Part shown: piece by piece, positions 1 to 64,000 of the stretch | Position numbering within the stretch: position 1 is the first letter of the stretch | Layout of the letters: each line of letters starts with the position of its first letter | DNA from: Rufibacter sp. DG15C | GTDB lineage: Bacteria; Bacteroidota; Bacteroidia; Cytophagales; Hymenobacteraceae | DNA: 64,000 bases | Assembly: GCF_001577755.1 (NCBI RefSeq) | Contig: NZ_CP010776.1 | Location: forward strand, 2,108,001 to 2,172,000 | Direction: 5' to 3' | Made by a program: the position numbers and the translations under genes | Notes under the pieces: model-generated | What the model saw: only the letters and a program-made list of their open reading frames with translations | Databases searched by the model: none | What the model was told of the DNA's origin: nothing

Positions 1-1
1 T

Positions 2-70
2 GACGCGAATGCGTTGCATGCCTTGGGTTTAGCACAAACTGAGTTAGCCAGACGTGTAGCCAGCAAGTAA
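2..70 (+). CDS. C-terminal end of an unidentified protein (partial)
   Basis: Only the last 22 codons and a TAA stop lie inside the window; the rest is upstream of base 1. The readable tail is alanine- and leucine-rich and ends in ARRVASK, as an amphipathic helix might. The fragment is too short to assign to a family. The next gene is on the opposite strand and converges on it with a gap of about 50 bases. Confidence 0.5.
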   Translation, partial: DANALHALGLAQTELARRVASK

Positions 71-119
71 GATTTCTGCTCTCCTAAGAAACAAAAAAAG
101 ATAAGCCTTGGCGCTACAC

Positions 120-653
120 CTATTTAGCCAACAGCTTACTCAGTACATCCCACACCACTACGCCCACCGTCACCGAAATATTCAAGGAGTGCTTGGTGCC
201 AAATTGCGGAATCTCCAATACGCCATCAGCCGCGGCAATCACTTCTTCCTCCACGCCAAATACCTCATTCCCGAAGACAAAGGCGTATTTCCCTTCTTTT
301 GCCGGATTAAAGTTTGTAAGCATAGTGCTGTCCTGCGCCTGTTCCACCGCCCAGACAGAATAGCCTTCGGCTTTTAGCGCAATTACGGCTTCTAAGGTAC
401 TCTCTACGTGTACCCATTCCACCGATTCCGTTGCGCCTAGCGCGGTTTTGTGGATTTCTTTGTTGGGTGGTGTGCCGGTAATCCCGCAGAGGTAGATTTT
501 CTCCACGGCAAAGGCATCGGCGGTTCTAAAGGTAGAGCCCACGTTGTGCAGGCTGCGCACGTTATCCAGTACCAACACCAACGGATTTTTTTGCTTATTT
601 TTGAAGTCCTCCACTGAGTCACGCTGGAGTTCTTCCATGCTTAGCTTGCGCAT
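120..653 (-). CDS. TrmH family (SPOUT) RNA 2'-O-methyltransferase
   Basis: A 177-residue protein matching the SpoU/TrmH family, which methylates ribose 2'-OH groups in tRNA or rRNA using S-adenosylmethionine. The three family motifs are visible: N31 to R43 (NVRSLHNVGSTFR), the glycine-rich FVFGNEVFGV near 125-134, and IPQFGTKHSLNIS near 148-160, which form the trefoil knot. The ATG at 653 was chosen because translation from further upstream would run through a repeat and across a promoter-like TACCTTTG box on this strand. The length suits a compact family member without an N-terminal extension. The RNA target cannot be deduced. It is divergent from mutS. Confidence 0.85.
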   Translation of the reverse strand: MRKLSMEELQRDSVEDFKNKQKNPLVLVLDNVRSLHNVGSTFRTADAFAVEKIYLCGITGTPPNKEIHKTALGATESVEWVHVESTLEAVIALKAEGYSVWAVEQAQDSTMLTNFNPAKEGKYAFVFGNEVFGVEEEVIAAADGVLEIPQFGTKHSLNISVTVGVVVWDVLSKLLAK

Positions 654-689
654 AGAGAATAGATTTTGGGCTCGCCCCGATTGTTTTTG

Positions 690-697
690 CAAAGGTA
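690..697 (-). promoter_or_regulatory. -7 box for the TrmH-family gene
   Basis: On the minus strand this reads TACCTTTG, an exact match to the Bacteroidota -7 consensus TAnnTTTG. It lies about 37 bases upstream of the chosen ATG. I see no TTG at the ideal -33 distance; that position falls at the edge of the palindrome at 719-756. Confidence 0.5.
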
Positions 698-718
698 AGC
701 GATAGGAAGCCACCAGCC

Positions 719-756
719 CGTTTTTAGCCTGTTTTTCTGAAAACAGGCTAAAAACG
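719..756. repeat. 38-bp palindromic element, copy 1
   Basis: Arms CGTTTTTAGCCTGTTTT (719-735) and AAAACAGGCTAAAAACG (740-756) pair perfectly over 17 bp around a 4-base loop. It lies between two divergent genes. Compared with the family consensus, the G to A change in the left arm is matched by C to T in the right arm. Confidence 0.95.
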
Positions 757-858
757 ACCATGAAGGAGGAGGAAAGGCTTGGTGCTTTTGGGTTTGCAGG
801 TGATCCTTCATTCCAAACTTGCACATCAGCACATTTACAATTAGCAGATTATACCGCT

Positions 859-3495
859 TTGGCAAAGACGACAGGAGAGTTCAGCGCTACCCCGCTGATG
901 AAACAATACAATGCCATCAAGGCCAAACACCCCGGCGCGCTCCTGCTTTTCAGGGTGGGGGACTTCTATGAGACGTTCGGTGAGGATGCCATCAAGGCCA
1001 GCAAGATTCTGGGCATTATGCTCACCAAGCGCGGCAACGGCTCGGCGTCTGAAACGGCCTTGGCTGGATTTCCGCACCATTCCATGGACACGTACCTGCC
1101 CAAGCTGGTACGGGCCGGTGAACGTGTAGCCATCTGTGACCAGCTGGAGGACCCTAAAACCGTCAAAGGCATTGTCAAGCGCGGCGTAACTGAGTTAGTG
1201 ACGCCCGGCGTGTCGTTCAATGACCAAGTGCTGGACCAAAAGCGGAACAACTATTTGGCGTCCCTGCACTTCGGGAAAAACAATATTGGCATTGCCTTGC
1301 TGGACGCCTCTACCGGTGATTTCATGCTGGCCGAGGGAGATGTAGGCTACATGGGCAAGCTGTTGCAGAATTTCAGTCCCGCCGAGGTCTTGTTCTGCAA
1401 AGGCAAGAAAGAGGCGTTTTTCCAGCACTTCGGGCAGGATTTCTGCCATTACGGGCTGGACGAGTGGGTGTACAGCTATGATTTTGCGGTGGAGAACCTC
1501 ACCAAACAGTTCAATACCCAGTCCTTGAAAGGCTTCGGGGTAGAGGGCTTGACGGAGGGCATCACCGCCGCCGGCGCCATTCTGCATTATCTGGCAGAGA
1601 CGCAGCACCACGATCTGCGCCATATTTCCACACTGGGCCGACTGGAAGAAGACAACTACGTGTGGCTGGACCGATTCACGGTACGCAACCTGGAGTTGAT
1701 TTATCCTCAACACCCCGAAGGCGTGCCTTTAATCAATGTGCTGGACAACACCGTCACGCCTATGGGCGCCCGCCTGTTGCGTAAGTGGCTGGTCTTGCCT
1801 TTGAAAGACGCGGCCCAGATTAAAAGACGCCTGGACACCGTGGAAGGCTTGCAAGCCCGTCCCGAGTTGTTGCAGGATATTTCGCATTACCTCAAGCAGA
1901 TAAGTGACCTGGAGCGCCTTATCTCCAAAGTAGCCGTGCGCAGGGTGAACCCGCGCGAACTATTGCAACTGGCCCGCGCGCTGGAAGCCACGCTCCCCAT
2001 AAAAGAATTGTTGGCAGTGAGCGGGGTTCCTGCCCTCCAGAAATTAGCCGAGCAATTGTTGCCGTGTGCCAGCATCAGAGACGAGATTCAGACGATATTA
2101 AAAGCCCAAGCGCCTGTATTGACCAACCAAGGCAATTTGGTGAATGACGGCATTGACCCTGAGTTGGATGAACTGCGCGCCATCGCCTTCTCGGGTAAAG
2201 ATTACCTGCTCCAGATTCAACAGCGCGAAATCCAGAACACCGGTATCTCTTCGCTTAAGATTGCCTATAACAAGGTGTTTGGGTATTACCTGGAGGTAAC
2301 GCACGCGCACAAAGACAAAGTGCCTGCATCCTGGATAAGAAAGCAGACCTTGGTCAACGCAGAGCGCTACATCACCGAGGAACTGAAAACTTACGAAGAG
2401 AAGATTTTGCATGCCGAGGACCGCCTGTTTGTGATTGAACAGCGCATCTTCAATGAGTTGATGCTGAGCACCGCCGAATACGTGCCCCAAATTCAGCAGA
2501 ACGCCAAGGCACTGGCCGTACTGGACTGCTTGGCTAACTTCGCGCAACTGGCCACGCAGAATGGCTATGTCAAGCCCGAGGTAGACGAAAGCACGGCCCT
2601 GAACATCACGCAAGGCCGCCATCCAGTGATTGAGAAGCAATTGCCTCCTGGGGAGCGTTACGTGCCCAATGACATCAAACTGGACAATGACGAACAGCAG
2701 ATTATAATTGTAACCGGTCCCAACATGGCGGGTAAAAGCGCCTTGTTGCGACAGACGGCCTTGATTGTGCTCATGGCGCAGATTGGCTGTTTTGTGCCGG
2801 CAGAGGCCGCGCAGATAGGCGTCATCGACAAAATCTTCACCCGCGTAGGTGCCTCAGACAACTTGAGTCGGGGCGAAAGTACGTTCATGGTGGAGATGAC
2901 CGAGACGGCCAGCATCCTCAATAACCTCTCTGACCGCAGTCTGGTCTTGATGGATGAGATTGGCCGGGGCACCAGTACCTATGACGGTATTTCCATCGCC
3001 TGGGCCATTGTAGAGCACCTGCACAACGCCCCAAAAGGCCGGGCGAAAACGCTGTTTGCCACCCATTACCATGAACTGAACCAGCTTACCGAGGATTTCC
3101 CGAGGGTGCGCAACTACAACGTGAGCGTGAAGGAGAGCAACGGCAAGATTCTGTTCATGCGCAAACTGGTGGAAGGAGGTAGTGCCCACAGCTTCGGGAT
3201 ACAGGTGGCCCAAATGGCCGGCATGCCCAACAGCGTGGTGATACGGGCCAATGAAATCATGCACCACCTGGAGCAGGAGAAAATCAGCCATCCACACCAA
3301 GACTCCCAGGAGGTGATGAAGAGCCTGCCCAAACAGCCGTACCAGCTCAGCATGTTTGAATTAAACGACCCGCAACTGGTGCGCATCAAGGAGATTTTTG
3401 AAAAACTTGACATCAACACCATCACCCCGGTAGAGGCTTTGCTTAAACTGAATGAGCTCAAGATGCTGGTAGACGGCAAGAAGGAGAAAGTTTAG
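859..3495 (+). CDS. mutS: DNA mismatch repair protein MutS
   Basis: MutS recognises base mismatches and small loops and starts methyl-independent mismatch repair with MutL. The N-terminal mismatch-binding domain starts with TPLMKQYNAIKAKHPG and contains the GDFYETFGEDA segment with the F-x-E wedge. Connector, lever and clamp domains follow, then the ATPase with Walker A GPNMAGKS (about 620-627) and Walker B LVLMDEIG (about 695-702). The C-terminus carries the helical dimerisation region. I chose the TTG at 859, giving MAKTTGEFSATPLMK and 878 residues, because other Bacteroidota MutS proteins begin close to this MAKTT-like sequence as I recall them. An in-frame ATG at 760 would add 33 residues without MutS character and starts just after the palindrome. 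Confidence 0.95.
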   Translation: MAKTTGEFSATPLMKQYNAIKAKHPGALLLFRVGDFYETFGEDAIKASKILGIMLTKRGNGSASETALAGFPHHSMDTYLPKLVRAGERVAICDQLEDPKTVKGIVKRGVTELVTPGVSFNDQVLDQKRNNYLASLHFGKNNIGIALLDASTGDFMLAEGDVGYMGKLLQNFSPAEVLFCKGKKEAFFQHFGQDFCHYGLDEWVYSYDFAVENLTKQFNTQSLKGFGVEGLTEGITAAGAILHYLAETQHHDLRHISTLGRLEEDNYVWLDRFTVRNLELIYPQHPEGVPLINVLDNTVTPMGARLLRKWLVLPLKDAAQIKRRLDTVEGLQARPELLQDISHYLKQISDLERLISKVAVRRVNPRELLQLARALEATLPIKELLAVSGVPALQKLAEQLLPCASIRDEIQTILKAQAPVLTNQGNLVNDGIDPELDELRAIAFSGKDYLLQIQQREIQNTGISSLKIAYNKVFGYYLEVTHAHKDKVPASWIRKQTLVNAERYITEELKTYEEKILHAEDRLFVIEQRIFNELMLSTAEYVPQIQQNAKALAVLDCLANFAQLATQNGYVKPEVDESTALNITQGRHPVIEKQLPPGERYVPNDIKLDNDEQQIIIVTGPNMAGKSALLRQTALIVLMAQIGCFVPAEAAQIGVIDKIFTRVGASDNLSRGESTFMVEMTETASILNNLSDRSLVLMDEIGRGTSTYDGISIAWAIVEHLHNAPKGRAKTLFATHYHELNQLTEDFPRVRNYNVSVKESNGKILFMRKLVEGGSAHSFGIQVAQMAGMPNSVVIRANEIMHHLEQEKISHPHQDSQEVMKSLPKQPYQLSMFELNDPQLVRIKEIFEKLDINTITPVEALLKLNELKMLVDGKKEKV

Positions 3496-3548
3496 ATAGT
3501 CGCGAGTTCTGAGTCTAGAGTCGCGAGTCTGGGAATGGATATATTGGC

Positions 3549-3588
3549 AACGCCCGCTTTTCTATGGAGAGCGGGCGTTGTTGTTTTT
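3549..3588 (+). terminator. Intrinsic terminator of mutS
   Basis: A 10-bp stem, AACGCCCGCT (3549-3558) with AGCGGGCGTT (3570-3579), is followed by a T-rich tract. It stands directly before palindrome copy 2, which shows that the palindrome is separate from the real terminator. Confidence 0.75.
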
Positions 3589-3621
3589 GGCTTGTTTTGA
3601 CCAAAACAGGCTAAAAACAAC
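3580..3621. repeat. Palindromic element, copy 2
   Basis: The outer arms are GTTGTTTTTGGCTTGTTTT and AAAACAGGCTAAAAACAAC. The usual outer CG is replaced by TG with a matching CA, so pairing is kept. It lies between mutS and the tRNA genes. Confidence 0.85.
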
Positions 3622-3715
3622 ATAAGAGTTCTTCATGCCCAGAAAAACTTTTAAAAATTTGTGCCTGATTTTCAGAAGGATTACCGCTTGATGAAGATTT
3701 TTTTAGGCTTAGTGC

Positions 3716-3745
3716 TTGACAAAAAAGATTTCTTGCTTACCTTTG
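3716..3745 (+). promoter_or_regulatory. Promoter of the tRNA-Gly/tRNA-Leu unit
   Basis: TTG (3716-3718, within TTGAC) and TACCTTTG (3738-3745) are separated by 19 bases, a full match to the Bacteroidota housekeeping promoter. The tRNA-Gly gene begins 34 bases after the -7 box. Confidence 0.85.
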
Positions 3746-3779
3746 TATCACTAATTCAAACGACGGAATTAGAAACAAT

Positions 3780-3852
3780 GCGAAAGTAGCTCAGTTGGTA
3801 GAGCGCGACCTTGCCAAGGTCGAGGTCGCGGGTTCGAACCCCGTCTTTCGCT
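3780..3852 (+). tRNA. tRNA-Gly (anticodon GCC)
   Basis: A complete cloverleaf can be drawn. The acceptor GCGAAAG pairs with CTTTCGC, the D arm contains AGCTCAGTTGGTAGAGC, the anticodon loop TTGCCAA gives anticodon GCC, and the T arm carries GGTTCGAACCC. The discriminator base is T and CCA is not encoded. It is followed by tRNA-Leu 73 bases downstream. Confidence 0.97.
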
Positions 3853-3925
3853 CAGATTAAAGACGTTGCTTCGGTAACGTCTTTTGTTTATCTGCTCATT
3901 TTCATTTCTCCTGTAGAGATGAAAG

Positions 3926-4009
3926 GCCGGGATGGTGGAACTGGTAGACACGCAAGACTTAAAATCTTGTTTCCATTAGGAAGTGCGGGTTCGATTCCCG
4001 CTCCTGGTA
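3926..4009 (+). tRNA. tRNA-Leu (anticodon TAA)
   Basis: A class II tRNA with a long variable arm. The acceptor GCCGGGA pairs with TCCTGGT (G-T at both variable positions), the anticodon stem CAAGA/TCTTG encloses CTTAAAA with anticodon TAA, and the T loop is GGTTCGATTCCCG. CCA is not encoded. It is probably co-transcribed with tRNA-Gly. An AT-rich block begins right after it. Confidence 0.97.
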
Positions 4010-4024
4010 CTTATTATGATGCTT

Positions 4025-4060
4025 AAGAGCCTGTAAATCAATTATTTACAGGCTCTTTTT
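4025..4060 (+). terminator. Terminator of the tRNA unit
   Basis: A 14-bp stem (4025-4038 with 4044-4057) around a 5-base loop is followed by a run of T residues. Confidence 0.85.
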
Positions 4061-4220
4061 CTTTGGTGAATAACAAACATTGCAGGCTTCCTAAAGATGC
4101 TTCCCTTTTATAAAACACCTATTGGCCCGATGCAGGTAAACGCAAAGAAATCATAAACTTTCCAGCTTTGCCAAGGTTAACTGAATCTCTGGGATCAGAT
4201 TGGAAAGCCCTACCTTAAAA

Positions 4221-4267
4221 AGCCCCTACTTTAATCTCCAAAAAGATGGATGATTAAAGTAAGGGCT
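4221..4267 (-). terminator. Terminator of the acyltransferase gene
   Basis: AGCCCCTACTTTAATC (4221-4236) pairs with GATTAAAGTAAGGGCT (4252-4267), with one bulge. The stem lies just past the stop codon of the minus-strand acyltransferase. Confidence 0.65.
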
Positions 4268-4272
4268 GTTGC

Positions 4273-4845
4273 TTAATTGATTTTTGTAGTACTTAGGTAT
4301 TCATCTTCCAGTTTAAGAAGATCTTTGGACCTGGATTTGATCCACTTAGCCGGTATGCCAAAGTAAAAGCTAAACGCTTCACAATCTTTGGTTATAAGTG
4401 AAAAAGCGCCTATCGAGACACCTTCTGCGATGTTGACCCCCGGGAGAACGATGGATGAAGCACCTATGATGGTATGTTTCCCGATGGTTACATCTTTATG
4501 AGTTACATTTGTGAATTCAGAAGGTAAGGTGGGGCCAGTCATGAATTGCCCAGAATAATCATCGTTACTACTATAAATGGCACATCTAGATGAAATCCCA
4601 GCAAAATCCCCTATACTAATCTTCCCTTTACCAATCAATGATGTATAACAGGCTATATGCACATTTCTTCCTAAATCCATCCCCCCCTCCCCAGCAGACA
4701 AAATACAGAAATCATCGATCCGGGTATAGTCACCTAAACTTATATATGCGGGATTGTAAATAGAGGCCTTGTCAGACACTGATACATTCTTTCCAATGCT
4801 TTTAAAGCCTGCCTCTTTTAGTTGTTCCTCAGTTAAGAATGCCAT
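4273..4845 (-). CDS. Left-handed beta-helix acyltransferase (maltose/serine acetyltransferase-like)
   Basis: A 190-residue hexapeptide-repeat transferase of the WbbJ/Maa/VatB kind, which moves an acetyl or other acyl group from a CoA thioester to a sugar, an amino sugar or another hydroxyl. Hexapeptide periodicity is clear (ISLGDYTRIDD, IGKGKISIGDF, VTIGKHTIIGASSIVLPGVNIAEGVSIGAFSLI), and the C-terminus has the typical YFGIPAKWIKSR. Proteins of this type often decorate surface polysaccharide, but the acceptor is unknown. Base composition is clearly more AT-rich than the flanking core genes. Its ATG overlaps the stop of the decayed gene upstream (TAATG), so it was once the second gene of a two-gene unit. 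Confidence 0.85.
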   Translation of the reverse strand: MAFLTEEQLKEAGFKSIGKNVSVSDKASIYNPAYISLGDYTRIDDFCILSAGEGGMDLGRNVHIACYTSLIGKGKISIGDFAGISSRCAIYSSNDDYSGQFMTGPTLPSEFTNVTHKDVTIGKHTIIGASSIVLPGVNIAEGVSIGAFSLITKDCEAFSFYFGIPAKWIKSRSKDLLKLEDEYLSTTKIN

Positions 4846-5280
4846 TACTTGTTGAAGTTAAAAAAGCTATTATAGTTGGTCCCTAAGATATCGCTTTCTG
4901 TACAAAAACCATTTCCACTTCTACCTTTAATTTGGCGTTGTGAAAATTTCTCTTGCCTGTCGGTTACGGGTTTAGGGCCTAGCAGAAATCTACCCTCCCT
5001 GCCATCGGGTGTACCGTTAAGTTGGTTTGATGTCTAAGGAGACATACTTGTTAGGTATAGAGTAACTAATAGAGCCATCAGGCTCAACGCTCATCCGAGC
5101 TACAATATTAAATCCTTCCAACTTCTTTTCCTTGGCAGGACAGTAGTAGTGAAAATTGGGGCTATGTGTTTTATTTAACTCAACAACCTTGGATAGGCGG
5201 TCAAACTCCTGCTTTCCAACCTCAATTTACGTGCCCTTATTCATCTCTAGAATGAACGCACTCCTAAGCTATTTGTAAAG
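4845..5280 (-). pseudogene. Decayed gene upstream of the acyltransferase (frameshift and in-frame stop)
   Basis: The minus strand reads as convincing protein in two frames. The upstream part reads IEVGKQEFDRLSKVVELN and runs to SISYSIPNKYVSLDI. A shift at ATCAAACC near 5025 then joins it to NQLNGTPDGREGRFLLGPKP and a tail ending SFFNFNK, whose TAA overlaps the acyltransferase ATG. Removing one A restores one frame. An in-frame TAA at 5227-5229 interrupts ILEMNKGT and IEVG, and a further TAG lies upstream, so the 5' limit is uncertain. I do not recognise the family. The amino-acid pattern and the start-stop overlap are the reasons to call it a former gene. Confidence 0.65.
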
Positions 5281-5643
5281 AATTGCCCTCACTATAATCT
5301 CAATGCTAAAGCCTCTATAAAAACAGTTTAAAGTCAGGATAATGGAATTTATCATTTTTAGGGTCTTTACATAGTGCATATTAACCTTTCCACCTCTATA
5401 TAGCTGATCCGGTCCTATAAGGGGTATGGCGGGGCAGATACCTGCAAGCCCCTAACCTATGTAAGGTCAAATTAGACTTAAATAGGGTAGCGCCTTTGAA
5501 TCATTTCTTGTGTATTGCTATTCACCGACTATCCAAACGCAATTCAGTATTAATACTGAATTTGTAACCATATTGAAAGTGTAATCTAAAATTTGCAGAA
5601 AGCAAGGAATAATGGTATTACCTTTTAGGTCCAAATACACGCT
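5281..5643. other. AT-rich stretch with no recognisable gene
   Basis: About 360 bases of low-GC sequence. The frame of the decayed minus-strand gene stays open for some distance (readable near 5281-5400) but shows no recognisable domain or start. No tRNA, terminator or palindromic element was seen. Confidence 0.4.
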
Positions 5644-6064
5644 ATGATACTTTTTCAAGACCATTTGATTGTTTTATACTATGAACCCAAGACTGATATT
5701 TTATCAGTAGACTGGCCTAGTGTAGAAGCTTACAATTTATTGGAAATTGAACGCGCTGTTACTCTGTTGGTGGAATACATCAGGAATTATGATGTAATGA
5801 GGTTGCTTATTGACAGGAGCCATTCTAAAATGGCTCCTGAGGTGGACATGACGGCCTACATGGAAATTGTTACAAGGTTTGGAGCCAGTTTGCAGGCAAC
5901 ACGTCTAAAGAAATCCGCTAGTATAGTTATAGTCCACAAAGACAAGGCAAGAGTAATCAGATGAGATAGCTCAGAAGGTATCAAAGAGTCTGAAATTCCA
6001 GATACAAAGAAAGACTTTCACCTCCAAAGCTGAGGCGATTAGATGGCTTTCTGGGGAAGATTGA
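5644..6064 (+). pseudogene. STAS/SpoIIAA-like small protein, frameshifted near its C-terminus
   Basis: The first frame gives 106 residues from the ATG at 5644 and ends in KDKARVIR then TGA at 5962-5964. The next frame continues as DEIAQKVSKSLKFQIQRKTF and ends AIRWLSGED at TGA 6062-6064. Such a tail, with a phenylalanine-rich strand and a last helix containing A-x-x-W-L, is typical of the roughly 140-residue SpoIIAA/STAS-like proteins common in Hymenobacteraceae, whose function is not established. Loss of two bases (GA) from an AGAGATGAG-like stretch would explain the break. It may still make a truncated protein, so it is either a recent pseudogene or a sequencing error. Confidence 0.6.
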
Positions 6065-6329
6065 GAAACCAGGTTCTGATACTCATTAAAGTTTTGTTAC
6101 CAGTTCGTTTCTTATAGCTGTAAAATTGTTTTCAAGTATCTTATTTATAATAAATTAAGAATGAGCCTAAGTGCCTGCTCCTTGTGTTTTAGACCGTTTT
6201 CAAACGAATCCCTAATATCTATGCTTCCTGTTTAATATCTAGTTGATAATCAATGGATAAATCTAAAAACCTTTGATAATTATAACAGTAAACTAAAGGA
6301 AATCCATTTTCAACCTTAACAGCAAGCGT

Positions 6330-6575
6330 ATGAAAAGAGAAATTTACTTAAGATGTAATTTGCCGGGAGTGCGAGAGGGAAATGTGCAGGAGATGGACGT
6401 GCGGCAAATGCTGTACGGTAAATTGACTCTTCTCAAAGAGCCTGGGTTGTCAAACTTGAACCAACTGCAAGACCTGCATTGGGAGCTGGAGGCGCAAACC
6501 GACAGGGGGGATTGGCTCCATTTCGATTGGGAAATGGTGGATCCTGCCTCAGTAGGGGAGCCTCAGATGGAATAA
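6330..6575 (+). CDS. Small hypothetical protein (81 aa)
   Basis: I do not recognise this family. The protein starts MKREIYLRCNLPG and contains DVRQMLYGKLTLLKEPG followed by a tryptophan-rich acidic segment (LHWELEAQTD, WLHFDWEMVD). It has no signal peptide or membrane segment, so it is probably a small cytoplasmic protein. A good terminator follows directly, which supports a real transcription unit. Its GC content is closer to the core genome than that of the preceding block. Confidence 0.55.
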   Translation: MKREIYLRCNLPGVREGNVQEMDVRQMLYGKLTLLKEPGLSNLNQLQDLHWELEAQTDRGDWLHFDWEMVDPASVGEPQME

Positions 6576-6579
6576 CAGC

Positions 6580-6611
6580 AAAAAAGCCTCGGTGATGCCG
6601 GGGCTTTTTTG
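6580..6611 (+). terminator. Terminator after the 81-aa gene
   Basis: A-rich and T-rich arms surround a GC stem (AAAAAAGCC with GGCTTTTTT plus CGG/CCG), so it could work in both directions. Confidence 0.7.
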
Positions 6612-6687
6612 TGGGCATAGTATGAAGTGGTTGTGCACCGCTAAGAAGGCAATGACAGAAAGGTGTTTGCTAGTCTTTTTCTAGCAA

Positions 6688-6729
6688 GTCGTTTTTGACC
6701 TGTTTCCCAGAAAACAAGCGAAAAACGAC
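6688..6729. repeat. Palindromic element, copy 3
   Basis: Arms GTCGTTTTTGACCTGTTT and AAAACAAGCGAAAAACGAC, with pairing extended by GTC/GAC outside the core. It lies between convergent genes. Confidence 0.85.
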
Positions 6730-6752
6730 CCTCTTTTAACTATGTATAAAAT

Positions 6753-8141
6753 TTAAAGCCAGTCGAAAGCTTTCTTCATCCAGTGGACTTTGTCTTGGTA
6801 AGGTGGGTAGCGCAGGTTGACCTCGGGCCAGAACGGTTTTTTCAAGACGCTTTTCTGATGGGAGAACGCCTCAAAGCTGGCTTTGCCGTGGTAATTGCCC
6901 TGGCCGCTGGTACCCACACCCCCAAACGGCAAATGTGGATTAGCCAAATGCGAAAGGGTGTCATTGATACATGCTCCACCTGAGGACGTTTGCGCCAACA
7001 CCATTTCATGTGCTGCCGTGTTCTTTGAAAAAAAGTAGAGCGCCAACGGTTTCTCTCTTTGGTTGATTTGGTGCAGCGCTTCTGGTAGGGTTTTAAAAGT
7101 AAGGACTGGCAACAGCGGCCCGAAAATCTCTTCCTGCATCACAGGCTGCTCCCACGTGACATCGGTGAGAAGCGTTGGGGCTATGTATCGTTGCTGGGCA
7201 TCGGTTTGGCCGCCAAAATAAATGGTAGACTGCTGTATCAACTTCTGCAGGCGTTCAAAATGGCGGTTGTTGATGATGCGCGCGTAGTCGGGGCTCTGTT
7301 GGGGAGTATCGGTGTAAAATTGAAGGATGGTTTTTTGCAACTGCCCTAATAGCTGGTCTTTGACGCTTTCTTGCACCAACACATAATCTGGCGCTACGCA
7401 GGTCTGGCCGGCGTTCAAGAATTTTCCCCAGACTATGCGCTGGGCGGCTACTTGCAGATTGGCAGTTTCATCTACCAGGCAAGGGCTTTTTCCGCCTAAT
7501 TCTAACGTGACAGGAATTAGCTGCCTTGCCGCGGCTTGGGTCACCAGCTTTCCCACCGCAGTACTGCCGGTGAAGAAAATCTTGTCAAAAGGCAATTCCA
7601 ATAGCTCTTGGCTTACTTCTGGGCCGCCTTGTGCTACCGTTATATACTCTGGGGGGAAGTGCTTTTCTATCAATTCAGTGATTAGCTGACTGGTGGCGGA
7701 CGTGAGTTCTGACGGCTTTAAAATGGTGCATCCGCCGGCGGCCATGGAGCCAATAAGCGGCGACAGCGTCAGTTGAAAGGGATAGTTCCAGGCTCCAATT
7801 ACCAAAGACACGCCATAAGGTTCTGAGTAGATGTAGTCTTTGGACGGGAAGTTCAGAAAGCTGGACTTTACCTTTCGGGGCTTCGCCCACTTGTCTAGAT
7901 ACTTTAACACGAACTTGATTTCTGAGAGCACAATCGCGGTTTCGGTGGCATAGGTCTCAAAGGCCGGTTTATGGAAGTCAGCAGCTAGGGCTTGGTTGAT
8001 GCTGTCTTGCTCCTGCACAATGGCGTTGGCCAGGCGCTGCAGCATTTCTTTTCTATAACCCACGTCTCTGGTTTGGCCGGTGGCAAAGAAGGCTTTCTGC
8101 TGCTGGATGGCTTGAGTGAGCGGTAAGTTGGTGGCAGTCAT
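6753..8141 (-). CDS. Aldehyde dehydrogenase (ALDH superfamily, class 3-like)
   Basis: A 462-residue NAD(P)-dependent aldehyde dehydrogenase that oxidises aldehydes to carboxylic acids. The general base lies in LELGGKSP (Glu about 214), the catalytic cysteine in NAGQTCVAPDYV (Cys about 248), the Rossmann glycine motif is FTGSTAVGKLV, and the C-terminal PFGGVGTSGQGNYHGK motif is present. Length and C-terminus resemble the short class-3/fatty aldehyde type. The ATG at 8141 (MTATNLPL) is preferred over one 33 bases upstream because homologues start close to the T-x-A-I helix. A TACGTTTG -7 box on this strand lies about 97 bases upstream. The natural substrate cannot be told from sequence. Confidence 0.93.
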   Translation of the reverse strand: MTATNLPLTQAIQQQKAFFATGQTRDVGYRKEMLQRLANAIVQEQDSINQALAADFHKPAFETYATETAIVLSEIKFVLKYLDKWAKPRKVKSSFLNFPSKDYIYSEPYGVSLVIGAWNYPFQLTLSPLIGSMAAGGCTILKPSELTSATSQLITELIEKHFPPEYITVAQGGPEVSQELLELPFDKIFFTGSTAVGKLVTQAAARQLIPVTLELGGKSPCLVDETANLQVAAQRIVWGKFLNAGQTCVAPDYVLVQESVKDQLLGQLQKTILQFYTDTPQQSPDYARIINNRHFERLQKLIQQSTIYFGGQTDAQQRYIAPTLLTDVTWEQPVMQEEIFGPLLPVLTFKTLPEALHQINQREKPLALYFFSKNTAAHEMVLAQTSSGGACINDTLSHLANPHLPFGGVGTSGQGNYHGKASFEAFSHQKSVLKKPFWPEVNLRYPPYQDKVHWMKKAFDWL

Positions 8142-8237
8142 GTGAGTCTTTTGGCGAAGTACCTCTATACGCAACCAACTTCTAATTGGCAGAGGTTGCT
8201 TGCGGCTCTTCTGGTTAAAAGGAAATTGGTCCTAGTG

Positions 8238-8245
8238 CAAACGTA
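8238..8245 (-). promoter_or_regulatory. -7 box for the aldehyde dehydrogenase gene
   Basis: The minus strand reads TACGTTTG, matching TAnnTTTG. No clear -33 TTG was found; that position falls inside palindrome copy 4. Confidence 0.4.
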
Positions 8246-8250
8246 GAAAC

Positions 8251-8288
8251 CGTTTTTAGCTTATTTTTGCGGAATCAAGCAAAAAACG
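8251..8288. repeat. Palindromic element, copy 4 (degenerate centre)
   Basis: The outer arms CGTTTTTAGCTT and AAGCAAAAAACG are kept while the centre is mismatched. It lies between divergent genes. Confidence 0.75.
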
Positions 8289-8408
8289 ATTTCCCGAAAT
8301 TAGATTTTTTTGGCCCACGCGGTCTCTTTTTCTGTTTCAGGTTCGTAAGAATAAAACCGCCTTGGGCAGAGTTGTAGTATTATTTGGAGCGATTTAATTA
8401 GAAAAGGC

Positions 8409-8882
8409 ATGGCACCACGCAGCAATTTTGATGATGAATTTGGCTATGATGAAGATGACTTCAACAGCAGTCATTTAGATGATGAGTTTTCTTTTGACGA
8501 TGATGATGAAGTAGGCGGTACCGGTAGAATTGGGTATGCCGGCGAAGAGGACGAGGAGGTAAACTTGCCATATGAAGGGGAGTTGTTCAATGAGATGCTG
8601 AGCAAGCTGCATGGTACCTTGATCATGTTTGGCGAGGATGACCCAGCCATGATGGACCTACAAGCCGAGCTTCTGAAAATGGACACGGATAAAGGCGTGG
8701 AGGTAGACGATATGTTCTACCTGGAAGAAGCCAGCCTTATCTCTAAAGTCTTGAAAAAGCATTCTGCTACTTCGCCTAGAATCCAGGAGATATACACCAA
8801 TTACATGAAGGACATTGTTAGGTTCAGTGATGAGTCTGACGCTGGATATCCGGGAGATTATTACCTGGAAGAACAGGAATAG
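8409..8882 (+). CDS. Acidic hypothetical protein (157 aa)
   Basis: The function is unknown. The first 50 residues are extremely acidic and contain runs of Asp and Glu mixed with Phe and Tyr (DDEFGYDEDDF, DDEFSFDDDD), so this part is probably disordered. Residues 55-157 look like a folded helical domain (LFNEMLSKLHGTLIMFGED, ASLISKVLKKHS). There is no signal peptide. It is a single-gene unit: divergent from the aldehyde dehydrogenase and ended by a strong palindromic terminator shared with the adhesin gene. Confidence 0.65.
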   Translation: MAPRSNFDDEFGYDEDDFNSSHLDDEFSFDDDDEVGGTGRIGYAGEEDEEVNLPYEGELFNEMLSKLHGTLIMFGEDDPAMMDLQAELLKMDTDKGVEVDDMFYLEEASLISKVLKKHSATSPRIQEIYTNYMKDIVRFSDESDAGYPGDYYLEEQE

Positions 8883-8912
8883 ACAAAGGAGATCAATTCT
8901 TCAAACGTATAT

Positions 8913-8952
8913 AAAACAGAAGAGGCGCTCACGTGAGCGCCTCTTCTGTTTT
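8913..8952. terminator. Bidirectional terminator, perfect 40-bp palindrome
   Basis: AAAACAGAAGAGGCGCTCAC (8913-8932) is followed immediately by its exact reverse complement. A-rich and T-rich ends allow it to end both the 157-aa gene and the adhesin gene. The sequence is unrelated to the 38-bp palindrome family. Confidence 0.9.
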
Positions 8953-8968
8953 AAGAGTATCTGAATGT

Positions 8969-11900
8969 TTACTGTTTTACTACCCTTTCAATGACAGTTA
9001 CCTCAGGAGTGCTTATTTTTAGTAAGTAGGTGCCCACTGCCAAGTTGGACAGGTCAACCTTTTGGGTGCCACCGCCTTGTACTTGGCTGGTTTGTACCAG
9101 GCGTCCGTCTAAGCTGTAAACCATGATAGTGACCTTAGTGTTAGAAAGGCTGCTCAAGTCTAAGTTGACAACGCTAGTAGTTGGGTTAGGGTAAGCGTTC
9201 AACTTGGTAGTGGACGTGGCCTCGGTTTTGATTTTCACCGCAATCACTTTGCTGTTTTCAGATGAGCCGTCAAGATCCACTTGCTTTAAGCGGTAGTAGA
9301 CAGTGCCCACTGGGCTAGTAGCATCTAAGAAGCTGTAGTTGAGGAGTAAGCTGCTGTTGCCAGCGCCTTTCACTTCACCTGTTGCTTGGAAGGTCTTGCC
9401 ATTGCTGCTGCGCTCCACCACAAATTTCGCGTTATTCTTCTCAGTGGCCGTTGACCAGTTTAATTGCACGCCTTTGGTTACTACGTGTCCTTCAAAGCTC
9501 ACCAGGGTTACTGGCAATGGATTGATAGGCGAGTTGGTTCTGTAGGCGTATTCTCCTTCATTATAGGTTTGCAAGGTAGCGCTACGGCCGCTGTTATCCG
9601 TGTCAAACAAATCTACCAAGCCGTCAAAGTCCGTGTCATGGTAGTAGATGCTTTCTTTGATTAGGTACAACGGTTTGTTGTTTTGCATGTTCAACCACGG
9701 TGCAGAATCATCTGCTCCTACTACATAGTAGCCTTTGCCGGTAGACGCTTCAAAGAGTCTTCCTCTGTTCTTCATTTCTTCCAGGGCTAGACCGTCCAGG
9801 TCTTCGTCAAAGGCTTCAATGTTGTCAGAAAGGTCATCATTGTCACTGTCTAGATCCAAGTAATCTGGAGTGCCGTCCTTGTCAGTGTCTGTTGGCGTGA
9901 TCATGGTGCCACCGGTAGTTTTGTCAAAACCGTCACTTAGACCGTCAAAATCACTGTCTGTTCCTAGGCCGTTCGCAAAGCCTAAAGTGGTCTGGGCTTC
10001 AATGTTGTCTAGGATGCCGTCATTGTCAGAGTCTACATCGGTTTGGTCAGAGAAGCCGTCTCCATCTGAGTCTGGGTTGGCTAAATTAGACACTCCGCTG
10101 TTGTTAGAGGTCTGAGCAGCAATTGGCATGCCATTAGCACTTACCGGTCCTGTAAAGTAACCCAACTCTGGGTTGTAGCCCGTTGAGGCCGCCGGAATTT
10201 TACCGCCATTGGCTTCTACCGCGTTTGGAATGCCGTCGCCGTCTTTGTCAATGTCATACCCTCTAATCAAGCCATCCAAGTCCCAATCAAACACATCATT
10301 GATGTCATCATTGTTCACGTCTCTGAAGGCACCGTAGGTAGCGTGTACAAAGGTTTTGTCTAAGAATCTATAGGTTCCATTGACAATGTCCATTGGATTG
10401 TAGCCTGCGTCTATTGGGTCTGCCAGTACGCCGTCATTGTTGTCGTCTAAGTCATTTACATCCAGTACGCCGTCTTTGTCCCAGTCTCCTGAAATAGAGT
10501 AGGTGATACTGGTAGTGCTCATGCCACCAAAGGCATCTGTTGTGGCTACATCAAACAAGTAAGTGCCTGGTACTACATTGAATCTATAGTCTACCTCTAG
10601 TTCACCATTGTTGGTGAGGCGCATGCCGGCAGGTAAAGATCCGCTTGCAATGGTTGCGTTGGTAATAGCGCCATCTGGGTCTGTTACTAGTGCCACACGG
10701 TCACCTGTTTTTAAGTTGAACATGTGTTTGTTATCCAGTAGAACTTGGGCAGTGGCCTCACGGTCTGTAACACTTAAATACACTACAGAAGAGTTGTTGC
10801 CATCTTTGGTGTTTCCACCGGAAGGATCATATTCAGCAGAGTAAGCCTTGTAAACAGTGTTGTTCAAAATGCCTATGGTGGTAGGCTCTACTTGCAAGGT
10901 AAGAGTGGCAGTGCCATTCACTGGCAGGCTAGGAATAGTCCAGGCTTGGGTGGCCGGATTGATGGACGTTCCTTCACTTGGTACGCCGCTGCCAGCTACC
11001 AGTGTTAAACCGGTGGCTAACTCTGCGCCAATGATGACATTGGTAGCCGTGTTAGGTCCTAAGTTGGTTGCCGTCACATTCACCACATATTTGCCCCCTA
11101 CATAATAAGGTCCGCTTACAATGTTGCTGCTAATCATGATGTCAGCTGAAGCTGATCCCTGAATGGTAGCGGTAGCACTATTGTTTGCCGTGATATTATC
11201 GTAGTTGCTTGAAGCGTTCACAGAAGCAGTGGTGCTGTAGCTACCGGCGCTTTGTGGTTTTACAGTTAAGACCAGCGTCTGGGCATTGGCAGCGCCCGGC
11301 AGAATGTCTGAACCTAGTGTCCAAAGACCCGTGGCTGCGTCATAGGTTCCTAATGAAGGCTTCGCGCTCACCAATGTAAGTCCGGCTGGGAGTTTGTCTT
11401 CAATCACCACTCCAGAGGCTGCATCTGGCCCGTTGTTTTGAACCTTTACCGTGAAGGTGCTTTCCTGGCCATTATAGAAGGTAGCAGAGGCGACAGTATT
11501 GGTTACAGCCAACTCGGCCACTGGTAAAATGTTCACCAAGGCAACCGCGGTGTTGTTTTCTGGGTTGTTGTCCGTTTGGCCAAGTTTGCTTACGCCGCCG
11601 CCTAGGTTTAACTGACCTGTTTGGTTAGGAATGCCGGTGATGACTAAAGTTTTGGATTCGCCTACTTGCAAAGTGCCAATGTTCCAAATGCCGGTTGAGG
11701 TGTCGTAAGAAGTACCGGTAGGAGGGAACAATCCCGTAAAATTGATAGCTCCCGTGCGCGTATCCTGCCCTTGTAATCCAGTGACAACATCTGGCCCATT
11801 ATTGGTTACTATGATGCGGAAAGTAGCCTCTGTAATATTATGATAGAACTTGCCAGTCGGGTCATTGCTGGTAATGGTGATAGAAGTGGCCACATCCGTA

Positions 11901-14900
11901 GACTTGTGTACCACTATAGGAGTAGTAGACGTGTTATTGGTAGTGTTGTCATCTACCTGCTCAGCTGTGCCTGTGCGGGTGGCGGTAAAATTGTAGGTTT
12001 TGTCACCTGTCACGCCGGTGTCAACTGTTGGGGTGCCTGTTAAGAATAACTGAGTGGAGGCGCCCGCTGCCAATGAAGGGATGTTCCATACGCCGTTGGC
12101 ATACGTTCCCACTCTGGGATCAGATCCAGTAAGGGTCATTCCGGCAGGGAGTGCCGCGCCAATGGTGATGTTAGTGGCCGCATCTGGACCGGTGTTGGTT
12201 ACTAATACCCTGAATGGCACTACATCTCCTGTATAATACTCAGTTTTGGGCGCCGAGGTAGCCACCGCAATGTCAGCCGTAATTACGCCAGAGCCAGACT
12301 GGATACTTGTTGAGGCGCTGTTGTTTCCTAATACAATGTCTTGTTCTGTATGCGTCTGGGTGGCCGTAGTAGTAATAACAGCACTCTGATTGATTCTGGC
12401 CGTGATCTGGAAAGTGGTAGATGCGCCGCTGGCCAAGGTGCCCACTGTCCAAAGGCCAGTTGTGGCATCGTAACTTGTGCTGGTTGAGCTGATAAATGTC
12501 AAGGATGCTGGCAGCTTATCTGTTACCACAACATTGGTAGCAGTACTTGGGCCATTGTTCTTCACGCCCACCGTAAAGGTCACAACGTCATTGGTGGCAT
12601 AGGTAGTGCCGGCAGCGGGAGACACGGTATTGGTCACCCCTAAATCTGCCGTTGGTTTTGCGGTAAAGCTAGAAGAAGCAGTATTGTTGCTTGCTTGAGC
12701 ATCATACTCCGTATGCGATTGAGTGCTTTGCAGGGTGTAGGTACCAGTGTTGGCTGCTTTAGCAAACACCGTTAGCGTCTGGCTAGCACCTGCAGCAATG
12801 CTACCTACCGTCCAAGTGCCTGTATTCTTATCAAAGCTTCCCAAGCTGGCGCTAGATCCGGTAATCTCCATGCCTGCCGGGATTGCGTTGGCTAATACAA
12901 CATTTGTAGCACTGTTAGGGCCGTTGTTGGTTGCTTTGACGGTGAATGTAACAATCTCGTTTTGGCCAGGGTTGGTATTGGACACAGAGCTGGTAACGGC
13001 AACATCTGCCACTGGTGCTACAGTGATGGTGTTAGAGGCGCTGTTATTTCCGCTGTTGGAATCTATCTCAAAGCCTGCACGGTTATCAAGACTGGCAGTA
13101 GTCGTCTTAGACTCTAACGTAGAGATTCGGGCTGTGAGCGTAAGGGTCTTTGTTTCGTTGATGGCTAAGGCGCCAACTGTCCAAACTCCGGTAGAAGCAT
13201 TATAGGCAGATGGGATAGTGCCTTCTAGCGTTAATCCAGCTGGTAGTTTGTCAGTGATAGAAACTCCGGTGGCTGCGTTAGGGCCAATATTGCGAGCCGT
13301 TATGGTGTAAGTCACCAAATCCCCGTTGTTGTAAGTGGATTTGTCACTGACGTTTTTCACCTCAATGTCGGCCGCAGGCTGTACGGCAATTGTGGCTGTG
13401 GCGCTGTTATTGTTAGTAACGTTGTCTGCTTCTGTATGTGTCTGCGTGGCTGTGGCGGCAATAGAGCCTGTCACCAATGGTTGTGCCGTGATGGTAAGCG
13501 TTTTAGAAGCGCCCACCGCCAACGTGCCCACCGTCCAGATGCCTGTGCCTGAATTATAGTTAGTAGCGTCTGAAGAGCTGACAAACGTTAATTTGCTGGC
13601 ATCCAGCTTATCTGTTACTTGTATGTTGGTGGCAGGGATAGGGCCGTTGTTGGTGACAGTGACGGTATATGTAAAGGGTTGGCCCATTATGTAAGTGCCC
13701 GCAGAAGCTACATTGGTAACGGCTACATCTGCGCTACAATCATAATTGAAAGCAGCTGTTTGCGTAGAAGAACCAGTGTAGCCATACGTCCAGGTATTAA
13801 CGGTTTTCAAATCACCAGCCGTAGTAGAAGCTGAGCCCCAGGCGTGTGCTCCCGTTGTAGATACAACACCATATAACTCAGTTTGCGGCGAAGGAAAGGT
13901 GGTGGTAGGTAAGTTGGAGTCGTCCCAGAATAAAAGACCATTGTAGTTTGAGCCCGCAACAGGACGCACATCTTCTACTCTAAAGCCGCCTACGTTGGCT
14001 TCGGCATCCCAAACCGGGAAATGGATAGGAGCACTGTTGTTCCTGAAAAAGTAGTCCAAACTTGTACCTTTGGCTACGGCTTGGCCAAGGCCGTTCAAAC
14101 CGTTCCATTCAACCGTGCGGGCTCCTTTGGAACCAGTAGATTCCAGCAACACGTCAGAAGAACCAGGTTGGTAGCCGGCCACTCCGTTTAAGTTAATTAA
14201 GACAATGAAGGTACTGCTCTCTGTCGTGTTTAAGCTGAAGATTGATTTTCCGCCGTTGGTAGCAGTGTTACATACAGAGGCAACGCCTACGGTAAAGGTT
14301 GGGGCTGTGGCAGAGGGCCAGATGGACACATCTGGGTTGTTTACAAAGTTGAATAACTCTGGGTAATCTGTTTGGGTCAGTTGACTTTTTCTTCTGTCTG
14401 CATTTGAAGAACCTGCAGCCGTGGTAGAGCCATATTTGTTGGTCACAAACCTGAAAAAGTTCTGAGGGGCAATGCCGGCCAACTCAACCTTCTTCACGAA
14501 ATAGGCATTTGCTTGATCCTCACTTGGAATAAGCGGGAACATGTTAAAGTTCTTAGAGAAAACATTAGTGGTTCCGCCGGCAGAGAATGACCAGAGTTTG
14601 CTGCGCATGCGGCCAGGCTTTTCAGCGCCAGCGGCATCTATTACCGTAAAATCCCAAAGATCATAAACAGAGAATCTTTGACCATCCGCCATGTTGGCTT
14701 CCCCTACTTGCTCAAATTCTACCCAGTAATCCTGATCAGCACCTGTATCATTCAAAAACCCAAGAGGGTCATAGCCGGTAGTGTTGTAGGCTCTTCCATT
14801 AGTGGTGTGTTTGGGTCCTACATTCACTTGAGCTGCAGTGCCAATTACCCCATTTTGAGCATTCAACAACATGTCATTGGTAGAGTTTGTATTGTTGGTC

Positions 14901-15313
14901 AACGTAGTACGTTGGACAATAACACCCACTTGGTCTGTGCTGCTGGCTGCTCTTCTAATGGTGATGATCAAGTCATCTTGATTGGCGGTTCCTGCTTGGT
15001 CATGAATTGCTCTACGCACACCGTAAAACAAGCGCTCACCGCTTTTCACCCTAATCAATAATCTATGATCTGACGAAAAGGTAGCACCGTTGCGGCTAAA
15101 TCCAGAAGGCTTCAAGAAACTAAGCGATGTGATAGACACCCCACTAGCACTAGGAAAGTTGGCATCATGGGCCAAATAACCAGCTTTGTCATTGTTGGGA
15201 TCTGTTAATGCTGCCGTAGACAGGTTAGGTGTTAGTTGTTTGGATCCTTCACCGTGCATGGTGAGTGGGAGCAGGAACAAAACAATTAGGGCTAGGAGTA
15301 CGGGGTGTTTCAT
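8969..15313 (-). CDS. Giant DUF11-repeat surface protein with T9SS sorting domain
   Basis: A 2114-residue secreted protein. A signal peptide (MKHPVLLALIVLFLLPL) is followed by an N-terminal region of about 500 residues with no family I can name. Eight DUF11 domains follow, each with the V-x-N-x-G-P-x-x-A-T signature, from about residue 525 to 1500. A junction segment then leads to several thrombospondin type 3-like calcium-binding runs (DSDGDGFSD, DVDSDNDGILD) from about 1590 to 1860. The last 80 residues (AYPNPTTSVVNLDL to VIERVVKQ) form a type A sorting domain, so export by type IX secretion and cell-surface or extracellular location are expected. An adhesive or structural role is inferred from architecture only. 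It is transcribed alone. Confidence 0.9.
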   Translation of the reverse strand: MKHPVLLALIVLFLLPLTMHGEGSKQLTPNLSTAALTDPNNDKAGYLAHDANFPSASGVSITSLSFLKPSGFSRNGATFSSDHRLLIRVKSGERLFYGVRRAIHDQAGTANQDDLIITIRRAASSTDQVGVIVQRTTLTNNTNSTNDMLLNAQNGVIGTAAQVNVGPKHTTNGRAYNTTGYDPLGFLNDTGADQDYWVEFEQVGEANMADGQRFSVYDLWDFTVIDAAGAEKPGRMRSKLWSFSAGGTTNVFSKNFNMFPLIPSEDQANAYFVKKVELAGIAPQNFFRFVTNKYGSTTAAGSSNADRRKSQLTQTDYPELFNFVNNPDVSIWPSATAPTFTVGVASVCNTATNGGKSIFSLNTTESSTFIVLINLNGVAGYQPGSSDVLLESTGSKGARTVEWNGLNGLGQAVAKGTSLDYFFRNNSAPIHFPVWDAEANVGGFRVEDVRPVAGSNYNGLLFWDDSNLPTTTFPSPQTELYGVVSTTGAHAWGSASTTAGDLKTVNTWTYGYTGSSTQTAAFNYDCSADVAVTNVASAGTYIMGQPFTYTVTVTNNGPIPATNIQVTDKLDASKLTFVSSSDATNYNSGTGIWTVGTLAVGASKTLTITAQPLVTGSIAATATQTHTEADNVTNNNSATATIAVQPAADIEVKNVSDKSTYNNGDLVTYTITARNIGPNAATGVSITDKLPAGLTLEGTIPSAYNASTGVWTVGALAINETKTLTLTARISTLESKTTTASLDNRAGFEIDSNSGNNSASNTITVAPVADVAVTSSVSNTNPGQNEIVTFTVKATNNGPNSATNVVLANAIPAGMEITGSSASLGSFDKNTGTWTVGSIAAGASQTLTVFAKAANTGTYTLQSTQSHTEYDAQASNNTASSSFTAKPTADLGVTNTVSPAAGTTYATNDVVTFTVGVKNNGPSTATNVVVTDKLPASLTFISSTSTSYDATTGLWTVGTLASGASTTFQITARINQSAVITTTATQTHTEQDIVLGNNSASTSIQSGSGVITADIAVATSAPKTEYYTGDVVPFRVLVTNTGPDAATNITIGAALPAGMTLTGSDPRVGTYANGVWNIPSLAAGASTQLFLTGTPTVDTGVTGDKTYNFTATRTGTAEQVDDNTTNNTSTTPIVVHKSTDVATSITITSNDPTGKFYHNITEATFRIIVTNNGPDVVTGLQGQDTRTGAINFTGLFPPTGTSYDTSTGIWNIGTLQVGESKTLVITGIPNQTGQLNLGGGVSKLGQTDNNPENNTAVALVNILPVAELAVTNTVASATFYNGQESTFTVKVQNNGPDAASGVVIEDKLPAGLTLVSAKPSLGTYDAATGLWTLGSDILPGAANAQTLVLTVKPQSAGSYSTTASVNASSNYDNITANNSATATIQGSASADIMISSNIVSGPYYVGGKYVVNVTATNLGPNTATNVIIGAELATGLTLVAGSGVPSEGTSINPATQAWTIPSLPVNGTATLTLQVEPTTIGILNNTVYKAYSAEYDPSGGNTKDGNNSSVVYLSVTDREATAQVLLDNKHMFNLKTGDRVALVTDPDGAITNATIASGSLPAGMRLTNNGELEVDYRFNVVPGTYLFDVATTDAFGGMSTTSITYSISGDWDKDGVLDVNDLDDNNDGVLADPIDAGYNPMDIVNGTYRFLDKTFVHATYGAFRDVNNDDINDVFDWDLDGLIRGYDIDKDGDGIPNAVEANGGKIPAASTGYNPELGYFTGPVSANGMPIAAQTSNNSGVSNLANPDSDGDGFSDQTDVDSDNDGILDNIEAQTTLGFANGLGTDSDFDGLSDGFDKTTGGTMITPTDTDKDGTPDYLDLDSDNDDLSDNIEAFDEDLDGLALEEMKNRGRLFEASTGKGYYVVGADDSAPWLNMQNNKPLYLIKESIYYHDTDFDGLVDLFDTDNSGRSATLQTYNEGEYAYRTNSPINPLPVTLVSFEGHVVTKGVQLNWSTATEKNNAKFVVERSSNGKTFQATGEVKGAGNSSLLLNYSFLDATSPVGTVYYRLKQVDLDGSSENSKVIAVKIKTEATSTTKLNAYPNPTTSVVNLDLSSLSNTKVTIMVYSLDGRLVQTSQVQGGGTQKVDLSNLAVGTYLLKISTPEVTVIERVVKQ

Positions 15314-16014
15314 GCGTTTTATCTTCTAGTTTTCTCTAAGCTTTTTGTCTTAAAATCAATCCTTATAGGCAAGATTAATTCCTTAGTATTGTAATTTTTA
15401 TATATCTAAGGTTTCGGGGCTTGTGCTATTTTTATTAAGACAGTCCAAAATTGACTATAAAGTTCCGGTCGCTTAAAATCAATTCGATGAATGAACAGAT
15501 TCTCACGATGAATAAAACCGCAATGAATATCCGTATTTAAACGGTGGATAAACGCTTAAAATAGAGCATATGAGGTGTTTGACTAATATTGAATGTTTGG
15601 AGAGTGTGCTTTATAAGGTTCTTCTTTACTTGTTATAAAATAAAATTTATTTAAATAGTCATATGTGAATATGGATTGTATGATTGCATTGACTGATTAT
15701 CGATTTTGTCTATGATATATAGAAAGGATTTGGGTCATCTGGTAGGTGAAACAATATTGCTATAATCTTTAAGCGGAAAAGAGCTTCTACCAAAGGTTGC
15801 CAGATGGCCTTCAGTTAAGTATAGATTCCAGGCCCATCATTAAGAGACTTTTCAATACTCATTATGGTAGAATCTTGCTTCTGGTCTCCTTAATTGAGAT
15901 AAGCAAATAAGATTAGGTTGAGGCCCTGTCGTACTCGGTGTATAAGCTTTACTGGACCAAGTGCCATTGAACCAATAGAATTAGGTATCTTGCGTTTTAG
16001 CAAGTAAAAGAAGT
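15314..16014. other. 701-base AT-rich intergenic region between the adhesin and moxR
   Basis: This is the longest gap in the window, and it separates two divergent genes. It is markedly AT-rich, with no open frame of note, no palindromic element and no tRNA. A weak promoter-like pair (TTG at 15967 and TATCTTGC at 15986-15993, spacing 16) lies just before moxR. It may be a regulatory region for the adhesin. Confidence 0.4.
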
Positions 16015-17007
16015 ATGCAGACGGACGAACTCTTATTTCAGGAACGGATTCGGGAGCACCAGCTTAAGATAAAGCAGGTGTTCAGGGAAGTGGGCAAAGT
16101 AGTGGTGGGCCAGCAGTACATGGTCAACCGCCTACTCATTGGCTTGTTTACCAATGGCCACATTCTACTGGAAGGAGTGCCAGGTCTGGCTAAGACGCTA
16201 ACCATCAATACGCTGGCCAAGGTCTTGCACCTCAACTTCTCCCGTATTCAGTTCACGCCAGACTTGCTGCCCTCTGACTTGATTGGCACCATGATCTACA
16301 ACCAAAGCTCGTCAGCCTTTGAAGTAAAGAAAGGACCCATCTTCGCGAATTTGATTTTAGCGGATGAGGTGAACCGCTCGCCCGCCAAGGTGCAGTCCGC
16401 TTTGCTAGAGGCCATGCAGGAGAAGCAGGTGACCATCGGGGATAAAACCTATCGCCTGGACTTGCCCTTCCTGGTGCTGGCCACCCAAAATCCGGTAGAG
16501 CAAGAAGGAACTTATCCGTTGCCCGAAGCGCAGGTGGACCGCTTTATGATGAAGGTCTATGTAGACTATCTGACCAAGGCAGATGAACTGGAAGTGATGC
16601 GCCGGATGTCCAACCTGTCGTACAGCAGTACGGTCAACACCATCTTAACCAAACAGGACATCTTTGACATCCGGAACGCCATTAACCAGGTGCAGATTTC
16701 TGAGACGCTTGAGCGCTATATTATTGAGTTGGTCTTCGCCTCAAGGCGCCCCGCTGATTATGATTTGAACGACTTCGCGCAGTACCTGCAGTTTGGGGTT
16801 TCGCCAAGGGCCAGTATTGCCTTGAACCTGGCTGCAAAAGCCACCGCCTTCTTTGATGAACGCGATTACGTGTTGCCAGAAGATATCAAGGAGATTGCCT
16901 CAGACGTGCTAAGCCACCGCATCATCCTAAACTATGAAGCAGAGGCAGACAATGTACAGACCAAGGACTTCGTGGAGTCTATCCTGCGGAAAGTGCCTAT
17001 CAGTTAA
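16015..17007 (+). CDS. MoxR-family AAA+ ATPase
   Basis: A 330-residue AAA+ ATPase of the MoxR group, thought to act as a chaperone that helps metal-cofactor or complex assembly, usually with VWA-domain partners. Walker A is GVPGLAKT (54-61) and Walker B LILADEVN (113-120). The sensor region ATQNPVEQEGTYPLPEAQVDRF is intact apart from sequence shown only in part here, and a C-terminal lid follows. MoxR genes normally lie next to DUF58 and VWA genes. Here neither follows; the next gene is about 400 bases away on the other strand. It therefore appears to be an orphan copy, and its client is unknown. Confidence 0.93.
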   Translation: MQTDELLFQERIREHQLKIKQVFREVGKVVVGQQYMVNRLLIGLFTNGHILLEGVPGLAKTLTINTLAKVLHLNFSRIQFTPDLLPSDLIGTMIYNQSSSAFEVKKGPIFANLILADEVNRSPAKVQSALLEAMQEKQVTIGDKTYRLDLPFLVLATQNPVEQEGTYPLPEAQVDRFMMKVYVDYLTKADELEVMRRMSNLSYSSTVNTILTKQDIFDIRNAINQVQISETLERYIIELVFASRRPADYDLNDFAQYLQFGVSPRASIALNLAAKATAFFDERDYVLPEDIKEIASDVLSHRIILNYEAEADNVQTKDFVESILRKVPIS

Positions 17008-17037
17008 AAGAGAAGCTCAAGTCTATCAAATACACTG

Positions 17038-17083
17038 AAGCCGTTTTTGGCCTACTTTCCAGAAAGTAGGCCAAAAACGGCTT
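17038..17083. repeat. Palindromic element, copy 5 (perfect 21-bp arms)
   Basis: Left arm 17038-17058 and right arm 17063-17083 pair without mismatch around the loop CCAG. The core CCTACTTT/AAAGTAGG differs from the family CCTGTTTT/AAAACAGG at two positions on both arms, and pairing extends outward through AAGC/GCTT. Confidence 0.97.
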
Positions 17084-17236
17084 CAGCTTTTAGCGCCTAT
17101 CCAACTTGTTTCTCTCATGACTACATCTGTAGAGTGGCCTGCTTATAGGTGCCTTTGCTTAGGAAGGAAAACCTTCAAGGTTGCCTATTAAAGATGCTGA
17201 TTCAAGCTGGATGGCATCAAATCAACTTAGCGAATA

Positions 17237-17282
17237 CGGTCGTTTTTGGCATATTTTCAGTAAAACAGTCCAAAAACGACCG
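17237..17282. repeat. Palindromic element, copy 6
   Basis: The outer arms CGGTCGTTTTTGG and CCAAAAACGACCG pair fully, while the inner left arm (CATATTTT) has diverged from the right (AAAACAGT). It lies 153 bases after copy 5 in the same intergenic region. Confidence 0.9.
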
Positions 17283-17310
17283 CAAGTTTATGTAGGGCAC
17301 GGGAAATAAA

Positions 17311-17333
17311 AAAGCCTGCCAGTAATGGCAGGC
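17311..17333 (-). terminator. Terminator of the beta-helix lipoprotein gene
   Basis: GCCTGCCA and TGGCAGGC pair around GTAA (17314-17333). Read on the minus strand, the stem is followed by a run of T. Confidence 0.75.
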
Positions 17334-17424
17334 CCCTGCCGCATGAGAGACTACTTCATGGGGCAAGTGGCGGTGTCTCCTTGTATCTCACCCTTCAGAG
17401 ACACCGTCGTATTTTCAATAAGGT

Positions 17425-18756
17425 TTAGTAGTCTGTGTTCTGAGGGTCCCAGTTCGTCCAGCCGGTGGTCCAGTTAGTGGTCCCGAAAGCGCCTAGATGT
17501 GTCACGTTCTCAAAGCCGGTCAAGCCAGTGAAGGAGGCTCCGGTTAAAGCCATTGAGCCCGTGTTAGGCATGTAAGGAGCGGAAGTGCTCAATCCAAGTT
17601 CAGCGGTAGTCTTAATACCGTTGTTGTAAGATGAAGCGGAGAACCAGTCACTGGCGTTGAAGGCAGACGTAGAAGAAGAGGCTTTGTTCACGGCTGTATT
17701 AGAACCGGCGCCCGCTACTATGTTGTTCATTATTTTGATGCTGTTGTTCTGCGCATAGCCTTCCACTAAACCTCCGTCTAAGGTTATGCCTTTGTTAAAT
17801 CCTGAGATGATAGAATTTCTAATGGACAGGCTGGTGCCCTTCTTTAGGTGCGCGCCTTGGCCAAACTGAGCACCTGTTGGCAAGTTGGCGCCTGGTCCTA
17901 TGATGGTCACGTTAGAGAAAATGCCAGTAGTCAAAGGCGTCAAGGTTGAGCCAGAACCGTCATTGTCAGACTCAAAACCGTTGGAAGCACCGCCAGAGGC
18001 CACGTCCCATAGGTTAGGGTCACTTACGCCCAAGGCAAACTGCACACGTCCGCTGTACCCGAAGTCGGTGTCAAACATGTCATCGGTGTTTTTGTAGGCC
18101 ACCAAGTGCGAGGCATTCACGGTGCCCCCGAACCACTCAAAGGCATCGTCCCCGCCAAATGAAACCTGCACGTGGTCTATCTTCGTGCCAGAGCCTACGG
18201 CGCCCATGGTCAAGCCGTTCAGTTCTTTGTTGGGCTGTAGCGGATAACCCGCAAACTCAATGCGCACATAGCTGAAAACACCCGAGTTGTCCGCATCATT
18301 GGTGCCCCCGTAGTACGCATCCGGACCGCCTTCTACTACAGGCTCAGAGGTTTGGTTCTGCTTGGCTTTACCCAAGATAACCACTCCGCCCCAGTCGCCA
18401 GGAGCGCGTTGGCCTTTGGGTTGATTAGAGGTGAACACAATGGGTTTTTCTGTGGTGCCTTGTGCCATAATTTTGGCGCCTCTTTTTACAATCAAGGTAC
18501 CCTGTGATGATTTCTCTCCTTTAATCAAGGTGCCGGCCTCAATGGTCAAAGTGGCGTTGTTGTCTACATATACAAAGCCCTTGAGGGTGTAAACCGTGTC
18601 AGCGTCCAGGGTTCTGTTGGCGGTGATAGTGCCTTGCAATACGCCCTGTCCTTTGGTAACTACCAACGGCGAATCATCATCATCCTCAGTGCAGGCAGTG
18701 AACGTGACTACTAGCAACAAATAGAAGAGTAGTCCTAATTTTTTGGCGTCTTTCAT
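17425..18756 (-). CDS. Outer-membrane lipoprotein with parallel beta-helix fold
   Basis: A 443-residue lipoprotein. The N-terminal signal ends in a lipobox with Cys22 (TACTEDDDD), and the acidic residues after the cysteine fit surface export in Bacteroidota. The body has short repeated strands typical of right-handed beta-helices (TLKGFVYVDNNATLTIEAGT, GTLIVKRGAKIMAQG, GDWGGVVILGKA), ending near TNWTTGWTNWDPQN. It lies 46 bases downstream of a TonB-dependent receptor in the same direction, so the two are probably co-transcribed and act together. Proteins of this kind are often mis-annotated as multidrug transporters. The ligand is unknown; substrate capture for the receptor is an inference. 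Confidence 0.8.
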   Translation of the reverse strand: MKDAKKLGLLFYLLLVVTFTACTEDDDDSPLVVTKGQGVLQGTITANRTLDADTVYTLKGFVYVDNNATLTIEAGTLIKGEKSSQGTLIVKRGAKIMAQGTTEKPIVFTSNQPKGQRAPGDWGGVVILGKAKQNQTSEPVVEGGPDAYYGGTNDADNSGVFSYVRIEFAGYPLQPNKELNGLTMGAVGSGTKIDHVQVSFGGDDAFEWFGGTVNASHLVAYKNTDDMFDTDFGYSGRVQFALGVSDPNLWDVASGGASNGFESDNDGSGSTLTPLTTGIFSNVTIIGPGANLPTGAQFGQGAHLKKGTSLSIRNSIISGFNKGITLDGGLVEGYAQNNSIKIMNNIVAGAGSNTAVNKASSSTSAFNASDWFSASSYNNGIKTTAELGLSTSAPYMPNTGSMALTGASFTGLTGFENVTHLGAFGTTNWTTGWTNWDPQNTDY

Positions 18757-18802
18757 AATTCTGGTTTTAAGTAAATAGGGTTGGTAAGTGGTTTTATATA
18801 GA

Positions 18803-21619
18803 TTAGAAAGTGTAGCCTAAGCCGATGGTGCTATACATGCCCCGGGTATAACTTCTGGAAGTCAGGTCGGTGCTCTCCACCTTTCCGTCCTGGTCTGTGT
18901 CCTCCACAAACTTGAATTTCTGGTTAAGTAGGTCCTGCACGCCTGCTTTCAGCTGTAGTCCGCTTCTGAAGTTTTTGGTCAACGTGAAGTCCAGCACGTG
19001 ACGGGGCATCTCATAGATGGAGGGGTTCTCATCATTGCCCACGCGGTAAACGCGTTCGCCCAATACATTATAGAGGAGCGAGTACTGCCAGCCGGTCTCG
19101 TCGTTCTGGTAGTACAAACCGGTGTTGACGATGTAAGGCGACTGCCCCATGAGCGGGCGTTTGCGCTCGGCCTGCGTGGCCATATCGCCTAGGTTGACTT
19201 CGCTGTGAATCACAGAGGCGTTCAACACCAGTGAGTGACCCTGGATGAAGCTATTGGAGGACAGCTCCTGGAAGGATTTTCGAGCTTCCACCTCTACGCC
19301 TAGGCTGTTGGCAAAGTCTCCGTTAGAGAAGGTGAGGTTACGGCCGGCGCCGGTTTCTATGCGGGTTTCAATAGGGTCAATGAAATGCTTGTAAAAGACA
19401 CCCACTGACAGCAACTCATTGGGAGTAGGGTAGAACTCATAGCGCATGTCAAGGTTATGAACCGTGGCGGTTTTTAAATTAGGATTCCCGCGCACCGAGG
19501 CGTTTTCATTGAAGTCATAGAAGCTGAAGCGGGCCTGCTCTCTAAACTCCGGTCTGTTCACCGTCATGCCATAGGCCAGGCGCACCAATGACCGAAGGCT
19601 GAAATTGTAGGCGGTGTTGAGGGAAGGCAGAATATACAGCTTGCGTTGGTCTACATTAGAGGGACCAGCCTGGTCTGCCGTTTTTACCTCACGTATGTTG
19701 TATTCAGCGCGAACTCCCCCGTAGAAATTTACCCTCTCAAAAAACCTCTTGGACAAGGCCACATACCCAGCACCTAGCGTGTTGGAGGCGTCGTATCTAT
19801 CGGCAATGGAGGTGCTCTCGTCAAAAAGAAGCCCGGTAGAGGTATTGAGGTTCTCAGGCGCGAAGATTTGGTCTAAAGGCAAGTTCAAGATGGCATCCTC
19901 GGTACGTTCGCCATTGATGCCGGTGTTCCGCTTGTAGGTTAAGGTGCGGGCGGTAAAGCCACGGTCCTTGCGCTCTAAATAAAATCCAGCTTTAAACTTA
20001 GGTGCTGTCTCCAGGTCTGCAGAGTCGGTGGCTTGGAACAGATGCTGGAACTGACCTTCGGCGATGAATGCGGTCTCATCCAAGTTAGAGTAGAACCGGC
20101 CGGCGTCATAGGGCGTGGAGTTGGTAGAAATCTGCACTTTGTATGGGCCTTCAGAACCGGCATCGCGTTGCGTTCTTACCCTTCTCAAGTCTGGCTCCTG
20201 GCGGTTCAAGAAGTTGAAGCCCGTGGTCCAGGTGTAGGTGTTGAGTTGATTGTCTGTGGTGTGCGTTCCTTGCAACTGACCGGTATAGATAGTGCGGGTT
20301 TCATAGCGTAGGGCATAGTTTCGTTCCTCTTGCGTGGTACCCGTTTCCATGTTCAGTCCTTCGCGCACGGTGGCCTCATTGATGCCAATCTGGTTGAACA
20401 GGTTCCTGAACTCAATTTTGTTGTTTTCATTGAGCCTAAGCGAGAAGTTCTGCAAAGCCCCCAGGCGCACCGTGTTGCTGGAAACATCATCTTGATAAGC
20501 CCAATTGGTCTCCACGGCCTCACTGTCTCTGGCCTCTTGGTAATCCCAGCGCGAGATGTTCTGATGCAAACGTGAATTTGAATAGGTTAAAGCAGATATG
20601 CTAGACAACCTAAAATCCGCTAAATCCATCACCCTGTTCAAGCCTAGGTTAAAGCGCAGGTCTGGCGTGGCCGTTGTTTTGGTTGGCGTCCAGACATTCC
20701 GTAAACCCAATTGCTGACCGTACTGCGCTTTGGTGGCATAGTCCAAGGCCTGGAATCTATTGGTAGACGGTAGGCCACTAGGCAGGCTTCTGTCTTTGCT
20801 GCCCAAGCCCCACATATCTAAGTTGCTGGCTTTGTCTGTGTAGAAATCCTGGAAGGTGGTGCCCTGTCTAAAAGACGTCGCGAAGTTGAAGCTGGTGCTG
20901 TTCTCGCTCACGGTGTTCTTGGTGCTGACTTTGATAGCCCCACCAGCAAAATCACCGGGTAATTCGGGGGCCGGCGACTTATAGACCAGAATCCTGTCTA
21001 TGACGCTGGTGGGCAGTACATCAAAGGAAAAGGCTCTTACGTCCACTTCAGAGCTGGGTGTAAGCGCATTGTTTAGCAAAACAGAATTGTAGCGCTCGCT
21101 CAAGCCTCTTACTATAATAAAGCGGTTGTCTTGGATGGTGACTCCTGGGATTCTCTTCACGGCCTCGGCGGCGTCCCGGTCCTGGGCCTTCACAATCTGC
21201 TCACTGGACATGCCGCTCACCACTACTTCACTCTGCTTTAAGTCTTTGATAAGGGAGATGTCGGTGTTGGTCTGGCGCTCGGCTACTACCGTTACTTCTT
21301 GCAGGCTTTTGGAGTCTTCAGTTAGATTGAGGTTGAGAGAAGCAGTCTGGCCGGCCGTGATGGTGACGTTGCCCTGCGTGAAAGGCGTGTACGAAACATA
21401 GGTGGCGGTGATGCTATAAGTGCCGGGTTTTAAGGGGAGGGTGAAATTGCCTTCATAGTCAGTGGGCGTGGCCATGCTGGAACCCGTCACGGAAACCACG
21501 GCGCCAATCAGGGCTTCGCCGGTCTTGCCGTCTTTTACTTTTCCGGTGAGGGTGCCTTGTTGCCCGTAGGCCATCCAAGCGGTGTTGATAAGGAGGAGGG
21601 TGAGTAGAAAAGTTCTCAT
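18803..21619 (-). CDS. TonB-dependent outer-membrane receptor with carboxypeptidase-regulatory-like N-terminus
   Basis: A 938-residue receptor. The signal peptide (MRTFLLTLLLINTAWMAYGQ) is followed by a CarboxypepD-reg-like domain (GTLTGKVKDGKTGEALIGAV, about 22-105). Next come the plug (AEAVKRIPGVTIQDNRFIIV, GLSERYNSVLLN, about 150-260) and a 22-stranded barrel ending in YTRGMYSTIGLGYTF, with the aromatic final residue needed for outer-membrane insertion. It takes up a ligand using TonB/ExbB energy. The length and the GLSERYN plug motif differ from SusC proteins, and no SusD is adjacent. The partner is the beta-helix lipoprotein downstream. A TAGTTTTG -7 box lies 26 bases before the ATG. Confidence 0.92.
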   Translation of the reverse strand: MRTFLLTLLLINTAWMAYGQQGTLTGKVKDGKTGEALIGAVVSVTGSSMATPTDYEGNFTLPLKPGTYSITATYVSYTPFTQGNVTITAGQTASLNLNLTEDSKSLQEVTVVAERQTNTDISLIKDLKQSEVVVSGMSSEQIVKAQDRDAAEAVKRIPGVTIQDNRFIIVRGLSERYNSVLLNNALTPSSEVDVRAFSFDVLPTSVIDRILVYKSPAPELPGDFAGGAIKVSTKNTVSENSTSFNFATSFRQGTTFQDFYTDKASNLDMWGLGSKDRSLPSGLPSTNRFQALDYATKAQYGQQLGLRNVWTPTKTTATPDLRFNLGLNRVMDLADFRLSSISALTYSNSRLHQNISRWDYQEARDSEAVETNWAYQDDVSSNTVRLGALQNFSLRLNENNKIEFRNLFNQIGINEATVREGLNMETGTTQEERNYALRYETRTIYTGQLQGTHTTDNQLNTYTWTTGFNFLNRQEPDLRRVRTQRDAGSEGPYKVQISTNSTPYDAGRFYSNLDETAFIAEGQFQHLFQATDSADLETAPKFKAGFYLERKDRGFTARTLTYKRNTGINGERTEDAILNLPLDQIFAPENLNTSTGLLFDESTSIADRYDASNTLGAGYVALSKRFFERVNFYGGVRAEYNIREVKTADQAGPSNVDQRKLYILPSLNTAYNFSLRSLVRLAYGMTVNRPEFREQARFSFYDFNENASVRGNPNLKTATVHNLDMRYEFYPTPNELLSVGVFYKHFIDPIETRIETGAGRNLTFSNGDFANSLGVEVEARKSFQELSSNSFIQGHSLVLNASVIHSEVNLGDMATQAERKRPLMGQSPYIVNTGLYYQNDETGWQYSLLYNVLGERVYRVGNDENPSIYEMPRHVLDFTLTKNFRSGLQLKAGVQDLLNQKFKFVEDTDQDGKVESTDLTSRSYTRGMYSTIGLGYTF

Positions 21620-21644
21620 AGCATCTTGATGATTAGTCTCGATG

Positions 21645-21652
21645 CAAAACTA
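21645..21652 (-). promoter_or_regulatory. -7 box for the TonB-dependent receptor
   Basis: The minus strand reads TAGTTTTG, matching TAnnTTTG and well placed 26 bases before the ATG. A -33 TTG at the right distance is not seen. Confidence 0.4.
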
Positions 21653-21767
21653 GAGAGAGCCCTTTACCTGAAGATTAAGGCCAAATTATGCTATTGTTAA
21701 AAGCAAGGGTAGAATGTTATGGGACTGTTAAGCGATGGGTGAGGTATAGATGAATTTGGAAACGAAA

Positions 21768-21809
21768 TCCGTTTTTGGCCTGATTTCCCGAAAGTAACCG
21801 AAAAACGGA
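21768..21809. repeat. Palindromic element, copy 7
   Basis: The outer arms TCCGTTTTTGG and CCGAAAAACGGA pair apart from a slight offset, and the centre is degenerate. It lies between the divergent receptor and ccmB genes. Confidence 0.8.
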
Positions 21810-21842
21810 CTCGTCCCGCTGTGATTAATGATAGAAATCATC

Positions 21843-21871
21843 TTGTGCCATGGTTTTGTGTTGTACCTTTG
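21843..21871 (+). promoter_or_regulatory. Promoter of the ccm gene cluster
   Basis: TTG (21843-21845) and TACCTTTG (21864-21871) are separated by 18 bases. The expected transcription start near 21878 lies downstream of the ATG at 21850 and so excludes it as the ccmB start. Confidence 0.75.
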
Positions 21872-21888
21872 CGCCAAAGAAGAAAAGC

Positions 21889-22557
21889 GTGCTCCTGAAA
21901 GAGGTTATCTACTTGATGCAAAAGGATTTTGTGCTGGAATGGCGACAGAAGTATGCGTTCAACGGCATGCTCCTGTACGTGGGCAGTACGGTATTCATTT
22001 GCTACCTCAGTTTCAGTTTGCAGTTTGGAGGCTTGCAGGTGCCGGTTTGGAATGCCCTGTATTGGGTCATTCTGCTGTTCACCGCAGTCAATGCCATTGC
22101 CAAGGGCTTTGCCCAGGAGAGTAGGGGACGCCTGCTCTATTATTATAGCATTGTGAGTCCGCAAGGCGTGATTCTGGCCAAGATTCTGTATAACACGGCC
22201 TTGATGCTGGTGCTGGCGCTCTTGTGCTTTGTCTTCTATGCCGTGGTGATTGGCAACCCAGTGCAGGACATCACCATGTTTCTGGCGGCCATTGTGCTGG
22301 GCGCGGTGGGGTTTGCCACGTCGCTGACCATGATTTCGGGCATTGCGGCCAAGGCCTCTAACACGGGTACTTTGATGGCGGTGCTCAGTTTTCCGGTGAT
22401 GGTGCCCATGCTGCTCATGTTGATTAGAATGTCTAAGAACGCCATTGACGGGCTGGACCGCTCCTTGAGTTTGGATGAGGCCCTGACCGTTCTGGCGATA
22501 AATATGATTGTTGTCACTGTTTCTTACATCCTGTTCCCGTATTTGTGGCGCAGTTAA
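21889..22557 (+). CDS. ccmB: Haem exporter membrane subunit CcmB
   Basis: CcmB is the membrane part of the CcmAB ABC transporter, which drives release of haem-loaded CcmE during cytochrome c maturation. The protein has about six hydrophobic segments and the family start LLKEVIYLMQKDFVLEWRQK. Starting at GTG 21889 it has 222 residues, the usual CcmB length. An ATG 39 bases upstream overlaps the promoter and is rejected. It is the first gene of a ccmBCD unit, 21 bases before ccmC. No ccmA ATPase gene lies nearby; it must be elsewhere or be supplied by another ATPase. Confidence 0.9.
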   Translation: MLLKEVIYLMQKDFVLEWRQKYAFNGMLLYVGSTVFICYLSFSLQFGGLQVPVWNALYWVILLFTAVNAIAKGFAQESRGRLLYYYSIVSPQGVILAKILYNTALMLVLALLCFVFYAVVIGNPVQDITMFLAAIVLGAVGFATSLTMISGIAAKASNTGTLMAVLSFPVMVPMLLMLIRMSKNAIDGLDRSLSLDEALTVLAINMIVVTVSYILFPYLWRS

Positions 22558-22578
22558 GCAACGGTTTAAACTAGAAGA

Positions 22579-23244
22579 ATGAAACTATCCTGGTGGAAAT
22601 GGCTGACCATAGCCTTGCTCCTGTTTACCGTGGTGGGAGGGATGCTCTCTGAGGTGCCCAGATTGGCCATCTTGAATGAGACCATCCGCAACCTGTTCTT
22701 TCACGTGCCTATGTGGTTCGGGATGATCCTGATTCTGCTTATTTCAGTGGTCTATTCCATAAAGTATCTGCGCACGCCGTCGCTTAAGAATGATGTGATG
22801 GCGGTAGAAGCGGCTAAGGTGGGCATTCTGTTTGGCGTGCTGGGTATTGTGACCGGCATGGAATGGGCGCGCTTCACCTGGGGCGAGTTCTGGAGCAATG
22901 ACCCGAAGCAGAACGCCTCGGCCATTGGTCTTTTGATTTACTTCGCCTACTTGATTCTGCGCGGATCTTTCCAAGATTATCAGCAACGGGCTAGAATTGG
23001 CGCGGTGTACAACATCTTTGCCTTTGCGGCCTTGATTCCTTTGCTTTTCATCCTTCCAAGACTCACAGATTCTTTACACCCCGGCAACGGCGGAAACCCT
23101 GGCTTTAACTCTTATGACCTAGACGCTCGGTTAAGGTTAGTGTTTTACCCGGCTGTGTTAGGTTGGACCCTGTTAGGTATTTGGATGGTGACCGTAAAAG
23201 CCCGTCTTGAACTTTTGAAGCAACGCATATATGAAACTATATAA
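22579..23244 (+). CDS. ccmC: Haem handling protein CcmC (CcsA/CcmC family)
   Basis: A 221-residue integral membrane protein that loads haem onto CcmE. It has six transmembrane helices and the tryptophan-rich haem-binding segment WGEFWSNDPK (about 101-110). Conserved histidines flank it, one in RNLFFHVPMWF (His42) and a second in the DSLHPGNGG loop. The protein overlaps the next gene (CcmD-like) by 14 bases, a sign of translational coupling. Length and topology match CcmC rather than the longer CcmF. Confidence 0.93.
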   Translation: MKLSWWKWLTIALLLFTVVGGMLSEVPRLAILNETIRNLFFHVPMWFGMILILLISVVYSIKYLRTPSLKNDVMAVEAAKVGILFGVLGIVTGMEWARFTWGEFWSNDPKQNASAIGLLIYFAYLILRGSFQDYQQRARIGAVYNIFAFAALIPLLFILPRLTDSLHPGNGGNPGFNSYDLDARLRLVFYPAVLGWTLLGIWMVTVKARLELLKQRIYETI

Positions 23245-23491
23245 ATGGACCTTGATGCTACTCTTCTTTTGGGTAGCCGCCTCAGCAACGCCAGCCTTGG
23301 CGCAAAACCAAGCCGAAACTACCACTACTACCGCCGCCGCTTCCGGGCCCGAAATGGCCGATGTGATGCGTCAGGACGGCAAGATTTACATTGTGGTGGC
23401 CGTGTTGGTGACCATCCTGTTAGGATTGCTTATCTACTTGATTTCTCTGGATAGAAAAGTAACCAAGCTAGAGCGCGAGCTAAGGCAATAA
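23231..23491 (+). CDS. ccmD: CcmD-like small membrane protein
   Basis: An 86-residue protein with an N-terminal signal-like segment ending ATPALAQ, a Thr/Ala-rich linker, and one transmembrane helix (IYIVVAVLVTILLGLLIYLI). The charged tail DRKVTKLERELRQ has the leucine spacing of a short coiled coil. The position after ccmC with a 14-base overlap and the single helix plus basic tail fit CcmD, which stabilises the CcmC-CcmE complex. Sequence identity in this family is low, so the assignment rests largely on context. Confidence 0.75.
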   Translation: MKLYKWTLMLLFFWVAASATPALAQNQAETTTTTAAASGPEMADVMRQDGKIYIVVAVLVTILLGLLIYLISLDRKVTKLERELRQ

Positions 23492-23494
23492 AAT

Positions 23495-23533
23495 CGTTTT
23501 TGGCCTGTTTTTGTAAAAAGAGGCCAAAAAAGG
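23495..23533. repeat. Palindromic element, copy 8
   Basis: CGTTTTTGGCCTGTTTT pairs with a changed right arm (AAAAAGAGGCCAAAAAAGG). It begins three bases after the ccmD stop codon and splits ccmBCD from ccmE. Confidence 0.85.
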
Positions 23534-23635
23534 CAACCTTTTTTTAGGGCTGTTTTAAAAGTGCCGCCCCTGCGGATTTAATTTATAGTAAGTAGTGTTA
23601 GGTAAGCGGAAAACCCCGCTCAAGCTCTTGCAACC

Positions 23636-24067
23636 ATGAAAAGAATACACATTTTCGGAATCTTGATTATCGCTGCGGCCATCACCATCATCATGTCCAC
23701 AGCATCAGACGCCAGCGTGTACGTGCCTTTCTCTGAGGCCCAGGCCCGCGCTCAAGACGGTGATGACACCAAAGTGCACGTGGTAGGACGCCTGAAGAAA
23801 GACGCCAAAGGCCACATTGTAGGCATGCAGTATGATCCTATGATTGACCCCAACTACTTCTCCTTCGTGCTGGTAGATACCAATCGGGTAGAGCAGCAAG
23901 TGGTGTATTACAATCCTAAACCGCAGGACTTTGACCGTTCTGAGCAGGTGGTCATCACCGGTAACATGCAGGGCAAGACCTTTGTGGCCGACAAGATTCT
24001 CTTGAAGTGTCCTTCTAAATACACAGAAAACGAAGTTAAGGCTGAAGGCAAAACCGCCAGACTTTAG
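23636..24067 (+). CDS. ccmE: Haem chaperone CcmE, Cys-type (CXXXY)
   Basis: CcmE binds haem covalently in the periplasm and passes it to the CcmF complex. The 143-residue protein has an N-terminal membrane anchor (IHIFGILIIAAAITIIM) and an OB-fold beta-barrel (KVHVVGRLKKDAKGHIVGMQ, YFSFVLVDTNRVEQQVVY, EQVVITGNMQGKTFVADKIL). Where classical CcmE has His-x-x-x-Tyr, this one reads C125-P-S-K-Y129, so it belongs to the CXXXY group known from some other bacteria and archaea, where cysteine holds the haem. It lies between ccmBCD and the ccmF-like gene, separated by a palindrome on one side and an inverted repeat on the other. Confidence 0.92.
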   Translation: MKRIHIFGILIIAAAITIIMSTASDASVYVPFSEAQARAQDGDDTKVHVVGRLKKDAKGHIVGMQYDPMIDPNYFSFVLVDTNRVEQQVVYYNPKPQDFDRSEQVVITGNMQGKTFVADKILLKCPSKYTENEVKAEGKTARL

Positions 24068-24208
24068 TTAAAAGTTGAGAGTTAAAAGTTAAGAGTGGAT
24101 TTCACTCAGGCTTAGCTCTCAAATTTGAAGATTATAATTTAGTGATAGGGAAGGGTGATGTTAGTCTCAATAGACTTTTAACTCTTAACTTTTAATTCTT
24201 AACTAACC
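24067..24208. repeat. Inverted repeat built from short AT-rich words, 84-base spacer
   Basis: The left side (24067-24096) carries two copies of GTTAAAAGTTRAGAG and the right side (about 24174-24204) carries the complement, ACTCTTAACTTTTAA. The best-matched arms are 24084-24096 and 24181-24193. It fills almost the whole gap between ccmE and the ccmF-like gene. Confidence 0.75.
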
Positions 24209-24211
24209 ATC

Positions 24212-26824
24212 ATGGTTAACACTCTTATTGGTGATGTTGGGCATATCAGTGTGATTGTCGCGTTTGTGGCCGCATTGGTGTCTTCTTTTGCTTACTTCTT
24301 CGCTTCCCGGCTGAATAGCCTAGAGGCTGATCAAGAATCCTGGCGCAAGCTGGCCCGAGGTGCTTTCTTCGTGCACTCTTTGGCCGTGGTGGGGATTATC
24401 TTCGCCCTGTTCAACATCATCTACGCGCACCGCTACGAGTACCATTACGCCTGGAGCCACTCCAGCAACCACCTGCCGGTGCATTACATGATTTCCTGCT
24501 TCTGGGAAGGTCAGGAAGGCTCGTTCCTTCTCTGGATTTTCTGGCATGCGGTCTTGGGTCTTATTCTAATCAAATATTCTAAGAAGTGGGAAAGCCCGGT
24601 GATGGCCGTTTTCTCCTTCGTGCAGATTTTCTTGACGTCCATGATTCTGGGCGTGGTCATTGGCGACTTTAAACTAGGCAGCTCACCGTTTATCTTAATG
24701 CGGGACTTCATGACGGATGCTCCGGTGTTCCAGATGGACCCTAATTTTGTACCTAAAGACGGTACTGGTCTAAACCCATTGTTGCAGAACTACTGGATGG
24801 TGATTCACCCGCCGGTCTTGTTCCTGGGCTTTGCCGCTACCTTGGTGCCGTTTGCCTTCGCCATTGCCGGTCTCTGGAAGAAGGAATTCTCTTCCTGGAC
24901 TAAACCTGCCTTGCCTTGGGCTTTATTTGCCGCGGGTATCTTGGGTCTTGGGATCATGATGGGTGCCTACTGGGCCTATGAGACCTTGAACTTTGGCGGG
25001 TATTGGAACTGGGATCCGGTAGAAAATGCCGTCTACATTCCGTGGTTAGTACTAGTAGGGGCTATCCATACCTTGATTGCCTACCGCAAGAGCAGAACTG
25101 CTTTGCGCGCTACCTTCATTTTGTTTATCACGTCCTTCCTGCTAATCCTGTACGCTACCTTCTTAACGCGTAGTGGTATCTTGGGGAACGCCTCCGTGCA
25201 CTCCTTTACTGACTTAGGCTTGTCAGGGCAGTTGTTTACCTATTTGGCGGCGTTCCTGGTGCTGTCTATCGCCTTATTGATTTACCGCTGGAAGTTCATT
25301 CCTGCTACTGAGAAAGAGATTGCCACTTATAATGGCGAATTCTGGGTATTCATTGGGGCTGCGGTCCTTTGCTTGGGCGCGTTCCAGGTATTGGTGACCA
25401 CGTCTATCCCGGTGTACAATTCTTTCATGGGCTTCATTGGCGTGAAAACCAACGCGGCCTTACCTGCAGACCAGATTGCGCACTACACCAAGTTCCAGTT
25501 ATGGATGGGCGTGGGCATCGCGCTCCTGTCTGGCACGGGGCAACTATTATGGTGGCGCAAGCAGAACCTAGGCGAGAAAATCTCTGACGTGTTTGCGGTG
25601 CCGTTCATCTTCACGGCCTTGTTCACGGCGCTTATCCTGCTTTTGAGTAAGCGGGGAGACATGGGCATCGCGGAGAAAATCAACAACCCCGTGTACATTG
25701 TGGTCTTGATTGCCGGTTTGTATGCCTTCTTCAGTAACCTGCGTGTGTTGTTTGTACTGCTCAAGTCTAGAGTAGCTATTGCCGGTGGCGCGGTGGCGCA
25801 CATTGGGGTAGCCCTGATGCTGTTGGGTATATTATTCTCGGCGGGCTATTCTAACATCATCTCTAAGAACATGTCTGGAATGGTGTACGCTCGTGAGTTT
25901 GGCGATGACATTAACCGCGACAACGTCCTGCTGTGGCGCAATGATGCCAATGACATGGGGCCTTACAAAGTAACCTACAAAGGCCAGTACCTGGAGGTAG
26001 ATAACATCCCAGAGCATGTGAACAAGCAGATGCTCTTCAGGCTGGCCGATGAGTACAAAGCCGTAGCCCGCGGTCCTTTGAAAGACGGCGACAAGGTGAT
26101 TTACAACGCCGGTGATACCGTGGATCTGGTGTCTCCAGAGAATACCTATTACCAGGTAGAATACAAGCACCGCGAGTCAGGCGAAGTCTTTACGCTGTAC
26201 CCACGGGCTCAGGTGAACCCAGAGATGGGCTTGCTGGCCTCGCCAGACATCAAGATGATGCCGGGCAAAGACTTGTACACCCACGTCTCTACCATTCCAG
26301 ACCCCAATGAGGAGAAGGAGTGGGGCGAACTGAAGGAGTTTGAAGTGAAGATTGGCGACACCATCTTCGTGAACGACTACGTGGCCGTGTTGAACGGTAT
26401 TGAGCCAGCCAAAGACACCTTGCTGTTGCAGTTGAAGCCGGGCGACATTGCCGTGCAGGCAGACATGCAGGTGATGGGCGAACGCCGTACGTACCACGCG
26501 CACCCAATCTACGCTATTAGAAACAAGAGCCAGGTAGGACAGGTGCCAGAAGAGATTGAAGACCTAGGCATGCGTCTGTTCTTGTTGAGCATCAACCCAG
26601 AGAAGGGTAAAATTACCATCGGTGTGAATACCACACAGAAGGACTATATCATCTTGAAGGCTATGGAGAAGCCGTTCATAAGCATTCTCTGGATTGGTAC
26701 CATCATCATGACGATCGGGTTTATCATGGCCATTGTGCGTCACTACAATGATGGCAAAACCAAAGGTGGCAAAACAGCAGTTGGTAAAAAGGCCATCACC
26801 ACTCGTGAAAAGCAGATAGCCTAA
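24212..26824 (+). CDS. ccmF: CcmF-like haem lyase (CcmF/CcsA family)
   Basis: An 870-residue membrane protein of the CcmF/CcyK family that attaches haem to apocytochrome c. It has many transmembrane helices up to about residue 560. The WWD haem motif is present as GGYWNWDPVENA (about 262-273), and conserved histidines occur in MVIHPPVLFLG and LVGAIHTLIA. A large periplasmic insert lies roughly between residues 570 and 820, followed by a last helix (ISILWIGTIIMTIGFIMAIV) and a basic tail. The length exceeds E. coli CcmF (about 650) because of this insert. No ccmG or ccmH gene follows; a terminator ends the unit. Confidence 0.92.
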   Translation: MVNTLIGDVGHISVIVAFVAALVSSFAYFFASRLNSLEADQESWRKLARGAFFVHSLAVVGIIFALFNIIYAHRYEYHYAWSHSSNHLPVHYMISCFWEGQEGSFLLWIFWHAVLGLILIKYSKKWESPVMAVFSFVQIFLTSMILGVVIGDFKLGSSPFILMRDFMTDAPVFQMDPNFVPKDGTGLNPLLQNYWMVIHPPVLFLGFAATLVPFAFAIAGLWKKEFSSWTKPALPWALFAAGILGLGIMMGAYWAYETLNFGGYWNWDPVENAVYIPWLVLVGAIHTLIAYRKSRTALRATFILFITSFLLILYATFLTRSGILGNASVHSFTDLGLSGQLFTYLAAFLVLSIALLIYRWKFIPATEKEIATYNGEFWVFIGAAVLCLGAFQVLVTTSIPVYNSFMGFIGVKTNAALPADQIAHYTKFQLWMGVGIALLSGTGQLLWWRKQNLGEKISDVFAVPFIFTALFTALILLLSKRGDMGIAEKINNPVYIVVLIAGLYAFFSNLRVLFVLLKSRVAIAGGAVAHIGVALMLLGILFSAGYSNIISKNMSGMVYAREFGDDINRDNVLLWRNDANDMGPYKVTYKGQYLEVDNIPEHVNKQMLFRLADEYKAVARGPLKDGDKVIYNAGDTVDLVSPENTYYQVEYKHRESGEVFTLYPRAQVNPEMGLLASPDIKMMPGKDLYTHVSTIPDPNEEKEWGELKEFEVKIGDTIFVNDYVAVLNGIEPAKDTLLLQLKPGDIAVQADMQVMGERRTYHAHPIYAIRNKSQVGQVPEEIEDLGMRLFLLSINPEKGKITIGVNTTQKDYIILKAMEKPFISILWIGTIIMTIGFIMAIVRHYNDGKTKGGKTAVGKKAITTREKQIA

Positions 26825-26845
26825 GCGGTTTTTATAAAATTATGC

Positions 26846-26880
26846 AAGAGGGAGAGCAGGCAACTGTTCTCCCTCTTTCT
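26846..26880 (+). terminator. Terminator of the ccmF-like gene
   Basis: AAGAGGGAGA (26846-26855) pairs with TCTCCCTCTT (26868-26877), with further GCAG/CTGT pairing inside and T residues after. Confidence 0.8.
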
Positions 26881-26890
26881 ATTTACAAAT

Positions 26891-26932
26891 CCTGTTTTTG
26901 CCGAGTTTTCAGAAAAAGAGGCTATTTTCCGC
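26891..26932. repeat. Palindromic element, copy 9 (degenerate)
   Basis: CCTGTTTTTGCCGAGTTTT faces AAAAAGAGGCTATTTTCCG. Only the spacing and part of the arms are kept. It ends two bases before the chosen ATG of the next gene. Confidence 0.55.
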
Positions 26933-26933
26933 C

Positions 26934-27791
26934 ATGCAACCAGACTCTAATCCGCTTTCAAGTTCTTCTAGCCAATTGACCAAAGTAGCCATCATAGGCG
27001 CAGGCAACGTAAGCACGCACTTAGCTACTGGGTTGAAAGCGGCGGGCGTAGAGGTAGTTTGGGTGTACAGTCGCACAGAAAGGCATGCGCAAGAGTTGGC
27101 GCAACAAGTCCAAAGTCAAGCCATCACCAATGTTGATTTTACCGTAGCGCCGCTGGCGGATATCTATCTGCTTTCCATTCCAGACCAGGCTTTGGATCAG
27201 TTGGCGAGAGAAGCGGTTTTTCCAGCCAATGTCTTGGTGGTGCATACCTCGGGGGCTCAGCCTTTGCAGGTGCTTTCGTCTATTTCTGGAGTAAGGAGAG
27301 GCGTCTTCTATCCCTTGCAGACATTCAGCAAAGAAAAGGCCGTGGATTGGCAGACAATTCCCATTTGTGTAGAAGCGGAAAGACCAGAAGACGAGAGAAT
27401 TTTAAAGGAACTGGGCAAACTGTTAAGCAATCAGGTTGTAATCCTGCAGGGAGAGGCGCGCAAGAAATTGCACGTGGCCGCCGTCTTCGCGTGTAACTTC
27501 ACCAACCACTTGTGGGGCATAGCGCAGGAATTGTTGCAGAAGGCGCAATTGCCTACGCATTTGCTGGAGCCGCTCATGCAGGAGACACTGGAGAAGGCCA
27601 GGCAGTTTCCGCCGTTCATGGTGCAGACCGGACCGGCGCAACGCAATGACAAGAATACCATTCAGGCGCATCTGCAATTGTTGGCCGGCAATCCGCAGTA
27701 CCAGCAGGTGTACCAGACCCTTACCCGAAGCATTCAAACCACCGCCTCCGAAAATGGCCTGATTTCCGGAAAACAGGCCAAAAACGACTGA
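26934..27791 (+). CDS. Rossmann-like / DUF2520 domain oxidoreductase
   Basis: A 285-residue predicted NAD(P)-binding protein. After a serine-rich start (MQPDSNPLSSSSSQ) comes the dinucleotide motif VAIIGAGNVSTHLATGL, an F420-reductase/ProC-like Rossmann domain to about residue 125. A helical DUF2520 domain follows (KKLHVAAVFACNFTNHLW, TGPAQRNDKNTIQAHLQLL). The family is widespread and its reaction is not firmly known. The ATG at 26934 is chosen because an upstream ATG lies inside palindrome copy 9. The last 13 or so codons (NGLISGKQAKND) are encoded by palindrome copy 10, so the element supplies the C-terminus. Confidence 0.85.
   Translation: MQPDSNPLSSSSSQLTKVAIIGAGNVSTHLATGLKAAGVEVVWVYSRTERHAQELAQQVQSQAITNVDFTVAPLADIYLLSIPDQALDQLAREAVFPANVLVVHTSGAQPLQVLSSISGVRRGVFYPLQTFSKEKAVDWQTIPICVEAERPEDERILKELGKLLSNQVVILQGEARKKLHVAAVFACNFTNHLWGIAQELLQKAQLPTHLLEPLMQETLEKARQFPPFMVQTGPAQRNDKNTIQAHLQLLAGNPQYQQVYQTLTRSIQTTASENGLISGKQAKND
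27749..27786. repeat. Palindromic element, copy 10, inside the end of a coding region
   Basis: CGAAAATGGCCTGATTTCC and GGAAAACAGGCCAAAAACG. The right arm is canonical and the left arm carries changes. The element lies entirely within the DUF2520 gene and ends three bases before its TGA stop. Confidence 0.9.
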
Positions 27792-27828
27792 TTGCCTTTC
27801 TGATACCGAAGACAAAACTCGTCTGGTT

Positions 27829-27858
27829 TTGATAGGGGCCGCAGGTTGCCTACCTTTG
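27829..27858 (+). promoter_or_regulatory. Promoter of the ferredoxin gene
   Basis: TTG (27829-27831) and TACCTTTG (27851-27858) with exactly 19 bases between them. The ATG follows 25 bases after the -7 box. Confidence 0.8.
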
Positions 27859-27883
27859 CACCCTTAATGAACATTGCCCCAGA

Positions 27884-28213
27884 ATGAAAGTCGTCAATAT
27901 TACTTATAAGTTCGAAGACGGGAAACCAGATGAAACTCATCTGGGAGCCGAAGGAGAGTCTGTGCTGGATGTAGCCCTTAACAACGGCGTACAACTACAG
28001 CACAATTGTGGAGGCGTCTGTGGGTGCAGTACTTGCCATGTCTACATTGAAAGCGGGATGGATGACCTCCCCGAAATCACCGACAAGGAAGAAGACTTCA
28101 TTGACCGCGCCGTGAACCCGCGCCTTAACTCCAGACTGGCCTGCCAGTGCGTGGTGCAAGGCGGCCAGGACCTGGTAGTCACCATCCCCAAGCAAGATTT
28201 CCTTGGACACTAG
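27884..28213 (+). CDS. fdx: ISC-type [2Fe-2S] ferredoxin
   Basis: A 109-residue adrenodoxin-like ferredoxin that donates electrons, typically in iron-sulphur cluster assembly. The cluster cysteines are C42, C48, C51 and C87 (CGGVCGCSTCHVY, then RLACQCVV); C46 and C89 are additional cysteines near the site. The EEDFIDRA segment matches the conserved acidic helix that recognises partners. It is followed 147 bases later by iscX, which supports an ISC role, but the core genes iscS, iscU, hscA and hscB are not in the window. It has its own strong promoter. Confidence 0.93.
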   Translation: MKVVNITYKFEDGKPDETHLGAEGESVLDVALNNGVQLQHNCGGVCGCSTCHVYIESGMDDLPEITDKEEDFIDRAVNPRLNSRLACQCVVQGGQDLVVTIPKQDFLGH

Positions 28214-28216
28214 TTT

Positions 28217-28350
28217 TAATGAATAGTGATTAATGACCAATGAATAATATCAGATGAAGACACATCATGAGTATTGCTGTTTTTAACATTTCTGATTATT
28301 TCATTTCTTATTAATCATTAGTCACTGGTCATTAATCATTACTATTAATC
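28217..28350. repeat. Inverted repeat built from ATTAATGACC-like words, 86-base spacer
   Basis: TGATTAATGACCA (28227-28239) pairs with TGGTCATTAATCA (28326-28338), and neighbouring words partly extend the pairing. It fills the fdx-iscX gap. Size and layout resemble the repeat at 24067-24208, but the sequence is unrelated. Confidence 0.75.
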
Positions 28351-28360
28351 ATTAGAAATT

Positions 28361-28600
28361 ATGAATAAATCATATGAACCGCCTATCAACTGGGCCGACC
28401 ATGAAGACATTGCCATGGCGCTTTATGAGAAGTTTGGCGATGAGTTTGGTGAAAGCAAAATCTACCGCATCCGGTTCACGGACTTGCTGGAGTGGATTTT
28501 AACGCTGCCTAACTTTGAAGGCACCCGCGAACAGGCCAACGAGGGCCACCTGGAGCAGATTCAGGCCGCCTGGGTGTATGAGTGGAGAGACAATCAATAG
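28361..28600 (+). CDS. iscX: IscX (YfhJ) iron-sulphur assembly protein
   Basis: A 79-residue acidic protein of the IscX family, which binds IscS and iron and modulates cluster assembly. Family features are NWADHEDIAMALYEKFGDEF, the RIRFTDLLEWILTLPNFEG segment and the final WVYEWRDNQ, equivalent to the conserved A-W-x-x-E ending. It is slightly longer than the E. coli protein (66 residues). It lies downstream of the ferredoxin, as in many ISC operons, and 21 bases before kdsC. Confidence 0.9.
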   Translation: MNKSYEPPINWADHEDIAMALYEKFGDEFGESKIYRIRFTDLLEWILTLPNFEGTREQANEGHLEQIQAAWVYEWRDNQ

Positions 28601-28621
28601 ACTGTTGTAGCCAGATTTGCC

Positions 28622-29116
28622 ATGCAAGCGCTTCCAGACTTCCGGAACATTTCCACCTTCATTTTTGACGTAGACGGCGTTCTCACGGACGGCACGCTCA
28701 TGTGCTTTTCTACGGGAGAGCAGGCGCGGTCTTTCAACATCAAAGACGGGTATGCCATTAAGCATGCGCTTAAGAAGGGTTATAGAGTGGCCATTATCTC
28801 TGGCCGCAACGAGCCTGGCGTGCGCAAGCGTCTGGAGCAACTGGACATCAAGGACATTTACCTGGGCGTGGAGAACAAGCTGGACACCTGCCAGAACTAC
28901 CTCTACTACTATGGCATTGAGCCAGAGACGGTGGTGTTCATGGGAGATGACATGCCAGACCTGGAAGTTATGGAATACTGTGGGATTTCGGCGTGCCCGG
29001 CAGACGCGGCCATTGACATCTGTGACATAAGCCAGTACGTGGCCGCCGCCGAAGGAGGAAAAGGCGCTGCTAGAGAATTGATTGAGATGGTGATGAAGCT
29101 ACAGAAGCGCTGGTAG
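28622..29116 (+). CDS. kdsC: KdsC-type HAD phosphatase (KDO-8-phosphate phosphatase)
   Basis: A 164-residue C0-type HAD hydrolase that removes phosphate from 3-deoxy-D-manno-octulosonate 8-phosphate during lipopolysaccharide core synthesis. The nucleophile motif is FIFDVDGVLTDG (Asp16, with Asp18 as acid/base), motif II is AIISGRNE, and motif IV is FMGDDMPDLEVM. There is no cap domain, and the small size fits tetrameric KdsC. The neighbouring genes are unrelated to LPS, apart from a possible shared transcript with iscX. Confidence 0.92.
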   Translation: MQALPDFRNISTFIFDVDGVLTDGTLMCFSTGEQARSFNIKDGYAIKHALKKGYRVAIISGRNEPGVRKRLEQLDIKDIYLGVENKLDTCQNYLYYYGIEPETVVFMGDDMPDLEVMEYCGISACPADAAIDICDISQYVAAAEGGKGAARELIEMVMKLQKRW

Positions 29117-29230
29117 AGGGATTTTTTCCACTAACGTGCTTGGTTTTCAAATTATTGTAAAGAAAGTTGGCTTTTTTGAAAGAAATCATATATTTACAAT
29201 ATCATTCATTCTTTCAATTTTTAATTTCTT

Positions 29231-29425
29231 ATGAAAACAGGAACGGTAAAATTCTTCAACGAGTCTAAAGGCTACGGCTTTATCACCGAAGAAGGCACCA
29301 ATGAGGATTTCTTCGTACACGTGACAGGCCTCAACGGAATCCAAATCCAACAGCATGACAAAGTGGAATTCGACACCAAAGAAGGTAAAAAAGGCATTAA
29401 CGCGGTAAACGTGAAGAAACTCTAA
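29231..29425 (+). CDS. Cold-shock domain protein (CspA family)
   Basis: A 64-residue single cold-shock domain that binds single-stranded RNA and DNA. Both nucleic-acid-binding motifs are present as KGYGFI and DFFVHV. The 114-base upstream gap could hold a structured leader as in E. coli cspA, but I found no clear thermosensor structure. A terminator follows, so this is an independent unit. Which cold-shock paralogue it is cannot be judged from the sequence. Confidence 0.95.
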   Translation: MKTGTVKFFNESKGYGFITEEGTNEDFFVHVTGLNGIQIQQHDKVEFDTKEGKKGINAVNVKKL

Positions 29426-29461
29426 TTACCGCTTTCGCATACCCATTTTGTGAACTCTTCT

Positions 29462-29488
29462 AAAAGCCCCTGGTCTAGGGGCTTTTTT
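29462..29488 (+). terminator. Terminator of the cold-shock gene
   Basis: AAAAGCCCC and GGGGCTTTTTT form a stem around TGGTCTA, with a T run. Confidence 0.85.
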
Positions 29489-29508
29489 CATTTGTGGCCC
29501 CTTTGCCG

Positions 29509-29516
29509 TACCTTGC
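29509..29516 (+). promoter_or_regulatory. -7-like box before the UbiA-family gene
   Basis: TACCTTGC is a near match to TAnnTTTG. The expected transcription start near 29523 favours the GTG at 29542 over an ATG at 29494. Confidence 0.4.
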
Positions 29517-29541
29517 CCGCCTATCTGGGTTTATCTGCGCT

Positions 29542-30387
29542 GTGAAGAGTCTCCTGTCCCTTATTCGGTTTCCTAATCTGGTCATCATGCTACTCACGCA
29601 GGTACTGGTGCGCCTGTGTCTGGTGTTTCCGGAGCGTAGTCTGGCTAAGTCCTTCACCTGGCCGTTTGGCATTCTGTTGTTGGCCACGTTCTGCATTGGG
29701 GCATCTGGCTACATCATCAATGATTACTATGACCTCAAGATAGATCGCATCAACAAGCCTGAGCGCATCATAGTAGGCAAAGGCCTCACCCGCCGCAAAG
29801 CCATGATGTTGCACCTGTACCTGTCGTTGGTCAGTGTGGTTTTGGGGACATTGTTGGGCTGGCGCATCGGCTTGGTGTACCTGGGCACGGGACTGCTGTT
29901 GTGGGGCTATTCGGCGCAGTTGAAGAAGCGTATGCTGGTGGGTAATATAACGGTAGCCTTGCTGGCGGCAGCCATGGTGCTGGTGGTGCCCTTGCAGGCG
30001 GGACAACCGTCGCTGGCGGCCTGGGCCTACGGCATCTTCGCGTTTTTGATGACCTTGATCAGGGAGATTGTCAAAGACATGGAAGACGTGCAGGGTGATG
30101 CCTCCTTTAGATGCGAGACCTTGCCCATTGTCCTGGGTCTGCCCAAAACCAAGTGGGTGTTGTACTTTCTACTACTTTGCTTCTGGGCGTTCACGGGCTT
30201 TGTGATAGCGCATGAGTGGGAGTCCAAGCTGTTGGTGGTGTACCTGTTCATTGGCGTGGTGCTGCCGTCTTTGGTGCTATTTCGGCAACTATTCTACGCT
30301 GACCGCAAGCGCGACTTTGCCCAGTTGAGCTGGCTCTGCAAAGGCATCATGGTGACGGGCATTTTGTCCATGCTGGTGTGGCACTAG
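29542..30387 (+). CDS. UbiA-family prenyltransferase (geranylgeranylglycerol-phosphate synthase-like)
   Basis: A 281-residue membrane protein with about eight to nine transmembrane helices. The first aspartate-rich motif is NDYYDLKIDRINKPER and the second is KDMEDVQGD; together they bind the prenyl diphosphate through magnesium. In Bacteroidota such proteins are often labelled geranylgeranylglycerol-phosphate geranylgeranyltransferase, while others make menaquinone or haem A, so the acceptor is not certain. The GTG start at 29542 (MKSLLSLIRFPNL) is chosen because homologues begin near this amphipathic segment and a promoter-like box lies just upstream. Its stop codon touches palindrome copy 11 directly. 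Confidence 0.85.
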   Translation: MKSLLSLIRFPNLVIMLLTQVLVRLCLVFPERSLAKSFTWPFGILLLATFCIGASGYIINDYYDLKIDRINKPERIIVGKGLTRRKAMMLHLYLSLVSVVLGTLLGWRIGLVYLGTGLLLWGYSAQLKKRMLVGNITVALLAAAMVLVVPLQAGQPSLAAWAYGIFAFLMTLIREIVKDMEDVQGDASFRCETLPIVLGLPKTKWVLYFLLLCFWAFTGFVIAHEWESKLLVVYLFIGVVLPSLVLFRQLFYADRKRDFAQLSWLCKGIMVTGILSMLVWH

Positions 30388-30425
30388 CGTTTTTGACCTG
30401 ATTTCCGGAAAACAGGCCAAAAACG
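30388..30425. repeat. Palindromic element, copy 11
   Basis: CGTTTTTGACCTGATTTCC and GGAAAACAGGCCAAAAACG. It begins at the base immediately after the TAG stop of the UbiA-family gene. Confidence 0.95.
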
Positions 30426-30449
30426 AAGGCAAACTGCGTATCTTTACAT

Positions 30450-32756
30450 ATGGTGCTTTCTTCTGCAAAGTTCTGGATGAGTTTTCTCTGTGCCTGGGTG
30501 TTAACCTTCGCGGCGCAGGCGCAAAGCTCTACTCTGCCCCTAGGTTCCTGGCGTTTGCACGTGCCTAACAACCGCGCCAAGGCCCTCACCGAAACTCCCA
30601 ACTCCATCTATGTCGCCACGGAAGATGGCTTCTTCAGATTAATCAAGGAAGACAATTCACTGCAAGTACTTACCCGCACCGATGGCTTCAGTGACGTAAA
30701 CTTGGCCAGTGTGCGCTATGACTCGGCCTCTACTACGTTGGTGGTGGCCTATGAGAACACCAACCTGGACTTGGTGCAGGACGGCAAGATTAAGAACATC
30801 ACCGATTTGCTGCGAAAACAACTTGCCGGCGTCAAAACCATTCATCATCTCTACACGCACCAGAAGAAAGCGTATCTGTCCACATCTTTCGGGTTGGTTG
30901 TTGTGGATTTGGTCAAACTGGAAGTAAAAGACACCTACTCCAACCTAGGCCCGCATGGCGAAGCGGTGCAGGTCTACAGTTCCACCATTCTCAAAGACAG
31001 TTTGTTCATCACCTCCTCTATGGGCGTCATGGCAGCCTCTCTCCAAAACGCTAACCTGCTAGACTACAGAGCCTGGCGAAGATTTGCCATTGCCCAAGGA
31101 TTGCCTGCTCAGGCCACCGACAACACGAGAACAATTTCAGCCTTTCAAGGCAGGGTGTATGTGGGCGTGAATGGCAGCGGGCTGTACCAATACCAAAACA
31201 ATACCTGGCAGAGGGCGCCTTTCTCTACCCCAGACAATCAGTTTGCGGCCATTGAAACCAACGGCGTGAGGCTGGTGCTGGCCAGCGGCCCCAACGTAGT
31301 AGAAGCCAATGCCAACGGCCAAGCCACTAACTATACTAATCAATTTATAACCTCCGCGCGCATGGCTATTCCGGCCAAGGACGGAAGCATCTGGGTAGCA
31401 GACTACGTGAATGGATTAGTCCAACTAAAGAATAACACGGCAAAAACCATCGCGCCTAATGGTCCGGCCTTTGTGGATGTGTTCAGTTTGTACGCTGAAA
31501 ATAATACCCTTACGGCTCTGGGCGGTGGCTTTAACCAATCCTACTTGCAGGCTGGCTCTAGCGCAGGCTTCTACCAATACCAGGACGGGCAGTGGACTAG
31601 TTACAACCGGTTCAGCGGCGGGCAATTCCCGAGTAATGTACGCGACTTGGTAGCCGCGGTGCGAAACCCGGTGACCGGTAAGTTCTACCTGGCCAGCTAT
31701 GGCGGCGGTCTTTTGGAATGGGATGGTCTTGATAAGGTGACGCTCTACAATGAGACCAACAGTCCGCTTAGAAGTGCCATCCCAAGCAATCAGGATTTTG
31801 TGCGCATCACCAGTCTTGCGGTGGACCCGCAAGGCCATTTGTGGGTAGTGAACCGGAATCAACAAGCCAATGCGGCTGGTCTGTTTGAGCTACTGCCAGA
31901 CGGTACCTGGAAATCACATCCGTTTAATTTTCAGTTCAGCAACGCGCTGGACAAGATTGTGATTGACAACGAGGGCTATAAATGGCTTACGGTGAGTACC
32001 AATGCCCCGGGCGCGGGATTGGTGGTTTACAATGACTTGGACAAAACCTACCGTTACCTAGGCGGGGCCGGCGAAGGTGGTTTGCCCAGCCCGCAGGTTT
32101 ACAGCCTGGCCGTTGACAACAAAGGCGAAATATGGGTAGGAACCGGATCTGGGGTGGCCGTTTACAGCAGCGGCGCCGATGTATTTTCAACGGATGATCT
32201 AAGCGCCTATCTACCCATCTATGAGCGGCGCCCGTTGCTGCAGGGACAGGTGGTGCGCAGCATTGCCGTGGACGGTGGCAACCGCAAATGGATGGGCACC
32301 GACAACGGCGTGTGGCTCTTCAATGAAACCGGCGAGGAGCTGATCTCTAACTTCACCACCAAGAACAGTCCATTGCCTTCAGACAAGATCAGGGACATTG
32401 CCATCAACCACTTAACCGGCGAAGTCTTCATTGGCACCGAGGCCGGCGTTGCGGCATACAGAGGCGCTGCCACCAAAACAGAAAAAGTGAGCAAAGACTG
32501 TCTGCAGGTGTTCCCCAATCCGGTGCGGGCAGGGTACACAGGCTCTATTGGCATATCAGGTTTGCCCAACAACGGCTGGGTGAAGATTACAGACACTAGC
32601 GGCAAGTTGGTGTATGAAGGAAAGTCCAACGGCGGTACCTTCCCCTGGAACGGCCGCGACTACAAGGGCAACAAGGCCAAACCGGGTGTGTATGTAGTGC
32701 TGGCCGGTTCTGATGATGGCGTTGAGACCTGTTCCATCAAAATAGCCGTACAATAG
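30450..32756 (+). CDS. porZ: Type IX secretion system component PorZ
   Basis: A 768-residue secreted protein that in Porphyromonas delivers anionic LPS to the sortase complex which anchors T9SS cargo. A signal peptide ends at FAAQAQ. The next 650 residues contain many beta-propeller blades with repeated V-x-x-x-G-x-x-W/L-y patterns (YVATEDGFFRL, SIWVADYVNGLVQL, EIWVGTGSGVAVY, RKWMGTDNGVWLF), two propeller domains in the family. The last 85 residues (LQVFPNPVRAG to CSIKIAVQ) are a sorting-type beta-sandwich. A TATCTTTA box at 30439-30446 lies very close to the ATG, so translation could instead start at the ATG at 30477. recO follows, a pairing I recall from other Bacteroidota. Confidence 0.88.
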   Translation: MVLSSAKFWMSFLCAWVLTFAAQAQSSTLPLGSWRLHVPNNRAKALTETPNSIYVATEDGFFRLIKEDNSLQVLTRTDGFSDVNLASVRYDSASTTLVVAYENTNLDLVQDGKIKNITDLLRKQLAGVKTIHHLYTHQKKAYLSTSFGLVVVDLVKLEVKDTYSNLGPHGEAVQVYSSTILKDSLFITSSMGVMAASLQNANLLDYRAWRRFAIAQGLPAQATDNTRTISAFQGRVYVGVNGSGLYQYQNNTWQRAPFSTPDNQFAAIETNGVRLVLASGPNVVEANANGQATNYTNQFITSARMAIPAKDGSIWVADYVNGLVQLKNNTAKTIAPNGPAFVDVFSLYAENNTLTALGGGFNQSYLQAGSSAGFYQYQDGQWTSYNRFSGGQFPSNVRDLVAAVRNPVTGKFYLASYGGGLLEWDGLDKVTLYNETNSPLRSAIPSNQDFVRITSLAVDPQGHLWVVNRNQQANAAGLFELLPDGTWKSHPFNFQFSNALDKIVIDNEGYKWLTVSTNAPGAGLVVYNDLDKTYRYLGGAGEGGLPSPQVYSLAVDNKGEIWVGTGSGVAVYSSGADVFSTDDLSAYLPIYERRPLLQGQVVRSIAVDGGNRKWMGTDNGVWLFNETGEELISNFTTKNSPLPSDKIRDIAINHLTGEVFIGTEAGVAAYRGAATKTEKVSKDCLQVFPNPVRAGYTGSIGISGLPNNGWVKITDTSGKLVYEGKSNGGTFPWNGRDYKGNKAKPGVYVVLAGSDDGVETCSIKIAVQ

Positions 32757-32791
32757 CTGTTGTCATAAAAGGCAGCTTTACCGCAGGCTTT

Positions 32792-32829
32792 CGTTTTTGA
32801 CCTGTTTTCTGGATAATAGCCTGAAAACG
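32792..32829. repeat. Palindromic element, copy 12
   Basis: CGTTTTTGACCTGTTTTC faces AATAGCCTGAAAACG. The left arm is canonical and the right arm degraded. It lies between porZ and recO. Confidence 0.8.
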
Positions 32830-32891
32830 CCAAGCTTTGAAGCTATGGCGTTCAACCACAAGTTCAGTTTTGAAATTATAGCACATTTGGC

Positions 32892-33605
32892 ATGCTGATA
32901 AAGACCCGGGGTATTGTTTTAAACTTCATCAAGTTCAAGGAGTCCTCCATTATTGTGCGCATTTACACCGAGGAGCTGGGCCTGCAGAGCTACATAGTCA
33001 ACAGCGTGCGCAAAAAGGGGAGTGCGTCTAGGATTGCCCTGTTCCAGCCCTTCACGCTGCTGGATATGGTGGTGTACCCTTCGGCCAAAGGCGGTTTGAC
33101 GCGCATCTCTGAGTACAAGTGCAGCCATCCGTTCTCATCTGTACCTTATGACATCAGGAAGAGCAGCATCTTGATGTTCTTGTCTGAGATGGTGGCCCGT
33201 ACCGTGAAAGAAGAAGAGGAAAACCGCTCGTTGTTTGAATTTCTGCACGATGCCATCATTGCCTTTGACGAGGCGCCGGCGGGCTTTGAGAATTTCCACT
33301 TGGCGTTTCTGCTGCAGTTGGCGGGGTATCTGGGTTTCGGGGTTTCCTCTGCCGATGAGCTTATCAGTCAGATTGCGTTTGAAACCGGAGGCTCTGCGGT
33401 ATTGGGCAACAGCGTGATGCAACTGCAGCGTTTAGAGCCGTACCTCACTGAACTTCTGAAAAACGGCGTGGCTGCGCATATCCTCAACGGCCGTGCCCGA
33501 CGCGAACTACTCCAGCTATTGGTCCAGTACTTTCAACTGCACGTAGCCAACTTGGGAGAGATAAAATCATTGGCGGTGCTTTCTGAGGTTTTGAGCGTGG
33601 AGTAA
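32892..33605 (+). CDS. recO: DNA repair protein RecO
   Basis: A 237-residue RecO, which helps load RecA on SSB-coated single strands in the RecFOR pathway. The N-terminal OB fold is recognisable in MLIKTRGIVLNFIKFKESS and IVRIYTEELGLQSYIVNSVR, followed by the helical domain (FLHDAIIAFDEAPAGFENFH, LQLAGYLGFGV). The zinc-finger cysteines of the Deinococcus type are absent, as in many Bacteroidota. It lies downstream of porZ with a palindrome between them. Confidence 0.93.
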   Translation: MLIKTRGIVLNFIKFKESSIIVRIYTEELGLQSYIVNSVRKKGSASRIALFQPFTLLDMVVYPSAKGGLTRISEYKCSHPFSSVPYDIRKSSILMFLSEMVARTVKEEEENRSLFEFLHDAIIAFDEAPAGFENFHLAFLLQLAGYLGFGVSSADELISQIAFETGGSAVLGNSVMQLQRLEPYLTELLKNGVAAHILNGRARRELLQLLVQYFQLHVANLGEIKSLAVLSEVLSVE

Positions 33606-33630
33606 AAGCGTTCTGGTCTCACGTAAACGT

Positions 33631-33667
33631 CGTTTTGCCCTAATTTTCAAGAAATAGCCCAAAACCG
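33631..33667. repeat. Palindromic element, copy 13 (degenerate)
   Basis: CGTTTTGCCCTAATTTTC and AAATAGCCCAAAACCG. Spacing is kept and most outer pairs remain (for example GCCC facing GCCC breaks while TTTTG/CAAAA pairs). It lies between convergent genes. Confidence 0.65.
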
Positions 33668-33700
33668 GAGAAGCATCTGCTTTTGCTTAGGATAGGGCAT

Positions 33701-33735
33701 AAAAAAAGGCCACCTGCAACAGGTGGCCTTTTCTA
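33701..33735. terminator. Bidirectional terminator between recO and an FKBP gene
   Basis: AAAAGGCCACCTG and CAGGTGGCCTTTT pair around CAA, with A and T runs at the ends. It can serve the convergent genes on both sides. Confidence 0.88.
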
Positions 33736-33748
33736 TAAAAGGGTATGA

Positions 33749-34267
33749 TCAGAAGTTGATCAACTCCATCTCAAACATGATAGGCGTGTTGGGAGGAATA
33801 GATCCACTGCCGTAACGACCATAGGCCAATTGCGAAGGAATGATTAAAAGGCCTTGTTCGCCTTTGCTCATCAAAAGCACACCTTCTTCCCAGCCTTTGA
33901 TCACTTTGTTCTGGCCCAACACAAATTTGAAAGTCTGCGCACGGTCATAAGAAGAGTCAAACTTTCGGCTGTCTTCTACGATTTTTCCTACGTAGTGCAT
34001 TTCTACCTGCTGGCCTTTTACTGGCTTTACGCCGTTGCCTTTGGTTTTTTGTACATAGTATAAACCAGACGCAGTGCGCGTATAATCTGTAATATCATAA
34101 TATGCCAGATAATCCTTGATCAATTTGTCGTCAAACTCTGCCTGTGCGGCGGCATCAAAGTTGTCATAGGGGTTTATATTGTCATCCTTACAACCCATTG
34201 AGGCTGTAAGCAGACACAGAGACAACACTAATTGCCACAGCACGCTTTTTCTTACCAACTGTTGCAT
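33749..34267 (-). CDS. FKBP-type peptidyl-prolyl isomerase lipoprotein
   Basis: A 172-residue lipoprotein with a signal ending in the lipobox ASMGC (Cys26) and an FKBP domain that isomerises proline peptide bonds. Conserved active-site parts are visible: VEMHYVGKI, FDSSYDR, FVLGQNKVIKGWEEGVLLM, GEQGLLIIPSQLAYG and the final PPNTPIMFEMELINF. It is the last gene of a three-gene unit with another FKBP 11 bases upstream and an NrnA-like gene before that. In gliding Flavobacteria a similar lipoprotein (GldI) occupies such a neighbourhood as I recall, but motility here is not shown. Confidence 0.9.
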   Translation of the reverse strand: MQQLVRKSVLWQLVLSLCLLTASMGCKDDNINPYDNFDAAAQAEFDDKLIKDYLAYYDITDYTRTASGLYYVQKTKGNGVKPVKGQQVEMHYVGKIVEDSRKFDSSYDRAQTFKFVLGQNKVIKGWEEGVLLMSKGEQGLLIIPSQLAYGRYGSGSIPPNTPIMFEMELINF

Positions 34268-34278
34268 CTTGTTAAGAA

Positions 34279-35262
34279 TTATAGACCTGGACCGGCAGGA
34301 CCCGCTGGGTTCACCGGCGTGTCTTTGATGTCTACCAATTCAATGTCAAAACGAAGGATAGAGTTAGCCGGCATGTCTGCGCCGCGGGCCATGGCACCGT
34401 AACCCATTGGCGAAGGAATCAACAAGATGCCTTTGCTGCCTTTGTTAAACTGCTGTAAGCCTTCTTCCCAGCCTTTGATCACCTGGCCTTGGCCTAATGG
34501 GAATTCAATTGGCTTGCCACCGTTAGACTTGGCAGAAGAGTCAAACTCTTTACCGTTTAACAAGGTGCCTTTGTATTGTACGCTCACAGTTTTACCGGCA
34601 GTAGCGTTTGCGCCTGTGCCTGGCTGAGAGATTACATAATACACACCGTTGGCCGTTTTCTGAGCCGTCAAGTTGTTCTTCTTGATGTACTCCTGAATCA
34701 ACTTGTCGTCAATAGGGGCTTGCTTTAAGGCTTTCTCTTCCATTGCCTTCTGCTGGCGCTCCATCATTTTAGGATAGTCAGCCATAGCCTCTTGCTCAGT
34801 CTGCAGGTTCACTGCCTTCACGAAGAAGGTCAAAAAGCTTCCTTTTTTGATGAACGGAGGAAGTGGGGCTTTGAAGGTCTTGGCAAACAAAGTGTCTGCG
34901 TTGATTTTGAACACGGCGCTGTCGCCTTTGTCTAGCAACAAGAATGCTTCTTCAATGCTGCCTTTGTTAGGCGTCTCTACCAGTTTAATCTGGATAGGCA
35001 TGGCGTTGTCTTTGGTACTGAACAGCAAAGAGTCTTTCTCTGTGCGGTATTCCATCTCAAAGGTCATCACTTTGCCCATTTTGGTAGAATCTACCTTGGC
35101 GGCATCTTTTACCTCATAGCCACCGTCTTTGCCAGCCGTGTATAGTTTGTATTCTAGGCCAGAGGCGGTTTTCTGAAATGAGTCATTGCCCAAGTTCTTG
35201 CACGACGGGGCAAAAAGGGTTATTGCCAAGGCTGGCAACAAGTAGATTGATTTTTTTAACAT
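34279..35262 (-). CDS. Two-domain FKBP-type peptidyl-prolyl isomerase lipoprotein
   Basis: A 327-residue lipoprotein with lipobox FAPSC (Cys21). The N-terminal half (about 25-155) resembles a degenerate FKBP domain lacking the canonical active-site residues. The C-terminal half (about 200-315) is a canonical FKBP domain with VSVQYKGTLLNGKEFDSS, FPLGQGQVIKGWEEGLQQF, GSKGILLIPSPMGYG and PANSILRFDIELVDI. A linker helix of charged residues connects them (MMERQQKAMEEKALKQ). The tail is proline- and glycine-rich. It lies between the NrnA-like gene (34 bases) and the single-domain FKBP (11 bases). A folding role in the periplasm or at the outer membrane is inferred. Confidence 0.9.
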   Translation of the reverse strand: MLKKSIYLLPALAITLFAPSCKNLGNDSFQKTASGLEYKLYTAGKDGGYEVKDAAKVDSTKMGKVMTFEMEYRTEKDSLLFSTKDNAMPIQIKLVETPNKGSIEEAFLLLDKGDSAVFKINADTLFAKTFKAPLPPFIKKGSFLTFFVKAVNLQTEQEAMADYPKMMERQQKAMEEKALKQAPIDDKLIQEYIKKNNLTAQKTANGVYYVISQPGTGANATAGKTVSVQYKGTLLNGKEFDSSAKSNGGKPIEFPLGQGQVIKGWEEGLQQFNKGSKGILLIPSPMGYGAMARGADMPANSILRFDIELVDIKDTPVNPAGPAGPGL

Positions 35263-35296
35263 CGGTTTTAAAGTAGTGTAAATCTAATTTGGTTGA

Positions 35297-36307
35297 TTAC
35301 TTGGCTAATTGGTCTGCATACTGGGGCAGCAGGCTCTTGAACTTCTCCACGGTTTCCGCCAGGGAAAGATAAGAAATTCCGCCCGAAGCATTTTTATGTC
35401 CGCCCCCGCTAAAGTGACTTCTGGCAAACTCGTTCACAGAAATGTCGCCCACCGACCGGAAGGAGATCTTCACGGCCTCTGTGCGGTCAATGAACAGAGC
35501 GGCAAAACGCACGCCTTCAATGGAAAGCGCAAAGTTCACTAACCCTTCTGTGTCACCGGTCTGGGAGTTGTATTGCTTTAGTTCTTCTGAGGTAACGGCA
35601 ATAAAGGCGGTGTTGTATTCCCGCACCACCGTCAGTTTGTCTTTGAGCACGTATCCCAAAAAGCGCAGGCGGCTCTCTGAGTAGCTGTCATAGATGTTGC
35701 GGTGAATCTTACAGATGTCTACGCCTTTGTGCAACAGATCCGCAATAATCAAGTGCACGTTGCGGGTAGTACTGGCGTGTCTGAAGGAACCCGTGTCGGT
35801 CATGATGCCGGCGTACAAACACTCCCCAATGGCGGTATCTATCAGTTCTTCATCGCCTAAATCTCTAATCACTTCATAGACCAGTTCTGCGGTGGCCGCT
35901 GCGCTGGTGTTGGAGAACATGATCTCGGCGAAGGGCTCTGGCTCCAGGTGATGGTCAATCAAGACCTTGGTGCCTTTGGCCTCACGTATGTAGCCGCCCA
36001 GCTCATTGATGCGGCTCAAGGCGCTAAAGTCCAGACAGAACAGCACCTCGGCGTCTTTGATGATGGCCTGGGCCTGGGCGTCTGTGCGGTGGCTGTAAAT
36101 AAGGACCTCGTCGTTGCCGCTCATCCAGTTAAGGAAGGAGGGGTAGTCTGTGGGGGTGATCACCGTTACCTGGTGGCCCTTTTTCTTTAGATACCCTGCC
36201 AGCCCCAGTGAAGATCCTAACGCGTCCGCATCCGGTTTATGGTGCGTGGTGATCATGATCTTCTTAGGCGATTGCAAAAGCTCTCGTAGCTCGTTGATTT
36301 GTTGCAT
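35297..36307 (-). CDS. nrnA: DHH-family phosphoesterase (NrnA-like oligoribonuclease/pAp phosphatase)
   Basis: A 336-residue DHH/DHHA1 protein. In related species NrnA degrades nano-RNAs and dephosphorylates pAp. Metal-binding motifs are THHKPDADALGSS (about 21-33), FCLDFSALSR and VLIDHHLEPEP (the DHH signature). The C-terminal DHHA1 motif GGGHKNASGG is present. The ATG at 36307 (MQQINELRELLQ) is chosen; 35 additional upstream codons would encode an unrelated hydrophobic stretch and would reach the divergent ndk promoter region. It is the first gene of a unit with two FKBP genes. Confidence 0.9.
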   Translation of the reverse strand: MQQINELRELLQSPKKIMITTHHKPDADALGSSLGLAGYLKKKGHQVTVITPTDYPSFLNWMSGNDEVLIYSHRTDAQAQAIIKDAEVLFCLDFSALSRINELGGYIREAKGTKVLIDHHLEPEPFAEIMFSNTSAAATAELVYEVIRDLGDEELIDTAIGECLYAGIMTDTGSFRHASTTRNVHLIIADLLHKGVDICKIHRNIYDSYSESRLRFLGYVLKDKLTVVREYNTAFIAVTSEELKQYNSQTGDTEGLVNFALSIEGVRFAALFIDRTEAVKISFRSVGDISVNEFARSHFSGGGHKNASGGISYLSLAETVEKFKSLLPQYADQLAK

Positions 36308-36457
36308 TGTATACGCTCCACCCGCGTCAGAAAAAATGCGGGTATAAGATGCAAAATTCAGAAGAATAAAAGTACAAACCAAATAAAAGCCCAAGGGAAA
36401 CAAAGGCCTCATTTGGGGTATTTATCAGGCAGAACAAAGACTTTTACCAAATTGTGC

Positions 36458-36465
36458 TAATTTTG
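36458..36465 (+). promoter_or_regulatory. -7 box for ndk
   Basis: TAATTTTG matches TAnnTTTG and lies 38 bases before the ndk ATG. The -33 region has no clear TTG. Confidence 0.45.
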
Positions 36466-36503
36466 CGTCTCAATTAGTCAATCACTGTTAAATAATAAGA
36501 AAA

Positions 36504-36923
36504 ATGGCTGGAAACGTAACGTTCACCATGATTAAACCAGATGCCGTGCAGGACAACCACATTGGCGGTATCACTAAAATGATGGAAGAGGCTGGCTTTA
36601 GAGTTGTAGCCATGAAAAAGACGCGCCTGACTGAGGAGCGTGCCGGTAAGTTCTACGAGGTGCACAAGGAGCGTCCGTTCTATGGTGACCTGGTAAAATA
36701 CATGAGCTCTGGCCCTATCGTGGCCATGATCTTAGAGAAAGACAACGCCGTGTTGGATTTCCGTACCTTAATTGGCGCCACCAACCCAGCCCAGGCTGAG
36801 AACGGTACCATCAGAAAGCAATACGCTAAGTCTGTTGAGGCCAACGCCGTACACGGTTCTGATTCTGATGAGAACGCCCAGATTGAAGGAGACTTCTTCT
36901 TCTCTGCTGACGAGCGTTTCTAG
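36504..36923 (+). CDS. ndk: Nucleoside diphosphate kinase
   Basis: A 139-residue enzyme that transfers the terminal phosphate of ATP to nucleoside diphosphates. Landmarks are [11 protein letters not shown] at the start, the [10 protein letters not shown] segment, [18 protein letters not shown] and the catalytic histidine His117 in NAVHGSDS. The protein ends [11 protein letters not shown]. Its last two codons and TAG stop (CGT TTC TAG) coincide with the start of a palindromic element. The ending ERF is also common in other Bacteroidota NDK proteins as I recall, so the element may have formed on existing codons. Confidence 0.97.
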
Positions 36924-36952
36924 TCTGTTTTCTAGAAAATACCCCAAAAAAG
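36915..36952. repeat. Palindromic element, copy 14, overlapping the ndk stop codon
   Basis: Reads CGTTTCTAGTCTGTTTTC then AGAAAATACCCCAAAAAAG, aligned base for base with the family consensus but with several mismatches. The ndk stop lies at 36921-36923, inside the left arm. Confidence 0.65.
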
Positions 36953-36980
36953 CCTGACGCTCACGTGTCAGGCTTTTTTT
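36944..36980 (+). terminator. Terminator of ndk
   Basis: AAAAAAGCCTGAC and GTCAGGCTTTTTTT (with CACGTG in the loop region) form a strong stem with a T run. It overlaps the right end of palindrome copy 14. Confidence 0.85.
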
Positions 36981-36987
36981 GTGCCTG

Positions 36988-37027
36988 CCGTTTTTGGGCT
37001 GGTTTAGCGAAAACAGACTGAAAACGG
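36988..37027. repeat. Palindromic element, copy 15
   Basis: CCGTTTTTGGGCTGGTTTAGC and AAAACAGACTGAAAACGG. It shares an unusual inner segment (GGGCTGGTTTAGCGAAAA) with copy 16 about 1.3 kb downstream. Confidence 0.85.
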
Positions 37028-37074
37028 AATGGTTGATTATCTTTAGGCTATCTATTCCATATTTATATCCCATC

Positions 37075-38217
37075 ATGAATCTTCGTTTTGTGTGGGTACT
37101 GATCTTCTTTCTCATTCTGGGGAATAGGAGCATGGCCCAAGAAATAAATCCGCAGGTGGTACCGGTCACTATGTTTTATGACCAAAACTGGCAGGTGACT
37201 GTCAAAGAGAAGGCGTCTTTTATACGAGTGGGTAGCTTGGACACCGTTCGGCTGAAATTCATGGGCAAGGTCACTGATTTTTACGCCAACGGCACACCGC
37301 TACTGCAGGTGAATTACTTAGAGACGGGCAAAGACGGAGCCTTCCAAACCAGTTACTCCAACAAGAAATTAGAGCAGCGCGGCATTTTCCTGAAAGACAA
37401 GCCCGTGGGTACATGGGAATACTATTACGCCTCGGGCAAGCCTTGGCAGACCGTTGAATACCTGGAGAATGGAGACTTTAAGGTTCTAGCTTTCTATGAT
37501 ACTACCGGGCAACAACTAGTGAAGGATGGCACGGGCCCTTGGTACTCCAAGATGCGGGCTCAGATAAAAGGCATAGACTTTACAGTAAACATTACCGGTA
37601 ACTGGAAAGAAGGCAAGAGAATTGGTCAATGGAAGGCTACTCAGAAAAACGGTAAGTCGGTGTTTGAGGAACTGTTTGAAGCTGGCGTACTAAAAGAAGG
37701 AAAGCTTTTTGACGTATTTACTGGCCGGCCCTCCAGCAATTACATAGAAAAGGAGAATCCCAAGATAGGGACGTTTGACTTTGTCTACCATGCCGAAGCC
37801 CTTAACCCAAGTCCTTCCTTTCTAACGAAAGAGCGAGCTGTTAGGTACATTTTACGGAAAGAGCATCTTCTACCTGCTATCTTAGAGTCTATCACTTATA
37901 CAGAAAATGTGGAGAAGATGCCGGAATTTCCAGGAGGAATGGCAGCCTTGTACAAATTCATACGTGACAACTTTAGGGTTCCTGCAGATGTCTCTAGAAG
38001 GCGAGAAAGTATGGATGGCACCGTAGTACTCTCTATGACAGTAGGATCCGAAGGCAAAGTAGCTAACATTAAAGTAGAAAGGTCCTTCACTCCTAGCATT
38101 GACCAAGAAGTGATCCGCATATTCAAGATTATGCCCACTTGGTACCCAGGTATACAGAATGGCAGGGCTGTGAGCGTTAAGTATACTATTCCTTATAGGG
38201 TATCTATCAAATACTAA
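37075..38217 (+). CDS. Secreted TonB C-terminal domain protein with MORN-like repeats
   Basis: A 380-residue protein with signal peptide MNLRFVWVLIFFLILGNRSMAQ. Residues about 75-250 contain repeated short G-x-x-x-x-Y/F strands of the MORN/YwqK type (GTPLLQVNYLETGK, GTWEYYYASGKPWQTVEYLENG, GKRIGQWKATQKNG). The last 95 residues are a TonB C-terminal domain (PEFPGGMAALYKFIRDNF, GTVVLSMTVGSEGKV, WYPGIQNGRAVSVKYTIPY). There is no N-terminal membrane anchor, so unlike classical TonB it is probably released or envelope-bound. The ATG at 37075 was chosen because upstream codons are encoded by palindrome copy 15. Confidence 0.85.
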   Translation: MNLRFVWVLIFFLILGNRSMAQEINPQVVPVTMFYDQNWQVTVKEKASFIRVGSLDTVRLKFMGKVTDFYANGTPLLQVNYLETGKDGAFQTSYSNKKLEQRGIFLKDKPVGTWEYYYASGKPWQTVEYLENGDFKVLAFYDTTGQQLVKDGTGPWYSKMRAQIKGIDFTVNITGNWKEGKRIGQWKATQKNGKSVFEELFEAGVLKEGKLFDVFTGRPSSNYIEKENPKIGTFDFVYHAEALNPSPSFLTKERAVRYILRKEHLLPAILESITYTENVEKMPEFPGGMAALYKFIRDNFRVPADVSRRRESMDGTVVLSMTVGSEGKVANIKVERSFTPSIDQEVIRIFKIMPTWYPGIQNGRAVSVKYTIPYRVSIKY

Positions 38218-38262
38218 GACACCTGCTGTAAGCTTATTCTGGTAAGTAGTACCTGTTCTATT

Positions 38263-38300
38263 TGTTTTTGGGCTGGTTTAGCGAAAAGAGGGCAAAAACG
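38263..38300. repeat. Palindromic element, copy 16
   Basis: TGTTTTTGGGCTGGTTTAGC and AAAAGAGGGCAAAAACG. It shares 18 or more identical central bases with copy 15, a private variant of these two neighbours. Confidence 0.85.
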
Positions 38301-38357
38301 CAAGAGGGGAGATGACTATTGATTTTGTAACTTTGGTTAGGTTCCAAATGCGTTTTT

Positions 38358-39314
38358 ATGAAAAGATATTTTCCCCTGCTAGTATTGGTGCTTTTGCCGT
38401 TTTGGGTGCAAGCACAGACTTCCTCCACGTACCACCAAGAAATCTTAAAGCACCGCGCCCAAGAGGACAGCGTGTTCAAGCACGGTGAGAAATCCCCGCT
38501 CACGCCAGAGGACAAATCCACGTTCGCAGCCCTAGAGTATTATCCAATCAATGAAGCCTACCGCGTCAAGGCCAAGTTTGTGCGCACTGCCAATGAAGGC
38601 GTCTTTAAAATGCCCACCACCGGCCCGCGCACGCCAGAATACGTCAAATACGGCGAACTTCACTTTAACCTGAACGGTCAGAAGCTGCAACTGAACGCCT
38701 ACCAGAACCAGGACCTCATGAAGCAGGTGCAGTACGCCAACTACCTGTTCATTCCGTTCACAGACGCTACCACCGGGCAAGAAACATATGCCACCGGCCG
38801 GTACATGGACTTTGCCATTCCCATGGGCACAGACAGCGTCTGGGTAGATTTTAACAAAGCCTATAATCCGTATTGCGCCTACAGTGACGGCTATTCCTGC
38901 CCTATTCCACCCAAGGAGAATAAGTTGGCCGTGCGCATAGAGGCCGGGGTGAAGGACTATAAGAAGTATGGAGAGAGAATGGCCGTCAGCAAAAAAATGG
39001 CCGTCTACCCGGGCGGCGACCAGGTGCTGGAAGACTTCCTGTACAGAAACCTGGTGATTCCGGTGGCGGTTAGAAAAGCACATGTCTCGGGCAACGTCGT
39101 GTTTTCCTTCGTGGTCAAGCCAGATGGCTCCTTGACAAATTTTGAGATTGTGAAGTCCGTACGAAGTGATGTAGACAGCGCCGTGCTCAAGGCAGCCAGA
39201 AAAATGCCTAAATGGGAGCCGCTGGAATCTAATGAGGAAATAAAGATGACCTTGTCTTTGCAAGTGCCCAGAGGAAAGCCTCACCAACAGGATCTGACCA
39301 AGGCGGCTTACTGA
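38358..39314 (+). CDS. DUF1684-TonB C-terminal fusion, secreted
   Basis: A 318-residue protein with signal peptide MKRYFPLLVLVLLPFWVQAQ. Residues about 25-205 match DUF1684: DSVFKHGEKSPLTPED, FAALEYYPINEAYRVKAKF, then a GRYMDF segment, DFNKAYNPYCAYSDGYSCPI and PPKENKLAVRIEAG. Residues about 215-305 form a TonB C-terminal domain (YPGGDQVLEDFLYRNLVIP, GNVVFSFVVKPDGS, ARKMPKWEPL). DUF1684 normally stands alone with unknown function, so this fusion is noteworthy. A TAACTTTG box at 38328-38335 may be the -7 element. It follows another TonB C-domain gene in the same direction. Confidence 0.82.
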   Translation: MKRYFPLLVLVLLPFWVQAQTSSTYHQEILKHRAQEDSVFKHGEKSPLTPEDKSTFAALEYYPINEAYRVKAKFVRTANEGVFKMPTTGPRTPEYVKYGELHFNLNGQKLQLNAYQNQDLMKQVQYANYLFIPFTDATTGQETYATGRYMDFAIPMGTDSVWVDFNKAYNPYCAYSDGYSCPIPPKENKLAVRIEAGVKDYKKYGERMAVSKKMAVYPGGDQVLEDFLYRNLVIPVAVRKAHVSGNVVFSFVVKPDGSLTNFEIVKSVRSDVDSAVLKAARKMPKWEPLESNEEIKMTLSLQVPRGKPHQQDLTKAAY

Positions 39315-39406
39315 GATAATAAACTTCTTACGTAGAAGGCAAAGCGACAAAGCTTGACATCACTCTTTTGACGCTTATTTTAAAGCTTGTGCAAGATGGG
39401 TAGTGC

Positions 39407-39444
39407 CGTTTTCGGCCTGTTTTACAGAAAACAGGCCGAAAACG
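39407..39444. repeat. Palindromic element, copy 17 (perfect, with compensatory change)
   Basis: CGTTTTCGGCCTGTTTT and AAAACAGGCCGAAAACG pair over 17 bp around ACAG. Here T-A at position 7 of the consensus is replaced by C-G on both arms. Confidence 0.97.
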
Positions 39445-39467
39445 TTTTTAAGGAAATGACAAAGATG

Positions 39468-39959
39468 TTAAGCATCCTTGCTAAACTGCCCGCCAGAATT
39501 GTCAAACGCCATCATTAAAATGTAGCCCGTCATGGCGCCTGTGGCCGTCCCCAGAATCACAACAGATCCCGCTACCATGATAAGGGGCAGTTGAATCCCG
39601 TAGTAGTCTTGGGTGGCCAAAACGCCTGCATAGTCAGGGTCAAGGAAGATGGCATTGATCAGGATGAAGGCTGCAAAGAGGGCTGAGCCAATCAACCCCA
39701 CCAGAAACCCGATGGCCAGACCGGGTAGGTAGGGCGTCTGCCTATTGCGGTTTTCATAGTTTTTCTTGAGTGACCTAATGGCCAGCACCACCGCTCCTAT
39801 GATAAAGATATTACTGCCAAAGCGCACCAATTCACTGTCTTGCAGGTCAAGCAGGTTAATGACAATGAAATAGATAATCATGGCCAAGGCCGAAAGCACA
39901 CCGTAGCGGACACCAATTCTTTGGGTGGGGGCAGTTGATCTATTTGCTGTCGTTTCCAT
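39468..39959 (-). CDS. Four-helix membrane protein (DUF4199-like)
   Basis: A 163-residue inner-membrane protein with four hydrophobic helices (YGVLSALAMIIYFIVINLL, FGSNIFIIGAVVLAI, YLPGLAIGFLVGLIGSALF, IMVAGSVVILGTATGAMTGYI). Topology and length match DUF4199 proteins of Bacteroidota, whose function is unknown. The N-terminal tail is hydrophilic, ending in QRIGVRYG. It is a single-gene unit convergent with the DUF1684 fusion gene, with a perfect palindrome between the two. Confidence 0.7.
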   Translation of the reverse strand: METTANRSTAPTQRIGVRYGVLSALAMIIYFIVINLLDLQDSELVRFGSNIFIIGAVVLAIRSLKKNYENRNRQTPYLPGLAIGFLVGLIGSALFAAFILINAIFLDPDYAGVLATQDYYGIQLPLIMVAGSVVILGTATGAMTGYILMMAFDNSGGQFSKDA

Positions 39960-40294
39960 AGCAATTGGATTAGGGTTGACAAAGTAGTTTAATTCGTGTC
40001 CATAGATTTTAGACTATTCTCTGGATACGTAAAAAAATAAAACTTAGTCTACCTGAAACGTCTGGCCAAAAACCTGCCAAAAACCAAACTTACTACCCGG
40101 TCACCCATCACCAATGGCGACTTTTTTACTGAAAAAAGGCCGGCAATGATTGCCCGAGTGTATGCGTGGTGATAAAACAATCCCCGTGTAATCTTGCAAA
40201 GGCAAGGGTTTTGTGTCTCCTTTACAAAATAGGTTGTCCATAAAAAAGGCCTTCTGCTTATCAGGAGGCCTTTTCGCTTTAAAGCATTTCTTCT
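39960..40294. other. 335-base intergenic region with a terminator and a possible element remnant
   Basis: It holds the terminator at 40242-40274. A stretch near 40070-40100 (CTGGCCAAAAACCTGCC) resembles one arm of the palindrome family, but no opposite arm can be aligned. No gene is visible. Confidence 0.45.
40242..40274 (-). terminator. Terminator of the 181-aa secreted protein gene
   Basis: AAAAAAGGCCTTCTG and CAGGAGGCCTTTT pair imperfectly around CTTAT. On the minus strand the stem ends in a T run. Confidence 0.7.
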
Positions 40295-40840
40295 TTACTG
40301 CACTTTAATGCTAGTCAAAAGACGGGTAAAGGTATTGTGCATCTTAAGGTTGTCCTCTCCAAACCCAGCTACAATATATGCCTTGCCTTTCTGGTCAGTG
40401 AAGCCGTAGCCTTTTACTATCATCTTGTCTGTACCTCTGGTGAACGTGGCAGTGGCCAGCAGAGCGCTTTTCTCTTGGTTCAATTCCATGAACTCAATCT
40501 GGAAATCAGTGCCTTGCAGCTGGGTAACGGCATTCTGAATGGCGCCTTGTAAACTACCTTGAATACTGACCTGGGTGGTTTTGGCGTGCATGTACATGCT
40601 GTAAATCATGTAATCGCCACCGTTGCCCATGTGGGCCTCCATGGAGTGGAACATGGCCTTCTGCTCTGGGGCCACCGGAATCTCCATTTTCTGCAAGGCC
40701 ATGGGATCCAGCAAGGAGAGTCCATGAAAAGAGGTCTGCACCCACGGCTTAGGGGCATCAGTGGGCGTTGTCTGCGCAAAAGAAGAGGTAAAAGTACTTA
40801 CCAGAAGCGCCAACAAGACAAAGGCTTTTAAAAACCGCAT
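40295..40840 (-). CDS. Secreted hypothetical protein (181 aa)
   Basis: A signal peptide (MRFLKAFVLLALLVSTFTSSFAQ) is followed by about 158 residues of mixed alpha/beta sequence. Recognisable features are HSMEAHMGNGGDYMIYSMYM, a methionine-rich stretch, and FTRGTDKMIVKGYGFTDQKGKAYIVAGF. I cannot assign a family. Export to the periplasm or beyond is supported by the signal peptide only; there is no lipobox and no sorting domain. It has its own terminator and is separated from the next gene upstream by a palindrome. Confidence 0.7.
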   Translation of the reverse strand: MRFLKAFVLLALLVSTFTSSFAQTTPTDAPKPWVQTSFHGLSLLDPMALQKMEIPVAPEQKAMFHSMEAHMGNGGDYMIYSMYMHAKTTQVSIQGSLQGAIQNAVTQLQGTDFQIEFMELNQEKSALLATATFTRGTDKMIVKGYGFTDQKGKAYIVAGFGEDNLKMHNTFTRLLTSIKVQ

Positions 40841-40874
40841 GAGTAAGGAGAAAAGGTAGAAGAAAAGATAACCT

Positions 40875-40916
40875 TCCGTTTTTGGCCTGTTTTACCCAAA
40901 ACAAGCCAAAAACGGA
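40875..40916. repeat. Palindromic element, copy 18
   Basis: TCCGTTTTTGGCCTGTTTT and AAAACAAGCCAAAAACGGA, with one mismatch inside. The TCC/GGA flanks pair. It sits between two minus-strand genes. Confidence 0.93.
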
Positions 40917-40925
40917 GGCAAGGGT

Positions 40926-41990
40926 TTAAACATCGTCCTCGTCGTCCTGCGGATGCTCGCCAAAGACGCGCAATACCCAGCGAGGCAGGAAGAAAGAACC
41001 TAGAATCAGGTACAGGTAATACGTCACCACGCGGTACAGCAAAACAATCACCGTGGTGAATCGGCCCAAGAACTGCCCGAAGAACGTAGGGAACGCCACC
41101 TCAGCAATACCCGCACCGCCCGGCGTCACGGCTACTAGCAAGACAATTTTGTAGACCATGTTTCTAGAGAAGATGAGCACGTGGTCATGGAAGCCTATGT
41201 CTGTGAAAGCAGCAATGAGGCAGTTAATGACAAAGTAGCGGGCAGTCCAGACAAAGGCGGTGCTCAGGGCGGCGTTCATCCAGTAACTGAACGTGCTGCC
41301 CTTCAAATGCTGCGAAGCCCATACCAGTTCATTGCCGTGCTTGTAGGCGCCCGGTCTCCAGCGACGCGTCCATTTAAACGAGGTAGCGCGTAAGAAAAGG
41401 CGTTTCACGGCCTTCGGGTTGATGAGCAGGCCATAGGCCATCAAGAACGCATAGAAGGCAATGAGCAGGTAACTGATGACAAAGGCAATCTCTAAACTCT
41501 GCGTCACGGAGAATTCCATGGCAGAAACCTGCGGGAAGATGTCACCGGCGGTAATCAAGAACACCAGCGGCACGGCCACAATAAAGTACAGGTTGTCCAG
41601 CATGGCCGTCACCATCACATAGGCCAAAGACTTACCCAAGCTTAGGCCTTCCTTGTTCAAAATAAAAGCAGCCACGGTTGACCCGCCTACTACAGAGGGC
41701 ATCACGCAAGAGGCAAACTCCCAGAGCATGATCACGTCCACGCTCTTGCGCCAGCTCAAGAACTTCTCCGTCACGTACCTGATGCGGTAAATGTACCCGA
41801 AGTCCCGCACCACCAGCACCAGAAACGTCATAAAGAGCCAGAACGGCTTGGCGTTGTAGAGCGGCGTTAAGTCCATCTGGGCGCTGTCCCGGTAGAACAT
41901 GTACCCAATCACGCTCAAGCCAATCACCACCGGAATGAGAATGCGCTGCGGCGTGAAGTAGGAGAGAAGTTTCTTTCTATTCAGATCCAT
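40926..41990 (-). CDS. LPG synthase/UPF0104-type integral membrane protein
   Basis: A 354-residue membrane protein of the lysylphosphatidylglycerol-synthase transmembrane / AglD-like family. About eight hydrophobic helices are present, with the family signature VTPGGAGIAEVAF near residue 295 and the conserved FVWTARYFVINCL and MPSVVGGSTVAAFIL segments. The catalytic domain of true MprF is absent, so it is more likely a flippase- or accessory-like protein; its substrate is unknown. The C-terminal tail is acidic (HPQDDEDDV). The start overlaps scpA by 14 bases, so the two are translationally coupled. Confidence 0.85.
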   Translation of the reverse strand: MDLNRKKLLSYFTPQRILIPVVIGLSVIGYMFYRDSAQMDLTPLYNAKPFWLFMTFLVLVVRDFGYIYRIRYVTEKFLSWRKSVDVIMLWEFASCVMPSVVGGSTVAAFILNKEGLSLGKSLAYVMVTAMLDNLYFIVAVPLVFLITAGDIFPQVSAMEFSVTQSLEIAFVISYLLIAFYAFLMAYGLLINPKAVKRLFLRATSFKWTRRWRPGAYKHGNELVWASQHLKGSTFSYWMNAALSTAFVWTARYFVINCLIAAFTDIGFHDHVLIFSRNMVYKIVLLVAVTPGGAGIAEVAFPTFFGQFLGRFTTVIVLLYRVVTYYLYLILGSFFLPRWVLRVFGEHPQDDEDDV

Positions 41991-42753
41991 TGGTTTCAGA
42001 GACGGTCAGGTGCTGGGTATCAGAAAAGGGCACGATGCGGAAATTATTAAAGCCATCGCCAATCTCCAAGCCAATCTCATTGAGCTGGAGCAAATCTAAA
42101 ATCGCCAGAAAGTTAAAGATAAGGCCAATCTTGTCGGGGAAGGCCTCCAGTATGTCTGTGAACTGCACCGCGCCCTGGGCGCTCACCCGGTGCTTGATGT
42201 AGTTGCGTTGCTGGTCTATGGTATAGGGGTAGGTATAGACGGTGTGCTTGGGCCGGTTTTGTTCTTCCTCGTAGCGTTGCATGGCCTTGTGGAAAGACTG
42301 CATGAGGTGGTAGAGGTTGAGGTCCTTGAGCTCGTACTCCAGCTGGTGCTTGGCGGCAATCTTGCCCAGTTCCTCGTCGGTGTTGCCGCGGCGCTCTTGT
42401 TGCAGGCGCACATCCTCCAACAAGCTTAAGTCGCCTAAGACTTCTTTGTAGCGCTTGTATTCCAAGAGGTGCTGGACCAGTTCCTGGCGCGGGTCAATCT
42501 CATTGCCCTGCTCGTCTTTCTCAAAACGGGGCAACAGCATCTTGGCCTTGATGCGCATGAGCGTGGCGGCGGTGAGGATGAACTCACTGGCCACTTCCAT
42601 GTTCATGGTCTCCAGCTGGCGTATGTAGCCTACAAAGTCATTGGTGATCTGCGAGATGGGAATATCATGAATGTCCAGCTCATCGCGCTCAATAAAGAAG
42701 AGCAATAAGTCAAAGGGACCCTCAAAAAGCGATAATTTTATCTCGAAACTCAC
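41977..42753 (-). CDS. scpA: Segregation and condensation protein ScpA
   Basis: A 258-residue kleisin subunit that joins SMC and ScpB in chromosome condensation. The N-terminal SMC-neck-binding domain begins MSFEIKLSLFEGPFDLLLFF, with the family segment ERDELDIHDIPISQITNDFV. A central acidic linker region (RQELVQHLLEYKRYKEVLGDL) follows, and the C-terminal winged helix is QFTDILEAFPDKIGLIFNFLAILDLLQLNEI. The scpB gene is not adjacent. It lies 14 bases into the downstream UPF0104-type gene and is divergent from a glycosyltransferase gene. Confidence 0.95.
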   Translation of the reverse strand: MSFEIKLSLFEGPFDLLLFFIERDELDIHDIPISQITNDFVGYIRQLETMNMEVASEFILTAATLMRIKAKMLLPRFEKDEQGNEIDPRQELVQHLLEYKRYKEVLGDLSLLEDVRLQQERRGNTDEELGKIAAKHQLEYELKDLNLYHLMQSFHKAMQRYEEEQNRPKHTVYTYPYTIDQQRNYIKHRVSAQGAVQFTDILEAFPDKIGLIFNFLAILDLLQLNEIGLEIGDGFNNFRIVPFSDTQHLTVSETNGSE

Positions 42754-42832
42754 GAATTCTGTTCTGCTACGTCTTACGGTGGAAGCTCGGTTAGAAGCAG
42801 ATTCAGGCGAAAGGCGTTTTAGGTGCCAGCGC

Positions 42833-42870
42833 CGTTTTTGGGCTCTTTTCTGGGAAACAGGTCAAAAACG
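42833..42870. repeat. Palindromic element, copy 19
   Basis: CGTTTTTGGGCTCTTTTC and GAAACAGGTCAAAAACG. The outer 7 pairs are intact and the inner part is degenerate. It lies between divergent genes. Confidence 0.8.
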
Positions 42871-42974
42871 AGTCTGCATCGTATAGAAAAGCCCTTGCTT
42901 CTAAGGCTTCAAGACATAAAATTAGGCAAAAAAAAGAAGACGAAGCAGAAAACCAGAGACTGCCTAATTCTGGC

Positions 42975-42982
42975 TACCTTGC
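42975..42982 (+). promoter_or_regulatory. -7-like box before the GT39-like gene
   Basis: TACCTTGC, the same variant as before the UbiA-family gene, lies 28 bases upstream of the ATG at 43010. Confidence 0.35.
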
Positions 42983-43009
42983 TTTCCCTAAAAACCAGCC
43001 CTGCCCAGA

Positions 43010-44371
43010 TTGACCTCCACGCCCACTTTTTCATCAGCCAAAGAGTCCAGAAACCAGAAATGGGTTTGGTTGACTATAGTGGTATTGCACCTGGCAGGCT
43101 TTCTCTGGCAACTGAACCACCAAGCCTATCTCCTCACCGATTCTCAGCAATACCTGAACGTAGCCCAGAACCTGCGGGAGCACGGAGAAATCTATAGTGC
43201 GGTGTGGCAAGCACCATTTATTCTGGAAGGCTTTACGCTTCGGCCGCCGGTCTACCCGTTGTTTATCTTGCTTTGGCAACTAGTAACCACTAGCGTTTGG
43301 GGCGTTTTACTGGCGCAGGCGTTCCTTAGTCTATTTACTTTGTACACGGTGCAGAAGCTGTGGCAGGCTAGTTATTTACAGTGCCGCTACCCAATAGTGT
43401 TGTTGTTGGCCTTGGTCCTGTATCCTGCACAAATCATCTATGCCAACATGGTCATGTCTGAGATCTTGGTGCAGGCCTTGGTGTTGGGTTGCTTTGTTTG
43501 CCTTCTGCATTTCCGCAGGAGGGGTAATTTGTACTACTTTTTAATGGCCAGCCTCTTTTTGACAGCGGCCATGCTCACCAAGCCCTTGTTCTATCCGTTC
43601 ACCTTTCTGTTTCTAGCTTGGGGGATTTTTGAGGGCATAAGGCGAAAGAAAGCGCTTTTGTACCTGTATGCGGTACTGCCCCTGGCGCTGGCCTTCGCAT
43701 ACCAAAATTACAATGAGCACAGGACGGGATACTTCCATTTCTCCAGCATCCAGGAGATCAACCTGCGCCAGTTCAATGCGTTTGGCGTTTGGGAAAAGGA
43801 GCATGGTTACGGTTATGCCGACAGCGCCTTGACTGCCTTAGAAACCAATGCCGACCAACAACCATCCTTTGCCGAACGGCAGAAATTCATCAGAAAAGCC
43901 AGCGTAAATGTTCTATTGGAGTCACCTGTGACGTATGCGCAAAATCACCTAATGGGCATGGTGCATTTCTTTCTGGACCCGGGTCGGTATGATCTGGTGC
44001 ATTATTTTGGGGTAGATATCAAGAAAGGGCCGGGGCTGAGCAATTACCTGCAAGCTGAAGGTTACAGTGGTTTATTCACATATTTCAAAGGCTACAATTT
44101 CTTCTTCCTGCTGGCGTTGGTGCTTCTGGTGCTGGCCAATTTGTTGAAGGTACTCACCTTGGTGCTTTTTGCGATGAACAAGCAGGTGCCTGTCTTTGAA
44201 AAGATGCTCCTATTGGGCGTGATTTTGCTAGTAGCAGGGCTGACGGGGCCGGTGGGCGCGTCCAGGTACACGGTGCCGGTTTTCCCTTTGATGTTGTACA
44301 CGCTTCCTTTTGCGTTACAAGCAAGCAGGCTTTTTATTCAAAAACGTCTATTTTTCGTAGAGGAGAAATAA
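43010..44371 (+). CDS. Polytopic membrane glycosyltransferase-like protein (GT39/ArnT-like)
   Basis: A 453-residue membrane protein with about ten hydrophobic helices. The first extracytoplasmic loop contains LLTDSQQYLNVAQNLREHGE, the position where GT-C enzymes carry their acidic catalytic motif, and FTLRPPVYPLFILLWQL follows. Proteins like this transfer sugars from polyprenyl phosphate carriers to lipids or proteins. The acceptor here is unknown and the match to GT39 is by pattern only. The gene is monocistronic by layout: divergent from scpA and 115 bases before dxs. Confidence 0.75.
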   Translation: MTSTPTFSSAKESRNQKWVWLTIVVLHLAGFLWQLNHQAYLLTDSQQYLNVAQNLREHGEIYSAVWQAPFILEGFTLRPPVYPLFILLWQLVTTSVWGVLLAQAFLSLFTLYTVQKLWQASYLQCRYPIVLLLALVLYPAQIIYANMVMSEILVQALVLGCFVCLLHFRRRGNLYYFLMASLFLTAAMLTKPLFYPFTFLFLAWGIFEGIRRKKALLYLYAVLPLALAFAYQNYNEHRTGYFHFSSIQEINLRQFNAFGVWEKEHGYGYADSALTALETNADQQPSFAERQKFIRKASVNVLLESPVTYAQNHLMGMVHFFLDPGRYDLVHYFGVDIKKGPGLSNYLQAEGYSGLFTYFKGYNFFFLLALVLLVLANLLKVLTLVLFAMNKQVPVFEKMLLLGVILLVAGLTGPVGASRYTVPVFPLMLYTLPFALQASRLFIQKRLFFVEEK

Positions 44372-44486
44372 GCAACGCGAGCGGCTTGGCAAGAGGGATA
44401 AGAATTTTTGCTATTTTTACATTTTTTGGGGAAACCAGAACATTTGGCCACCTCATTGGTTAAGATTTTGCTAAGTAGAAAGACAT

Positions 44487-46403
44487 ATGATCATTGAACC
44501 CGGAGAATTACTGTCCAAGATAGACTCGCCCGCTGACCTGCGGAAGCTGTCTGAGGACCAGTTGTTACAGGTCTGCCAGGAACTGCGACAGTTCATCATT
44601 GACAATGTGTCTATCTACGGAGGCCACTTTGGCGCCAGCCTGGGCGTGGTGGAAATGACCGTGGCCCTGCATTACGTGTTCAACACCCCCTATGACCAAC
44701 TGGTCTGGGACGTGGGGCACCAGGCCTACGGCCACAAAATCCTGACCGGCCGAAGAGACAACTTCCACACCAACCGTAAACTCAACGGCATCTCGGGTTT
44801 CCCGAAACGCAAGGAGAGCGAATACGATGCTTTTGGCGTGGGGCACTCCAGTACGTCTATTTCGGCAGCACTGGGCATGGCGGTGGCCTCCCAGATTAAG
44901 AAAGAGTTTGACCGTCACCACATTGCCGTGATCGGGGATGGCTCCATGACGGCCGGTATGGCCTTTGAAGCCCTCAACCACGGCGGCGCCACTGACGCCG
45001 ACCTGCTGGTAATTCTAAACGATAACTGCATGAGCATTGACCCCAACGTGGGCGCGCTCAAAGAATATTTAACAGACATCACCACGTCTCGCACCTACAA
45101 CAAAGTGCGCGACGAGCTTTGGAACATCCTGGGCAAAATCAGCAAGTTTGGCCCGAACGCCCAGCAGATTGCCTCTAAGGTGGAAAGCGGAATCAAGGCC
45201 ACTCTCCTCAAGCAGAGCAACCTATTTGAAAGCCTCAAGTTCCGGTACTTCGGTCCCATTGACGGGCACGATGTCAATCATCTGGCCAGCGTCTTGCAAG
45301 ACCTGAAGAAGATTCCCGGACCTAAGATTCTACATTGCGTGACCGTCAAAGGCAAGGGCTTTGCCTTGGCGGAGAAAGAGCAGACCAAATGGCACGCGCC
45401 GGGTCTGTTTGACAAAGTCACCGGTGAAATTTACAAAGTACACCACACCACGCCCCAGCCCCCTAAGTACCAGGATGTATTTGGACACACGCTGTTGGAA
45501 ATGGCTGAGCAGAACCCCAAAATCATGGGCGTGACCCCGGCTATGCCAAGTGGTTCTTCTATGAACATCATGATGGCGGCCATGCCAGACCGCGCCATTG
45601 ACGTGGGCATTGCGGAGCAACACGCCGTGACGTTCTCGGCGGGTTTAGCCACGCAAGGCATGGTGCCGTTCTGTAACATCTATTCCAGCTTCATGCAGCG
45701 CGGTTATGACCAGGTGGTGCATGATGTGTGTTTGCAGAACCTGCACGTGGTCTTCACGCTAGACAGAGCCGGTTTTGCCGGGGCAGACGGTCAGACGCAC
45801 CACGGTTCTTATGACATCGCCTTCATGCGCTGTTTGCCTAACATGGTGGTGTCCTCTCCAATGAATGAGCAAGAGTTGCGTAACCTCATGTTCACGGCTA
45901 GCCAAGACGGCATGGGGCCTTTTACCATAAGATACCCACGCGGCGAAGGCGTGATGCCCGAATGGCGCACCCCACTGGAGCTGATTGAGGTTGGCAAAGG
46001 CCGCACCGTTCAGGAAGGCGAGGAGGTGGCAGTTTTGACCATCGGGCACATTGGCAATTACGTGGTAGACGTTTGCAAGAACCTGAAACTGGACGGTCTG
46101 CGCCCAGGGCATTATGATATGCGCTTCTGTAAGCCTTTGGACGAAAAACTCCTGCACCACATCTTCCAGAAGTACGATAAAGTAGTGACGGTAGAGGATG
46201 GCTGCTTGCAAGGCGGCTTTGGCAGTGCCATCTTAGAGTTCATGGCCGACCACGGCTACAACGCGCAAGTGAAGCGTCTGGGCATTCCAGACACCATTGT
46301 AGAGCACGGCTCTCAGCTAGAGTTACACCGCCTGTGCGGTTTTGACCCAGAAGGTATTGAGCGCGCCGTTAGAGAGTTGATGGAAGTGACGGTAAGAGTG
46401 TAA
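44487..46403 (+). CDS. dxs: 1-deoxy-D-xylulose-5-phosphate synthase
   Basis: A 638-residue thiamine-diphosphate enzyme that condenses pyruvate and glyceraldehyde 3-phosphate, the first step of the MEP isoprenoid pathway. The first domain has WDVGHQAYGHKILTGR and the ThDP/Mg motif VIGDGSMTAGMAFEALN with LNDNCMSIDPNVG. The transketolase-type central domain has DVGIAEQHAVTFSAGLA and DRAGFAGADGQTHHG. The C-terminal domain ends near LCGFDPEGIERAV. Length matches the family. It feeds isoprenoid supply, including the substrate of the UbiA-family enzyme at 29.5 kb. A terminator follows. Confidence 0.97.
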   Translation: MIIEPGELLSKIDSPADLRKLSEDQLLQVCQELRQFIIDNVSIYGGHFGASLGVVEMTVALHYVFNTPYDQLVWDVGHQAYGHKILTGRRDNFHTNRKLNGISGFPKRKESEYDAFGVGHSSTSISAALGMAVASQIKKEFDRHHIAVIGDGSMTAGMAFEALNHGGATDADLLVILNDNCMSIDPNVGALKEYLTDITTSRTYNKVRDELWNILGKISKFGPNAQQIASKVESGIKATLLKQSNLFESLKFRYFGPIDGHDVNHLASVLQDLKKIPGPKILHCVTVKGKGFALAEKEQTKWHAPGLFDKVTGEIYKVHHTTPQPPKYQDVFGHTLLEMAEQNPKIMGVTPAMPSGSSMNIMMAAMPDRAIDVGIAEQHAVTFSAGLATQGMVPFCNIYSSFMQRGYDQVVHDVCLQNLHVVFTLDRAGFAGADGQTHHGSYDIAFMRCLPNMVVSSPMNEQELRNLMFTASQDGMGPFTIRYPRGEGVMPEWRTPLELIEVGKGRTVQEGEEVAVLTIGHIGNYVVDVCKNLKLDGLRPGHYDMRFCKPLDEKLLHHIFQKYDKVVTVEDGCLQGGFGSAILEFMADHGYNAQVKRLGIPDTIVEHGSQLELHRLCGFDPEGIERAVRELMEVTVRV

Positions 46404-46425
46404 TTCGAAAAAAATGGATGAAGGG

Positions 46426-46460
46426 AGTCCTCTCAGGTTATCTAACCTGGGAGGACTTTC
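46426..46460 (+). terminator. Terminator of dxs
   Basis: AGTCCTCTCAGGTT and AACCTGGGAGGACTT form a stem around ATCT with one mismatch, then TTCC. It abuts palindrome copy 20, so terminator and palindrome are distinct elements side by side. Confidence 0.8.
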
Positions 46461-46498
46461 CGTTTTTGGCCTGTTTTCACCAGAGCAAGCCAAAAACG
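46461..46498. repeat. Palindromic element, copy 20
   Basis: CGTTTTTGGCCTGTTTTC and GAGCAAGCCAAAAACG. The left arm is canonical and the right arm has two changes. Confidence 0.85.
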
Positions 46499-46528
46499 AC
46501 GACCAGGAATTATGAGTATCTTTAGCCC

Positions 46529-46846
46529 ATGACAAGCCCTGCCCACGAATCCCTGCCCACCTTGCCCTTCAAAGAGAAGCTCATTATCATTGGCCGGTCA
46601 TTGCTGTTGGTGGTGGTTATTTATACAGTCATTGACTTGTATGAACCTGTCAAGAAGCTATTGTCTGGCCAAGGCATCACCTGGAAGGAAACCGTTTCTC
46701 ACTTAGAGGTGCTGGAGAAGTGGCCCATTGTGGCCATCATCACCGCTTTAATGGCGAACAGCAGCATCAAGAAGAAGACCAAAGCCTTGCAGGAACCACA
46801 AACACAACCGCAGGAAACCACGGGGCAGGGGAGGGAAGGCAAATAA
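46529..46846 (+). CDS. Small membrane protein (105 aa)
   Basis: A protein of unknown family. A cytoplasmic start (MTSPAHESLPTLPFKEK) is followed by a transmembrane helix (LIIIGRSLLLVVVIYTVIDL), an external segment (EPVKKLLSGQGITWKETVSH), a second hydrophobic stretch (WPIVAIITALMANSSI), and a charged Gln/Thr-rich tail ending GQGREGK. A TATCTTTA box at 46512-46519 is promoter-like but very close to the ATG. Palindromes lie on both sides, so it is a one-gene unit. Confidence 0.55.
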   Translation: MTSPAHESLPTLPFKEKLIIIGRSLLLVVVIYTVIDLYEPVKKLLSGQGITWKETVSHLEVLEKWPIVAIITALMANSSIKKKTKALQEPQTQPQETTGQGREGK

Positions 46847-46853
46847 ACCTCTT

Positions 46854-46890
46854 CGTTTTTAGCCACTTTTCCGTAAAACAGGTCAAAATC
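46854..46890. repeat. Palindromic element, copy 21
   Basis: CGTTTTTAGCCACTTTTCC and AAAACAGGTCAAAATC. The outer pairs are mostly kept and the inner part differs. It ends 10 bases before the next ATG. Confidence 0.75.
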
Positions 46891-46900
46891 AGAATTTCCT

Positions 46901-47716
46901 ATGGCATCTAATCTTCTTTCCTATACCCAAACCGGCTCCGGTCCCACCTTGGTCTTTCTGCACGGCTTCTGCGAAAGCAAGGAGCTCTGGACAGATTTCG
47001 TAAAGCCGCTGCTCCATGAATTTCAAATAATCACCCTAGACTTGCCTGGCCACGGAGAAAGCGGATTCCCAACAGAATATTCCATGGAAGCGCAGGCGCG
47101 TCAAGTTCATGAGACGCTGGCCTCGCTCAACGTAGAGAAATGCCTGCTGGTAGGTCATTCCATGGGCGGCTACGTGAGTCTGGCGGTCGCGGAGCTGTTC
47201 CCGGAGCTGTTGTACGGGCTTTGCCTGTTCCACTCCAGCGCCTTGGCAGATACTGAGGAGAAGAAAGACAGCCGCAACAAAACCGTGGAGTTCATCCAGA
47301 AGCATGGCGTGGACAAGTTCATGGAAACCTTCGTGGCTCCCCTGTTTGCCGAAAGCAATCGGGTTTCCTGCCAGCCGGCCATTGAGAAGATGCAGGCCAT
47401 TGGGAAAGCCACGTCGCCGGAAACCATCCTAGGCTGTCTGCAGGCCATGCGCGACAGAAAAGACCGCACTGAGGTTCTTAAAACCACGCCCATTCCCGTG
47501 TTCTTCATGGCGGGCAAAGAAGACCCAGCCGTGCCATTGGAGGCCACTCTGCAACAGTGTCACCTGCCAGAGAACAGCATGACCTACTTCCTGGGCCACG
47601 TGGGGCATATGGGCATGTTTGAGAACACGGCACTCACCCGTCAGGCTTTGCTCAAGTTCGCCGAGACGCTTTCGCCGGCCAATGCGCAGAAGTACCGGGC
47701 CAAGAATTCATTTTAA
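46901..47716 (+). CDS. Alpha/beta hydrolase
   Basis: A 271-residue hydrolase with the full catalytic triad pattern. The nucleophile is Ser87 in VGHSMGG, the acid is in the GKEDPAVPL loop near residue 208, and the histidine in GHVGHMGMFE near 235. The oxyanion segment is FLHGFCESKELW. It probably acts on a small ester, lactone or thioester; the substrate is unknown. There is no signal peptide, so it is cytoplasmic. It starts 10 bases after a palindrome and has no obvious operon partner. Confidence 0.9.
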   Translation: MASNLLSYTQTGSGPTLVFLHGFCESKELWTDFVKPLLHEFQIITLDLPGHGESGFPTEYSMEAQARQVHETLASLNVEKCLLVGHSMGGYVSLAVAELFPELLYGLCLFHSSALADTEEKKDSRNKTVEFIQKHGVDKFMETFVAPLFAESNRVSCQPAIEKMQAIGKATSPETILGCLQAMRDRKDRTEVLKTTPIPVFFMAGKEDPAVPLEATLQQCHLPENSMTYFLGHVGHMGMFENTALTRQALLKFAETLSPANAQKYRAKNSF

Positions 47717-47830
47717 GCCTGCAGAGGTTAGGAATTGAAGACAAGCGGGTTAAAGTAATATAGCAGTTCCGCTATTTATTTGTAATATTAAGCTTTCTTT
47801 TAAGCTCCTAGCCCTTGTCGGTTTTCTTGT

Positions 47831-48316
47831 ATGAATGACGCCCATTACCACCTGCTGCTAAATCACCTGCCTATTCTTGGTTCTTTGTTTGGAGCGCTGC
47901 TTTTAGCTTCTGGGTTTGCCACCAGAAGTGTGTCGGTGTTGAAAGCTGGAATGACTACTATTTTAATTTCCTCTCTGCTCACGGTGCCGGCCTATTTTAC
48001 TGGTGAGCCAGCAGAAGAAATGGTAGAGCGTTTTGCTGGCGTGCGCCATGATGACATTGAGGCCCATGAAGAGGCCGCTGAGTTTGCCCTCTGGGCAATG
48101 GGCGCCGCCGGAGCTGCCGCTGTCATGGGGTTGATGACTACATCAGTCCGGGGCTCCCGCTCGCAGAAACCAAGAACCTGGGCCGTCATCACGCTTATTG
48201 TGTCTGTATTGGCCTTTGGTGTCATGGCGCTGGCGGGCATCACCGGCGGGCAGATACGGCACAGTGAGCTGCACAAAGAGAAACTGATTGCGCCCGCTCC
48301 CGCAGAGAAGAAGTAG
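47831..48316 (+). CDS. DUF2231-like membrane protein with conserved histidines
   Basis: A 161-residue integral membrane protein with four transmembrane helices. It begins MNDAHYHLLLNHLPILGSLFG, with three histidines in the first helix, and has a periplasmic loop FTGEPAEEMVERFAGVRHDD followed by IEAHEEAAEFALWAMG. The end has GGQIRHSELHKEK. Repeated histidines and the TGEPAEE loop recall DUF2231 proteins suspected to bind haem or metal. The function is not established and the assignment is by pattern. It is transcribed in the same direction as the hydrolase. Confidence 0.65.
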   Translation: MNDAHYHLLLNHLPILGSLFGALLLASGFATRSVSVLKAGMTTILISSLLTVPAYFTGEPAEEMVERFAGVRHDDIEAHEEAAEFALWAMGAAGAAAVMGLMTTSVRGSRSQKPRTWAVITLIVSVLAFGVMALAGITGGQIRHSELHKEKLIAPAPAEKK

Positions 48317-48334
48317 CGTAAACTAGTACTATCC

Positions 48335-48382
48335 AAAGCCGTTTTTGGCCTGATTTCCTAAAAACAGGCCAAAAACGGCTTT
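48335..48382. repeat. Palindromic element, copy 22 (extended arms)
   Basis: AAAGCCGTTTTTGGCCTG and CAGGCCAAAAACGGCTTT pair perfectly in the outer part; the centre has one extra A. The flanks AAAGC/GCTTT extend the pairing beyond the core, as in copy 5. Confidence 0.95.
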
Positions 48383-48489
48383 TCTTTTAGAAAGCGCTGG
48401 CGCTTATTTTATTAACTGACGCTTTTGCTCTATTTTCAGGAATCCAACACCAACCTAACCAACAAAAGACAGACGTCTTCGCACAAGGC

Positions 48490-51423
48490 ATGATGCTACG
48501 CAAACCACTCTTCCCGTTGATGATGCTAGGCCTTTTGAGCCTACCGGCCATCGCCCAGAAAAACAAAGAAAAACAGCCACCGTTCACCCCCGCCAAAGAG
48601 CGCCTGGAAGGCTACCAGCAGCGCCTGAAACTGCAGCAGAACTCCATTGCCGGCAACATCGCGTTCCGCAACGTAGGCCCTACGGTGATGAGCGGCCGCG
48701 TGGTGGACTTGGACGTGTCGCCCACAGACCCAACCAATTTCTACGTGGCCTATGCCTCTGGAGGGTTATGGCACACCACCAACAACGGCATCTCCTTTGA
48801 GCCTTTGTTTGACCGCGAGGCCGTGATGACCATCGGGGACATTGCCGTGGACTGGAAAAACAACATCCTCTGGATAGGCACCGGCGAAAGCAACTCCAGC
48901 CGCTCGTCTTACTCGGGCGTGGGTATTTATAAATCAACCGACGGAGGCAAGACCTGGCAACACAAAGGCTTGCCAGAGACCCACCACATTGGCCGTATCA
49001 TCTTAAACCCTACTGACCCGAACATGGCCTGGGTAGCGGCGGTGGGCCATTTGTACTCGCCTAACCAAGAGCGCGGCATCTTCAAGACCACCGACGGTGG
49101 CAGCACCTGGAAGCACGTCCTGAAAGGCGGCAACGCCAACACGGGCGCCGTGGACATGGTCATTGACCCAAGCAACCCTAATACTTTGTACGCCAGCTTG
49201 TGGCAGCGCGAGCGCCGCGCCTGGAACTTCGTGGAGAGCGGAAGCGGTTCTGGCGTGTACAAAAGCACCAACGGCGGTGAGACCTGGCAGAAGATGGAAG
49301 GCGGTCTGCCTGCCGGCGAAGGCGTGGGCCGTATTGGCTTGAGCATTTTCCCGGGCAACCCGAAGATTATTTACGCCAGCGTTGACAACCAGGAACTTCG
49401 CAAGGACGTGAAGCCGGCCGTGGCCAGCAACACCAACAAGTTGCGCAAAGAGCAGTTCAAGGACTTCACCAAAGAAGACTTCCTGAAGCTGGATGACGCT
49501 ACCATCAACACCTTTTTAGACGACAACAACTTCCCAAGAACCTACACCGCCCGCTCCGTGAAGGAGATGGTGCGCACGGATAAGATTAGACCGGTGGCCT
49601 TGTCAGATTTCTTGGTAGACGCCAACTCTGTCATGATTGAGACGCCGGTGACGGGCGCGCAGGTGTACCGCTCAGATGATGCAGGACTTACCTGGAAGAA
49701 AACCCATGACGGCTACATTGACGACCTGTACTATACCTACGGCTACTATTTCGGGGTCATTAGAGTGTCGCCTATCAACCCGAATCATGTGTACATTCTG
49801 GGGGTGCCTTTGCTCAAGTCTGAGGACGCGGGTAAAACCTGGAAGAACATTGAAGGCGACAACGTGCACTCAGACCACCAGGATTTGTGGGTGAGCCCTT
49901 CTAAGCCCGGCCATTTGGTGAGCGGGAACGATGGCGGTGTGAACATTACCTATGATGATGGCAAGACTTGGTTCAAAGCCAATTCGCAGGCGTTGGGGCA
50001 GTTTTACTCAGTGGCGGTGGACATGGCCACGCCTTACAACGTGTACGGCGGCTTGCAGGACAACGGCGTTTGGGGCGGACCAAGCACCTACACTGCCAGC
50101 GCTGCCTGGACAGAGAACGGCCGCTACCCGTACCAGCGTTTGGGCGGCGGAGACGGCATGATGGTGCAGGTAGACTTCAGGGACAACAACACCGTATACA
50201 CCGGCTCACAGTACGGCGCGTACTTCAGGCTGAACAAGGCAACCGGTCAGCGTCTGCCTATCCAGCCCAAGCACCAACTGGGCGAGCGTCCGTTGCGCTT
50301 CAACTGGGAAAGCCCTATTCTGTTGTCGCGTCATAACCAGGATGTGCTGTACTTCGGGTCCAACAAGTTCCACCGCTCTCTGAACAAAGGAGAGAACATG
50401 GAGGCCCTGTCGGGTGATTTGACCAACGGCGGAAGAGCGGGTGACGTGGGCTACGGAACCTTGACCGTGATTGAGGAGTCGCCGAAGCGCTTCGGGTTGC
50501 TATACACGGGCTCTGATGACGGCTTGATTCATGTGAGCCGCGACGGCGGTTATTCTTGGACCAAGATTTCGGATAAGCTGCCGAAGAACATGTGGATTAG
50601 CGCTATCTCAGCGTCTAATGAAAACGAGGGTACGGTGTACGCCACCTTGAACGGCTACCGTTGGGATGATTTCACGCCGTACTTATACGTGTCTACTGAC
50701 TACGGTAAGAACTGGAAGCAACTAGGCAAAAACCTGCCGAAGGAGCCTTTGAACGTAGTCAAAGAAGATCCTAAAAACCCGAACCTATTGTTTGTAGGCT
50801 CTGACAACGGCCTGTACATGTCACTTGACAAAGGACAGACGTTCCAGGCCTTGGGCGGCGATGATTTGCCATCCGTGTCGGTGCATGATTTGGCCATCCA
50901 TCCAAGAGAGAATGACCTGGTGGTGGGTACGCACGGTCGCTCGCTGTACATTGGTAACATTGCGCACTTGCAGCAGTTGACGCCAGAAGTGCAAGGCAAG
51001 GCAGTACATATGTTCCCACTCACCGCGCCGCAGTACTCTGACCGTTGGGGAGAGAAATTCGGGACGTACGGGGACACCTTCACGCCTAATTTGACCGTGC
51101 CGTTCTACGTGAACAACGCCGGCACCACCACCATCAGAATCAAAACCGACAAAGGCCAGGTGCTGAAACAGGTAACCGACCAGAGCGAGAAGGGTTTGAA
51201 CTACGTGGGTTATGATTTGACCGTGGAGCCAGCCAACCAAACCGCCTATGAGCAAGCCTTGAACGAAGGCCGCAAAGGCGGCGAGGCCGTGAAAGTGACG
51301 CCAGCCTCCAACAAGAGCCTGTACCTGAAGCCGGGCAAATACACCGTAGAGGTAGAAGCCAACGGCTCTAAGACCACGCAGGAGTTTGTGATTAAAGCCC
51401 CTGAGCGCAGAGGCAGAGAATAG
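48490..51423 (+). CDS. BNR/Asp-box repeat protein (sortilin/VPS10-like, glycosyl hydrolase-annotated)
   Basis: A 977-residue exported protein with signal MMLRKPLFPLMMLGLLSLPAIAQ. At least nine Asp-box turns S-x-D-x-G-x-T-W are visible (STDGGKTWQH, TTDGGSTWKH, STNGGETWQK, SDDAGLTWKK, SEDAGKTWKN, SRDGGYSWTK, STDYGKNWKQ and others), forming two beta-propellers from about residue 60 to 830. The last 110 residues are a beta-sandwich-like domain (LTVPFYVNNAGTTTIRIKTDKGQVL). Homologues are commonly annotated glycosyl hydrolase, though catalytic residues are not evident to me. There is no T9SS tail. A second ATG at 48493 is an equally good start. Confidence 0.88.
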   Translation: MMLRKPLFPLMMLGLLSLPAIAQKNKEKQPPFTPAKERLEGYQQRLKLQQNSIAGNIAFRNVGPTVMSGRVVDLDVSPTDPTNFYVAYASGGLWHTTNNGISFEPLFDREAVMTIGDIAVDWKNNILWIGTGESNSSRSSYSGVGIYKSTDGGKTWQHKGLPETHHIGRIILNPTDPNMAWVAAVGHLYSPNQERGIFKTTDGGSTWKHVLKGGNANTGAVDMVIDPSNPNTLYASLWQRERRAWNFVESGSGSGVYKSTNGGETWQKMEGGLPAGEGVGRIGLSIFPGNPKIIYASVDNQELRKDVKPAVASNTNKLRKEQFKDFTKEDFLKLDDATINTFLDDNNFPRTYTARSVKEMVRTDKIRPVALSDFLVDANSVMIETPVTGAQVYRSDDAGLTWKKTHDGYIDDLYYTYGYYFGVIRVSPINPNHVYILGVPLLKSEDAGKTWKNIEGDNVHSDHQDLWVSPSKPGHLVSGNDGGVNITYDDGKTWFKANSQALGQFYSVAVDMATPYNVYGGLQDNGVWGGPSTYTASAAWTENGRYPYQRLGGGDGMMVQVDFRDNNTVYTGSQYGAYFRLNKATGQRLPIQPKHQLGERPLRFNWESPILLSRHNQDVLYFGSNKFHRSLNKGENMEALSGDLTNGGRAGDVGYGTLTVIEESPKRFGLLYTGSDDGLIHVSRDGGYSWTKISDKLPKNMWISAISASNENEGTVYATLNGYRWDDFTPYLYVSTDYGKNWKQLGKNLPKEPLNVVKEDPKNPNLLFVGSDNGLYMSLDKGQTFQALGGDDLPSVSVHDLAIHPRENDLVVGTHGRSLYIGNIAHLQQLTPEVQGKAVHMFPLTAPQYSDRWGEKFGTYGDTFTPNLTVPFYVNNAGTTTIRIKTDKGQVLKQVTDQSEKGLNYVGYDLTVEPANQTAYEQALNEGRKGGEAVKVTPASNKSLYLKPGKYTVEVEANGSKTTQEFVIKAPERRGRE

Positions 51424-51436
51424 ATTTTGACAAACC

Positions 51437-51475
51437 CGTTTTCAGGCCATTTCCTTGAAAAACAGGCTAAAAACG
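51437..51475. repeat. Palindromic element, copy 23
   Basis: CGTTTTCAGGCCATTTCC and AAAACAGGCTAAAAACG. The right arm is canonical and the left arm degenerate. It lies between convergent genes. Confidence 0.8.
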
Positions 51476-51506
51476 AAAAAGGAGGCCATCACAGCCTCCT
51501 TTTTTT
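51476..51506. terminator. Bidirectional terminator between the BNR gene and the response regulator
   Basis: GGAGGC and GCCTCC pair around CATCACA, with A residues before and T residues after. It lies directly beside palindrome copy 23. Confidence 0.8.
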
Positions 51507-51509
51507 GTG

Positions 51510-51914
51510 TTAACTGAAATGCTCTGTGACTAAGTGCATGGCGTCTGCCTGCGTCAAGGGTTTGGACAGAAAACCCACCACGTCTGGGAACTCCTTTAGC
51601 TTCTCCAGGTCATAAAAGCTGGCTGAGGATGACAGCGTGAACACCTTCTTGGCTTTGTGGTGGTCGGGGAGTTCCTGGTACTGGGCTAGAAAGTCAAAGC
51701 CGTCCATCACCGACATTTTGATGTCTACCAGAATCAGGTCCAGGGGCAGGGTGGCGTTGGCGTGGGCCTCGCCGGTCAGGTAGTTCAGGGCTTCCTCGCC
51801 GTTGAGCACCACGTCAATCTGCTCGGCAATCTCGGCTTTGTTCAAGACGCGCTGGTTCATATAGTTGGTAATCTCGTCGTCGTCAATCAACAAGACTCTG
51901 TTGAGTTTCTTCAT
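51510..51914 (-). CDS. Single-domain response regulator (CheY-like)
   Basis: A 134-residue receiver domain without an output domain. The acidic pocket is D11-D12-D13 (VLLIDDDEITNYM), the phosphorylated aspartate is Asp64 in LILVDIKMSVMDGFDFL, the switch threonine/serine lies in VFTLSSSA, and the lysine is Lys118 in FLSKPL. It probably relays phosphate to another protein; no histidine kinase gene is adjacent. The ATG at 51914 (MKKLNRVLLIDDD) is chosen over one 42 bases upstream, which would add a basic leader and overlap a promoter-like TATCTTTA box. Confidence 0.93.
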   Translation of the reverse strand: MKKLNRVLLIDDDEITNYMNQRVLNKAEIAEQIDVVLNGEEALNYLTGEAHANATLPLDLILVDIKMSVMDGFDFLAQYQELPDHHKAKKVFTLSSSASFYDLEKLKEFPDVVGFLSKPLTQADAMHLVTEHFS

Positions 51915-51959
51915 GGGCACTTGGGTTGTGGGGCGCTGGCAGGCCGTTCTAAGCAACTG

Positions 51960-51967
51960 TAAAGATA
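51960..51967 (-). promoter_or_regulatory. -7-like box for the response regulator
   Basis: The minus strand reads TATCTTTA, one base from TAnnTTTG. It is about 46 bases before the chosen ATG. Confidence 0.35.
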
Positions 51968-52159
51968 GCGTCTTTCCTATATTGTAGGTCCATCCTTTAC
52001 AATTGGTCTGTTTTTATGACGCGTTGGCGGGCGGCGTTTGTATTTGCCGGCCCACGCGTTTATCTGGTACGTGCCCTGCCTTGGGAAAGTGACAAAACCA
52101 GTCAGATTGGTTTCCTGCCTCGGCTTACTGCGTATATAGGGAATATGAGATGTACTAAG

Positions 52160-52196
52160 CGTTTTCGGCCTGATTTTCAGAAAACAGGTGAAAATC
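52160..52196. repeat. Palindromic element, copy 24
   Basis: CGTTTTCGGCCTGATTTTC and AAAACAGGTGAAAATC. The outer pairs are partly lost and the centre is kept. Confidence 0.75.
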
Positions 52197-52307
52197 AAAA
52201 AAGTGGAAACAAAACAGGCGCGGGCTTTCTAAACATCCGTCAAAAACCGGTATCTTCCAGAATCCATTCCACTCACGTTTACCCAAGTGATTAGCGTACC
52301 TATTAAA

Positions 52308-53312
52308 ATGAACTCAAAGCAGGCCATGAAGTTGAAGTTGGGAGGGGCCGTTGCCCTAGCCTTTCTCTGGGGAGCCACCCTTACCAGTTGTAATTCTAAA
52401 GCCGCCGCCGAGGAGACGGCCCGTCAAGACCAGAAGATTGCCGCCGCGGCCGCTGCAGATTCGGCTAAGGCCGTAGCAGACTCATTGGCCGCCAAAGCCA
52501 AGGCCGACTCTCTGGATTTGGCCACTAAGGCCATCCTGCCGCACAAACGCATCATTGCCTACTACGGTAACCCCATGTCTAAGCGCATGGGTATCTTAGG
52601 CGAATTGCCTCCTAAGCAGATGCTCAAGAAATTGGACGAGGAAGTGAAAACCTGGACAAAGGTTGACCCGGCCACGCCCGTTCAGCCCGCTTTGCACGTG
52701 ATTGTGGTAACGGCCCAGGGCCAGCCTGGTAAAGGCGGTAAATACCGTCTTCGCATGAGCGACCACGTAGCTGATTCTGTCATCTCTTGGGCCAAGCAGC
52801 GCAATGCCATTGTGTTCTTGGACATCCAGATTGGCCAAAGCACCCTGCAAGAAGAGATTCCTAGGCTGGAGAAATGGCTGAAACTGCCGCAGGTGCACTT
52901 GGGCATTGACCCTGAGTTTGCCATGAAGAACGGCGCCGTGCCGGGTAGACGCGTGGGGACAATTGATGCCTCAGAAATCAACTACGCCACTGGTGTCCTG
53001 GCAGACATTGCCAAGCGCTACAATCTGCCTCCTAAGATTTTGGTGGTGCACCGCTTCACACAGCGCATGGTCACCAACTACAAACAAATCAGACTGCGTC
53101 CAAATGTGCAGTTTGTGATGCACATGGACGGCTGGGGTGACCGCATCTTGAAGAAGAGCACCTACAACGACTATATCAAGAAAGAGCCTGTGCAATACAC
53201 TGGTTTCAAAATCTTCTATAAGAACGACACCAAGAAGGCCGGCTGGAAACTCTACGATCCCAAAGACCTGCTCAAGCTGACGCCGGTTCCGTTGTACATC
53301 CAGTATCAATAA
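52308..53312 (+). CDS. Lipoprotein of unknown function (334 aa)
   Basis: The lipobox LTSC (Cys28) follows a signal helix (GGAVALAFLWGATLTSC). An alanine-, lysine- and aspartate-rich low-complexity stretch (about 30-75) probably spans as a helical tether. The remaining 250 residues look like a TIM-barrel or glycosidase-type domain (IIAYYGNPMSKRMGILGELP, ALHVIVVTAQGQPGKGG, QVHLGIDPEFAMKNG, PPKILVVHRFTQRMV, VQFVMHMDGWGD, GFKIFYKNDTKKAG). I do not know the activity. The ATG at 52308 was chosen; a GTG 21 bases upstream is possible. It is a single-gene unit. Confidence 0.8.
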   Translation: MNSKQAMKLKLGGAVALAFLWGATLTSCNSKAAAEETARQDQKIAAAAAADSAKAVADSLAAKAKADSLDLATKAILPHKRIIAYYGNPMSKRMGILGELPPKQMLKKLDEEVKTWTKVDPATPVQPALHVIVVTAQGQPGKGGKYRLRMSDHVADSVISWAKQRNAIVFLDIQIGQSTLQEEIPRLEKWLKLPQVHLGIDPEFAMKNGAVPGRRVGTIDASEINYATGVLADIAKRYNLPPKILVVHRFTQRMVTNYKQIRLRPNVQFVMHMDGWGDRILKKSTYNDYIKKEPVQYTGFKIFYKNDTKKAGWKLYDPKDLLKLTPVPLYIQYQ

Positions 53313-53332
53313 GGAGAACCCTCTTATAATTT

Positions 53333-53382
53333 GAAAGCCGTTTTCGTCCTGTTTTCCAGAAAGCAGGCCGAAAACGGCTTTC
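53333..53382. repeat. Palindromic element, copy 25 (longest arms)
   Basis: GAAAGCCGTTTTCG and CGAAAACGGCTTTC pair outside, with the canonical CCTGTTTTCC centre. The position-7 C-G change seen in copy 17 recurs here. Pairing runs eight bases beyond the usual core end. Confidence 0.95.
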
Positions 53383-53530
53383 TTCATTTAGCAGGCGCAT
53401 ATGCAAAGTAAAAACGGGGTTTGGCATTCTATCTGTGAAGGCGTAGTTTGCAGGAAATAGATAGAAAGGTACGTGGCCAAAGCAACCTATCTCCCTTAGC
53501 GGGTATCTATAAAGCAAAGACCCCATTGCT

Positions 53531-53878
53531 ATGAAACACCTGTACACCCTGTGCCTTCTTGTCTTAGTTGCCTTCTCCTCTTGTGAACTGGAAGAAATAA
53601 AGCGTACCTGTGACGTGGTTAAGCCCACAGAGAACATCAAATGGCTGAAAGTGCGGGTCCAGGAATTAGAACGTTCTAACCGTTGCCAGGTGGTGCAACA
53701 AGGCACCTACAACGGGCACAGCGTCTTCGTAATTGGAAGCTGTGAGCCCGGCATCAACTCCATTAACTCCGTCTATGACTGCGAAGGCAACCTCCTCTGC
53801 TTCAACGGCGATGAAACCTGCCCAGATTTTGATAGGGAAGTAAAGGATTTGAGGGTGATTTGGCAGGATGCGAATTAG
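53531..53878 (+). CDS. Small cysteine-rich lipoprotein (115 aa)
   Basis: A 115-residue lipoprotein: signal MKHLYTLCLLVLVAFSSC with lipobox Cys18. The mature part contains additional cysteines (KRTCDVVKP, NRCQVVQQG, GSCEPGINS, YDCEGNLLCFNGDETCPD), suggesting disulphide bonds in the periplasm or on the surface. No family recognised. It stands alone between a palindrome and the low-GC pair that follows. Confidence 0.7.
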   Translation: MKHLYTLCLLVLVAFSSCELEEIKRTCDVVKPTENIKWLKVRVQELERSNRCQVVQQGTYNGHSVFVIGSCEPGINSINSVYDCEGNLLCFNGDETCPDFDREVKDLRVIWQDAN

Positions 53879-53910
53879 TGAGGTACAAAGTTTCGCGCTT
53901 TTTCTAAAAT

Positions 53911-54360
53911 ATGATTGTGTTGCTGAATCAAATCGAAGCGTTTCTAAATAACCAGCCTGAGTTAGTTGTCAGGCGCATTGATGAAAGCATTCTACAGGTT
54001 CAAAGTGAAAAAGCATCATCGCCAAGATTTATAGATTTATCATTTGAGACTGAACCTCGAATAGGTATTTCAATGGTGGTAGATTATTTCCCGAATGCTA
54101 CAAGCCTAGATACTGCCTGGAAATTTCTTGACCTGCTAAGCAGTCCAATCGAGAGGAAAGAATATTTTAAAGGGAAGGCTAGATACAAAGTTGATTATCG
54201 TGTAATAAAAGAAACCGGCTTTAAAGAGTTATTTGGAACTGGCATGACTTGGTTATATCCTTTCTGGAAAAAGGATACAACTCATGTTGTAACTGAAAAG
54301 GAATTCATCTCTAGAGCGAATGCTTTAAAGGAGTTTAAAAGTTTGAAAAGTAACTTCTGA
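53911..54360 (+). CDS. Unknown protein (149 aa) in a low-GC pair
   Basis: A 149-residue protein of unknown family, markedly more AT-rich than its neighbours. It starts MIVLLNQIEAFLNNQPELVV and has a middle with FIDLSFETEPRIGISMVVDYF and a C-terminal tryptophan-rich segment (FGTGMTWLYPFWKK). There is no signal peptide or membrane segment. It is followed 51 bases later by a 97-residue gene of similar composition. The pair has the size and isolation of immunity or toxin-antitoxin genes, but no such family is recognised; transfer from outside is an inference. Confidence 0.55.
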   Translation: MIVLLNQIEAFLNNQPELVVRRIDESILQVQSEKASSPRFIDLSFETEPRIGISMVVDYFPNATSLDTAWKFLDLLSSPIERKEYFKGKARYKVDYRVIKETGFKELFGTGMTWLYPFWKKDTTHVVTEKEFISRANALKEFKSLKSNF

Positions 54361-54411
54361 ATCTACTGACATCTCTAAGGCTTAATGATATCTGTCTAAT
54401 TATTAAGAAAA

Positions 54412-54705
54412 TTGGAAAGCGCTAACAGCAGAATAATCAGACGGCTAAGTTCTTGCTTAGACGATTACTTAAGTCAAAAAATTGGCGTCTATAACTTCAC
54501 GGAGTACTTGAAAAATTCAGTTGAAGCATTAGAAGGCATATCTTATGATGCTATTCAGATTGGGCGAGATTTTGAAAATAAATTTGAAGTGGCAAGTTTC
54601 AGCGATGTTGACCCAAGTATTGAAAGTGTTGAGAAAGTGACTAGTGATTTTCGTGATTGGCTTGAAAGTTTGAGAGGAAAATATCCCAGAACGGAAACAC
54701 TATAA
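54412..54705 (+). CDS. Unknown protein (97 aa) with TTG start
   Basis: A 97-residue protein with a TTG start at 54412; no ATG or GTG exists in frame after the preceding stop at 54397. The sequence is helical (SRIIRRLSSCLDDYLSQKI, YNFTEYLKNSVEALEG, SVEKVTSDFRDWLESLRG), with an isolated polar linker. Size and helical make-up resemble small immunity proteins, but this is not a firm match. It ends at a strong bidirectional terminator shared with asd. Confidence 0.5.
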   Translation: MESANSRIIRRLSSCLDDYLSQKIGVYNFTEYLKNSVEALEGISYDAIQIGRDFENKFEVASFSDVDPSIESVEKVTSDFRDWLESLRGKYPRTETL

Positions 54706-54743
54706 AAAGAGAAAGGCTACCATTTGGTAGCCTTTCTCTTTTT
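54704..54743. terminator. Bidirectional terminator between the 97-aa gene and asd
   Basis: AAAAAGAGAAAGGCTACC and GGTAGCCTTTCTCTTTTT pair fully around ATTT. Its base composition allows termination in both directions. Confidence 0.92.
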
Positions 54744-54757
54744 ATAAAAAGTGGTAA

Positions 54758-55747
54758 TTACACCAGCTTGTTCTCTACTAAGTATTCCGCGATTTGAACC
54801 GCGTTGGTAGCGGCGCCTTTTCTCAGGTTGTCCGCTACAATCCACATATTGAGGGTTTTTGGCTGAGACTCATCTCTGCGGATGCGGCCTACAAACACTT
54901 CGTCTTTGCCGTGGGCGGTGAGAGGCATTGGGTATTGAAGGTTGGCAACGTCATCTACCACCACCACACCCGGGGTTTCCTGCAAGATGCGGTACACTTC
55001 CTCTAAGGTGAAATCGCGCTCAAACTCTACATTCACTGACTCTGAGTGACCGCCAATTACAGGAATGCGCACCGTCGTAGCGGTGATTTGGATGGAATCA
55101 TCGCCCATGATTTTCTTAGTCTCGTTGACCATCTTCATTTCTTCCTTAGTGTAGCCGTTCTCCGTGAAGACGTCAATCTGCGGAATCACGTTCAGGTCAA
55201 TAGGGTAGGCGTAAGCTTTCTCGCCTTCTTGGCCGTTGCGCTCGTTCATGAGTTGGTCTACCGCTTTCTTGCCAGTTCCGGTCACAGACTGGTAGGTGCT
55301 TACTACAATGCGTTTGATTTTAAGCGCTTTGTGCAGGTGATTCAAGGCCACTACCATCTGGATGGTAGAGCAGTTAGGGTTGGCGATGATCTTGTCAGCG
55401 GCAGTCAGTTCAGAAGCGTTAATTTCGGGTACTACCAGCTTTTTGGTAGGATCCATACGCCAGGCAGATGAGTTATCAACCACGGTGGTACCGGCTTCGG
55501 CGAACTTAGGCGCCATTTCCTTGCTCACGCCACCGCCGGCAGAGAAGATGGCAATGGCTGGTTTCTGCGCAATGGCATCATCCATACTAATGACGGTGTA
55601 CTCCTTGCCCTGGAAAGACATCTTCTGGCCCACAGAACGCTCTGAGGCCACTAACAACAACTCATCAACCGGAAATTGGCGCTCGGCCAACACCTTCAGC
55701 ATTTCGCCACCCACTAGGCCGGTGGCGCCTACTACAGCTACTTTCAT
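54758..55747 (-). CDS. asd: Aspartate-semialdehyde dehydrogenase
   Basis: A 329-residue enzyme that makes aspartate semialdehyde from aspartyl phosphate, a branch point to lysine, threonine, methionine and diaminopimelate. The NADP-binding start is VAVVGATGLVGGEM (residues 3-16), the catalytic cysteine is Cys126 in ANPNCSTIQM, and GGHSESVNVEF holds the conserved histidine. The C-terminus ends near AVQIAEYLVENKLV. It is transcribed alone, away from a lamin-tail surface protein gene. Confidence 0.96.
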   Translation of the reverse strand: MKVAVVGATGLVGGEMLKVLAERQFPVDELLLVASERSVGQKMSFQGKEYTVISMDDAIAQKPAIAIFSAGGGVSKEMAPKFAEAGTTVVDNSSAWRMDPTKKLVVPEINASELTAADKIIANPNCSTIQMVVALNHLHKALKIKRIVVSTYQSVTGTGKKAVDQLMNERNGQEGEKAYAYPIDLNVIPQIDVFTENGYTKEEMKMVNETKKIMGDDSIQITATTVRIPVIGGHSESVNVEFERDFTLEEVYRILQETPGVVVVDDVANLQYPMPLTAHGKDEVFVGRIRRDESQPKTLNMWIVADNLRKGAATNAVQIAEYLVENKLV

Positions 55748-55820
55748 GTAAGGTGAACTTATAAAAATGAATGTCGGTCATGGGCTTTGGCTTTTATGTT
55801 GAGGCCGCACGCCTGAGTAG

Positions 55821-55868
55821 ATTTCCGTTTTTGCCTTGTTTTCTGAGAATCAGGCAGAAAACGGAAAT
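55821..55868. repeat. Palindromic element, copy 26 (extended flank pairing)
   Basis: ATTTCCGTTTTTGCC and GGCAGAAAACGGAAAT. The outer six pairs go beyond the usual core. It lies between the divergent asd and lamin-tail genes. Confidence 0.9.
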
Positions 55869-55921
55869 TTCTCTGCCGCAAAGAAACCAACTTTTACGCA
55901 CTTTTAAAGTATGGTCATTCT

Positions 55922-58489
55922 ATGCGGCAACTCTTTCTTTTGATAATGCTATGGTTTGCCCTTTGCGGCACGGCTAGCGCCCAGCTTCGGGAGACATTTG
56001 CAGACGGTGATTTTACCCAAAATCCTGCTTGGACCGGTGACGTGGCCTCTTTTCAGGTGAACGCCGCCCAGCAACTGCAAAGCAAAGGTCCCGCCGTGAC
56101 GGGCACCACCCTGCAACTCATGACGCCCAATACGCTGGCCGTTGGCGTGCAATGGGAGTTCTACCTGCAACTGAACTTTGCCACCTCCTCAGGCAATTAC
56201 GCCGAAGTCCACCTCACTTCAGACAACCAAGATTTGAAAGGCGCTCACCAAGGCTATTTCGTGCGCATTGGCGGCACTGAGGACGAGGTAAGCCTCTACC
56301 GTAAAGACGGCGGCACCGCCGTGCGCATCATCAATGGTCCAGATAAGACCGTGGCCACTTCCAACAACTTGCTTAGAGTGCGCGTGACCAGAACCGAGGC
56401 CTCTGTCTGGAACCTGGAAGTGGACATGGGGGCCACCGGCCAGAACTATGTAAGTCAAGGCACGGCGCAAGACGCCCGCTACACCACGTCGGTCTACACC
56501 GGCGTGCGCTTCACCTACAGCCAGGCCAACGCCCAAAAGTTTTACTTCGATGACTTCTCCATCAAAGACATTGGCCTGCCCACCCTCACTGAGACCAAAG
56601 TGCTTGGACCGAGGTCTCTGGAAGTGAAATTCTCAGAGCCTGTCACCGAAACCTCAGTGCAGAACTTGCAGAACTATCTGCTCAATGGTAATCGGAATCC
56701 CAATTCTGTTGAAATAGTAGACCCCAGTACCATCCGGCTTACTTTCGCCTCAGATTTTGCCACAGGAGCCAACACCCTCCAGATGGCGGAGATTGTGGAC
56801 GTTCAAGGCAACACCGCCCGTAATTTGCAGACCACCTTTGACTACGTGCCCATTGCCCAACCCGGCGACGTGCGCATCACGGAGATTTATGCTGACCTGA
56901 ACCCACTGCAGGACCTGCCTGCCGCAGAGTTCTTCGAGGTTCATAACCAAAGCGACAAGACCTTTAACCTGCAGAACTGGAAATACTCAGACGCGACCAC
57001 CAATACGGCCATTTTTCCATCCTACCTACTCAAGCCCGGTGCCTATGTGATTGTAACCGCCGCCGCAGATACGGCTTTGTACAAGCCCTTCGGGGAAGTG
57101 GTAGGTTTGTCCAGCTTTCCGTCTTTAAATGACGCGGGAGATGAGGTAGAGCTTTACAACGCGCAAGGACAGTTGCTGGACAAAGTAACATACACCAACG
57201 CATGGTACCGCGATGCTCAGAAGAAGGAGGGAGGCTGGACCTTGGAACTGGTGGATGCGAACACCGCCTGCACGGGCGCTGTCGCCTGGAAAGCCTCTGA
57301 ATATCCAAGCGGCGGAACTCCGGGTAAGGTAAACTCTGTGCAAGGGAAGGATGCGTCGGGTCCTATTTTAGTGCAAGCTGTGACGACCAGCCCAGATAAA
57401 GTAAAACTCACCTTTGACGAACCTCTGGACAGTCTGGCGGCGGCTTTTTCCTTGTACAGGATTTCGCCCGAAGTGGTAGTTTCAAAAGTGCAAGTATTGC
57501 CCTCAGGATTTTCTGAGGTGGAATTGACCTTGCAGGCGCCGTTACGGGAGAATGTAAAGTATACCGTCACCGTGCAGGGTGTGAGAGATTGCGCAGGGAA
57601 TGTAAGCGCGAGTCAGCAGATGGTGACGCTAGTCTTGCCAGCCGAAGCACAGAAAGGTGATGTGGTCATCAATGAGATTTTGTTCAACCCCGGCACCGGC
57701 GGCGTGGACTTTGTGGAACTGGTCAACCGCACCGATAAGTACCTGAACCTGCAGAACTGGCAAGTGGCCAATCGCGAGAAGGGCGAAATCACCAATGCCA
57801 AGACCATTTCCGCGCAACCTCTTCTACTAGCGCCCAATGCCTATTGGGTACTCACGGCAGATGCCAAGATTCTTCGGGAGCAATATCCCAACGGCAAACC
57901 CGACACCTTCCATCAACTTACCTCGCTGCCCTCTTTCAACGATGATGCCGGGAATGTGGTCTTGCTGCTACCGGATAAAACTGTCATGGATGAAGTAGCC
58001 TACAGCGCAGACCAGCATTTCAAATTGATAAAGGATCCAGAGGGCATTTCCCTGGAAAGGATGCAGCTCGCCGGGCCATCGGTGGCGGCTAATTTCCATT
58101 CGGCGGCCACGGCCGTGAAGGCGACTCCGGGCTATCTGAATTCCCAAGCCCAAACCGCCGCTACGCCGCAAAGCAAGAAACTTACGCTAGAGCCCAAGGT
58201 GTTCACACCAGACGGTGATGGGGTGGACGATGTGCTGTTGATGCAATTCTCAGACTTAAGAACCGGAACCGTAGCCCAGGTAACCATCTACGACGGCTCT
58301 GGAAGACCAGTGCGGAAACTGGCTAACAACTCCTTGGCTGGCAGTGAGAACCTGGTTCAGTGGGACGGGCTCACGGACAAAGGCACCAAAGCGGCCATCG
58401 GGTATTATATAGTGTTGGTGGAGCTGTTCAACCTGAACGGCGAGAAGGAAATTATCAAAGAGACTACCGTGGTAGGCGGTCGTTTTTAG
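55922..58489 (+). CDS. Exported lamin-tail domain protein with T9SS-type C-terminal domain
   Basis: An 855-residue exported protein. A signal peptide (MRQLFLLIMLWFALCGTASA) is followed by a lectin-like beta-sandwich (about 25-215), an Ig-like (Big_5-like) domain, a first lamin-tail domain (GDVRITEIYADLNP and AEFFEVHNQSDKTFNLQNW), another Ig-like domain, and a second lamin-tail domain (GDVVINEILFNPGTGGVDFVELV). The C-terminal module (VFTPDGDGVDDVLLMQF to IIKETTVVGGRF) looks like the gliding/T9SS type B tail. Its last codons CGT TTT and TAG stop are the first bases of palindrome copy 27. The role is unknown; surface attachment is expected. Confidence 0.85.
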   Translation: MRQLFLLIMLWFALCGTASAQLRETFADGDFTQNPAWTGDVASFQVNAAQQLQSKGPAVTGTTLQLMTPNTLAVGVQWEFYLQLNFATSSGNYAEVHLTSDNQDLKGAHQGYFVRIGGTEDEVSLYRKDGGTAVRIINGPDKTVATSNNLLRVRVTRTEASVWNLEVDMGATGQNYVSQGTAQDARYTTSVYTGVRFTYSQANAQKFYFDDFSIKDIGLPTLTETKVLGPRSLEVKFSEPVTETSVQNLQNYLLNGNRNPNSVEIVDPSTIRLTFASDFATGANTLQMAEIVDVQGNTARNLQTTFDYVPIAQPGDVRITEIYADLNPLQDLPAAEFFEVHNQSDKTFNLQNWKYSDATTNTAIFPSYLLKPGAYVIVTAAADTALYKPFGEVVGLSSFPSLNDAGDEVELYNAQGQLLDKVTYTNAWYRDAQKKEGGWTLELVDANTACTGAVAWKASEYPSGGTPGKVNSVQGKDASGPILVQAVTTSPDKVKLTFDEPLDSLAAAFSLYRISPEVVVSKVQVLPSGFSEVELTLQAPLRENVKYTVTVQGVRDCAGNVSASQQMVTLVLPAEAQKGDVVINEILFNPGTGGVDFVELVNRTDKYLNLQNWQVANREKGEITNAKTISAQPLLLAPNAYWVLTADAKILREQYPNGKPDTFHQLTSLPSFNDDAGNVVLLLPDKTVMDEVAYSADQHFKLIKDPEGISLERMQLAGPSVAANFHSAATAVKATPGYLNSQAQTAATPQSKKLTLEPKVFTPDGDGVDDVLLMQFSDLRTGTVAQVTIYDGSGRPVRKLANNSLAGSENLVQWDGLTDKGTKAAIGYYIVLVELFNLNGEKEIIKETTVVGGRF

Positions 58490-58518
58490 GCTGTTTTCTA
58501 GAAATCAGGCCAAAAACG
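58481..58518. repeat. Palindromic element, copy 27, overlapping a stop codon
   Basis: CGTTTTTAGGCTGTTTTC and GAAATCAGGCCAAAAACG. The first nine bases are the last two codons and stop of the lamin-tail gene. The arms are otherwise close to consensus. Confidence 0.9.
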
Positions 58519-58609
58519 GCTTCGCGTATCCTCACTTTTGGCAAGCCCGGCGTTTTTCTGAATCTTTGCAGAAAATTGGCTCTGCACGGGGCCTTATCTG
58601 TTTGTACTT

Positions 58610-59368
58610 GTGGAGATTCTGTACCTGTGTCTGTTCGCGTTTCTGGCGGGCTTGATTGATTCTGTAGTGGGCGGCGGCGGACTTATTCAGTTACCGGCGC
58701 TGTTCGTGTTCCTTCCTTCGGCGCCTATCCCGGCCTTGTTTGGCACGGGCAAGCTGTCCAGCATTGCCGGTACCTCGGTATCTCTCTGGCGCTTTTCCCG
58801 CAACGTAGAAATCAACTGGAAAGCGGTTCTGCCGGCGGCAGCGGCGGCGTTTGTCTTCTCGTTCCTGGGTGCCCGCGTGGTGAGCCATTTTGACAAGGAG
58901 ATGCTCAGGCCTTTGATTCTGGTTTTGTTGATTGCCGTGGCTCTGTATACCTTCTTCCGGAAGGATTTTGGCGCCATCCACGCACCGCGACTGGCGCCGG
59001 CCAAGGAGGTCTGGTACGGCATGGGCGTGGGGCTGGTAATTGGGTTCTATGACGGGTTTTTCGGGCCTGGGACGGGCAGTTTCCTGATGTTTGTGTTTGT
59101 GGGTTTGTTCGGGTTTAACTTTCTGGCGGCCTCGGCGTCAGCCAAAGTAGTAAACGTAGCTACTAATTTATCTGCTTTGTTGTACTTTGGGTATAAAGGT
59201 TTTATCTTGTTCCACATTGGAATACCAATGGCTATCAGCAGCGTGCTAGGTTCTGTAGTGGGTACCAAGATTGCGTTGGCCAAAGGCAGTGGGTTTGTGC
59301 GGAAGCTTTTCTTAGTGGTAGTGACGGGCATCATTCTTAAATTTGCCTACGACACGTTTTACGCTTAG
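58610..59368 (+). CDS. TSUP family (sulphite exporter TauE/SafE-type) membrane transporter
   Basis: A 252-residue transporter with about eight transmembrane helices and an internal duplication. The two halves carry the signatures LAGLIDSVVGGGGLIQLPAL and VIGFYDGFFGPGTGSFLMFV. Such proteins export or import small sulphur-containing or organic anions; the substrate is not predictable. The start is GTG at 58610, after which MEILYLCLFAFLAG begins the first helix. Its TAG stop ends at the base before palindrome copy 28. Confidence 0.9.
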   Translation: MEILYLCLFAFLAGLIDSVVGGGGLIQLPALFVFLPSAPIPALFGTGKLSSIAGTSVSLWRFSRNVEINWKAVLPAAAAAFVFSFLGARVVSHFDKEMLRPLILVLLIAVALYTFFRKDFGAIHAPRLAPAKEVWYGMGVGLVIGFYDGFFGPGTGSFLMFVFVGLFGFNFLAASASAKVVNVATNLSALLYFGYKGFILFHIGIPMAISSVLGSVVGTKIALAKGSGFVRKLFLVVVTGIILKFAYDTFYA

Positions 59369-59406
59369 CCGTTTTTAGCCTGTTTTCCAGGAAATACGTC
59401 AAAACC
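59369..59406. repeat. Palindromic element, copy 28
   Basis: CCGTTTTTAGCCTGTTTTCC and GGAAATACGTCAAAACC. The left arm is canonical and the right arm degenerate. It starts immediately after the TSUP stop. Confidence 0.8.
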
Positions 59407-59523
59407 AGTACCCAATACTAGGCAATCCCCCATCGCCTGTTTTAGAATACCTCTTTACTATAAGTTTAGCGCAGCAGGAAGTCCCTGGTTGCCAATTGAT
59501 TTTTCAGACTTTAATCTACTTGT

Positions 59524-60642
59524 ATGTTGAAAAGATCTCTACAAAGACTTTCATTCTGGGCATTGCCTGCCCTGGCTTTTCTTTTAGTTGCTCCTGCCGC
59601 CCAAGCCCAGGACGAGGTGGGGGAATTCATTAGAGCTGGTAAAGAAGACGCTACCAAGCTTGTGAAAGCGTACGCAGAGCCTGCTGGTATTGCCTTGGGC
59701 CATAACCTGAGCAGCGGCTGGTTTAACTCAGGCCAAGCCATGAAGCCAGGTCGTTTTGACATCCGTATCTATGCCTCGGCTGTGTTTGCGCCAGATAACG
59801 CCAAGACGTTTGATATTTCAAAACTGGGCCTAAAGCAGATACGCACCTCTACCGGTGCTACTTTTGACCCTAACCGCCCGGTATTGGTGCCCACCGTTTT
59901 CGGGGAAGACACTGAAGGACCAGAGCTGACCGTGTACACCCGCAATCCTTTGACCAACCAAGAAGAAGAGGTGGTGTCTTTCAACTCACCTCCTGGGACC
60001 GGGTATGACGTATTGCCTTTCCCGATGGCACAGGTGAGCGTTGGCTTGGTAAAAGACACAGAGATTGCCGTACGGTTTGTACCTAAAACCAAAGCCGACG
60101 ATTTTGAAGGAAGCCTTTGGGGTGTGGGCGTGAAGCATGGCATCAAGCAATGGATTCCGGGGTTGGCTTCTATCCCGGGTTTTGACGTGACAGTGTTTGG
60201 GGGCTATACCTCCCTTACCAGCTCTTATGGTCTAGACGTACCTTTGACAGCAGATAACATGCAATACGCGACCCCGCAGCAGCAAAGTTCTACCTATTAT
60301 GATGGCCAGGCACTGGAGTTGAAGACCAAGGCTTGGTCGGCTAGCTTGATTGCCTCAAAGACGTTCAGTGTAATTACGGGCTATGCCGGCGTGCGGTACA
60401 GCAACGTGGAGACTGATTTAAACGCGGTGGGCAAGTATCCCGTGGTGGCGTATAGAACTACTGTTCCCTACAGCAAATACGTGGATGACGTAGTAAACCC
60501 AATCATAGTGAACATGAAAGACGCGCAGGTAGGCGCTACGGCCGGTCTTAGGTTAAAATTGGCTTTCTTCTCTCTCTACGGTGAGTACACCTTGGCCAAA
60601 TACTCTACCGCCATGGCCGGTATCGGTTTAGGCTGGAATTAA
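59524..60642 (+). CDS. Outer-membrane beta-barrel-like protein (DUF6588-like)
   Basis: A 372-residue protein with signal peptide MLKRSLQRLSFWALPALAFLLVAPAAQA. The first part has HNLSSGWFNSGQAMKPGRFD, which I recall from DUF6588 proteins of Bacteroidota, followed by barrel-like strands with alternating residues (VTVFGGYTSLTSSYGLDV, LKLAFFSLYGEYTLAKYS) and a final GLGWN. It is likely an outer-membrane protein. The function is unknown. Confidence 0.72.
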   Translation: MLKRSLQRLSFWALPALAFLLVAPAAQAQDEVGEFIRAGKEDATKLVKAYAEPAGIALGHNLSSGWFNSGQAMKPGRFDIRIYASAVFAPDNAKTFDISKLGLKQIRTSTGATFDPNRPVLVPTVFGEDTEGPELTVYTRNPLTNQEEEVVSFNSPPGTGYDVLPFPMAQVSVGLVKDTEIAVRFVPKTKADDFEGSLWGVGVKHGIKQWIPGLASIPGFDVTVFGGYTSLTSSYGLDVPLTADNMQYATPQQQSSTYYDGQALELKTKAWSASLIASKTFSVITGYAGVRYSNVETDLNAVGKYPVVAYRTTVPYSKYVDDVVNPIIVNMKDAQVGATAGLRLKLAFFSLYGEYTLAKYSTAMAGIGLGWN

Positions 60643-60650
60643 GAATTCTT

Positions 60651-60688
60651 CGTTTTTGGCTTATTTTCTCAGAAACAGGTCAAAAACG
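60651..60688. repeat. Palindromic element, copy 29
   Basis: CGTTTTTGGCTTATTTTC and GAAACAGGTCAAAAACG. The outer pairs are intact. It is the last copy; none occurs in the remaining 3.3 kb. Confidence 0.85.
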
Positions 60689-60699
60689 ACTTTATATTC

Positions 60700-60737
60700 A
60701 AAAGCGCCTCTTCTAAGCAATTAGGGGAGGCGCTTTT
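60700..60737 (+). terminator. Terminator of the outer-membrane protein gene
   Basis: AAAAGCGCCTC and GAGGCGCTTTT pair with a mismatched loop region, followed by T-rich bases. Confidence 0.8.
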
Positions 60738-61059
60738 GTTATTCTGTATTTAAGGCCTCCATATGTGCTATAATAATTAATGTCTTCATGTCTGCCCTTA
60801 GCCTTAAATAATTGAGATGTTGAGTAGATAGAAGTATGAAACATTTGAGTTAGTGCGCTAGATTTTATTATAAATGAACACACTAAACGGCCATAAAGAC
60901 TTAAAAGCTGGGGGAAGCATATTTTCAAAGGATACAGTACCGCACCATGTTATTTAAAACCAAAATAATGTAATGTTCAGATTGTAATAAAGTTGCGGAT
61001 ATATAGCGTTTGCCTATATTTGGTAGATAAACCAATCTGTACACCCTAAACACAACCAA
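60738..61059. other. AT-rich upstream region of the SusC gene
   Basis: About 320 bases, AT-rich, with a full promoter at 60993-61022 and a 37-base leader. No operator or small gene was recognised. Confidence 0.45.
60993..61022 (+). promoter_or_regulatory. Promoter of the SusC-type gene
   Basis: TTG (60993-60995) and TATATTTG (61015-61022) with exactly 19 bases between them. The ATG is 38 bases downstream. Confidence 0.85.
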
Positions 61060-64000
61060 ATGAAAAAAACTTTACTCTTAAGTTTTGTTTTTGTGCTGGC
61101 GCTAATAACACAGGCGTGGGCTCAGAACAGAACTGTCACGGGACGAGTGACTGATGCACAAACAGGAGACGGTATGCCTGGTGTAACTGTTCAACTCAAA
61201 GGAACCACAAATGCTTCACCAACCGATGGAGATGGTAGATATGAAATTAGCGTTCCATCTACTGGTGGTACCTTAGTATTTACCTTCATTGGTTATTCTA
61301 ACCAAGAAGTAAACATTGGAACCAGATCTACAGTTGATGTAAGACTTGCGGCTGACCAGCAAGCCTTAAACGAAATTGTAGTTGTAGGTTATGGAACTCA
61401 GCTTAAAAAAGATGTGACTAGCTCCATTTCTCAGGTGAAAGGTGAAGCCATAGCCAACTTGGCTACGCCAAGCTTTGACCAACAATTGTCTGGCCGCGCG
61501 GCTGGGGTGGTGGTTCAACAGCCATCTGGTATCTTGGGCGCTCCTCCAACCATTAGAATTAGAGGGGTAAACTCCATCTCTGGAAGTAACTCACCTTTAA
61601 TAGTTATTGACGGTGTGCCAGCTTCTTCTGGAAACGTTGGTGCTTTTACTAGTGTGAACGCCTTAGCAGACATTAACCCAAATGACATCGAGTCTTTTGA
61701 AATCTTGAAAGACGGAGCTGCTACAGCTATCTATGGGTCACGTGCTTCTAATGGGGTAATCCTTATTACTACCAAGCAAGGAAAGCAAGGTCAACTTAAA
61801 TTCAACTATGATGGCTGGACTGGTTGGTCTGAGGCAACTGAACTGCATGACCTGCTTAATGCAGAGCAGTTTGTTGAAATCCAGAACGAGAAATACAGAA
61901 ACGCAGGTTCTGCTGAGCCAGCTAAGTTTGATGGTACCAATACCAACTGGAATGACTATGTATATAGAAGAGCATTTCAGCAGAGTCATACTATTTCTGC
62001 AAGTGCTGGAACAGAAAGAACTAAATACTATGTGTCTTTAGGATACAGTGATCAAGAAGGTATTGCTGTAGCAAACAGCCTAAACCGTTACTCCTTAAGA
62101 GCTAACTTAAATCAGAAGGTTAGCAATAAAATTATTTGGGATGTACAGACTGGCTTGACTCACCAAGAAAACTTAGGTCCGCTCATTGGTACAAACAGTC
62201 TGTCTGGTAACACGTTCGCGGTAATCCGTATGTTGCCTAACGTACCTGTGTACAATCCAAATGATCCAACAGGATACAATGTGGACGCTACCACGCGTAG
62301 CTCATTGGGCAGAGGGCCTAACACTATTACCATTGCCAATGGTATTCCTAACCAGATGTTTGTATTGGAGAATAATACCCGCGCTGGTAAAACCTATCGT
62401 TTTGTTGGTAATACTTCTTTGAGCGCCAACATCATTGATAAACTGACTTTCAAAACCCTGATTGGAGCGGACTTCAGCATTGTGGATGACTTCAGCTTTC
62501 AGGATCCACGTCATGGTGACGGTCTTTCTTCTGGTGGTTCACTTACTCAAGCATATAGCCCTTTCTATACTTGGAACTGGCAGAACATTCTATCTTACAA
62601 CACTTCTTTCAATGAGGCCCACAATGTGGATGCAACATTGGTAGCAGAATATACTAAGAGTAGATCTTCTTTCTTCCAGGCTTCAGGTACTACCATATCT
62701 GATAGATTCTTTAATGAGAACATTCAGACTGGAACGCTTACTACCCAGCAGATTTTTGGTGACTTAGAAGAGAATGGTTTGGCGTCTTATCTGGGACGTG
62801 TGAATTACAACTTCAAAAGCAAATACTACCTTGGAGTATCTCTTAGAGCAGATGGATTATCTAAACTATCTCCTGACAACCGTTGGGGTTATTTCCCAGG
62901 AGTATCTGCTGCCTATAGAATCTCAGAAGAAGATTTCTTTAAAAATTCTGGCGTTGTAGACATCATAAGTGATCTTAGAATTAGAGGTAGCTACGCAGAA
63001 GTAGGAAATAGTGGAATTGTAAGTGGTAACTACGGTTATTTGGGAAGCTTTGGCTCGGTTCAATATGGTGGTGAAAGTGGTATTGCTTTCAGTAACACAG
63101 GTAATCCTAACCTGAAATGGGAAACACAGAAAATCTCTGATGTTGGATTGGACCTTGGATTCTTCAATGGTCGCTTAAATTTTGAGTTTGCTTACTGGAA
63201 GAAAGACAATGATGACATTGTGTTAGGTGCTCCAACACCTCCATCATTGGGCGTGCCAGGTAACCTTATCTACAGAAACATTGGTAGAATGGTAAATGAC
63301 GGATTGGAATTCTCTGTTAACGGGAATGTAATTGAAACTTCTGCCTTTACCTGGAACTCTAGTGTGAACTTCTCTACTCAAAGAAATGAGGTTAAAGAAC
63401 TAGTAGAGGGTCAAGACATCATTGGTGCCTACAACATAATCAGAGTAGGAGAATCATTTAATTCTATTTATGGTTACATGTATGAAGGCGTAAATATGTC
63501 TAATGGTAACCCAATCTATAAGAAAGCCAATGGTTCTTTGGTTCAGGGCGACATTAACGGAAACGCTTATAAAGTATATGACCCAGCTAACCCAACAGAC
63601 GTGTCTAAGGCTGCTTCTTTAAGCGCTAGTGATAAAGTTGTTCTTGGTGGTGCATTGCCTACTTGGTTTGGCGGCTTTGACAACAACTTTAAGTATGCCG
63701 GCTTTGACATGAATGTGTTCTTCCGTTTCTCTGGCGGGAATAAAATCATGAACCGTACCCGTCAGGACCTGTTAACCATGTTGTTTGAAAACAACGGTAC
63801 TGAGATTTTGGGAAGATGGCAAAGTGTGGACAAGCCTGGAGATGGTCAAACACCTAAGTTGAGACAAGGCAGACAGCTTATCATCAATACTGAGAATGAG
63901 GCATCTTCTAGGTTTGTTGAAAGCGGTGACTTCTTGAAATTGAGTAATGTAAGCTTGGGCTATACTATTCCAAAAACCTTCACTGAGAAATATAAAATTG
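61060..64000 (+). CDS. SusC/RagA family TonB-linked outer-membrane protein (partial)
   Basis: The first 980 codons of a SusC-type receptor, cut by the window end. A signal peptide (MKKTLLLSFVFVLALITQAWA) is followed by a carboxypeptidase-regulatory-like domain (VTGRVTDAQTGDGMPGVTVQ, about 24-100) and the TonB-box region ALNEIVVVGYGTQLKKDVT. The plug contains IRGVNSISGSNSPLIVIDGV and ESFEILKDGAATAIYGSRA. The barrel begins thereafter. SusC proteins import oligosaccharides or peptides with a SusD lipoprotein, expected just downstream of the window. The coding sequence is somewhat more AT-rich than the core genes. Confidence 0.96.
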   Translation, partial: MKKTLLLSFVFVLALITQAWAQNRTVTGRVTDAQTGDGMPGVTVQLKGTTNASPTDGDGRYEISVPSTGGTLVFTFIGYSNQEVNIGTRSTVDVRLAADQQALNEIVVVGYGTQLKKDVTSSISQVKGEAIANLATPSFDQQLSGRAAGVVVQQPSGILGAPPTIRIRGVNSISGSNSPLIVIDGVPASSGNVGAFTSVNALADINPNDIESFEILKDGAATAIYGSRASNGVILITTKQGKQGQLKFNYDGWTGWSEATELHDLLNAEQFVEIQNEKYRNAGSAEPAKFDGTNTNWNDYVYRRAFQQSHTISASAGTERTKYYVSLGYSDQEGIAVANSLNRYSLRANLNQKVSNKIIWDVQTGLTHQENLGPLIGTNSLSGNTFAVIRMLPNVPVYNPNDPTGYNVDATTRSSLGRGPNTITIANGIPNQMFVLENNTRAGKTYRFVGNTSLSANIIDKLTFKTLIGADFSIVDDFSFQDPRHGDGLSSGGSLTQAYSPFYTWNWQNILSYNTSFNEAHNVDATLVAEYTKSRSSFFQASGTTISDRFFNENIQTGTLTTQQIFGDLEENGLASYLGRVNYNFKSKYYLGVSLRADGLSKLSPDNRWGYFPGVSAAYRISEEDFFKNSGVVDIISDLRIRGSYAEVGNSGIVSGNYGYLGSFGSVQYGGESGIAFSNTGNPNLKWETQKISDVGLDLGFFNGRLNFEFAYWKKDNDDIVLGAPTPPSLGVPGNLIYRNIGRMVNDGLEFSVNGNVIETSAFTWNSSVNFSTQRNEVKELVEGQDIIGAYNIIRVGESFNSIYGYMYEGVNMSNGNPIYKKANGSLVQGDINGNAYKVYDPANPTDVSKAASLSASDKVVLGGALPTWFGGFDNNFKYAGFDMNVFFRFSGGNKIMNRTRQDLLTMLFENNGTEILGRWQSVDKPGDGQTPKLRQGRQLIINTENEASSRFVESGDFLKLSNVSLGYTIPKTFTEKYKI

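What the first reader, a model, noticed from the sequence alone, without database searches (positions are those of the whole stretch)
17038..17083. Compensatory changes and flank extension of the palindromes
Copy 5 carries CTACTTT/AAAGTAG where the family has CTGTTTT/AAAACAG, both arms changed together. Copies 17 and 25 have a C-G pair in place of T-A on both arms, copy 1 has an A-T pair in place of G-C. Outside the core, the flanks differ between copies but still pair: AAGC/GCTT (5, 22, 25), TCC/GGA (7, 18, 26), GTC/GAC (3, 6). Pairing preserved in different bases means the hairpin or its twofold symmetry is what is kept.
Basis: seen in the sequence. Interest (0 to 1): 0.75.

Follow-up and report, generated by a model that had tools for sequence, protein, structure and literature searches.

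The report
Rufibacter gene-end dyads, some within terminators
About 1,700 copies of a 38-letter mirror-symmetric DNA site, most often found just past the ends of genes, dot the chromosomes of the genus Rufibacter; most look like docking sites for an unknown DNA-binding protein, and about one in six, including this one, is also built into a transcription stop hairpin, which is where the paired changes come from.

Summary
The focal copy (17042-17079) forms a perfect 24-bp stem with its flanks, and the listed paired changes are in the window. In 584 kb of this genome (236 copies), copies whose flanks also pair for >=4 bp (39 copies, focal included) show strong core covariation (z=7.5). Copies without flank pairing (189) show none (z=-0.9). 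Two further species agree. The flank-paired copies carry a T-run after the stem on the transcribed strand (4.4 vs 2.2 T in 8 nt, p=2e-14), as intrinsic terminators do; their stems change by compensation between species (33 vs 9.8 expected).

The other ~80% behave as a double-stranded, dyad-symmetric site whose halves evolve independently: T/A-tracts 96-100% conserved while fourfold sites differ by 38%; 216 of 225 syntenic sites kept; no lone half-sites; present in all 16 genus genomes, essentially absent elsewhere; depleted on plasmids; species-specific "dialects". This genome has no detectable RAYT transposase. Best reading: binding site of an unidentified chromosome-organising or topology protein at transcription-unit ends, sometimes co-opted into terminators. 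The binder is not identified.

The parts
17042..17079 (.). Focal dyad core, 18/18 arm pairs
17035..17041 (.). Left flank of the focal copy (CTGAAGC), pairs with 17080-17086
   Evidence: a different 10-bp flank pairing stands at the orthologous copy in the closest relative G013
17080..17091 (.). Right flank GCTTCAG plus CTTTT tract: terminator-like 3' side for the + gene 16015-17007
719..756 (.). Dyad copy; A-T at arm position 8 on both arms
3582..3619 (.). Dyad copy
6690..6727 (.). Dyad copy
8251..8288 (.). Dyad copy (divergent region)
17241..17278 (.). Dyad copy with 4 flank pairs
21770..21807 (.). Dyad copy (divergent region); 13/18 arm pairs, RNA fold little better than shuffles (z -1.4)
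23495..23532 (.). Dyad copy
27749..27786 (.). Dyad copy
30388..30425 (.). Dyad copy, starts directly after a stop codon
32792..32829 (.). Dyad copy
33630..33667 (.).
36915..36952 (.). Dyad copy
36989..37026 (.). Dyad copy, 74 bp from the previous one
38263..38300 (.). Dyad copy
39407..39444 (.). Dyad copy; C-G at arm position 7 on both arms, no flank pairing
40877..40914 (.). Dyad copy
42833..42870 (.). Dyad copy (divergent region)
46461..46498 (.). Dyad copy
46854..46891 (.). Dyad copy
48340..48377 (.). Dyad copy with 5 flank pairs and TCTTTT after the stem (terminator class)
51438..51475 (.). Diverged dyad copy (likely with an indel)
52160..52197 (.). Dyad copy
53339..53376 (.). Dyad copy with 6 flank pairs and C-G at arm position 7
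55826..55863 (.). Dyad copy with 5 flank pairs (divergent region)
58481..58518 (.). Dyad copy
59370..59407 (.). Dyad copy, starts 1 nt after a stop codon
60651..60688 (.). Dyad copy

Best explanation
SHOWN: the palindrome is a genus-wide (Rufibacter), high-copy, dyad-symmetric DNA site, cGTTTT-N8-TT-N6-AA-N8-AAAACg, held at fixed chromosomal positions, most often just after stop codons, with half-sites that evolve independently in most copies. SHOWN: in about one copy in six the flanks extend the palindrome into a longer stem followed by a T-run in the direction of transcription; it is there that core and flank change by compensatory substitution. INFERRED (strong): those copies are Rho-independent terminators whose upper stem is the site. 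INFERRED (moderate): the site itself is read as double-stranded DNA by a symmetric protein complex contacting four A/T tracts spaced about one helical turn apart. INFERRED (weak): because sites are chromosomal, about one per 2.5 kb, densest at transcription-unit ends and between convergent genes, and present in addition to terminators rather than in place of them, the protein most likely organises the nucleoid or handles supercoils or elongating polymerase at gene ends. The protein has not been identified.
For: Copy number and specificity: 236 copies in 584 kb, 0 in the reversed control, so about 1,700 per 4.14-Mb genome by extrapolation. The exact backbone occurs 946 times in this genome and 64-1449 times in each of 16 genus genomes, vs 0-2 in 23 genomes of other genera. 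In-place conservation: 216/225 syntenic sites shared with G013; positions 4-6, 15-16 and their mirrors 96-100% identical while flanks are about 50% and fourfold sites 62%. Independence of halves. No lone half-sites beyond control. Location: 80 of 236 start 0-19 nt after a stop; at least one site in 93% of convergent regions of 100-199 bp vs 23% of divergent ones; in tandem regions, terminator-like hairpins in 45/103 gene ends with a site vs 24/100 without (computed). Terminator subset. Chromosomal: 66 sites/140 kb of chromosome vs 6/80 kb of a plasmid-like contig in G012; 28/80 kb vs 1/80 kb in G008. Coding-region site retained even in a protein of 39% identity.
Against: No binder was found; HU copy number does not differ between Rufibacter and other genera. 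A share of the copies (77 of 590 intergenic ones) lie in divergent regions, at no gene end, so gene-end handling cannot be the whole function. Information content (44-51 bits) far exceeds the about 11 bits needed to find the sites, which is unusual for a simple binding site and more like a drive or copying process. The consensus shifts in concert between species. Weak residual pairing at positions 7 and 18 in the no-stem class. Spacing along the chromosome is not clearly regular.
Confidence: 0.6

Rival explanations
1. REPIN-like element: a non-autonomous mobile palindrome copied by a RAYT tyrosine transposase, with conservation due to turnover from a master sequence.
For: REPINs are two inverted half-sequences with a short spacer in high copy (PMC8049555). 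15 of 16 genus genomes have 1-6 Y1_Tnp-family genes of about 180-200 aa. Across the 15 genomes other than this one their number correlates with backbone count (rho 0.59, p 0.02; with this genome 0.44, p 0.09; not corrected for phylogeny).
Against: This genome has no Y1_Tnp match and no match to a relative's gene, yet has the same copy density as G013. 96% positional retention leaves little room for turnover, while T-tracts stay 96-100% identical against 38% fourfold divergence. No GTAG/CGTC tag in the flanks; no decayed lone halves; the genes are not consistently flanked by copies; sites are depleted on plasmids.
Confidence: 0.14
2. Self-recognition or uptake signal with molecular drive, comparable to neisserial DUS: sites are favoured because DNA carrying them is taken up and recombined, so they pile up wherever they do least harm.
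For: Species-specific consensus 'dialects' changing in place parallel DUS dialects (PMC3630211); information far above need; permissive placement plus some coding sites; partial overlap with terminators.
Against: Only complete dyads occur, never single half-sites; no uptake signal of this kind is known to me in Bacteroidota; the strong peak directly after stop codons is more than permissiveness predicts.
Confidence: 0.12
3. One reading: all copies are kept as hairpins (RNA or cruciform).
For: Flank and core compensatory changes are real and strong in the stem class.
Against: No covariation in most copies although the same test detects it with only 27-39 stem copies; no G.U preference on the transcribed strand; some copies fold little better than shuffles.
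Confidence: 0.08
4. Paired changes arise by mutation, through template switching or quasi-palindrome correction that copies one arm or flank onto the other, not by selection.
For: Would produce both-arm changes and flank extension at once.
Against: Flank stems depend on context (31/147 convergent, 56/366 tandem, 6/77 divergent) and in tandem regions are followed by a T-run on the sense side with no A excess upstream; the same loci carry stems of different sequence in both species (20 shared vs 4.9 expected); most copies keep mismatched arms.
Confidence: 0.06

Closest known systems
REP/BIME elements and REPINs with RAYT transposases
   Same: High-copy short palindromes, mostly intergenic; implicated in supercoiling, termination and mRNA stability (PMC3733652, PMC8049555)
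   Different: No GTAG/CGTC tag found, no detectable Y1/RAYT gene in this genome, positions fixed across species, half-sites without pairing constraint in most copies, no lone halves
BIME-2 / gyrase sites downstream of operons in E. coli
   Same: Enrichment downstream of transcription units; phased 10-bp composition in the extended gyrase motif (PMC6379681)
   Different: Here a precise 38-bp dyad with near-invariant T/A tracts, genus-specific; gyrase binding untested
DNA uptake sequences (Neisseriaceae dialects, Pasteurellaceae USS)
   Same: Thousands of copies and species dialects (PMC3630211); partial overlap with terminators (own knowledge for DUS)
   Different: Only complete dyads, never single units; uptake untested
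Rho-independent terminators
   Same: The flank-paired subset: stem followed by a T-run on the transcribed strand, compensatory stem evolution
   Different: Upper stem is a conserved genus-wide DNA site; most copies of that site are not in such stems

Membership tests
REP / REPIN-RAYT | RAYT (Y1_Tnp) gene in the genome | tested here: not met
   0 matches in own genome by family and by a relative's protein; 15 of 16 genus genomes do have such genes
REP / REPIN-RAYT | Conserved tetranucleotide tag (GTAG or CGTC) beside the palindrome | tested here: not met
   Flank positions 1-15 show no such tag; highest single-base frequency 0.62; tag definition from PMC3733652
REP / REPIN-RAYT | High copy, mostly intergenic palindrome | tested here: met
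REP / REPIN-RAYT | Mobility: insertion polymorphism between relatives | tested here: inconclusive
   9 of 225 sites missing in G013, surroundings rearranged, no clean empty site seen
Rho-independent terminator (flank-paired subset only) | Stem followed by a T-run on the sense strand | tested here: met
   4.36 vs 2.18 T in 8 nt, p 1.6e-14; no A excess upstream
Rho-independent terminator (flank-paired subset only) | Compensatory evolution of the stem | tested here: met
Rho-independent terminator (flank-paired subset only) | Termination in vivo or in vitro | not testable with these tools
   no expression data
DNA uptake sequence | Single units abundant | tested here: not met
   no excess of half-sites outside dyads
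DNA uptake sequence | Stimulates transformation | not testable with these tools
   needs experiment
Gyrase-binding BIME-2 type site | Gyrase binding or cleavage at the site | not testable with these tools
   needs Topo-seq or ChIP
Known RNA family | Rfam match at the copies | tested here: not met
   Rfam finds only two tRNAs in the window

The most novel reading that the evidence does not exclude
Rufibacter chromosomes are organised by a genus-specific protein that binds about 1,700 dyad sites placed mostly at the ends of transcription units (a sequence-addressed bacterial chromatin or topology system), whose binding specificity drifts between species so that over a thousand sites change dialect together, and whose sites are repeatedly recruited as the upper stem of terminators.
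Probability: 0.3. Interest if true: 0.85.

Novelty: new variant of a known kind. Interest (0 to 1): 0.62.

Why it matters
If right, this genus keeps a specific, position-fixed DNA site at most longer convergent gene ends and many other transcription-unit ends over large sequence divergence, without a transposase in the genome studied. It offers a clean system to ask how a bacterium marks gene ends, how more than a thousand binding sites change specificity together, and how DNA-level sites become RNA terminators. It also shows that a palindrome family can look like a conserved hairpin when only a minority of copies is one. No paper describing these sites was found in the held library.

Tried and rejected
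Hairpin or RNA conservation for all copies: rejected by permutation and G.U/A.C tests. Single uptake-type units: none. Own-genome RAYT: none. RAYT genes flanked by copies as in REP systems: not consistent. Clean insertion/empty sites: none visible. Regular spacing: weak at best; fewer gaps over 6 kb than the intergenic-placement null, but CV close to the null, and the null leaves out coding sites. Analogous abundant palindromes in sister genera: none with >=3 relatives in 20-80 kb each. HU family expansion as the binder: no difference between genera. Site as a replacement for terminators: not so, terminator-like hairpins co-occur with sites. My order-wide backbone scan had the wrong spacing (TTT/AAA where the backbone has TT/AA, so two bases too long) and is uninformative; the corrected pattern is. 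Loss of function in this genome: strict positions deviate 166 vs 72 relative to G013 although fourfold branch lengths are equal (3137 vs 3150), but the excess is position-specific (2, 3, 7, 9, 14, 16) and T4-T6 stay about 99%, so I read it as a dialect shift rather than decay. Limits: genes were called by a home-made codon-usage caller; sites were found with an ungapped symmetric profile; relatives were sampled, not read whole; no species tree was built.

Full report
Identity and extent. The window is G000:C1:2108001-2172000 of a single-contig 4.14-Mb genome. Relatives carrying a window protein at 76-79% identity are Rufibacter and Sabulibacter species, so the genus is taken to be Rufibacter. 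The palindrome has 28 copies in the window and 236 in a 584-kb sample around it, none in the reversed sequence. Extrapolated, about 1,700 copies per genome. The exact backbone GTTTT-N8-TT-N6-AA-N8-AAAAC occurs 946 times in this genome and in all 16 genus genomes (64-1449), against 0-2 in 23 genomes of other genera. Profile scans of five sister-genus samples find none.

Check of the observation. The focal copy folds as one 24-bp stem.

Is pairing what is kept? I permuted left against right arms between copies. Over all copies in this genome the number of matched pairs over 19 positions equals the permuted value (13.84 vs 13.84, z -0.03). Splitting by flank pairing, which is independent of the core, gives two populations. 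Copies with >=4 contiguous flank pairs: z 7.5 (n=39), 4.8 (n=28), 10.5 (n=27) in G000, G013, G006. Copies with <3: z -0.9, -2.6, 1.5 (n=189, 193, 139). Per position, the stem class covaries at many variable positions, the other class only weakly at 7 and 18, and negatively at 10. Between G000 and G013 orthologs, double changes that keep the pair are 33 vs 9.8 expected in the stem class (z 8.0) and 37 vs 29.9 in the other (z 1.4).

What the stem class is. Its stems are followed by a T-run on the transcribed strand (mean 4.36 T in 8 nt vs 2.18, p 1.6e-14 in tandem regions), with no A excess on the upstream side (2.30 vs 2.16, p 0.35). Stems are found at 31/147 convergent, 56/366 tandem and 6/77 divergent copies. 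At the same loci both species have stems, 20 shared vs 4.9 expected, often of different sequence. At the focal locus the flank is CTGAAGC/GCTTCAG here, and a different pairing of 10 bp or more (ending ...CTCAGAGGC/GCCTCTGAG...) in G013. This is how intrinsic terminators evolve; the site sits in their upper stem. In other species the same position downstream of the same gene shows ordinary terminator-like hairpins whose T-tract merges with the site (G002, G006; sequences).

What the rest is. Sites stay put: 216 of 225 syntenic sites are shared with G013. Fourfold sites differ by 38% between the two genomes (14,624 same of 23,422), and intergenic flanks match at about 50%, yet positions 4-6, 15-16 and their mirrors are 96-100% identical. 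Lone half-sites are not found above control. G.U mismatches on the sense strand are fewer than A.C (174 vs 228, 170 vs 201, 123 vs 173), which gives no support to an RNA-level constraint. The conserved tracts lie about 10, 8-9 and 10 bp apart, roughly one helical turn. I infer recognition as duplex DNA by a symmetric protein assembly.

Where they are. In the three samples together, 75 sites start 0-3 nt and 58 start 4-7 nt after a stop codon. Convergent regions of 100-199 bp have a site in 93% of cases in this genome (79% and 70% in the other two), divergent ones of that length in 23-38%. A 17-kb ribosomal protein cluster has none here, and gaps of almost the same length occur in G013 and G006. 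A few sites lie inside genes at the same place in different species, one in a protein of only 39% identity. In tandem regions terminator-like hairpins are more, not less, frequent where a site is present (45/103 vs 24/100; computed). Density is even at four other places of this chromosome (7-10 per 20 kb) but low on plasmid-like contigs of G012 and G008 (6 and 1 per 80 kb, against 66 per 140 kb and 28 per 80 kb on their chromosomes), and the few copies on the G012 contig do not follow that species' dialect.

Dialects. The consensus at positions 1, 7, 10, 12-14 and 17 differs between species while the tracts do not. At orthologous sites G000 has T at position 7 in 74 of 84 half-sites and G006 has G or A in 66 of 84. 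In this genome strict positions deviate more than in G013 despite equal neutral branch lengths, in a position-specific way.

Function. This is the weakest step. The pattern of location, chromosomal restriction and symmetry fits a nucleoid, topology or gene-end factor. REPIN-RAYT, uptake-drive, all-hairpin and template-switch readings are weighed as rivals. The binding protein is unknown and its identification is the decisive step.

Noticed in passing
G000 whole genome vs 15 genus relatives: This genome is the only one of 16 without a Y1_Tnp/RAYT-like gene, and its sites deviate from consensus more than those of its closest relative despite equal fourfold divergence.
   Followed up: partly
G000:C1 about 2260763-2277900: 17.1-kb stretch without any site (ribosomal protein, secY, rpoA cluster); gaps of almost the same length occur in G013 and G006.
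   Followed up: partly
G000:C1 about 2591666-2595655: A 3990-bp gene with three site-like sequences at the same positions in all three species; one is strong (score 45), one is weak.
   Followed up: partly
window 8969-15313 (-): 2114-aa ORF with internal repeats (families D4, D5).
   Followed up: no
window 33818-34497: Two 102-nt direct repeats 578 bp apart at 71% identity in neighbouring ORFs on the - strand (D6).
   Followed up: no
window 3780-4009: Two tRNA genes on the + strand (Rfam).
   Followed up: no
L232-L235 (G012:C2): 155-kb plasmid-like contig with duplicated efflux-type gene sets; few sites of this family.
   Followed up: no
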